From the NCBI RefSeq assembly GCF_017353455.1, contig NZ_JAFMPZ010000193.1:1-32800 (forward strand): 32,800 nt of DNA. Direction: 5' to 3'. This document shows positions 1 to 32,800 of this stretch, one piece after another; the first letter of the stretch is position 1; each line of letters opens with the position of its first letter. A program made the translations under genes and the position numbers. The notes under the pieces were generated by a model. That model worked only from the letters and a program-made list of their open reading frames with translations, ran no database searches and was not told where the DNA came from. Source of the DNA: Streptomyces laculatispora (GTDB lineage: Bacteria; Actinomycetota; Actinomycetes; Streptomycetales; Streptomycetaceae).

Positions 1-41
1 CCTCTCAGCGGGCGGGACAGGGCCGGGGGCTGGGGACGCGG

Positions 42-1454
42 TCACCGCGGCTCGGGGCCGTACCAGACGGTCGTGGCGTTGCAGAACTCCCGGATGCCGT
101 GTCCGGCCAGCTCACGTCCGTAGCCGGAGCGCTTCACCCCGCCGAACGGCAGCGCGGGGTGCGAGGCCGTCATCCCGTTGAAGAAGACCCCGCCCGCCTC
201 CAGGTCGCGGATGCAGCGCCGGCTCTCCTCGGGGTCGCGGGTCCACACGTTGGAGCTGAGCCCGAAGGGGGTGTCGTTGGCGACCTCCACCGCCTCGTCG
301 AGGCTGTTCACCCGGTAGAGCGAGGCGACGGGGCCGAAGGTCTCCTCGTGGTGGATCCGCATGGCGGGTGTGATGCCGGCAAGGACGGTGGGGGCGTAGA
401 ACCAGCCGTGTTCCAGACCGCCGTTCAGCCCCTCGGGCCGGCCGCCGCCGCACAGGGCGCTCGCGCCCTGCCGTACGGCGTCGTGGACGAGTTCCTCCAG
501 GTCGGTGCGGCCCTGCTCGCTGGCGAGCGGGCCGACGTCGGTGGACTCCTGGAGCGGGTCGCCGACGGTCAGGTCGCGCATGCCCACGGTGAAGCGTTCG
601 GCGAACTCCTCGTACACCTCGGTGTGCACGATGAACCGCTTGGCGGCGATGCAGGACTGCCCGTTGTTCTGGACCCGGGCGGTGACCGCGGTGCGGGCCG
701 CCCTGGCGACGTCGGCCGAGGGCAGGACGAGATACGGGTCGCTGCCGCCCAGTTCCAGGACGGTCCGCTTCACCTCGTCGCCCGCGACGGCCGCGACCGC
801 GCGGCCGGCCGGTTCGCTGCCGGTCAGGGTGACCGCGGCCACCCGGCGGTCGCGCAGGATCGCCTCGACCGCCGCGGATCCCACCAGCAGGGTCTGGAAG
901 CAGCCTTTCGGGAATCCGGCCCGGCGGAACAGGTCGCCCAGGTAGAGCGCGGTCTGCGGCACGTTGGACGCGTGCTTCAGCAGCCCGGTGTTGCCCGCCA
1001 TGAGGGCGGGGGCCGCGAACCGTACGACCTGCCAGAGCGGGAAGTTCCACGGCATCACGGCGAGGACGGTGCCCAGCGGGCGGTAGTGGACGTAGGCGCG
1101 GGAGGCGCCGGAGTCCTCGACGTCGGCGGGTGCGGGGTGCTCGTCGGCGAGGAGCCCCTGGGCGTGGGACGCGTACCAGCGCATCGCCTTCGCACATTTC
1201 GCGGCCTCCGCGCGGGCCGCCCTGACCGGCTTGCCCATCTCCAGGGTCATGGTGCGGGCGATGTCCTGCTGGTCCTCGTCGAGGAGGTCCGCGGCCCGGT
1301 TCATCAGACGGGACCGTTCGCCGAACCCGGTGGTGCGGTACTCCCGGAAGGCGGTGTCCGCCGCGGCGAGCCGCCGCTCGATCTCGTCCGCTCCCAGGGC
1401 GTCGAACGTCCTGAGGGTCTCGCCGTTCGCGGGGTTGACCGTCGCGATGGGCAT
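42..1454 (-). CDS. gabD: NAD(P)-dependent succinate-semialdehyde/aldehyde dehydrogenase
   Basis: A 470-residue aldehyde dehydrogenase superfamily enzyme that oxidises an aldehyde to the acid in the cytoplasm. The best guess for the substrate is succinate semialdehyde, from GABA breakdown to succinate. Visible landmarks are the PWNFP motif (residues 135-139), the general-base Glu234 in LELGG, the catalytic Cys268 in NNGQSC, and the C-terminal PFGGVKRSGYGREL segment that closes the active site. The length is typical of the short GabD/Sad-type enzymes. The ATG at 1454 is supported by an AAGGAGG ribosome binding site about 9 nt upstream. It lies downstream of the anti-sigma-like ATPase gene but is separated from it by a strong hairpin, so it probably has its own promoter. 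The substrate is inferred from family resemblance only; another semialdehyde is possible. Confidence 0.9.
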   Translation of the reverse strand: MPIATVNPANGETLRTFDALGADEIERRLAAADTAFREYRTTGFGERSRLMNRAADLLDEDQQDIARTMTLEMGKPVRAARAEAAKCAKAMRWYASHAQGLLADEHPAPADVEDSGASRAYVHYRPLGTVLAVMPWNFPLWQVVRFAAPALMAGNTGLLKHASNVPQTALYLGDLFRRAGFPKGCFQTLLVGSAAVEAILRDRRVAAVTLTGSEPAGRAVAAVAGDEVKRTVLELGGSDPYLVLPSADVARAARTAVTARVQNNGQSCIAAKRFIVHTEVYEEFAERFTVGMRDLTVGDPLQESTDVGPLASEQGRTDLEELVHDAVRQGASALCGGGRPEGLNGGLEHGWFYAPTVLAGITPAMRIHHEETFGPVASLYRVNSLDEAVEVANDTPFGLSSNVWTRDPEESRRCIRDLEAGGVFFNGMTASHPALPFGGVKRSGYGRELAGHGIREFCNATTVWYGPEPR

Positions 1455-1530
1455 GACTGTGGCCTCCTTGCCTCGGTACTCCGACCGTGCCGCGCCGCGC
1501 GCGGTGGCGCAACGCGGGCCCGGCGCACGT

Positions 1531-1552
1531 GTACCCGCCTGGCGCGGACCAT
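1531..1552 (-). promoter_or_regulatory. Possible SigB-type promoter for the aldehyde dehydrogenase
   Basis: On the minus strand GCAT, 14 nt, then GGGTAC matches the Streptomyces SigB consensus (GNNT-N14-16-GGGTAC/T). It lies about 75 nt upstream of the gabD start. It overlaps the left arm of the terminator hairpin at 1534-1584, so the match may be fortuitous. Confidence 0.3.
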
Positions 1553-1584
1553 GCGTGCGATACGCATGGTCCGCGCCGGGCGGG
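1534..1584 (-). terminator. Rho-independent-type hairpin after the ATPase gene
   Basis: The 16-nt arms 1541-1556 and 1562-1577 pair perfectly around a 5-nt loop. Seven further pairs (one T-G) extend the stem to 23 bp (1534-1556 with 1562-1584). There is no T-tract, as is usual in Streptomyces. It sits about 80 nt beyond the stop of the minus-strand ATPase gene and upstream of gabD. Confidence 0.75.
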
Positions 1585-1661
1585 AGGACTGCGAGGCGCT
1601 GCGGTACGGAGTGCGGGGCAGCAGCCGGGCGGCCGCACGGCGCCGCTCCGTGCCGCGCGTC

Positions 1662-2165
1662 TCAGACGAGGGCGGGGGCGTCCGTCCGGGCAGGTGCGGC
1701 CACGGGGAAGTCCGTGACCACGGCGGGCGGACGGCGGAATTCGCGGACTCCGGGCAGCGGCGGGAGCGGCACCAGTGCGATGTGCTGCGGCTCCTGCGCG
1801 TACCGGGTGAACCAGACGACCTTGCCCTCGGCTGTCCGGCAGGTGCCCCAACTGTCGCTGAGGGCCATCACCCGGCTGAGGCCGCCGCCCTCGTGGAGCA
1901 GCCTCGGCATTTCGGCACCGTTGTCGGCGACGGAGACCGTGAGGTGCCGTCCGGACCAGCGGAGTTGGAGGACACAGGTGTTGTCGTCGCCGACGTGCCG
2001 CTGGACATTGGTCAGCAGCTCCTCCACAGCACGGCACACGGGCCGGATGTGAAGTTCGAGACTCCAGTGGCGGAGATGCGCGGCGATGATCCGCCGCAGC
2101 TGGGACACACGCTCTGCCGAAACCTGGAGTTCGACCAGATAGTGCCGGTCGAGTGGAACGGTCAT
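1662..2165 (-). CDS. ATP-binding protein, RsbW/SpoIIAB-like anti-sigma kinase family
   Basis: A 167-residue GHKL/HATPase_c_2 protein. The N-box is around residues 48-53 (EELLTN), the G1 box is DNG at 81-83, and a glycine-rich lid (GGGLS) lies at 93-97. Streptomyces encode dozens of such single-domain ATPases. The characterised ones bind sigma factors or phosphorylate anti-anti-sigma partners on Ser/Thr, but no sigma factor or STAS-domain partner lies nearby, so the target is unknown. The last 30 or so residues are Pro/Ala-rich and probably disordered. The ATG at 2165 follows a GAGGAG ribosome binding site. Upstream, an imperfect palindrome at 2254-2275 lies in the likely promoter region. Confidence 0.85.
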   Translation of the reverse strand: MTVPLDRHYLVELQVSAERVSQLRRIIAAHLRHWSLELHIRPVCRAVEELLTNVQRHVGDDNTCVLQLRWSGRHLTVSVADNGAEMPRLLHEGGGLSRVMALSDSWGTCRTAEGKVVWFTRYAQEPQHIALVPLPPLPGVREFRRPPAVVTDFPVAAPARTDAPALV

Positions 2166-2253
2166 CGTCGAGGCTCCTCACATCGAGGCCCACATGCTTC
2201 GCCCCGTTGAACGAACGACCCCCGAATGCAAAGAGTGAGCGGATGTCACTTCT

Positions 2254-2275
2254 GGGTCACTCCTTAGGGTGACCC
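2254..2275. repeat. Inverted repeat upstream of the ATPase gene
   Basis: A 9-bp stem (GGGTCACTC at 2254-2262 with GGGTGACCC at 2267-2275, one T-G pair) has a CTTA loop. It lies about 90 nt upstream of the ATPase start, in the gap before the end of the oxidoreductase operon. It could be an operator, or a terminator of the PaoC-like gene read the other way; its position is not decisive. Confidence 0.4.
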
Positions 2276-2364
2276 GGTAGAGCCGGTTGCGCAACACATC
2301 CGGCCGCGCACCCCTGATGACCGGCGCATTTGCCCCTGGCAGCGGTGCCGGGCGGCGCCCGCCG

Positions 2365-4464
2365 TCAGGGCAGGTGCGGCAGCAGCCGGTCCGGGGTGAG
2401 CGGGAGGGTGCGCAGCCGGGCGCCGGTGGCGTGCCGGACAGCGTTGCCGATCGCCGACGCCGCGCCGACGATGCCGATCTCGCCGATGCCCTTGCTGCCC
2501 ATCGGGTTCAGATGCGGGTCCTCCTCGTCGATCCAGTGCGCCTCGATGCCGACCGCGTCCGCGCAGGCCGGCACATGATAGGAGGCGAGGTCACTCTCGG
2601 TGTAGTCCCCGAAGACCGGGTCCATGGTGCTGGACTCGGTCAGCGCCATGCCCAGCCCCATGGTCATCCCGCCGATGAACTGGGAGCGTGCGGTACGGGA
2701 GTTGAGGATGCGTCCGGCGGCGAAGACCCCGAGCATCCGGCGCACCCGGACCTCGCCGGTCCGGCTGTCGACGGCGACCTCGGCGAAGTGCGCCCCGAAG
2801 GCGTGCCGGGCGTACGGGGACTCGACTGCCGTCTCGCTCCCGGTGTCGGCGGTGACCGTCACTCCCCCGTCGGGCAGCGGTCCGGTGCGCTCACCGAGCC
2901 GCCGCACGAGGCCGGCCGCCGCCTTGTGCACCGACCAGCCCCAGGAGGCGGTGCCGGAGGAGCCACCGGCCAGCGGGGCATCCGGCAGTTCGCTGTTGCC
3001 GATGTCGACCGTCACGTTCTCCACCGGGGTCGCCAGCACGCTCGCGGCGATCTGGGCGAGGACGGTGCGGGCGCCGGTACCGATGTCGGTGGCGTTGACC
3101 GCGATGCGGTACGAGCCGTCGGCGGCGGCGTGGGCCGAGGCGTGGGAGGCGGCGATGTAGACGGGGTACGTGGCGGAGGCGACGCCCGTACCGAGCAGCA
3201 GCGCCCCTTCCCGGCGGATCGCGGGGCGGGGATCGCGCCCGTGCCAGCCGAAGCGGGCGGCGCCCTCCCGCAGACAGCCGGCCAGACCGCGGCTGCTGAA
3301 GGGCTTCCCGGAGTCCGGTTCGCCGGCCGGGTCGTTGCGCAGGCGCAGTTCGACGGGGTCGATACCGAGGGCCGAGGCGAGTTCGTCGAGGGCCGATTCG
3401 AGCGCGTACATGCCGGAGGCCTCGCCCGGGGCCCGCATCCACGACGGGCTCGGGACGTCGAGGGCGGCGACCCGGTGGCCGGTGCGGCTGTGTGCGGAGC
3501 CGTACATCACCCGGGCCGGTACGGCGGCCTGCTCCACGAACTCCTTGACGGTGGAGGTGTGGGAGATGATCTCGTGGGCGAGCGAGGTGAGGGTGCCGTC
3601 GGCCTCGGCGCCGAGCCGGACACGCTGGACGGTGGGCGCTCGGTGACCGACGACCGCGGCCATGTGGCGCCGGGGCATGGCGAGTTCGACGGGACGGCCG
3701 GTGTGGAGGGCGGCCATGGCGGCGAGCACGGCCTGGGGGCGCGGGGTGCCCTTGCAGCCGAAGCCGCCGCCCACGTGCTCCGAGACGACGGTAACCTGGT
3801 CCGGCCGCAGCTTGAACACGGTGGCGAGACTGTCGCGCACCCTGGTGGCGCCCTGGCCGCTGTCGTACACGGTGAGATGCCCGTCCGGCGACCAGTGGGC
3901 GGTCGAGGCGTGCGGCTCCATCGGGTGGTTGTGCAGGGCGCCGAGTGTGTACGTGGCGTCGATCCGGACGGGTGCGGCGGCGAAGGCCCGGTCGAAGTCG
4001 CCGCGTTCGCGTACGGCCGGGTAGCCGCCGTTGACGGTCTGCGGGGTGTACAGGCCTGGGTGGTCCTCAGTCAGGAGGACGTCGTGCGGGGCGGTCTCGT
4101 AGCTGATGTGCAGCGCCTCGGCACCCGCCCGTGCGTCTTCGAGGCTGTCGGCCACGACGAGGGCGATCTGCCAGCCGCGGTGCGGCACGTGGTCGTCCTG
4201 GAGAACGGCGAGGATCGGGTCGTCCGGTTCCTCGGTGCGCGGCGCGTTCTCATGGGTGAGAACGGCACGGACGCCGGGGAGGGCCATCGCCCCGGCGGTG
4301 CGGATCGCGGTGACGCGGCCGCGCGGGACGGTGGCGGGCACGGGCCAGGCGTACAAACAGCCGGGCAGGTCGCGCTCGGCGGAGTAGCGCGCGGCGCCGG
4401 TCACCTTGTCCCGGCCCTCGCGGCGGACGACGGGAGCGCCCAGTGGCTGGGGGGCGTGGCTCAT
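2365..4464 (-). CDS. Aldehyde oxidoreductase, molybdenum cofactor-binding subunit (PaoC/YagR-like)
   Basis: A 699-residue xanthine oxidase family large subunit, the catalytic part of a three-subunit molybdenum hydroxylase. It binds the Mo-molybdopterin cofactor and oxidises aldehydes or N-heterocycles with water as oxygen donor. The glycine-rich EHVGGGFGCKG loop and the C-terminal GIGEIG motif, whose Glu (about residue 662) is the expected catalytic base, are both present. The start at 4464 (MSHAPQPLGA) is chosen because the reading upstream in the same frame is low-complexity and overlaps the FAD subunit; the intergenic gap is then 19 nt and includes a GGAG-type site. It is the third gene of an apparent paoA-paoB-paoC operon. 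The closest recognisable relatives by motif are YagR/PaoC aldehyde oxidases rather than classical xanthine dehydrogenase. The substrate is unknown. Confidence 0.9.
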   Translation of the reverse strand: MSHAPQPLGAPVVRREGRDKVTGAARYSAERDLPGCLYAWPVPATVPRGRVTAIRTAGAMALPGVRAVLTHENAPRTEEPDDPILAVLQDDHVPHRGWQIALVVADSLEDARAGAEALHISYETAPHDVLLTEDHPGLYTPQTVNGGYPAVRERGDFDRAFAAAPVRIDATYTLGALHNHPMEPHASTAHWSPDGHLTVYDSGQGATRVRDSLATVFKLRPDQVTVVSEHVGGGFGCKGTPRPQAVLAAMAALHTGRPVELAMPRRHMAAVVGHRAPTVQRVRLGAEADGTLTSLAHEIISHTSTVKEFVEQAAVPARVMYGSAHSRTGHRVAALDVPSPSWMRAPGEASGMYALESALDELASALGIDPVELRLRNDPAGEPDSGKPFSSRGLAGCLREGAARFGWHGRDPRPAIRREGALLLGTGVASATYPVYIAASHASAHAAADGSYRIAVNATDIGTGARTVLAQIAASVLATPVENVTVDIGNSELPDAPLAGGSSGTASWGWSVHKAAAGLVRRLGERTGPLPDGGVTVTADTGSETAVESPYARHAFGAHFAEVAVDSRTGEVRVRRMLGVFAAGRILNSRTARSQFIGGMTMGLGMALTESSTMDPVFGDYTESDLASYHVPACADAVGIEAHWIDEEDPHLNPMGSKGIGEIGIVGAASAIGNAVRHATGARLRTLPLTPDRLLPHLP

Positions 4465-4483
4465 GGGGGGAGTCCTCGGCTCT

Positions 4484-5470
4484 TCAGGGACGGGCTGCGA
4501 GTCCGGCCAGGGCGTCGACGGCCAGCCGGCGGGCCAGGGTGACCTTGAACGCGTTGTCGCGCAGCGGGCGGGCCGCGGCGAGTTCGGCGTCCACCGCTGT
4601 TTCGTACGTCTCGTCGGTGGCGGGTGCGCCGCGGAGGATCTCCTCGGCGGCACGGGCCCGCCAGGGGCGGTGGGCGAGGCCGCCGAACGCGAGGGCCGCG
4701 TGCTCGATCCGGCCGCCGCGGACGCGCAGCACCGCGGCGACGGAGGCCAGGGCGAAGGCGAACGACGCGCGGTCGCGGGCCTTGCGGTAGAGGCAGACCG
4801 TGCCGTCGGGGAGCGGCGGCAGGAGTACCTCGGTGATGAGTTCATCCGGCCGGATCACGGTGTCGGTGTCCGGGCTGTCCCCGGGCAGCCGGTGGAAACC
4901 GGTGACGGGCACGGCGCGTTCGCCGTCCGGTCCGTGCAGCAGGACCGTGGCGTCGAGGGCGGCCAGGGCGACCGCCATGTCCGAGGGGTGGGTGGCGACG
5001 CATTCGGCGGAGTGGCCGAGGACGGCGAGGTCGCGGTGGGCGCCCTCGCGGGCCGGGCAGCCGCTGCCGGGCTCGCGTTTGTTGCAGAGCTTGGACGTGT
5101 CCTGGAAGTACGGGCAGCGGGTGCGCTGGAGGAGGTTGCCGCCGGTGGTGGCGGTGTTGCGCAGTTGCCCGGAGGCACCGGCCAGCAGCGCCTGGGAGAG
5201 GGCCGGATAGCGGGTGCGCACCGTGTGATGGGCGGCCAGGTCGCTGTTGCGTACCGTCGCGCCGATGCGCAGTCCGCCGTCGGCGGTGTCCGTCACCCGG
5301 TCCAGCGGGAGCCTGCTCACATCGATGAGCAGACCGGGGCTCTCCACCCCCAGCTTCATCAGGTCGACGAGGTTGGTGCCGCCGCCGAGGAACCGGGCTC
5401 CGGGACTGGCCGCGCTCTCCCGGACCGCTTCGGCGACGGATCCGGCGCGCAGATAGCTGAAGGGCTTCAC
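4484..5470 (-). CDS. Aldehyde oxidoreductase, FAD-binding subunit with Fe-S insertion (PaoB/YagS-like)
   Basis: A 328-residue FAD-binding subunit that passes electrons from the Fe-S subunit to an acceptor. The FLGGGTNLVDLMKLG loop (about 27-41) and ATTGGNLLQR (about 107-116) are the flavin-contact motifs. Cys119, Cys129, Cys138 and Cys157 lie in an insertion matching the extra [4Fe-4S] site known in E. coli PaoB, which distinguishes this type from ordinary xanthine dehydrogenase medium subunits. The GTG start at 5470 overlaps the TGA stop of the preceding gene by four bases (GTGA), so translation is probably coupled. The longer upstream reading in this frame is an artefact of overlap with paoA. 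Confidence 0.9.
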   Translation of the reverse strand: MKPFSYLRAGSVAEAVRESAASPGARFLGGGTNLVDLMKLGVESPGLLIDVSRLPLDRVTDTADGGLRIGATVRNSDLAAHHTVRTRYPALSQALLAGASGQLRNTATTGGNLLQRTRCPYFQDTSKLCNKREPGSGCPAREGAHRDLAVLGHSAECVATHPSDMAVALAALDATVLLHGPDGERAVPVTGFHRLPGDSPDTDTVIRPDELITEVLLPPLPDGTVCLYRKARDRASFAFALASVAAVLRVRGGRIEHAALAFGGLAHRPWRARAAEEILRGAPATDETYETAVDAELAAARPLRDNAFKVTLARRLAVDALAGLAARP

Positions 5471-6033
5471 GGCGCCACGTCCCCGATCGCCTCGACGATG
5501 CGGGGGTACGCGCCGCAGCGGCACAGATTGCCGCTCATCCGCTCGCGGATCTCGGCGGCGTCCAGGTGTGCCGGGGCGGTGACGGGTGCGGTGTGTCCGG
5601 TGACGTGGGAGGGGAAGCCGTCGGCGGCCTCGCCCAGCACTCCGACGGCGGAACAGATCTGCCCGGGCGTGCAGTAGCCGCACTGGAGCGCGTCACGGTC
5701 CAGGAAGGCCTCCTGGATGGGGTGCAGCCGGTCGCCGTCGGCCAGGCCCTCGATCGTGGTGATGCGGGAGCCGTCGTACGCGACGGCCAGGAGCAGGCAG
5801 CTGTTCGCCCGCCGGCCGTCCACCAGGACGGTGCAGGCACCGCACTGGCCGTGGTCGCAGCCCTTCTTCGCACCGGTCAGGGCCAGGTGCTGACGCAGCG
5901 TGTCCAGGAGGGTGGTGCGGTGGTCGAGCGTCAGTGTCCGCTCGGTTCCGTTGACGTTCAGGGTCAGGGTGGAACGGCCGGCGGTCGCCCGTGGGTCTCC
6001 CCCGCCGTCCTCCCGCTGGGTGGTGGGATCCAC
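5467..6033 (-). CDS. Aldehyde oxidoreductase, 2Fe-2S subunit (PaoA/YagT-like)
   Basis: A 188-residue small subunit carrying two [2Fe-2S] clusters. Cys59, Cys64, Cys67 and Cys79 form the plant-ferredoxin-type site, and Cys118, Cys121, Cys171 and Cys173 form the helical-domain site. The GNLCRCGAYPRI segment is very like E. coli PaoA. The first 20 or so residues are variable and show no twin-arginine signal peptide, unlike periplasmic PaoA, so the complex is probably cytoplasmic here. It is the first gene of the operon. No PaoD/XdhC-type cofactor-insertion chaperone follows within this window. The start at 6033 is the most upstream ATG and could be a little too long. Confidence 0.9.
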   Translation of the reverse strand: MDPTTQREDGGGDPRATAGRSTLTLNVNGTERTLTLDHRTTLLDTLRQHLALTGAKKGCDHGQCGACTVLVDGRRANSCLLLAVAYDGSRITTIEGLADGDRLHPIQEAFLDRDALQCGYCTPGQICSAVGVLGEAADGFPSHVTGHTAPVTAPAHLDAAEIRERMSGNLCRCGAYPRIVEAIGDVAP

Positions 6034-6137
6034 GCGCCGAGGCCTCTCACTCAGGGTCGCTTTGTCCGCTTTCTATCAGATTTACACCAGAGAGTCCGCA
6101 CCCCGCCCCGATACGGACGCGGCACGGCACGGGCGGC

Positions 6138-6527
6138 CTACTTGCTCGCCAGCCGCAGCCGCACTTCCTCCTCCTGGTCCCCGGAGACGGTGCCCACGAC
6201 CCGCACCGCGAAGGCTCCGGCCAGGCCCTGCCTGAGCCGTTCGACCGCCCAGTAGCCGCCCTGGGCATCGACCGTGACGGGCGCGCCGAGCTCCACGGAC
6301 CCCGACACCACCCGCTTCTCGGTCACATCGACGGTCGCGACCCAGGCCGTGGGCCGCTTGCCCGTGACGTCCTGCGGCACATCGACCGAGGCCCTGTCCG
6401 TGGCGAATGCGGCCCGCAGCACGTCGAAGACCGTGCCCGCGTCGCCCTTCGCGCACCCGCTGAGAACGACCGACACCTCCCCGCCCTGCCTGTTCTCCTC
6501 CGCCTGCGCTTCCCGTGTGCTGTTCAC
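6138..6527 (-). CDS. Conserved hypothetical protein
   Basis: A 129-residue soluble protein I do not recognise. The composition and codon use look genuine, and the GTG at 6527 has a good AGGAAGGA site about 8 nt upstream. There is no membrane segment and no convincing signal peptide; the sequence reads as alternating strands in its second half (residues 60-129). It is a single gene, upstream of the aldehyde oxidoreductase operon on the same strand but over 100 nt away. It is divergent from the DUF6479 gene across a spacer holding a 24-bp palindrome. No function can be assigned. Confidence 0.75.
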   Translation of the reverse strand: MNSTREAQAEENRQGGEVSVVLSGCAKGDAGTVFDVLRAAFATDRASVDVPQDVTGKRPTAWVATVDVTEKRVVSGSVELGAPVTVDAQGGYWAVERLRQGLAGAFAVRVVGTVSGDQEEEVRLRLASK

Positions 6528-6594
6528 CGCGGTTCCTTCCTGAGAGTTACCTCCAGGCTCTCCCCGCGGCCGGGTGTCTGCGACATGAGGGGCA

Positions 6595-6618
6595 CCGTGG
6601 CCCGCATGCGGGCCACGG
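6595..6618. repeat. Perfect 24-bp palindrome between divergent genes
   Basis: The arms CCGTGGCCCGCA and TGCGGGCCACGG abut with no spacer, making a perfect 24-bp dyad centred at 6606/6607. It lies about 70 nt upstream of the minus-strand hypothetical gene and about 105 nt upstream of the plus-strand DUF6479 gene. It is followed by an unusually AT-rich stretch (about 6631-6675). A repressor site serving one or both promoters is the likeliest reading. Confidence 0.55.
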
Positions 6619-6688
6619 CCGGGTCTGTACCGATCGAAACGCTTTTTACCCTTACATCCACTTAAAACATGAATTCGACCTTGCTACC

Positions 6689-6713
6689 GAGTGACGGCCC
6701 GTTCCCGGGGTAT
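6689..6713 (+). promoter_or_regulatory. SigB-type promoter of the DUF6479 gene
   Basis: GAGT (6689-6692), a 15-nt spacer and GGGTAT (6708-6713) fit the Streptomyces SigB consensus GNNT-N14-16-GGGTAC/T. Transcription would begin at about 6720, within a few bases of the ATG at 6723, giving a leaderless or near-leaderless mRNA. This agrees with the lack of a ribosome binding site there. Confidence 0.5.
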
Positions 6714-6722
6714 CCCGCATGC

Positions 6723-7055
6723 ATGGACGTATCGCATGGAGCCCTGAATTCCCTGGCCCTCACCCTCGCGGACGGACGGGGCGCGGCCGGGGTGGTGATG
6801 GCCGTTGTCGGAGTGATCCTGGTGGCTATGCTGATCGGTGCCGTGTGGCTGGGCAAGCGACGGCGCGCCCAGGACCCGCCCGCGCCCCGGCCCGAGGAAC
6901 AGCCGGTGGCGCCGGACCACCGCGCCCACCTCGAGGAGCGCGACGTCCACGCCGACGACAGCTTCCCGGCCGACGGCCGCGGACTCTCCCCCTACGAGCT
7001 CGGTGAGCACGGGTACGAGAGCGACCGGCCCGAGAACGACGAGAAGCGCGACTGA
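6723..7055 (+). CDS. DUF6479 family single-span membrane protein
   Basis: A 110-residue protein with one membrane helix (about residues 20-42, ending in a basic stop-transfer GKRRR), then a Pro/Glu-rich cytoplasmic tail containing EEQPVAPDHR and a conserved-looking SPYELGEHG motif. I recognise this as the Streptomyces DUF6479 family, of unknown function. The ATG at 6723 is preferred over an in-frame ATG at 6669 because family members begin shortly before the helix and because a SigB-like promoter ends just upstream. Its stress-type promoter suggests a role in osmotic or oxidative stress, but that is inference. Confidence 0.7.
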   Translation: MDVSHGALNSLALTLADGRGAAGVVMAVVGVILVAMLIGAVWLGKRRRAQDPPAPRPEEQPVAPDHRAHLEERDVHADDSFPADGRGLSPYELGEHGYESDRPENDEKRD

Positions 7056-7225
7056 GCGGTGTGGCGCGGGGGCCCGGCGGGCCCGGGTTCCGTGCTGCCC
7101 CGGGGCATGTGCGCGGCGGGCGGCGGCGCCGCGTGTTGCGGGAGCGGCCGCCTCCGGTGAGGCTGGTGAGGGCCCGCAGGCCACCGGCGCACATCCGCCG
7201 CACACCCCATGAAGGCAGTAGGACC

Positions 7226-8053
7226 ATGACCGCAAGCACCTCTGGTTCGGCATCCGCGCCCGCGCCTCTGACCGGGCCCGCGGCGCCCTGCTGGGTCAAT
7301 CTCATGACCCGGGACCTGGAGTCGGCGCAGGAGTTCTACGGCCCGGTGATGGGCTGGACCTTCCGGCCGGGCAAGCTCGGCCAGGAGTTCTCGGTCGCCC
7401 GCCGCGGCGACGTGCCGGTCGCCGGTATCGGTGCGGTGGCGACCACGTTCCGTGTCGCGGTGGCGTGGACGCCCTACTTCGCCGTCCAGGACGCCGATGT
7501 GACCGCCTCCCGGATCCGCGAGCGCAGCGGCACGGTGGCGGTGGGTCCGCTGGCCCTGGGCAAGGGGCGCGGCGCGCTGGCCGCCGACCGCGAGGGCGCG
7601 GGGTTCGGCATCTGGGAACGGACCGAGCCCGCGACCTCGCCGCCCGCGCCGGACGGCCATTCACATGCCTGGCTGCGGCTGCACACCAGGAGCGCGTTCG
7701 ACGCCGCGATCTTCTACGGCGAGGTGCTGGACTGGGCGAGCGGGCGGCCCGGCTGCTGCGAGGTGTCGTACGCGAAGGACGAGGTGATCGTGAGCTGCGG
7801 CGGCCGCCAGCTGGCCCGGATCAGCTCGGGCGCGGTCGAGGCGGCCCCCGATCCGCTGATCCGGCCGCACTGGCAGGTCAACTTCCCCGTCCCCGACGTG
7901 GCCGCCGCCGTCGCGTCGGCGCAGAAGCACGGCGGTTCGCTCGTCGAGGAGTTGTCGCGGCGCGACGCACGGGAGGCGACACTGCTCGATCCGGACGGCG
8001 GACTCTTCACCCTCACGGACGTCCACAACCCCACCGCGGCCGTCCCGGCCTGA
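7226..8053 (+). CDS. VOC family protein with two glyoxalase-fold domains
   Basis: A 275-residue protein made of two vicinal-oxygen-chelate repeats, approximately residues 20-135 and 145-270. The first begins WVNLMTRDLESAQEFYGPVMGW and the second HAWLRLHTRSAFDAAIFYGEVLDW, so the duplication is plain. This arrangement is that of the mycobacterial CFP30B/27-kDa antigen group, often annotated as hydroxylase or glyoxalase without biochemical proof. The ATG at 7226 was chosen because the upstream frame is low-complexity; GAAGG at 7211 is a modest ribosome binding site. It lies between the DUF6479 gene and a second VOC gene on the same strand, but gaps of about 170 nt on each side and a promoter before the next gene argue against one operon. 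Confidence 0.85.
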   Translation: MTASTSGSASAPAPLTGPAAPCWVNLMTRDLESAQEFYGPVMGWTFRPGKLGQEFSVARRGDVPVAGIGAVATTFRVAVAWTPYFAVQDADVTASRIRERSGTVAVGPLALGKGRGALAADREGAGFGIWERTEPATSPPAPDGHSHAWLRLHTRSAFDAAIFYGEVLDWASGRPGCCEVSYAKDEVIVSCGGRQLARISSGAVEAAPDPLIRPHWQVNFPVPDVAAAVASAQKHGGSLVEELSRRDAREATLLDPDGGLFTLTDVHNPTAAVPA

Positions 8054-8118
8054 CCAACGGGGCGTCCCGCGTCGTCGTCCGGGCCGCGGTCACAGCCGCT
8101 GGGCAGCACCGGAGGACC

Positions 8119-8147
8119 TCGACGATCCGGGGCAGTGCGCCTAGAAT
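8119..8147 (+). promoter_or_regulatory. Vegetative-type promoter of the second VOC gene
   Basis: TCGACG (8119-8124), a 17-nt spacer and TAGAAT (8142-8147) resemble an HrdB promoter. It would give a leader of about 75 nt before the GTG at 8230, which has a TTGGAGGC ribosome binding site. Confidence 0.5.
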
Positions 8148-8229
8148 CTTTGGTACGGCATCGCGCGTCGGTCACCGGTCGGGTGAGGCGTGGAGGTGCC
8201 CGTGAGATGCCTGTTGGAGGCATTCCACC

Positions 8230-8619
8230 GTGTCAGTCGAGTTGAATCACACCATCGTTCACGCCCGGGACAACCGGGAATCCGCAGAGTTCCTGGCCGA
8301 CATCCTGGGGCTGGAGACCGGCGCGGAGTGGGGCCCGTTCATCCCCGTCATCACGGCCAACGGGGTCACCCTGGATTTCGCGACCACTCCCGCCGAATCC
8401 ATCACACTCCAGCACTACGCCTTCCTCGTCTCGGAGGCGGAGTTCGATACGGCGTACGCCCGCATCCAGGAGCTCGGGGCCGCCTACTACGCCGATCCGC
8501 ACCGTAAGCACCCGGGCGAGATCAACCACAACGACGGCGGCCGGGGCGTCTACTTCATCGACCCCGCAGGTCATGCGATGGAGATCATCACACGTCCGTA
8601 CGGGGGCTTCGCCTCCTGA
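8230..8619 (+). CDS. VOC family (glyoxalase/bleomycin-resistance fold) protein
   Basis: A 129-residue single-domain vicinal-oxygen-chelate protein. Three potential metal ligands occur where expected in the fold: a His near the N-terminus (LNHTIVHARD), a His in TLQHYAFLV, and the Glu of HAMEIITRPYG at the C-terminus. Family members include glyoxalases, extradiol dioxygenases and antibiotic-binding proteins, so the activity is undetermined. The GTG start at 8230 follows GGAGG by about 9 nt. It is followed at once by a strong bidirectional terminator, so it is transcribed alone. Confidence 0.85.
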   Translation: MSVELNHTIVHARDNRESAEFLADILGLETGAEWGPFIPVITANGVTLDFATTPAESITLQHYAFLVSEAEFDTAYARIQELGAAYYADPHRKHPGEINHNDGGRGVYFIDPAGHAMEIITRPYGGFAS

Positions 8620-8637
8620 CGGCGGGCGCCGGTTCAG

Positions 8638-8678
8638 GGGCTCGGCCGGATCCGCCGCACGCGGGTCCGGCCGGGCCC
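8638..8678. terminator. Bidirectional terminator between VOC and GNAT genes
   Basis: An 18-bp stem (8638-8655 with 8661-8678, wobble pairs only as imperfections) has a 5-nt CGCAC loop. It lies 18 nt after the plus-strand VOC stop and 10 nt after the minus-strand GNAT stop, the expected place for a shared convergent terminator. Confidence 0.8.
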
Positions 8679-8688
8679 TCCCCCGTCC

Positions 8689-9180
8689 TCAGGTGACCGG
8701 GAGCAGCAGTTCGGGCCGGTCCCACATCACCACGGGCGGAGCGGCCCGCTCGGTGCCGGTCCGCGTGGCTCCCACGCTCAGGTAGAAGCCCTCGGACGGT
8801 GGGTGCGAGACGATGCGTACGCCCGTGAGCCCGGCATTCCGCGCCTCGTCCAGCAGGTGTCCGACGAGCAGCCGCCCGATGCCGGCGCCCTGCGCGTCAT
8901 CGGCGACGAACATGAGGTCGAGCTCGGGCGGATCCAGGACGAGGGAGTAGAAGCCGAGCAGCCGCCCGGTGGCCTCCTCGACGGCCGCGAAGACCCTGTG
9001 CGCCTCGATGTAGTCGGGGCCCACCCGGTATCCGGCGACCATCGGGGCGTACGGCCCCTGATAGGCCCGCGAGGCCTGGACCAGCCGGGTCAGCCGCCTG
9101 GCGTCCCGGGCGATCGCCCGCCGGATCCGTACGCCTTCGCCGGGCGCCTGGCGCCCCGGCCGCGTAACACTCGGTCTCAT
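8689..9180 (-). CDS. GNAT family N-acetyltransferase
   Basis: A 163-residue acetyl-CoA-dependent acyltransferase of the Gcn5 fold. The N-terminal strand reads VRIRRAIARDARRLTRLV, and the acetyl-CoA loop is seen in DDAQGAGIGRLLVGHLLDEA (Q/R-x-x-G-x-G/A type). The substrate is unknown. The start is placed at the ATG at 9180; an in-frame GTG-type alternative exists at 9198. The choice is supported by a TAATAC hexamer 7 nt upstream (candidate -10 of a leaderless transcript) and by the absence of a ribosome binding site. The start codon sits in the loop of a 14-nt inverted repeat (9162-9196), suggesting tight control. Confidence 0.85.
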   Translation of the reverse strand: MRPSVTRPGRQAPGEGVRIRRAIARDARRLTRLVQASRAYQGPYAPMVAGYRVGPDYIEAHRVFAAVEEATGRLLGFYSLVLDPPELDLMFVADDAQGAGIGRLLVGHLLDEARNAGLTGVRIVSHPPSEGFYLSVGATRTGTERAAPPVVMWDRPELLLPVT

Positions 9181-9196
9181 GCACCGAGTATTACGC
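9162..9196 (-). promoter_or_regulatory. Operator-like inverted repeat around the GNAT start codon
   Basis: The arms 9162-9175 (GCGTAACACTCGGT) and 9183-9196 (ACCGAGTATTACGC) are complementary at 13 of 14 positions around a 7-nt centre holding the ATG. On the minus strand the upstream arm contains TAATAC, spaced 7 nt from the ATG, as in leaderless Streptomyces promoters. A repressor bound here would cover the -10, the transcription start and the start codon. Confidence 0.6.
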
Positions 9197-9238
9197 ATCC
9201 GGGGCCCGGGGGCGGCCGGTGGTCCACCGGCCGCCGCC

Positions 9239-9643
9239 TCAGGAGGAGTCGCGCGCCGCGCGCCACTGCCCGGTCAGGGCATCGACGTCGAACGGCTTGA
9301 GGTTCAGGAGCGGTCCCGGTGGCGGCCGCCTGATGGCCTCGGCGATCTTCTCGTTCACCTCGGTCAGCATCCGCCGCACCTCGGCCTCCGTCCGGACCTC
9401 GGGCAGGGCGGCGAGGATGTCCTCCGCCTCCTTGCGCAGGGCGAGGGTCGGCGGGAGCACCGAAACCCCCTCGCGCTGCATCTTCGCCTTGATCCACCAC
9501 GTCTCGTCGTACGGGCGGTCGAGGCCGTCGAGCGGCTTGCCGAACCCCGGCAGCTGGGAGAAGTCACCACGCTGTTCGGATTCGCGGATCTGTTTGTCGA
9601 CCCAGGACTCGAAGCTGATGCCGGCGGGTTTGCGTTCGGTCAC
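9239..9643 (-). CDS. DUF1992 (DnaJ-homologue C28-like) family protein
   Basis: A 134-residue protein carrying the DUF1992 signature near its start: FESWVDKQIRESEQRGDFSQLPGFGKPLDGL, followed by VLPPTLALRKE. The family is related to the conserved domain of human DNAJC28 and has no proven function in bacteria; it has no J domain here. The GTG at 9643 is chosen because it gives the usual short N-terminus before the domain and has a GAGAGG site about 9 nt upstream. The upstream in-frame reading (to 9925) runs over a non-coding spacer and the start of a divergent gene. It is preceded on its strand by a 58-nt gap from GNAT, so the two may or may not be co-transcribed. Confidence 0.8.
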   Translation of the reverse strand: MTERKPAGISFESWVDKQIRESEQRGDFSQLPGFGKPLDGLDRPYDETWWIKAKMQREGVSVLPPTLALRKEAEDILAALPEVRTEAEVRRMLTEVNEKIAEAIRRPPPGPLLNLKPFDVDALTGQWRAARDSS

Positions 9644-9776
9644 CGTGACGCCCCTCTCGGAGGACTTGTGATTCGTCCCCTCCACGATACCGAGGCGCAC
9701 CCGGCGGACCCGCTCCGGGAGGCGCCGGTGACACATCCGCGCACGCCTGGCACGGCGAGCAACTTGACCTGCCCGG

Positions 9777-9800
9777 GAATGAATTCGTGCGGCTGGGTAC
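9777..9800 (+). promoter_or_regulatory. SigB-type promoter of the membrane-protein pair
   Basis: GAAT (9777-9780), a 14-nt spacer and GGGTAC (9795-9800) match the Streptomyces SigB consensus exactly. Transcription would begin at about 9807, giving a leader of about 100 nt that starts with a 9-bp hairpin (9812-9835). Confidence 0.6.
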
Positions 9801-9811
9801 ACGAGCAGCAC

Positions 9812-9835
9812 GCCCGGACGGACCCTCGTCCGGGC
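9812..9835 (+). repeat. Hairpin at the start of the membrane-pair leader
   Basis: GCCCGGACG (9812-9820) and CGTCCGGGC (9827-9835) pair perfectly across a 6-nt loop. If the SigB-type promoter just upstream is used, this hairpin begins about 5 nt from the 5' end of the mRNA, where it could stabilise the transcript. It could equally be a protein-binding dyad. Confidence 0.5.
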
Positions 9836-9858
9836 ACGGACCGAAAGGGATGGTGAAC

Positions 9859-9903
9859 ATGGAACACAGCAGGGAGCGGACCGAGAACCGGCAGGGGTGG
9901 TGA
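9859..9903 (+). CDS. Possible 14-codon leader peptide
   Basis: The ATG at 9859, with AAAGGGA about 8 nt upstream, opens a frame of 14 codons (MEHSRERTENRQGW) ending at the TGA at 9901-9903, three bases before the ATG of the next gene. The ribosome site and tight spacing suggest translational coupling, but a frame this short can arise by chance. Confidence 0.25.
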   Translation: MEHSRERTENRQGW

Positions 9904-9905
9904 GC

Positions 9906-10481
9906 ATGACCACTGTCGTGATCATCGTCGCGGTCGTCCTGGTGGTGGCCGCCGGACTCTTCTTCGTGTTCGGCCAACAGCCGGGCGAGCGCGGCCTGCA
10001 GCGCCGCTTCGGGCCCGAGTACGACCGGACGCTCGCCCGTCACGACGGCGACGCCAAGGCCGCCCGGCACGAACTGAGCGAGCGGGTGAAGCGTCACCGT
10101 TCCCTCGATGAGCGTCCGCTGTCGCCCGAGGCCCGTGCCCGGTACACCGAGCGCTGGACCCAGACACAGAGCAGGTTCGTCGATGCGCCGCAGGAGGCCG
10201 TCGCCGAGGCCGACGCGCTCCTCGCGGAGCTGGCCCAGGACATGGGGTTCCCCGACGGCAGCGACTTCGAGGAGCAGACCGCCGCCCTCTCCGTCCACCA
10301 CGCCGAGCACATCAACGGCTACCGCCGGGTGCACGCCGTCAAGCGGGGCGAGGGCGGCACGGAGGAGATGCGAGCGGCCATGATCGAGGCCCGCGGTCTC
10401 TTCGACGTCCTGGTCTCCAACGGTACGCAGAGCCCGGCCCGCCGGGACCGGCACCATGCGGAAGGAAGTGGCACGTCATGA
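9906..10481 (+). CDS. Membrane-anchored conserved hypothetical protein
   Basis: A 191-residue protein with an N-terminal membrane segment (about residues 3-22, VVIIVAVVLVVAAGLFFVFG). A charged, helical domain follows that includes RFGPEYDRTLARHDGDAKAARHELSERVKRH and, near the end, HHAEHINGYRRVHA. I know this as a recurrent Streptomyces hypothetical family without assigned function. The ATG at 9906 follows AGGGG by about 8 nt; in-frame GTG codons at 9897 and 9900 are alternatives. It overlaps the next gene by four bases (ATGA), so the two are co-translated, and both lie behind a SigB-type promoter. A general-stress role, perhaps at the membrane, is inferred from the promoter only. Confidence 0.75.
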   Translation: MTTVVIIVAVVLVVAAGLFFVFGQQPGERGLQRRFGPEYDRTLARHDGDAKAARHELSERVKRHRSLDERPLSPEARARYTERWTQTQSRFVDAPQEAVAEADALLAELAQDMGFPDGSDFEEQTAALSVHHAEHINGYRRVHAVKRGEGGTEEMRAAMIEARGLFDVLVSNGTQSPARRDRHHAEGSGTS

Positions 10482-10924
10482 CATACGACACCGAACGCGC
10501 ACCCCTGATCCCCACAGAATCCCCCGAGGCCGCCGAACAGCGGCCAGTAGCCCCCGACCGGGCCGCCGAGCAGCCGCTGGCAGCCCCCGACCGGGGTGCC
10601 GAACAGCCGCTGGCAGCCCCTGACGGGGGCGCCGGAGCCGTCCTCGCAGCTGATCGGCCGCTCTTCCCGGAGGGCGATCAGGAGAGGCTGATCCTGCGGC
10701 TCCAGCATGCGGTGACCGAATTCGTCGAGAGCCCCCTGCGAGCGGTCGGGGAAGCCGAAAGCGCCTTCGACGCAGCCGTCGACGGCCTCGCGAGCGCCCT
10801 CAAGGAGCGTCGGCGCGAGATGGGCACCCAGCAGCAGGGCGAGGAGTCCGGGACCCGGACCGAGGAACTGCGGATCACCCTTCAGCAATACCGCGATCTC
10901 ACCGAACGGCTGCTGAACGTCTGA
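10478..10924 (+). CDS. Hypothetical protein with Pro/Ala-rich repeat N-terminus
   Basis: A 148-residue soluble protein, co-translated with the gene before it. Residues 1-60 are low-complexity and carry three tandem 11-residue units of the form AEQPLAAPDRG, encoded by three 33-bp DNA repeats. Residues 65-148 are helical and amphipathic (ERLILRLQHAVTEFVESP, ending RITLQQYRDLTERLLNV) and could form a coiled coil or bind the partner's helical domain. I cannot name a family with confidence. Pairing with the membrane-anchored gene suggests a two-component structural or stress unit, which is inference. Confidence 0.7.
   Translation: MTYDTERAPLIPTESPEAAEQRPVAPDRAAEQPLAAPDRGAEQPLAAPDGGAGAVLAADRPLFPEGDQERLILRLQHAVTEFVESPLRAVGEAESAFDAAVDGLASALKERRREMGTQQQGEESGTRTEELRITLQQYRDLTERLLNV
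10532..10630 (+). repeat. Three tandem 33-bp coding repeats
   Basis: Units at 10532-10564, 10565-10597 and 10598-10630 are each 33 nt and closely similar, the second and third most so. They keep frame and encode the repeated AEQPLAAPDRG-type peptide. Copy number probably varies among strains. Confidence 0.8.
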
Positions 10925-11084
10925 GGCGAGCGGTCACAGCCCGAGGCCGCCACCGCATTCCGCACCAGCACCAGCACCCACGGCACCCGGCCGTTCCCGG
11001 CGACGAGGAGCTCGATCCGGATGCCCTTCCCGGCGGGCTGGTGCGGTGCCGGCAGCAGGCACGGGAGGGCCTGACGCGCCCGGG

Positions 11085-12008
11085 TCAGTGCTTGTGCTCG
11101 CCGGAGTCCGGGGACTGCGTCCGGCCCGTGTCCGGCTTCCCGGCCTCGACCGTGAACGCGGCGGTGTGCACCTTGCCGCCGTGCCGGAAGTCCAGGAACA
11201 GCCGGTAGGTGCCGCCGCTGGGCGCCGTCGCCGCGAAGGAGACAGCCGGGCCCGGGCCGCCCTCGGCGGGATGCACATGCAGGTAGGCGAGGTCGCCGGA
11301 GCGCAGGGCGACGAGATGCCCGTACGCGCCGAGATAGGGCTGGAGGTCGGTGACGGGCCTGCCGTTCCTGCTGACGGTGAGCTTGAGATCGCTTTCCCGG
11401 CCGGCCTTCAGCCCGCCGCCCAGGTCCACGCGGTAGCCGTCGGTCACGGCGGTGGCGCGCGCGGCGGGGAAGGCCTTCGGCCGGTAGTCGCCCGAGACCG
11501 CGAGGTCGGCGCCGAGGACGAGTTTGCGCGCGCCTTCGGCCGCCGGGGTGAAGTCGGCGAACGCCCGGTAGTCACCGGCGGCGGGCAGGTCCACCGGGAC
11601 GGACCAGGTGCCGTCGGACGCGCGCACGGGGTGCAAATGCCGGTAGGTGCCGAGGTCGCGCGAGGCCAGGATGAAGTGCAGTTCCTTGCCGTGTTCGCGC
11701 TGGTAGTCGGTGACCTTGCGACCGGTGGCGTCCTCGACGACGGCGAACCGTATCCCGGTGCGGGCACCGGCACCGACCTCAGGCGTCTGCAGCTCCAGCG
11801 TGTAGCCCCCGTCGGATACCCCCAGCCCGCCCGCCGGGCCCGCCGCCCCGGCGGCGTCCTCCTGCTGCGTGCCGTGCCCGCCGTGCTCCGGCGCGGGTCG
11901 CGCCTCGGCGGCCACCAGCGGGTCGATGCCGTTGCCCACGCCGTAGGCGACACCGAAGGTCACGGCGAGCGCGGCGGCATAGGCGGTGATCTTCAATCCG
12001 TTGTTCAT
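11085..12008 (-). CDS. Membrane-anchored, His-rich protein, probably copper-responsive
   Basis: A 307-residue protein with an N-terminal signal or membrane segment (about residues 6-25), a His-rich linker (PEHGGHG, about 40-46) and a His-rich tail (SGEHKH). The exported part has two similar halves, each with a beta-rich segment ending in a His-X-His-Pro motif: ELHFILASRDLGTYRHLHP in the first and LVALRSGDLAYLHVHP in the second. I have no family name for it. The ATG at 12008 has a GGAGGAG site about 7 nt upstream; an earlier in-frame start (12068) would lie inside the promoter. That promoter holds a CsoR-like palindrome between its -35 and -10 boxes, so copper induction is expected. A periplasm-facing copper-binding or copper-buffering role is inferred from this and the histidines. 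Confidence 0.8.
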   Translation of the reverse strand: MNNGLKITAYAAALAVTFGVAYGVGNGIDPLVAAEARPAPEHGGHGTQQEDAAGAAGPAGGLGVSDGGYTLELQTPEVGAGARTGIRFAVVEDATGRKVTDYQREHGKELHFILASRDLGTYRHLHPVRASDGTWSVPVDLPAAGDYRAFADFTPAAEGARKLVLGADLAVSGDYRPKAFPAARATAVTDGYRVDLGGGLKAGRESDLKLTVSRNGRPVTDLQPYLGAYGHLVALRSGDLAYLHVHPAEGGPGPAVSFAATAPSGGTYRLFLDFRHGGKVHTAAFTVEAGKPDTGRTQSPDSGEHKH

Positions 12009-12045
12009 GGCGCTCTCCTCCGGGAAACGGCCGCTTCGAATGCCC

Positions 12046-12073
12046 AACATACCCCCTAGGGGTATCAAGTCAA
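12046..12073 (-). promoter_or_regulatory. Promoter with CsoR-like copper operator
   Basis: On the minus strand TTGACT (12068-12073), a 16-nt spacer and TATGTT (12046-12051) form a good vegetative promoter. The palindrome ATACCCCCTAGGGGTAT (12049-12065), with 7-bp arms ATACCCC/GGGGTAT around CTA, fills the spacer. Its form matches the GC-rich TACCC...GGGTA operators bound by CsoR copper sensors. Confidence 0.7.
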
Positions 12074-12136
12074 CCCGGGGGCGGGCGGAGAACGGAGCGC
12101 GGTCGCCGGGAGGCGGAGGCAGCGGAACCGAAGCCC

Positions 12137-12179
12137 GAGGGCTGTCCCGTGATCAATCACGGATCACGGGACAGCCCTC
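12137..12179 (-). terminator. Terminator of the tyrosine phosphatase gene
   Basis: A perfect 18-bp stem (12137-12154 with 12162-12179) has a 7-nt AATCACG loop. The arm nearer the gene includes two bases of the phosphatase stop codon, so the hairpin begins at the stop itself. It insulates the downstream copper-type gene. Confidence 0.85.
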
Positions 12180-12975
12180 AGACGGGGGACACGAGTTCAG
12201 TGCGCAGACGCCGCAGGACCGCTTCGGGGATGCGCAGCCCGTCGCGCACATAGCCGTCGAGCCCTCCCCACCGCTCGTCCATGGCGTCCAGCGCCGTGTC
12301 GAGGTAGCGGGGACGGACCTCGATGATCGCGGAGGCGATCTCCGGGTCACCGCCGGCGTCGAGGAAGTTCTGCACGTACGGCCGGAAGGCGACCCGCACC
12401 ACCGGGTTCACCGCGAGGTACTCGATCCTCACGACATCCCGCGAGGCGCCCAGCAGAAGGAGCAGCAGGGCCGCCGCCCAGCCCGTCCGGTCCTTGCCCG
12501 CGGTGCAGTGGAAGAGCACCGGGCCCGCGGCACCGTCGGCGACCGTGTCGACGAAGGCCCGGTACGCGGCCCCGGCGCGCGGCGAGAGCACCATCTGCCG
12601 GTACGTCTCCGCGAACATCTCCTCGGCCTTTCCGTCCCCGAGCAGCCGCTCCGCCTCGACCGCGTCGGCGAGCAGGGCCCTGAGCCGGGCGGGTGCCACG
12701 CCCGGGTTGTCCCCGAGCACATCGGCGACGAACAGCCGGGCCCCGGGCGGCAGGCGGTCGGGGGCCGACGCGCGCTCGTCCGCGGTCCGCAGATCGACGA
12801 CCGTGCGGATACCGAGTGCCGCCACCGCGGCGTCGTCCGCCGGATCCAGCCCACCGAGCTGTCCGGAGCGCATCACCCGGCCCGGCCGGACCTGGCGGCC
12901 GCATTCCAGGGCGATGCCGCCCAGGTCACGCAGATTGAGACCGGATACCTCCGGGATGACCCTGACGGTTTCCAC
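12178..12975 (-). CDS. Tyrosine-protein phosphatase (MptpB/Y_phosphatase3 type)
   Basis: A 265-residue protein phosphatase. The P-loop HCTAGKDRTG places the nucleophile at Cys157 and the phosphate-binding Arg at 163, with the KD variation typical of the MptpB-like dual Tyr/Ser and phosphoinositide phosphatases. The N-terminal NLRDLGG segment and VVDLRTADER are also family landmarks. No secretion signal is visible. The GTG at 12975 has a GAGGAAG site about 8 nt upstream and puts the conserved domain 10 residues in. It is transcribed alone, ending in a very strong hairpin. The substrate in Streptomyces is unknown. Confidence 0.9.
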   Translation of the reverse strand: METVRVIPEVSGLNLRDLGGIALECGRQVRPGRVMRSGQLGGLDPADDAAVAALGIRTVVDLRTADERASAPDRLPPGARLFVADVLGDNPGVAPARLRALLADAVEAERLLGDGKAEEMFAETYRQMVLSPRAGAAYRAFVDTVADGAAGPVLFHCTAGKDRTGWAAALLLLLLGASRDVVRIEYLAVNPVVRVAFRPYVQNFLDAGGDPEIASAIIEVRPRYLDTALDAMDERWGGLDGYVRDGLRIPEAVLRRLRTELVSPV

Positions 12976-13336
12976 GATGAACTTCCTCTTTTCCCGACAC
13001 GTATCCGAATTGATTTCGGCTTGGCCGGATCAAAAGTCGCGTGAGGCCGGGAATTCGACAGAGCCGAACGCCGGGGATGATCGATCGGGCACGCAGGTAC
13101 ACGGGGCAGAAAGGATGACGCGTCACCGTATCCCCGCCGGCCCGCGGCTCCACGGGGATGCGCGGGAGCGGGCAAGGGGCGGGAGCGACGTCGCGGCCGG
13201 GCTCCGCACGGTGCCGCACGCACCGCCCCGGCCGGTCGAATACAGCTTCCGGGACCGAAGATTGATCAATACGCCGCACACACCCGCGAGTGGCGGACGG
13301 GAAACACGCAAACCGGTCCCGCCCGGACGGCCGCGC
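12976..13336. other. 361-bp spacer without a gene
   Basis: No reading frame here has convincing coding character on either strand. The part next to the phosphatase is relatively AT-rich (about 12990-13040) and should hold its promoter. A perfect 10-bp palindrome ATTGATCAAT lies at 13261-13270 in a second AT-rich patch. I see no convincing terminator after the SHOCT gene. Confidence 0.5.
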
Positions 13337-13642
13337 TCATTCCGCCAGAAGCCTGTTCTTCTGCGCCACGAACTCGGCATCCGTGAGGACGCCCTGCTTC
13401 TTCAGTGCGCCCAGCCGCTCCAGCTGACCGATCAGATCATCCGGAGACGGTTCGGCGGCCTGCTGCTGCGCCTGAGGCTCGGCAGCCTGCTCCGCGTCCC
13501 GTTCGCTGAACTTCGCCTGCTGGCGTTGCTGGACCCGGCCACTGACCGCCGAGGCGGTGCCCGCGACAACGGCCGTGCGCGCCACCGTGCCGAGCAGGCC
13601 CGGCCCGCGGCGGTTCACTCCGGCTCCTCGAAAAATCGGCAT
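13337..13642 (-). CDS. SHOCT domain protein
   Basis: A 101-residue protein with a C-terminal SHOCT domain (about residues 66-101, DDLIGQLERLGALKKQGVLTDAEFVAQKNRLL). It has a Gln/Ala-rich middle and a short N-terminal segment (GLLGTVARTAVVAGTASAV, about 15-33) that could associate with membrane. SHOCT domains are short oligomerisation or anchoring modules. It follows the DUF6325 gene by 30 nt on the same strand and the two probably form an operon. The function is unknown. Confidence 0.85.
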   Translation of the reverse strand: MPIFRGAGVNRRGPGLLGTVARTAVVAGTASAVSGRVQQRQQAKFSERDAEQAAEPQAQQQAAEPSPDDLIGQLERLGALKKQGVLTDAEFVAQKNRLLAE

Positions 13643-13672
13643 GTCGTACGCCCTTCCGGTGCGGGTGCGGTG

Positions 13673-14101
13673 TCAGCGGGCGGAGCGGGCGGCGGACACG
13701 GCCGCCTCCGCGACGTCGGCGGGGATCCGCTCATGCGCGACGAGCTGTCCGCCCGACGCACGGACGGCCTCGGTGAGCGGTACCGCCCAGAGGTCCTCCC
13801 ACACGATCAGCGCCGCGGAGCTGCCCGGCGGCACTCTCTCGCCCAGCTTCCGGATGTCTTCGGTGTTCAGCATCCCGGTGACCTCGCCCTCGACCGGCTC
13901 GAACGAGACGAGGTCCTCGGGGTCGAGGTCGTCCAGCTCGACGGTCTCGAGCGTGCCGTCGTCGGCCCGGTACACAAAGGCCAGGTCGATGATGCGTACC
14001 GCCTTCGACGCGACCGCGTCGGCCAGCGCCGGGGCGATCGCACCGGTGAACCGGCTGCCGGGGAAGGCGACGACGAGGTACTCCACAGGTCCCACAGCCA
14101 C
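13673..14101 (-). CDS. DUF6325 family protein
   Basis: A 142-residue acidic protein starting MAVGPVEYLVVAFPGSRFTG, with the alternating strands of the DUF6325/DUF1269-like group (AVRIIDLAFVYRADDG, SSAALIVWEDLWAVPL). In actinobacteria these proteins are repeatedly paired with a SHOCT-domain protein, as here, and no function is established. Upstream lie a near-perfect palindrome at 14155-14171 and a TATGCT hexamer (14137-14142, minus strand), giving a candidate regulated promoter. Confidence 0.85.
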   Translation of the reverse strand: MAVGPVEYLVVAFPGSRFTGAIAPALADAVASKAVRIIDLAFVYRADDGTLETVELDDLDPEDLVSFEPVEGEVTGMLNTEDIRKLGERVPPGSSAALIVWEDLWAVPLTEAVRASGGQLVAHERIPADVAEAAVSAARSAR

Positions 14102-14154
14102 GGGGTGTCCTCTCCGGAGGGATGGATTGCCAGCAGCATAACTTCGGTCATTTG

Positions 14155-14171
14155 TTGTCGCACTGCGGCAA
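14155..14171 (-). promoter_or_regulatory. Palindrome upstream of DUF6325
   Basis: TTGTCGCA, one C, then TGCGGCAA: seven of eight positions are complementary. It lies about 55 nt upstream of the DUF6325 start and just upstream of a TATGCT -10-like hexamer (14137-14142, minus strand), the usual place for a repressor or activator site. Confidence 0.45.
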
Positions 14172-14198
14172 ATCGCCCGACGACACCCAAGGTGGAGA

Positions 14199-14234
14199 TG
14201 TCGAGCGAATCACCCTTTCGGGTGTTACTCGACA
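14199..14234. promoter_or_regulatory. Interrupted palindrome between DUF6325 and mutA
   Basis: The outer arms TGTCGAG (14199-14205) and CTCGACA (14228-14234) and inner arms CACCC (14211-14215) and GGGTG (14220-14224) form a nested dyad around TTTC. It lies about 90-125 nt upstream of mutA and about 100 nt from DUF6325, and could regulate either. The binding factor is unknown. Confidence 0.45.
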
Positions 14235-14310
14235 GTACGTAAAGGATCAAGCGCGCTGGGAGAGTGCAAGGTCACAGCCAGCGCCTCTGCTGCTCATCTG
14301 AGACCTGCCC

Positions 14311-14323
14311 TAGCATCTGGGCA
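14311..14323 (+). promoter_or_regulatory. Leaderless-type promoter of mutA
   Basis: TAGCAT (14311-14316) lies six bases before the mutA ATG, the spacing that places transcription start on the A of ATG. No ribosome binding site precedes the ATG, which agrees. The -35 region is not recognisable. Confidence 0.5.
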
Positions 14324-16182
14324 TGACGGTCCTGCCTGCTGACGGGCTTTCGTTGGCCGCCGAATTCCCTGACCCCGCCCATGAGCAGTGGCAGAGCCTC
14401 GTCGAGGGTGTGCTGCGCAAGTCGGGCAAGGACGTTTCGGGTTCGGCCGCCGAGGAAGCACTGTCCACCACGGTGGAGGACGGGCTCATCACCCGTCCTC
14501 TCTACACCTCGCGCGACGACGCGCCCGATGCCGGTCTCCCGGGCTTCGCCCCCTTCACCCGCGGCGGCAAGCCCGAGGGAAGCACGGCGGGCGGCTGGGG
14601 CGTTCGCCAACGCCACGGCACACCTGATCCCGCCCGCCTCAACGAGGCCGTGCTCGCGGATCTGGAGAACGGCGTCACCTCGTTGTGGCTGACCGTGGGG
14701 GACGCCGGCGGTGGCGTGCCGGTCTCCGGTCTCGCACGGGCGCTGGCCGGCGTCCATCTCGACCTGGCTCCGGTCGTGCTCGACGCGGGGGACGAACTCG
14801 ACGCCGCGGCGACGGAGTTGCTGCGCCTCTACGCGGAGCGGGGCGTATCACCGCAGTCGGCGCGCGGCAGTCTCGGCGCGGACCCGTTGGGTCAGGCGGC
14901 CCGCAGCGGCACCGCACCGGACCTGACGGCCGCGGTCCACTGGGCACAGCGCTGCGCCCGTGAGTATCCCGGGCTGCGGGCGCTGACCGTGGACGCGATG
15001 CCCTACCACGAGGCCGGCGGCTCGGCCGCCCAGGAGCTGGGCAGTTCGCTGGCCACGGGGGTCGCCTACCTGCGGGCGCTGACCGAGTCGGGGCTCAGTG
15101 TCGAGGAGGCCTGCGCGCAACTGGAGTTCCGGTACGCGGCCACCGCCGACCAGTTCCTGACGATCGCCAAACTGCGGGCCGCGCGCCGGCTGTGGGCGCG
15201 GGTCGCCGAGGTCTGTGGCGCCGCGGGGGCCGGGGCGCAGCGTCAGCACGCCGTGACGTCGCCGGTGATGATGACCCGGCGCGATCCGTGGGTGAACATG
15301 CTCCGCACCACGCTGGCCTGTCTGGGCGCGGGCGTCGGCGGGGCCGATGCGGTGACCGTGCTGCCGTTCGATCACGCGCTGGGCCTGCCGGACGCGTTCG
15401 CGCGGCGCATCGCCCGCAACACGTCGACGATCCTGGTGGAGGAGTCGCACCTGGCCCGGGTCATCGACCCGGCCGGCGGCTCCTGGTACGTGGAGCGGCT
15501 CACCGACGAACTCGCGGACGCCGCTTGGGCGTTCTTCCAGGAGATCGAGCGGGCGGGCGGCCAGGCGGCCGCGCTGGACTCCGCGATGATCGCGGAGCGG
15601 CTGGCTGCCACCTGGGCGGCGCGCAAGAAGAACCTGGCACGCCGCAAGGAGCCGATCACCGGCGTCAGCGAGTTCCCGCAGCTCTCCGAGCGTGCGGTGG
15701 AGCGCGAGGCCGCGCCGTCGGCCGTCGCGCCGGGCGGTCTGCCGGTGGTCCGCCGCGACGAGGCGTTCGAGGCGCTGCGGGCCCGCTCGGACGCCCATCT
15801 GGCGGCGACCGGCCGCCGGCCGCGCGTGTTCATCGCCGCGCTCGGCCCCGCCGCGGCGCACACCGCCCGGGCCTCGTTCGCCGCGAACCTCTTCCAGGCG
15901 GGCGGCATCGAGCCGGTCCACGAACCGGTGGAGGTGGACGCCTCGTCGGCCCGTGCCGCGTTCGCGGCCGCGGGGACGGACGTGGCGTGCCTGTGCTCCA
16001 GTGACGCGCTCTACGCCGAGCAGGCCGGTGAGGTCGCCGGGGCGCTCGTGTCGGCGGGTGCGCAGCGGGTGTACCTGGCGGGGCGGCCGGGCGATTACGC
16101 CGGTGTCGACGAGCACGTCCACGCCGGCTGCGATGTGGTGGCCGTCCTCTCCTCCGTTCTCGACCGTATGGGTGTGGCGTAA
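14323..16182 (+). CDS. mutA: Methylmalonyl-CoA mutase small subunit
   Basis: A 619-residue beta subunit of the heterodimeric adenosylcobalamin enzyme that interconverts (R)-methylmalonyl-CoA and succinyl-CoA. In Streptomyces this feeds or drains propionate units used in polyketide synthesis. The TIM-barrel half (about 30-450) shows family segments such as [21 protein letters not shown] and [30 protein letters not shown]. The C-terminal Rossmann-like domain (from about 505) lacks the DxHxxG cobalamin motif, as expected for the non-catalytic subunit. Translation seems leaderless. Its TAA stop shares one base with the mutB ATG (TAATG), ensuring coupled, stoichiometric synthesis. Confidence 0.95.
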
Positions 16183-18383
16183 TGCGGATCCCCGACTTCT
16201 CCGACATCGAGCTCGGGCCGGGCAGCGGCGCCGAGGTGACCGAGGACCAGTGGCGTGCGGCGGTGAAGGAGTCCTCCGGGAGCTCCGACGGCGACCTCCT
16301 GTGGGAGACCCCGGAAGGCATCGCGGTCAAGCCGCTGTACACCGGCCAGGACCTGGAGGGACTCGACTTCCTCGGAACGTACCCGGGCGTCGCGCCGTAT
16401 CTGCGCGGCCCCTACCCGACGATGTACGTCAACCAGCCCTGGACCATCCGGCAGTACGCGGGGTTCTCCACCGCCGAGGAGTCCAACGCCTTCTACCGCC
16501 GTAACCTCGCGGCCGGGCAGAAGGGGCTCTCCGTCGCCTTCGACCTGCCGACCCACCGGGGTTACGACAGCGATCACCCGCGGGTGACCGGCGATGTCGG
16601 CATGGCGGGGGTGGCGATCGACTCGATCTACGACATGCGTCAGCTGTTCGAGGGCATCCCGCTGGACAGGATGTCGGTGTCGATGACGATGAACGGCGCG
16701 GTGCTTCCCGTACTCGCGCTGTACATCGTGGCCGCCGAGGAGCAGGGCGTGCCGCCCGAGAAGCTGGCCGGGACCATTCAGAACGACATTCTGAAGGAGT
16801 TCATGGTCCGCAACACCTACATCTATCCGCCGAAGCCCTCGATGCGGATCATCTCCGACATCTTCGCGTTCACCTCGCAGAAGATGCCGCGCTACAACTC
16901 GATCTCCATCTCCGGCTATCACATCCAGGAGGCCGGGGCGACGGCCGATCTGGAGCTGGCGTACACCCTGGCCGACGGGGTGGAGTACCTGCGCGCCGGG
17001 CGGGACACCGGGCTGGACGTGGACGCGTTCGCGCCCCGGCTGTCGTTCTTCTGGGCGATCGGCATGAACTTCTTCATGGAGATCGCGAAGCTGCGGGCGG
17101 CCCGGCTACTGTGGGCCAAGCTGGTCCGGGAGTTCGAGCCGAAGAATCCCAAGTCCCTTTCGCTGCGCACCCATTCGCAGACCTCCGGCTGGTCGCTGAC
17201 CGCGCAGGACGTCTTCAACAACGTCACCAGGACCTGTGTGGAGGCGATGGCCGCCACCCAGGGGCACACCCAGTCGCTGCACACGAACGCGCTCGACGAG
17301 GCACTCGCCCTGCCGACGGACTTCTCCGCGCGCATCGCCCGTAACACCCAGCTGCTGCTCCAGCAGGAGTCCGGCACGGGCCGGGTGATCGACCCGTGGG
17401 GCGGCAGCGCGTACGTGGAGAAGCTGACGTACGACCTGGCGCGGCGGGCCTGGCAGCACATCGAGGAGGTGGAGGCGGCGGGCGGCATGGCCAAGGCCAT
17501 CGACGCCGGAATCCCCAAGCTGCGCATCGAGGAGGCCGCGGCCCGCACCCAGGCGCGCATCGACTCCGGGCGCCAGCCGGTCATCGGCGTCAACAAGTAC
17601 CGGGTCGAGACCGACGAGAAGATCGACGTGCTCAAGGTCGACAACTCCTCGGTGCGCACCCAGCAGATCGAGAAGCTGCGGCAGCTGCGCGCGGAGCGCG
17701 ACGAGCAGACCTGCCAGGACGCGCTGCGTGCGCTGACGGACGCGGCGGGCCGGGAGCCGGGACCCGGACTCGAAGGCAATCTGCTGGCGCTGGCCGTCGA
17801 CGCGGCGCGCGCGATGGCGACCGTGGGCGAGATCTCGGACGCGCTGGAGAAGGTGTACGGCCGGCATTCGGGCCAGATCCGTACGATCTCCGGTGTGTAC
17901 CGCAACGAGGCAGGGGAGTCACCGTCCGTGGACCGCACCCGCGCGCTGGTCGACGCGTTCGAGGAGGCGGAGGGGCGGCGCCCGCGCATCCTGGTCGCCA
18001 AGATGGGCCAGGACGGGCACGACCGCGGGCAGAAGGTGATCGCGACCGCCTTCGCCGACCTGGGCTTCGACGTGGATGTCGGCCCGCTGTTCCAGACGCC
18101 GGGCGAGGTCGCCCGGCAGGCGGTCGAGGCCGACGTGCACATCGTGGGCGTGTCGTCACTGGCCGCCGGTCATCTCACCCTCGTGCCGGCGCTTCGCGAG
18201 GAGCTGGCTGCCGAGGGCCGCGAGGACATCATGATCGTGGTGGGCGGGGTGATTCCGCCGCAGGACATCGAGGCGCTGCACGAGGCGGGCGCGGCGGCTG
18301 TCTTCCCACCCGGGACAGTGATCCCGGAGGCGGCCCACGACCTGGTCACGCGGCTCGGCGCCTCGCTCGGCCACGAGCTGTGA
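16182..18383 (+). CDS. mutB: Methylmalonyl-CoA mutase large (catalytic) subunit
   Basis: A 733-residue alpha subunit that binds adenosylcobalamin and substrate. The barrel opens with the family signature [18 protein letters not shown] and includes [30 protein letters not shown]. The C-terminal cobalamin domain carries DGHDRG at residues 611-616, His613 being the expected lower axial cobalt ligand, followed by [24 protein letters not shown]. The length is normal and all key segments are intact. It sits between mutA (one-base overlap) and meaB (12-nt gap), the standard actinobacterial order. Confidence 0.97.
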
Positions 18384-18395
18384 GCCGCTGAACCC

Positions 18396-19394
18396 ATGGC
18401 CCCGAAGATCGATCTCGACAGCTATGTGAAGGGGGTACTCGACGGGAGGCGGGCGCACATCGCGCGCGCCATCACGCTCGTCGAGTCCACCCGGCCCGAC
18501 CACCGGGCACTCGCCCAGCAGCTGCTGCGCGAACTTCTGCCGCACTCCGGCAGCGCCCGCCGCATCGGCATCAGCGGCGTGCCCGGGGTCGGCAAGTCCA
18601 CCTTCATCGACGCCCTCGGCACGATGCTCACCGGGCTGGGGCACCGGGTCGCGGTGCTGGCCGTCGATCCGTCGTCCAGCCGTACCGGCGGCTCCATCCT
18701 GGGCGACAAGACCCGGATGGAGCGGCTCGCGGTGGACCCGGCGGCGTTCGTGCGCCCCTCCCCCACCGCCGGGACGCTGGGCGGGGTCGCGAAGGCGACC
18801 CGGGAGTCCATCGTGGTGATGGAGGCGGCGGGGTACGACGTGGTGCTGGTGGAGACGGTCGGGGTCGGCCAGTCGGAGACGGCGGTCGCCAATATGGTCG
18901 ACACGTTCCTGCTGCTGACACTGGCCCGCACCGGCGACCAGTTGCAGGGCATCAAGAAGGGCGTGCTGGAGCTGGCCGACGCCATAGCGGTCAACAAGGC
19001 CGACGGACCGCACGAGCGCGACGCCCGCTCCGCCGCACGCGAACTGGCGGGCGCGCTGCGGCTGATGCACGCGGCGGACGCGGCCTGGACCCCACCGGTG
19101 CTGACGTGCAGCGCCCGCGAGGGAGGCGGCCTCGACACCCTCTGGGAGCGGCTGGAGCAGCACCGGACACTGCTCGAATCGACCGGCCGGCTGGCGGCCA
19201 AACGACGCGAGCAGCAGGTCGACTGGACCTGGACGATGGTGCGCGAAGAGCTGCTGGAGAGCCTGCGCGGCCATCCCGGGGTGCGTGCGCTCGCACCGGA
19301 ACTCGAACTGCGGGTACGGGAAGGCACCCTGCCGGCCACGCTGGCCGCCGAGCAGATCCTGGAGACCTTCCGGGGTCCGGGGCCGACGGTCTGA
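18396..19394 (+). CDS. meaB: Methylmalonyl-CoA mutase-associated GTPase (MeaB/ArgK family)
   Basis: A 332-residue G3E GTPase that gates cofactor loading and protects methylmalonyl-CoA mutase from inactivation. The P-loop is GVPGVGKS (61-68). The switch region [20 protein letters not shown] and the base-specificity NKAD motif are present, and the C-terminal helices match the dimerisation arm of MeaB. The 12-nt gap from mutB and the strong terminator just after it define a mutA-mutB-meaB transcription unit. Confidence 0.95.
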
Positions 19395-19398
19395 CCAC

Positions 19399-19445
19399 GG
19401 GTCCCGGCTCCCGAGCTGAAGCAGGACGCTCGGGAGCCGGGGCCC
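19399..19445 (+). terminator. Terminator of the mutAB-meaB operon
   Basis: A 17-bp stem (19399-19415 with 19429-19445, one G-U pair) has a 13-nt loop and starts 4 nt after the meaB stop. It lacks a T-tract, as is common in Streptomyces. Confidence 0.8.
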
Positions 19446-19495
19446 CGGAGCGCGCGAACACTTCCCGCTCCCCCGCGACGACGGGGTGATCCGCG

Positions 19496-19533
19496 CCACG
19501 ACTGCCGTGCGCGTCCGGCAGTCGTGGTACATT
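19496..19533 (+). promoter_or_regulatory. Inverted repeat and -10 box upstream of the Rho paralogue
   Basis: CCACGACTGCCG (19496-19507) and CGGCAGTCGTGG (19516-19527) form a perfect 12-bp dyad with an 8-nt centre. TACATT (19528-19533) directly after it could be a -10 box, placing the dyad over the -35 region like an operator, with transcription starting at about 19540. It could instead be a second terminator for the mut operon. Confidence 0.4.
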
Positions 19534-19539
19534 GCCATT

Positions 19540-19766
19540 GGTACTTGTGTACGCCCAGACATTCGGGCGCCGGTGCCGGTTCATTTTTCATCACGCTGAT
19601 GCGCCCGTTCATTCCGACCGGCGATCCAGCTTCACCGCATGACTTTCCTCAGTCCGGTACGGGCTCTCCCACCGGGCTTTTCCTGCCCGTCGTCCGGGGC
19701 GTGATATCTCCGCCCCCGTTTCTGCCGGGCCCCTTCATTCGCATGTCCGCGAAAGGACCACCCCGC
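19540..19766 (+). promoter_or_regulatory. Pyrimidine-rich leader of the Rho paralogue, rut-like
   Basis: In 19581-19740 a hand count gives 63 C, 44 T, 36 G and 17 A: 67% pyrimidine and nearly twice as much C as G, unlike the flanking genes. Rho loads on C-rich, G-poor, unstructured RNA, and rho genes elsewhere are autoregulated through such leaders. An in-frame open reading from about 19524 exists here but has no coding character. Confidence 0.45.
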
Positions 19767-20909
19767 ATGACCACCACACTCGAACACCCCGTTACCACCA
19801 AGCCCGCTGCCGCCACGGCCGCAGCCGGCGTCCTCGACATCACCCACCAGGGGCACGGCGCCCTGCGCCCCGCCGACGGTCACGCCACCCCCCGCGACGT
19901 CCAGGTCCCCGCCACGCTCATCCGCCGGCACGGCCTGCGCAAGGGCGATGCCGTCGAGGGGACCTGCGACCGGCCCCGCGCCCTGAGCACCGTCGAACGC
20001 GTCAACGGCCTTCCCCCGCAAGCACTTCGGGCCCGGCCGCACTTCCGTGACCTCACCCCGCTCCACCCCCGGCAGCGACTGCGCCTGGAAACGCCCTCGG
20101 GCAGTCCCTCGACGCGCGTCGTCGACCTCGTCGCCCCGGTCGGCAAGGGACAGCGCGGGCTCATCGTGGCCCCGCCCAGGACCGGCAAGACGGTGCTGCT
20201 CCAGCAGATCGCGGCCTCGGTCGCCGAGAACCACCCCGAGTGCCACCTGATGGTGGTGCTGCTCGACGAGCGTCCCGAGGAGGTCACCGACATGCGGCGC
20301 TCGGTTCGGGGGGAGGTCTACGCCTCGACCTTCGACCGGCCCGCCAAGGAGCACATCGCACTGGCGGAGCTCGCGCTCGAACGCGCCAAGCGGCTGGTCG
20401 AGCAGGGCCGGGACGTCGTCATCCTGCTGGACTCCCTCACCCGGCTGTGCCGGGCCCACAACAACGCGGCCGCGGCCGGCGGCCGCACCCTCAGCGGCGG
20501 TGTCGACGCGGCGGCCCTGCTCGGACCCAAGCGCCTCTTCGGGGCCGCGCGGCTCACCGAGGAGGGCGGCTCCCTGACCATTCTGGCCACGGCTCTCGTG
20601 GACACCGGCTCCCGCGCCGACGAGTACTTCTTCGAGGAGCTGAAGGGGACCGGCAACATGGAACTGCGGCTCGACCGCACCCTGGCCGAGAAGCGGATCC
20701 ATCCGGCCGTGAACATCGCGGCCTCCGGGACCCGCCGCGACGAACTCCTCGTACCGGCCGACGAACTGACCGCCGTACGCGGCCTGCGGCGCGCCCTGCA
20801 CTCCAGGGACGCGCAGACCTCGCTGGAAACGCTGCTGGACCGGATCCGGCACACCCCGGACAACGCCGCCTTCCTCAAGCTGATCCGCAATACCGTTCCG
20901 GCGGCCTGA
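19767..20909 (+). CDS. rho: Short Rho-type transcription termination factor paralogue
   Basis: A 380-residue Rho, far shorter than the main Streptomyces Rho, lacking both the N-terminal helix bundle and the long Arg-rich insertion. The ATPase motor is intact: Walker A PPRTGKT (136-142), catalytic Glu168 and Arg169 in DERPEEV, Walker B ILLDS, the Q-loop LSGGVDAAAL, the R-loop region PKRLFGAAR, and the arginine finger in SGTRRDELL. The primary RNA-binding domain is divergent: where E. coli has the RNP1 motif DGFGFLR, this has QGHGALR (28-34), losing both aromatic residues. The ATG at 19767 follows AAAGGA. The main rho gene is presumably elsewhere in the genome. It may terminate a subset of transcripts, act on other nucleic acid, or modulate main Rho hexamers; those options are inference. 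Confidence 0.9.
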   Translation: MTTTLEHPVTTKPAAATAAAGVLDITHQGHGALRPADGHATPRDVQVPATLIRRHGLRKGDAVEGTCDRPRALSTVERVNGLPPQALRARPHFRDLTPLHPRQRLRLETPSGSPSTRVVDLVAPVGKGQRGLIVAPPRTGKTVLLQQIAASVAENHPECHLMVVLLDERPEEVTDMRRSVRGEVYASTFDRPAKEHIALAELALERAKRLVEQGRDVVILLDSLTRLCRAHNNAAAAGGRTLSGGVDAAALLGPKRLFGAARLTEEGGSLTILATALVDTGSRADEYFFEELKGTGNMELRLDRTLAEKRIHPAVNIAASGTRRDELLVPADELTAVRGLRRALHSRDAQTSLETLLDRIRHTPDNAAFLKLIRNTVPAA

Positions 20910-20967
20910 ATGTCTGTCAGGCGTCCTACCATGGAGCGGCACTGACCAGCAGAGGGAGAGCAGCACC

Positions 20968-21966
20968 ATGGAATTCCGCCGACTCGGCCGCAGCGGTCTG
21001 ACGATCAGCGAGATCGCTTACGGGAACTGGCTCACCCACGGTTCCCAGGTGGAGGAGGACGCGGCGTTCGCCTGCATCCGTGCTGCCCTGGACGCCGGCA
21101 TCACCACCTTCGACACCGCGGACGTCTACGCCCAGACGCGTGCCGAGGCGGTCCTCGGACGGGCGCTCAAGGACGAGCGCCGGGAAGGGCTGGAGATCTT
21201 CACCAAGGTCTACTTCCCGACCGGCCCCGGGCAGAACGACCGGGGGCTCGGCCGCAAGCACATCCTGGAGTCGATCGACAACTCACTGCGCCGGCTGCAG
21301 ACCGACCACGTCGACCTCTACCAGGCCCACCGCTACGACCACACCACGCCGCTGGAAGAGACGATGGAGGCGTTCGCCGACGTCGTCCGCTCCGGCAAGG
21401 CCCTCTACATCGGCGTCTCGGAGTGGACTGCCGAGCAGCTGCGCGCCGGACATGCGCTGGCCCGTGAGCTGCGGGTGCCGCTGATCTCCAACCAGCCGCA
21501 GTACTCGGCGCTGTGGCGGGTCATCGAGGACGAGGTGGTGCCCGCGTCCGAGGAGCTCGGCATCGGTCAGATCGTCTGGTCGCCGATCGCGCAGGGCGCG
21601 CTCACCGGCAAGTACCGGCCCGGTGCGCCCCTGCCGGCGGGCTCGCGTGCGACGGACGACAAGGGCGGGGCCGACATGGTCGCCGACTGGCTGCGCGACG
21701 AGGTGCTGGAGCGAGTGCAGCTGCTGCGTCCGCTCGCCGAGCAGGCCGGCCTGAGCATGGCGCAGCTCGCGGTCGCCTGGGTGCTGCAGAATTCCAATGT
21801 CTCCGCCGCCATCATCGGCGCCTCCCGTCCCGAGCAGGTGACGGAGAACGCCGTGGCCGCCGGTGTGCGGCTGGACGCGGACCTGCTGAAGGCCGTCGAC
21901 CAGGCCCTGGACCCGGTGGCGAAGCGGGACCCCGGTCTCACCGTGGGCCACAAGGGACACAGCTGA
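20968..21966 (+). CDS. Aldo/keto reductase
   Basis: A 332-residue NADPH-dependent oxidoreductase of the TIM-barrel AKR superfamily. The catalytic tetrad is visible as Asp49, Tyr54, Lys80 and His121 (FDTADVY, FTKVYF, QAHRYD). The C-terminal segment ending IIGASRPEQVTENAVAAG is the nucleotide-binding end. The YghZ/Tas-like subgroup is the nearest by motif; the substrate is unknown. A GAGGGAG site precedes the ATG, and TACCAT at 20927 could be its -10 box, so it need not depend on the rho transcript. Its TGA forms the outer end of a 30-bp terminator stem shared with ndh. Confidence 0.9.
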   Translation: MEFRRLGRSGLTISEIAYGNWLTHGSQVEEDAAFACIRAALDAGITTFDTADVYAQTRAEAVLGRALKDERREGLEIFTKVYFPTGPGQNDRGLGRKHILESIDNSLRRLQTDHVDLYQAHRYDHTTPLEETMEAFADVVRSGKALYIGVSEWTAEQLRAGHALARELRVPLISNQPQYSALWRVIEDEVVPASEELGIGQIVWSPIAQGALTGKYRPGAPLPAGSRATDDKGGADMVADWLRDEVLERVQLLRPLAEQAGLSMAQLAVAWVLQNSNVSAAIIGASRPEQVTENAVAAGVRLDADLLKAVDQALDPVAKRDPGLTVGHKGHS

Positions 21967-22025
21967 CCCGTGACAGCGGAGGGCCCGGCCGGATTTCCGG
22001 CCGGGCCCTCCGCTGTCACGGGTCA
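21964..22025. terminator. Perfect 30-bp bidirectional terminator spanning both stop codons
   Basis: 21964-21993 pairs perfectly with 21996-22025 across two unpaired T bases. The first three bases are the aldo/keto reductase TGA and the last three are the ndh stop read on the minus strand, so the stem runs exactly from stop codon to stop codon. Confidence 0.9.
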
Positions 22026-23384
22026 CATCCGGGTGTTCAGCGAGGCGGTGTGCTCGCGGACCTGCTCAGGAGTGAGGTAGCTGTCCGTGTGCTCGAAGTC
22101 GCGCAGTGTCGCGAGCTTGCGGGACTGGAATCCGGTGCGGACGAAGTCGTCGCCCGCGGCGGCGTTGATCAGCCAGTTGGTCATGACCCTCGCCTTGGCC
22201 ACATTGGTCCGCAGCGCCGTCCAGTGGTAGCCGCGGGCCACGGCCTGGGCACCGATCCCGTGCATCTCGATGCCGAGCGGCTTGGAGACGGCGTCCCTGC
22301 CACCGAGGTCCACGACGAGCCCGAGGTCCTTGTGGACGTAGGGCCGGAGAGGCTGGTTGCGGAGGGTGGCCAGGAGGTTGTCGGCGAGCCTGCGGCCCTG
22401 TCGCATGGCGTGCTGTGCGGTGGGCGGGCAGACCGCACCGTCGCCCTTGGCCAGATCGGGTACGGCCGCCGCGTCACCGAGGGCGAACATGCCGTCGTGG
22501 CCGGGCAGGCTCATGTCGGGGGTGACCGCCAGCCGGCCGCGTACCGTCTCCGCGTCGAAGGTGGTGACCAGCGGGCTGGCGGTGACGCCCGCCGTCCAGA
22601 TCAGGGTCCGGCAGGGCACCACCCGGCCGTCGGTGAAGGTCACCTTGTCGGGGCCCGCCTCGGCGATCGAAACGCCGAGCGACACCTCGATCCCGCGGTC
22701 GCGCAGCACCTTCAGTGCGCTCTCGCCGAGCTTGTCGCCCAGTTCGGGCATGAGCTTCGGGGCGATGTCGATCAGATGCCACTTGATCAGCTTCGGGTCG
22801 AGCCGGGGGTAGTGCCGCACCGCGTTGGTGGTGAGCCGCTGCAGACAGGCCGCGGTCTCGGTGCCCGCGTACCCGCCGCCGACCACCACGAACTGCAGCC
22901 GCGAGGCCCGCTCCTCCTCGTCGTGGCTGGCGTCCGCGAGATCGAGCTGCGCGATGACGTGATCGCGCACGAAGGCGGCTTCCGCCAGGGTCTTCATGCC
23001 CCGGGCGTTGTCGAGCAGCCCGGGGATGTCGAAGGTGCGGGTGACGCTGCCCGGACTGAGCACGATGTAGTCGTACGGCTCGTCGACGACCTCGTCGGTG
23101 ATCTTGCGGATGACGCAGATCTTCGCCATGGGGTCCACTCCGACGGCACCGCCGGGAATGATCCTGGTGCGGTGCCGGCTGCTGCGGCGCAGTGACACCG
23201 CCACCGACTGCGGGGTGAGGACGCCCGAGGCCACCTGGGGCAGCAGGGGCAGGTAGAGCTGGTACGAGAACGGGGCCACGAGTGCGATGTCCGCCTCACC
23301 GGGACGGAGCCGGCGTTCGAGACGGCGTACGCACTCGACCCCGGCGAAACCGGCTCCGACAACGAGGATCCTGGGTCGTGCCAC
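22023..23384 (-). CDS. ndh: Type II NADH dehydrogenase (NDH-2)
   Basis: A 453-residue FAD-dependent, non-proton-pumping NADH:quinone oxidoreductase attached to the inner face of the membrane. The first dinucleotide-binding motif VVGAGFAGVE is at the N-terminus, the second VVVGGGYAGTETA binds NADH in mid-protein, and FALGDAAAVPDL is the C-terminal FAD contact. The GTG at 23384 has GAAGGG about 12 nt upstream. It follows the ctaD pair on the same strand after 130 nt that contain a long-range inverted repeat and possibly its own promoter. It would feed electrons to menaquinone. Confidence 0.9.
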   Translation of the reverse strand: MARPRILVVGAGFAGVECVRRLERRLRPGEADIALVAPFSYQLYLPLLPQVASGVLTPQSVAVSLRRSSRHRTRIIPGGAVGVDPMAKICVIRKITDEVVDEPYDYIVLSPGSVTRTFDIPGLLDNARGMKTLAEAAFVRDHVIAQLDLADASHDEEERASRLQFVVVGGGYAGTETAACLQRLTTNAVRHYPRLDPKLIKWHLIDIAPKLMPELGDKLGESALKVLRDRGIEVSLGVSIAEAGPDKVTFTDGRVVPCRTLIWTAGVTASPLVTTFDAETVRGRLAVTPDMSLPGHDGMFALGDAAAVPDLAKGDGAVCPPTAQHAMRQGRRLADNLLATLRNQPLRPYVHKDLGLVVDLGGRDAVSKPLGIEMHGIGAQAVARGYHWTALRTNVAKARVMTNWLINAAAGDDFVRTGFQSRKLATLRDFEHTDSYLTPEQVREHTASLNTRM

Positions 23385-23411
23385 AGTGTTCGTCCCTTCT
23401 CGGGGTCTGCA

Positions 23412-23510
23412 CGGTCGTCCGTTCGCCTGCCCCGTCGCACGCGTCCGTCACCCCTCATCTTTACGAGGCAGGTGCGACTTCGCCTGCTGGGACGGCAGAA
23501 CGGACGACCG
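23412..23510 (-). promoter_or_regulatory. Long-range inverted repeat in the ndh upstream region
   Basis: CGGTCGTCCGTTC (23412-23424) and GAACGGACGACCG (23498-23510) are perfectly complementary 13-mers separated by 73 nt. Inside, GTCGCAC (23434-23440) pairs with GTGCGAC (23472-23478), and TTCGCCTGC occurs twice (23422, 23479). On the minus strand this could fold into a closed leader RNA, or be two operator halves about 86 bp apart. Confidence 0.5.
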
Positions 23511-23514
23511 GCGG

Positions 23515-23895
23515 TCACCTGACCAGGTACGTCACCAGGGCGCAGGCGCCGCCGGCCGTGCCCAGGCAGACCACGACGGCGGCGACGCAGCGCGCCCTGA
23601 GCGTGCGGTACCGCCGGCTGTACTCGCCGCGCAGTTCGGTGGCGCGGGCGCAGATGCGGACCAGCATCACCCGCGAGGCCTCGGCGCGGTCGGCCGCGTA
23701 GACCCGTTCCACGTCCTCGCGCTGGGCGGTGGTGAGCCAGGGCAGTTCGCCGGTGAAGCGACGGGCGAGCCGTCGCGCCTCCTCGATCTCGGCGTTCCAC
23801 AGCAGATAGCCCTCCATCTGGGCCAGCCCGCGGGCGCTGTCCTGGTCGGGGTCGGTGCCCACCCGGTCCTCCTCTCCGCCGGCCGCTCCGCTCAC
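23515..23895 (-). CDS. Small membrane protein linked to cytochrome oxidase subunit I
   Basis: A 126-residue protein with a soluble, helical N-terminal part (about 25-100) and one C-terminal membrane helix (about 102-123, [25 protein letters not shown]). It is a tail-anchored or single-span protein I cannot assign to a named family. Its GTG start overlaps the ctaD stop by four bases (GTGA), so it is made with subunit I. That suggests an assembly or accessory role for this oxidase, which is inference. It does not resemble CtaF or CtaE. Confidence 0.75.
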
Positions 23896-25622
23896 GCCCG
23901 CCTGTCCCCCGGGGCCACCGTCGTTGAGCGTCCGCCGTGGCCTCCGGCCTCGACGAGCTCACGCACGGAAGGGTGGTGGAGGTCGAACGCCGGGGACTCG
24001 GAACGGATCCGCGGCAGCGTGACGAAGTTGTGCCGCGGCGGCGGGCAGGACGTCGCCCACTCCAGCGAGCGGCCGTAGCCCCACGGATCGTCGACCCCGA
24101 CGTTCTTGCCGTACTTGGCCGTCTTCCACACGTTGTACAGGAACGGCAGCATCGACAGGCCGAGCAGGAACGAGGCGATCGACGAGATCGTGTTCAGCGC
24201 GGTGAAGCCGTCCGCCGCAAGGTAGTCCGCGTAACGGCGCGGCATGCCCTCGGCGCCCAGCCAGTGCTGCACCAGGAACGTGCCGTGGAAGCCCACGAAC
24301 AGCGTCCAGAAGGTGATCTTACCGAGCCGCTCGTCCAGCATCTTGCCGGTGAACTTCGGCCACCAGAAGTGGAATCCGGCGAACATCGCGAAGACCACGG
24401 TGCCGAAGACCACGTAGTGGAAGTGCGCCACGACGAAGTACGAGTCCGAGACGTGGAAGTCCATCGGCGGCGACGCGAGGATCACACCGGTCAGACCGCC
24501 GAAGAGGAACGTGACGAGAAAGCCGATGGACCAGAGCATCGGTGTCTCGAAGGACAGCGAGCCCTTCCACATCGTGCCGATCCAGTTGAAGAACTTCACC
24601 CCGGTGGGTACCGCGATGAGGAACGTCATGAAGGAGAAGAACGGCAGCAGCACACCGCCGGTGACGAACATGTGGTGGGCCCACACGGTCGCGGACAGAC
24701 CCGCGATGGCGATCGTCGCGCCGACCAGACCGATGTAGCCGAAGATCGGTTTCCGGCTGAAGACCGGAAGGATCTCGGTGACGATTCCGAAGAACGGCAG
24801 CGCGATGATGTAGACCTCGGGATGGCCGAAGAACCAGAAGAGGTGCTGCCAGAGCAGCGCGCCGCCGTTGGCCGCGTCGAAGACATGAGCGCCGAACTTG
24901 CGGTCCGCCTCCAGCGCCAGGAGCGCCCCGGCGAGGACCGGGAAGGCCAGCAGGACCAGTACAGCCGTCAGCAGGACGTTCCAGACGAAGATCGGCATGC
25001 GGAACATCGTCATTCCGGGTGCGCGCAGGCAGATGATCGTGGTGATGAAGTTGACCGAACCGAGGATCGTGCCGAATCCGGAGAAGGCCAGACCCATGAT
25101 CCACATATCGGGGCCGATGCCCGGCGAGTGGATCGCGTCCGTCAGCGGGGAGTAGGCGAACCAGCCGAAGTCGGCCGCACCGTCCGGGGTGAGGAAGCCG
25201 GCCACCGCGAGGACCGAGCCGAAGAGGTAGAGCCAGTACGCGAACATGTTCAGCCGGGGGAACGCCACGTCGGGCGCGCCGATCTGAAGCGGCATCATCC
25301 AGTTGGTGAATCCGGCGAACAGCGGTGTCGCGAACATCAGCAGCATGATCGTGCCGTGCATCGTGAACGCCTGGTTGAACTGCTCGTGCGACATGATCTG
25401 GGTGCCCGGACGGGCCAGCTCGGCGCGCATGAAGAGCGCGAGCAGACCGCCGATGAGGAAGAACGCGAACGAGGTGACCAGGTACATCGTGCCGATGGTC
25501 TTGTGGTCCGTGGTGGTCATCCACTTGATGACGACGTTTCCCGGTTCCTTGCTGTGTACCGGAAGCTCGTTGGCGTACGACTCGTCGTCCTGCGCCGTCC
25601 CTGTTGTGCCCGTCGTCGTCAC
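23892..25622 (-). CDS. ctaD: Cytochrome c oxidase subunit I, aa3-type
   Basis: A 576-residue, 12-helix haem-copper oxidase catalytic subunit. All ligands are present: haem a His in TMHGT, the CuB His and cross-linked Tyr in HPEVY with the gating Glu, the two CuB His in WAHHMF, and the haem a3 and haem a His in VVAHFHYV. The D-channel Asp ([12 protein letters not shown]) and the K-channel Lys (VPTGVKFF) are kept, so it should pump protons. The GTG at 25622 has GAAGGAGC about 8 nt upstream. No ctaC, ctaE or ctaF gene is adjacent, so it is an orphan subunit I, probably a second copy that shares subunits with the main oxidase. Confidence 0.93.
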
Positions 25623-26096
25623 TGGGACGCTCCTTCGATTGTCTTCCGCGGGTGGACTGCGCACCCGGCGTGGTGCCGCCTCCACCGGGGTCGGCCGAAC
25701 GGCCCTCCCCGCGCGTCGCGCGAGTTTCCGGTTGCAGCAAACCAGCCGGGTGACCGCCTGGGGTGGCCCTGCGCCCGCCGTGGCGCGACATTCACCCGTC
25801 AGGGCGTCCCCGGGCGGGTCGATCCGCGCTTCCGAACTGGGCCGGATGCCCGGGGCGGCGCGCGCTCATCGGCCGGCCGGTCCCGCGCGGCCGGCGCGCG
25901 AGCGGGGCCCGCGAGGCGGGCAACTCGCTTTGCTGAAGGAGCTGTTCAGTGCGGCCCCGGGGCAACTCCGCAGCACCGGTCCGGTCCTGGAAACAGCGCC
26001 GCCCCGGCTCGACGGTGTGTCGGCCGGGGCGGAACGGTCAGAAGCGGTGCGGGTGGGGGAAGAGACAGGGCCTGTTCCCCCGTCCACCGGATCGGA
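25623..26096. other. 474-bp spacer between icd and ctaD
   Basis: No gene is evident on either strand. Next to icd are a terminator stem (25999-26032) and a weaker hairpin (GGGGGAA 26055-26061 with TTCCCCC 26075-26081). The remaining 370 bp should contain the ctaD promoter, but I find no clear -35/-10 pair or regulatory dyad. Confidence 0.5.
25999..26032 (-). terminator. Terminator downstream of icd
   Basis: CCGCCCCGGC (25999-26008) and GCCGGGGCGG (26023-26032) form a perfect 10-bp stem with a 14-nt loop, about 65 nt past the icd stop on the minus strand, followed by a short T-containing stretch. Confidence 0.6.
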
Positions 26097-28511
<2,415 letters not shown>

Positions 28512-28513
28512 TC

Positions 28514-29014
28514 ATGAGCGCGGAAATCGAACACGACGAGCCGCTGACGCAGGCGATACGGCTGCGCGAGCAGAAGAACGCGCAGGCGCACGAGCAGCTG
28601 CTGGCCCTGGCGGCGCGGTATCCGCAGGACACCGCGATCGCCTATCAGACCGCCTGGTCGCACGATTCCCTCGGCCTGGAGGCACAGGCCGTGCCGTTCT
28701 ACGAGCGTGCGCTGGAGGGTCCGGGGCTCCCGGCCGAGTACCGCCACGGGGCCTTCGTCGGCCTCGGCAGCACGCTCCGGGTGCTGGGCCGTTACGAGGC
28801 GGCGCGCGGGGTGCTCCGCCTCGGCCTGGAGGAGTTCGCGCACGACGCCTCGCTGCTGACCTTCCTGGCGATGACGCTGTACAACCTCGGCGACTCCCGC
28901 GAAGCCGTACGGACCCTCCTCAAGGTCACGGCGGCCACCAGTGCCGATCACCAGGTCCAGGCCTACCGTCCCGCGATCGAGTACTACGCCGACCACCTGG
29001 ACGAGACCGAATAG
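28514..29014 (+). CDS. Tetratricopeptide repeat protein (TPR_5 type)
   Basis: A 166-residue all-helical protein with about three to four TPR units. The clearest are AYQTAWSHDSLGLEAQAVPFYERALE (about 40-68) and GAFVGLGSTLRVLGRYEAARGVLRLGLEEF (about 75-105), then FLAMTLYNLGDSREAVRTLLKV. Such small TPR_5 proteins are common single genes in actinobacteria and are taken to mediate protein contacts; no partner is suggested by the neighbourhood. The ATG at 28514 is used because upstream in-frame sequence overlaps the icd promoter region. It is convergent with the hydroquinone reductase gene, only 6 nt apart, without a terminator. Confidence 0.85.
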   Translation: MSAEIEHDEPLTQAIRLREQKNAQAHEQLLALAARYPQDTAIAYQTAWSHDSLGLEAQAVPFYERALEGPGLPAEYRHGAFVGLGSTLRVLGRYEAARGVLRLGLEEFAHDASLLTFLAMTLYNLGDSREAVRTLLKVTAATSADHQVQAYRPAIEYYADHLDETE

Positions 29015-29020
29015 GCCCCC

Positions 29021-30052
29021 TCAGGGCCGCCCCTGCGCCGGGACCTCCTCGCCCGTCGGCACCGGTCCCGGCGGGGTGCCGTCGCCGAAGGGCCGGCCAC
29101 CCAGCTGCTCCCGGTGGTGCGGGGCCAGCCAGCCCGACAGATCGGGGCCGACGGGCACGATGCCGGTGGGGTTGATGCCGGTGTGGACCCGGTAGTAGTG
29201 CTGCTTGATGTGGTGGAAGTCGACCGTGTCACCGAAGCCGGGGGTCTGGTAGAGGTCCCGGCCGTAGCCCCACAGAACCGGGTCCTCGGCCAGTTTCGAG
29301 CGGTTGCACTTGAAGTGTCCGTGGTACACGGCGTCGAAGCGCACGAGCGTGGTGAAGAGCCGGATGTCGGCCTCGGTGATGGTGTCGCCGACGAGGTAGC
29401 GCCGGTCAGCGAGCCGTTCCGACACCAGGTCCAGGCGGCGGAACAGATCCCGGTACGCGGCCTCGTACTCGTCCTGCCCGGTCGCGAACCCGGCCCGGTA
29501 CACGCCGTTGTTGACGTCCCGGTAGATGCCCTCCATGACCTCGTCGATCTCCTCGCGCAGCGGCTCGGGGTAGAGCTCGGGCGCCCCGGGCCGGTGCAGC
29601 GCCGTCCATTCGGTGGCGAGGTCCAGGGTGATCCGCTGGTAGTCGTTGGTGACGAGCCTGCCGCTGGGGATGTCGACGACGGCGGGGACGCTGACTCCGC
29701 CGGGGTATCCGCGTTCCCGCGCGTCGTACGCCTCCCCGAGGTATCTGATGCCGAGCACCGGGTCCCGGCCGCCCTCGTCCAGCGTGAAGCGCCAGCTGCG
29801 ATCGTCCTGCAGCGGATCGGCGACGGCGAGCGAGAGCGCGCTCTCCAGACCGAGCAGACGGCGGGAGACCAGTGCGCGGCTCGCCCAGGGGCAGGCGCGG
29901 CTGACGACGAGGCGGTAGCGGCCTGCCTCGACGGGCCAGCCGTCGCGGCCGTCGGCGGTGATCCGGTCGGCGAAGTGGCTCATGGACCGCTTGAAGGGCT
30001 TGTGGCCGTATTCCGTGTTGCCGTCCGGTTCGGTGCGGGCGGGGTCGTTCAT
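29021..30052 (-). CDS. Glutathione S-transferase family protein, glutathionyl-hydroquinone reductase type
   Basis: A 343-residue Xi-class GST-like enzyme. The thioredoxin-fold half has the catalytic CPWA motif (Cys54). The C-terminal helical half contains the family segments VNNGVYRAGFATGQDEYEAA, RFDAVYHGHFKCN and HYYRVHTGINPTGIVPVGP. Proteobacterial relatives reduce glutathionyl-hydroquinones. Actinobacteria use mycothiol instead of glutathione, so the physiological thiol may differ (inference). The start lies 11 nt after the MFS stop on the same strand, making an exporter-reductase operon that could handle quinones or other electrophiles. Confidence 0.9.
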   Translation of the reverse strand: MNDPARTEPDGNTEYGHKPFKRSMSHFADRITADGRDGWPVEAGRYRLVVSRACPWASRALVSRRLLGLESALSLAVADPLQDDRSWRFTLDEGGRDPVLGIRYLGEAYDARERGYPGGVSVPAVVDIPSGRLVTNDYQRITLDLATEWTALHRPGAPELYPEPLREEIDEVMEGIYRDVNNGVYRAGFATGQDEYEAAYRDLFRRLDLVSERLADRRYLVGDTITEADIRLFTTLVRFDAVYHGHFKCNRSKLAEDPVLWGYGRDLYQTPGFGDTVDFHHIKQHYYRVHTGINPTGIVPVGPDLSGWLAPHHREQLGGRPFGDGTPPGPVPTGEEVPAQGRP

Positions 30053-30063
30053 CGCGTTTCTCC

Positions 30064-31563
30064 CTACGACGGGACCTTAGGAACGGACTGCTGTGTACGA
30101 CTCCTGCCCCGCCGTGCCCCGCCCACGTCGGCCAGCGCCACGATCAGTCCGGCCACCACGAAGGCGACGGAGACGACCAGCCCGCGGTCGTACGCGCTGG
30201 ACCAGCCGGCGGAACTCACCTGGGCGAAGAAGACCGAGCCGACCGCGGCGATCCCGATCGCGGAACCGACGCGCTGGCCGGTCTGGAGGGTGCCGCCGGC
30301 GCTCCCCGCGGTGGCCACCGGCACCTGGGACAGGGTGAGGGTCTGGTTGGGCGCGATGACCAGGCCGCTGCCCAGTCCGGCCAGCAGCAGCGGGGCGGCC
30401 ATCGCCCATCCGGCTGCCCGGCCGGGCACGAGGTGGACGGCGAGCGCGGTGGCCCCCAGTCCGACGGCCACCGTCGCCATGCCGATGACGACGAGGGGGC
30501 GCCCGTACCGTCCGACCAGCCTGCCGCCGGGGCCCGCCGCGGCGGCGGACCCCAGGGCGAAGGGCGTGATCGAGAGACCTGCCATCAGGGCGGTGTAGTG
30601 CAGTCCGCTCTGCAGGTAGAGCGTGGTGATGAAGAAGATCGAGGTGAATCCGGCGAAGTACAGCAGGATCAGCAGACAGCCCAGCCAGTAGGAGCGGACG
30701 CGGAACAGGGAGAGGTTCACCACCGGCTGGGTGCCGCGGCGGCCGCACCGCGACTCCCAGCCGACGAAGGCGGCGAGCAGCACCGCGGCCGCCAACAGGA
30801 GCAGCCATTTCCCGTCGCCCGGCCACTGATGCGCCTGGACGAAGGGCAGCAGCAGCGCCAGCACCCCCGCGCCCAGCAGCAGGACCCCGAGCGGATCGAG
30901 GTCCCGCAGCCGCACCGGGCCCGCGGACGGGGTGTCCGGCAGCAGCCGGCGGGCCAGCAGGAGGCAGACGGCTCCGAGCGGCAGGTTGACGTAGAACACC
31001 CAGCGCCAGCCCTCCTCGGCGCCTGCCGCCTGGATCAGGAGTCCGCCCAGCAGCGGGCCGACGGCGGTGGAGATGCCGACCACCGTGCCGAACATGCCGA
31101 AGGCCCGGCCCCGTTCACGCCCCGAGAACATCTGCTGGATGAGTGCGGAGATCTGGGGCGACAACAGCCCGCCGGCCAGGCCCTGGACCAGTCGGGCGAT
31201 GACCAGCCAGAGGCTGGACTGGGCGGCTCCGCAGGCGGCCGACGCCAGTGTGAAGAGCACCAGTCCGGCCATGAAGACCTCGCGGCGCCCGCGCGCGTCG
31301 CCGAGCCGCCCGGCGGGAATCAGGAACAGCCCGAAGGCAAGGGCGTACCCGGACAGCACCCATTGCAGGTCGGACTCCGGGGTGTGCAGCCCCTCCCGGA
31401 TGGACGGCAGTGCGACGTTGACGATCGACACGTCCAGCAGCGTCATGAAGCCTGCGACCAGGCACACCGCGAGTGCCCGCCACCGCCGGGGATCGGGCGT
31501 GTCCGGCCCGGCGGCGGACTCCGCACCCCGCCCAGAACTCCGGTACGCCGCGCTCTCTGCCAT
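30064..31563 (-). CDS. MFS drug exporter, DHA2 (14-helix) family
   Basis: A 499-residue proton-driven drug antiporter. The DHA2 signature LDVSIVNVALPSI is in helix 1, motif A (GRLGDARGRREVF) follows helix 2, and 14 hydrophobic segments can be traced. The start is set at the ATG at 31563 because a TAGTGT box lies exactly 7 nt upstream (leaderless spacing) and the hydrophobic part then begins after a normal 27-residue cytoplasmic tail; a longer in-frame start would use non-coding sequence. It is co-transcribed with the hydroquinone-reductase-like gene. Substrates cannot be told from sequence. Confidence 0.9.
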   Translation of the reverse strand: MAESAAYRSSGRGAESAAGPDTPDPRRWRALAVCLVAGFMTLLDVSIVNVALPSIREGLHTPESDLQWVLSGYALAFGLFLIPAGRLGDARGRREVFMAGLVLFTLASAACGAAQSSLWLVIARLVQGLAGGLLSPQISALIQQMFSGRERGRAFGMFGTVVGISTAVGPLLGGLLIQAAGAEEGWRWVFYVNLPLGAVCLLLARRLLPDTPSAGPVRLRDLDPLGVLLLGAGVLALLLPFVQAHQWPGDGKWLLLLAAAVLLAAFVGWESRCGRRGTQPVVNLSLFRVRSYWLGCLLILLYFAGFTSIFFITTLYLQSGLHYTALMAGLSITPFALGSAAAAGPGGRLVGRYGRPLVVIGMATVAVGLGATALAVHLVPGRAAGWAMAAPLLLAGLGSGLVIAPNQTLTLSQVPVATAGSAGGTLQTGQRVGSAIGIAAVGSVFFAQVSSAGWSSAYDRGLVVSVAFVVAGLIVALADVGGARRGRSRTQQSVPKVPS

Positions 31564-31569
31564 GGCTCG

Positions 31570-31595
31570 CACACTAGGTCGCACGCCCCGATTCC
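31570..31595 (-). promoter_or_regulatory. Promoter of the MFS-GST operon, leaderless
   Basis: TAGTGT (31571-31576, minus strand) lies 7 nt before the ATG. The same interval also reads GGAAT (31591-31595), 18 nt, GTG (31570-31572), one base off the SigR thiol-stress consensus GGAAT-N18-GTT. Either reading starts transcription at the ATG. Confidence 0.4.
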
Positions 31596-31623
31596 TCATC
31601 CCGGCAGGGCCACCCGGCCGTGT

Positions 31624-31646
31624 ACCGCGCGCTACATTGGCGCGGT
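31624..31646. repeat. Inverted repeat between the MFS and HTH-TOBE genes
   Basis: ACCGCGC (31624-31630) and GCGCGGT (31640-31646) are complementary with a 9-nt centre, about 60 nt upstream of the MFS start. It has the form of a TetR-type operator, but no regulator gene is adjacent. Confidence 0.3.
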
Positions 31647-31755
31647 TACCGATATGCGGACGGAAGACGGACCGGGGCGGCCGACCGCAGTGTGCGGGCG
31701 GCAGCGAGGGCGGCCGCCGGGTATTCACGTCCACCAAGAAATACACAGAAAAAGC

Positions 31756-31785
31756 TTGCACATGCGAGCCATACACCCCTAAGGT
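31756..31785 (+). promoter_or_regulatory. Promoter of the HTH-TOBE gene
   Basis: TTGCAC (31756-31761), an 18-nt spacer and TAAGGT (31780-31785) form a plausible promoter. The -10 ends 7 nt before the ATG at 31793, so the message could be leaderless, although AAGGTG at 31781 could act as a ribosome site on a longer transcript. Confidence 0.45.
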
Positions 31786-31792
31786 GCGGCAT

Positions 31793-32188
31793 ATGCAATC
31801 CTACACCATTGGGCAGGCCGCCCGTCTGCTGGGCGTCAGCCCGGACACCGCGCGCCGCTGGGCGGATGCCGGCCGCGTGGCGACCCACCGCGAGGACGGC
31901 GGGCGCCGCCTCATCGACGGCCGCGACCTGGCCGCGTTCTCCGTCGAGGTCGCCCAGGGCGGCGCCGGCGAGGACGACGCGTCCTACACCTCGGCCCGCA
32001 ACGCCTTTCCCGGCATCGTCACCGCCGTGAAGCTCGGGGATGTGGCCGCGCAGGTGGAGATCCAGGCCGGTCCGCACCGGCTCGTGTCGCTGCTGACCCG
32101 GGAGGCGGTCGAGGAGCTCGGCCTCGAGGTGGGCATGCAGGCCACCGCCCGGGTGAAATCGACCAGCGTGCACATCGACCGCACCTGA
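31793..32188 (+). CDS. HTH-TOBE molybdate-binding protein
   Basis: A 131-residue protein with an N-terminal MerR/excisionase-like helix-turn-helix (about 3-48, YTIGQAARLLGVSPDTARRWADAGRVATHR) and a C-terminal TOBE domain (about 66-128, NAFPGIVTAVKLGDVAAQVEIQ...ARVKSTSVHI). This Mop-like combination senses molybdate or tungstate and in actinobacteria usually precedes the modABC transporter genes. Here the next reading frame is a broken regulator, and no modA is seen before the window ends. Its presence fits an organism using the molybdenum aldehyde oxidoreductase at 2.3-6.0 kb, though the two are 26 kb apart. Confidence 0.88.
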   Translation: MQSYTIGQAARLLGVSPDTARRWADAGRVATHREDGGRRLIDGRDLAAFSVEVAQGGAGEDDASYTSARNAFPGIVTAVKLGDVAAQVEIQAGPHRLVSLLTREAVEELGLEVGMQATARVKSTSVHIDRT

Positions 32189-32267
32189 CCCGGCCGCGGA
32201 AATGACACGGAAATAGGAGCACATCCCTTTCCGGACAAGAGCGCCGAGCACGCAGACTTTCCGCACT

Positions 32268-32666
32268 CGCATTCTCTTCACCGATCCCGCGATGAGGTCG
32301 TTGTACACGGACTGGGAGTACGTCGCCCGCACGGCGGTCGCCCAGCTGCGCATGGAGGCCGCGAAGTACCCGGACGACTCCCGGCTGGCGTCGCTCGTCG
32401 GCGAACTCTCCGTACAGGATCCGCACTTTCGGCAGTGGTGGGCCGCTCACCATGTCGAGGCCCGCACCGTGGGCACCAAGACCCTCCACCATCCCGTGGC
32501 CGGCCTTCTGACGCTCGACTGGGACACGCTCACCGCCAGCACCGACCCTGACCAGCAACTCGTCGTCTGGACGGCCGAACCCGCTTCGCCCTCCCACGAC
32601 GGGCTCCGCATCCTCGCCTCGTGGGCGGCCGACCGACGGCTGCCGGCATCGGCCCCGGCTGCCTGA
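32268..32666 (+). pseudogene. Remnant of an XRE-family regulator: MmyB-type ligand domain only
   Basis: From about 32268 the frame reads RILFTDPAMRSLYTDWEYVA and continues through GELSVQDPHFRQWWAAHHV, KTLHHPVAGLLTLDWDTL and AEPASPSHDGLRILASW. This is the C-terminal ligand-binding domain (MLTR_LBD/MmyB-like) of Streptomyces XRE transcription factors. The DNA-binding HTH and about the first 100-150 residues are missing. Homology begins before the first ATG (32292), which has no ribosome binding site, and an in-frame stop lies at 32214-32216. It is therefore a 5'-truncated gene rather than a designed short protein. The domain itself is open to its stop, so the loss may be recent. A start at 32292 would give 124 residues if expressed. 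Confidence 0.7.
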
Positions 32667-32780
32667 CGGCCCCGGTCCGCGCGGGCCGCAACAAGGCCCG
32701 ACCGGAGCACGGTTCATTCAGGTACATGGACGGGAATCACGTGCAGAGTTTTGACGCCTCCACGTCACGCCCCCCAGCGT

Positions 32781-32800
32781 GGCGCCCCGGCCGGGGCGCC
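32781..32800. terminator. 20-bp palindrome at the window edge
   Basis: GGCGCCCCGG followed by CCGGGGCGCC is a perfect dyad ending on the last base of the window; it may extend further. It is probably a terminator stem for whatever lies beyond, or for the remnant gene. Confidence 0.45.

Follow-up and report, generated by a model that had tools for sequence, protein, structure and literature searches.

A very likely CsoR operator in the promoter of a gene for a predicted exported protein with paired histidine motifs in Streptomyces laculatispora

The window analysed here, a stretch of 32,800 nucleotides from Streptomyces laculatispora (contig NZ_JAFMPZ010000193.1, positions 1 to 32,800 of the forward strand), carries on its minus strand a gene of the SCO1044 type (11085 to 12008, start codon at 12008) that encodes a protein of 307 amino acids and is preceded by the ribosome-binding site GGAGGA (12016 to 12021, minus strand). 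Direct reading of the sequence upstream of the gene gave a minus-strand promoter with the -35 hexamer TTGACT (12073 to 12068), a spacer of 16 nt (12067 to 12052) and the -10 hexamer TATGTT (12051 to 12046). A consensus scan of positions 10900 to 13100 found this sigma70-like pair alone, where shuffled sequences gave a mean of 0.0 (standard deviation 0.2). The promoter is overlaid at 12049 to 12065 by a perfect 7+7 dyad, ATACCCCCTAGGGGTAT, in which ATACCCC and GGGGTAT enclose CTA and whose core TACCCC-N3-GGGGTA occupies 12050 to 12064. Promoter and dyad were thus borne out as the initial annotation had described them. Its statement that the dyad fills the spacer needs a small correction, since the dyad begins 2 nt past the -35 hexamer, at the third spacer base, and enters the -10 hexamer by 3 nt, so that the first three bases of that hexamer are common to both.

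Between the promoter and an upstream gene of the tyrosine-phosphatase family lies a hairpin (12183 to 12133, minus strand; 22 bp, -46 kcal/mol, z -10), a possible terminator that would isolate the transcription unit. Because this hairpin separates the gene from the phosphatase gene, the gene probably forms a transcription unit of its own. The hairpin has no T tail, and a terminator scan showed no terminator at 12133 to 12183. The same hairpin, with some changes, is present in a second genome of the species (G166, listed as 100% complete).

The dyad was compared with CsoR operators of known behavior. Three such operators of S. lividans were measured by calorimetry, with the consensus ATATACCCCTNAGGGGTATAT and a reported Kd of 74 nM for csoR-EXT (Tan and colleagues, PMC3902906). 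As described in that report, a CsoR operator needs a TAC/GTA inverted repeat spanning 9 bp; half a site showed no detectable CsoR binding, and Cu(I)-CsoR gave no binding isotherm. The window dyad is a TAC-N9-GTA inverted repeat with C/G tracts close to this consensus, and its core, TACCCCCTAGGGGTA, equals the core given there for copZA1 and copZA2 letter for letter. In its 9-bp repeat and its C/G tracts it is like the type 2 operators of S. lividans (csoR, copZA1 and copZA2; PMC3902906), and it also overlaps promoter elements of its gene, the promoter in the window being recognized by consensus only. It is unlike the S. lividans operators of that report in that the predicted site precedes a gene apart from copZ, copA and csoR.

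The same motif was found at copper promoters of the genome, in a scan of the kind that the initial annotation had suggested. Four exact dyads are present in the window's assembly (G000), and they precede copZ-copA, a copA gene, a His-rich DUF4396 gene and the 307-aa gene. G166 likewise has four exact dyads, three of which (those of copA, copZ-copA and the 307-aa gene) correspond to G000 by their flanks, while the DUF4396 dyad matches on one side only. The G166 orthologue of the 307-aa protein is 96% identical, with an identical promoter and the same phosphatase gene upstream, and the csoR promoter of that genome contains the dyad with one change. The earlier remark that the dyad has the form of known CsoR sites is strongly supported by the measured S. 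lividans core, by its position in orthologous promoters, by the motif at copZ-copA and copA and by a CsoR in the same species; judged from these sequences, it is very likely a CsoR operator. At the second of the G000 copper sites, the dyad is flanked by the separate copA on one side and by a CutC-family gene, oriented divergently, on the other (L003 1-2414, G000:C285).

Conservation was followed in 75 named loci, which were found with patterns from the window protein and therefore lean towards close relatives. They consist of 65 Streptomyces-type loci (64 from named Streptomyces and one from Microtetraspora glauca, which groups with them in the tree) and 10 others. The initial annotation had stated that orthologues lacking the dyad in their upstream region would speak against an operator, and we looked for such orthologues. 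Of the 65 Streptomyces-type loci, 64 have an exact dyad in the 700 bp before the gene and all 65 have one with two changes or fewer, so that the operator reading stands. The sole locus without an exact dyad (L099) and another with its exact dyad at -428 (L054) both carry, in the promoter itself, a dyad with one change. A strict promoter, TTGACn-16 nt-TAnnnT with the dyad ending the spacer, was present in 60 of the 65 loci, TTGAC and the 16-nt spacer being kept together; of the remaining five, four have a -35 hexamer that is weak or missing, and one has a variant -10 hexamer. Most columns of both half-sites reach 1.8-2 bits and TTGAC 1.7-1.9 bits, the promoter flanks being mostly below 1 bit except for a run of C about 45 bp upstream (1.0-1.3 bits).

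A sample of 61 genomes across the genus, which overlaps with the named loci (for example at L008 and L053), gave 40 matches spread over 33 of the genomes. Among 30 loci of this sample, including the window, the exact dyad was found in 26, a dyad with one change or none in 29 and the strict promoter in 22; leaving out the window (n = 29), the counts are 25, 28 and 21. Outside Streptomyces an exact dyad was found in one of the 10 loci, 307 bp upstream. The non-Streptomyces genes are mostly part of a run of copper genes, and they may not need a promoter of their own.

The gene neighborhood of the orthologues was explored with a scan for CopZ and CopA motifs. According to the initial annotation no known copper gene is adjacent. 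This holds in the window, where the motif scan found no copper gene near the 307-aa gene, and fails for the group at large: in 47 of the 65 Streptomyces-type loci a copZ and/or copA motif lies just upstream on the opposite strand, in divergent orientation, and more dyads are often present there. No CopZ/CopA motif was detected in the other 18 Streptomyces-type loci, in a motif scan (not a full annotation) that extended about 5 kb to either side as far as contig ends permitted. Near the gene, every one of the 18 retains a dyad that departs from the exact form by two changes or fewer; against strict conservation, two of them have only a one-change promoter dyad and four lack a good -35 hexamer.

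On a quick tree (L111 and L112 omitted because of a short reading from the match start), in which many branches are weak and several are long, the state without copper neighbors requires six changes, two of them forced by well-supported branches. The window gene sits in a starred set of eight genes on this tree, all without copper neighbors. Separation from the copper genes, or its reversal, thus probably happened more than once, the long branches leaving the number unsure.

Among the non-Streptomyces loci, copA lies downstream on the same strand in nine of the ten (Blastococcus, Geodermatophilus, Micromonospora, Actinokineospora, an acidimicrobial genome and Pseudonocardia), and in seven of these nine copZ is also found upstream; the Pseudonocardia locus has, in addition, a CsoR-like motif that precedes copZ. 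The tenth locus is a weak Cohnella match with copper-gene motifs farther upstream. Seven of 231 matching plasmid records were also examined. The order copZ-gene-ATPase was found on Mycolicibacterium and Rothia plasmids and the order csoR-ATPase-copZ-gene on one Staphylococcus capitis plasmid, and the Nostoc, Haloprofundus and Hymenobacter plasmids have metal or copper neighbors. The relative on the Priestia plasmid has no obvious copper neighbor. The S. capitis protein is 28% identical to the window protein and has all six motif histidines in common with it; it differs in its length of 218 aa and in lacking an N-terminal hydrophobic segment in the annotated frame.

The initial annotation called the 307-aa protein His-rich and exported. 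Its His content is only moderate (13 His, 0 Cys and 1 Met in 307 aa), and what stands out is that histidines are placed in conserved motifs. The first domain contains H111-x12-H124-x-H126-P127 (11628 to 11678, minus strand) and the second H231-x12-H244-x-H246-P247 (11268 to 11318, minus strand), and both motifs are invariant in an alignment of 26 actinobacterial proteins (A1, from which L111 was omitted because of stops). The motif histidines of both domains are also invariant in a second alignment (A2) of 11 sequences from five phyla, which includes Staphylococcus, Priestia, Hymenobacter, Nostoc and a haloarchaeon at 28-38% identity; the Nostoc sequence has a short insertion in the domain 2 motif. 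An AlphaFold model built with the 26 sequences (mean pLDDT 78.7, pTM 0.70) predicts an N-terminal hydrophobic helix (residues 4-19), then a linker of low confidence, then two beta domains with pLDDT mostly over 75. Profile comparison identified the two domains as duplicates, the His motif of one aligning with that of the other (E 2.8e-15, 31% identity over 87 columns).

Membership of a known copper-binding family was considered and rejected, since the protein matches none of the Pfam and NCBIfam models at its cut-off. The sub-threshold matches, seen in relatives only, were to Cupredoxin_1 (15.4 bits against 27) and YtkA (24.0 against 25.9). No sequence relative was found in the PDB, the three matches at E of about 0.09 being azoreductases. 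Structure searches with the whole model returned generic Ig-like and filamin folds with low TM-scores, and Z of at most 9.1 in a second search, and no copper-binding fold was recognized among them. The predicted fold is therefore given only as the "Ig-like beta sandwich" of the structure search, the list of which may miss a copper fold. A second member of the family, 40% identical, is encoded elsewhere in G000 (L174 1683-2351, G000:C144); the 3.6 kb around it contain no CsoR-like dyad, and its neighbor is an ORF that has hydrophobic segments and is His-rich at its end.

Taking operator, neighborhood and protein together, we consider it highly probable that this is a CsoR-repressed, copper-induced gene for a predicted exported, probably membrane-anchored protein that most likely binds copper. 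Copper-free CsoR would cover the spacer together with the first bases of the -10 box, blocking RNA polymerase; Cu(I) would free CsoR, and the gene would be induced by copper together with copZ/copA. The product, with its two duplicated beta domains and a three-histidine motif in each, is predicted to be exported and probably anchored in the membrane. That it binds copper on the outer face is our best guess from the conserved histidines and the genomic partners, where it would accept or buffer the copper that CopA expels. In the species of the window the gene would have come to stand apart from copZA with its own CsoR promoter kept, and the link to copper thus appears to persist where the gene is no longer beside copZA. 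What had been a guess from sequence becomes in this way a well-supported regulatory prediction.

A different reading accepts the dyad as a CsoR site and takes the protein for a general cell-surface protein, or one for another metal, that is merely carried along with copper genes. The generic Ig-like folds from the structure search, the lack of a Pfam or NCBIfam family above cut-off and the Priestia relative without an obvious copper neighbor would all suit such a protein. Its linkage to copper-export genes in several phyla would not, nor would the invariance of the paired His motifs, and we consider this reading unlikely, if deserving of some weight. We prefer a copper-binding product, and of the results of this analysis it is the family of this protein that offers the better lead: it is a conserved partner of copper-export genes across several phyla, and none of the models in the Pfam and NCBIfam copies searched passes its cut-off. 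More tentatively, and with confidence a little short of even, we propose a widely distributed family of copper-export accessory proteins, ranging over haloarchaea, cyanobacteria, actinobacteria and staphylococcal plasmids, whose two beta domains would bear three-His copper sites and buffer or accept the copper of CopA, and which would have left copZA in Streptomyces more than once with the CsoR promoter kept.

The identity of the regulator was examined next to that of its site. The window's own assembly is 84% complete in 663 contigs, and no copper CsoR with the Cys-His-Cys signature was found in it, which counts against control by CsoR. Its sole DUF156 match (L005 382-660, G000:C100) keeps both Cys residues, has Gly at the position of the copper-CsoR His (Cys-Gly-Cys) and has a rhodanese/YgaP-type neighbor; because of these features we call it CstR-like. 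G166 has the L005-type protein and a second DUF156 protein, which is nearly identical across the core to the CsoR of S. lividans (PDB 4adz, E 7.6e-63), has the Cys-His-Cys signature and is preceded by the one-change dyad.

The operators of CstR and CsoR look alike, and one could argue that another DUF156 regulator, either a CstR-like persulfide sensor or a second CsoR, binds the window dyad and makes the gene answer to sulfur or to another metal; the fact that the only DUF156 match of the window's assembly is CstR-like favors this. No TAC-N9-GTA dyad is present in the 2.1 kb around the CstR-like gene in G000, or in the first 1.6 kb of the CstR-like locus of G166, and this absence near the gene lowers the case for control by CstR. 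The dyad does occur at csoR, copZ-copA and copA, and the genomic partners of the 307-aa-type gene are copper genes. Control by another DUF156 regulator therefore seems very improbable to us, and CsoR remains the regulator we favor.

Chance was assessed with a first-order Markov model of the window, under which the expected number of exact 15-nt cores is 0.00046 per window and 0.10 per 7.3 Mb, against the four exact sites of G000, and that of the 17-mer dyad is 1.2e-5 per window. Over all 75 named loci, 71 exact dyads were counted around the gene and none for 29 permuted half-sites together; farther from the gene the counts were 26 and 3. Scans that tolerate mismatches are uninformative on their own, the motif being hardly commoner than its reversed control. 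A scan of the window with up to three mismatches gave two matches for a chance mean of 0.62, with 14 of 100 shuffles giving at least two, and sites with one mismatch numbered 12 against 9 for the reversed control in G000, 15 against 7 in G166 and 8 against 6 in a third genome (G246). This weak one-mismatch control does not alter the odds, since it is the exact dyads and the conservation of the promoter that carry the argument. A chance palindrome or a transcription hairpin in place of an operator, for which the G+C-rich genome and these non-significant or hardly raised mismatch scans might be invoked, has a negligible probability given the exact-copy expectation of 0.00046 per window, the permuted controls at 0 against 71 and a dyad position kept in 60 of 65 promoters; by these three results the chance palindrome was ruled out.

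The suggestion that the gene is a new member of the copper regulon has to be given up in that form. SCO1044 and SCO3280 of S. coelicolor are listed as "putatively repressed by CsoR" in PMC6414726, which cites a 2012 J Biol Chem paper for this. G246, a genome that bears the exact S. lividans copZA1 operator, encodes an orthologue 70% identical to the window protein; its gene points away from copZ-copA (SCO1045/1046 in S. coelicolor), carries a spacer dyad of its own and so occupies the position of SCO1044, with which it is identified by position. The gene in the window's species differs in not being beside copZ-copA. Since SCO1044 had already been predicted (PMC6414726), our finding recovers a predicted regulon member where the gene stands alone, and what it adds is this stand-alone position and the family with paired His domains.

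As tabulated in PMC6414726, SCO1044 was up 2.0-fold in a copZ-type mutant and 2.2-fold in Wt80Cu cultures of S. coelicolor, while SCO3280 was down in both conditions and csoR, SCO1045 and SCO1046 were not significantly changed in Wt80Cu. The SCO1044 changes are not a clean CsoR derepression, because they are about twofold and csoR and SCO1045/1046 show no significant change in Wt80Cu in those data, and their support for copper control is weak. Literature searched by locus tag contained table entries and lists that name SCO1044, and no study of the protein among them.

The fourth exact dyad of G000 precedes the gene for the His-rich DUF4396 protein (L001 893-1515, G000:C120; see also L166 and L169), a possible counterpart of SCO3280. 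This protein belongs to another family than the 307-aa one, and its identity with SCO3280 is suggested only by a Csp-like neighbor. In G246 a similar DUF4396-like ORF with a dyad adjoins a Cys-rich Csp-like ORF, the two possibly corresponding to SCO3280/SCO3281, and in G166 a dyad lies directly before an internal part of the DUF4396 ORF, the His-rich start of which is missing.

Staphylococcus accounts for 96 of the 231 matching plasmid records, and the S. capitis relative described above (L175 4875-5531) lies directly after copZ between IS257 copies and is short, with no apparent signal peptide. On a Streptomyces megaplasmid (L021 587-3739, G019:C2, the same place as in NZ_CP108509.1), four exact CsoR dyads were found within about 3.2 kb, surrounding two copies of the 307-aa-type family, a CopZ-like ORF and a Cys-rich ORF with CSCALPCPC, which together may form a copper island.
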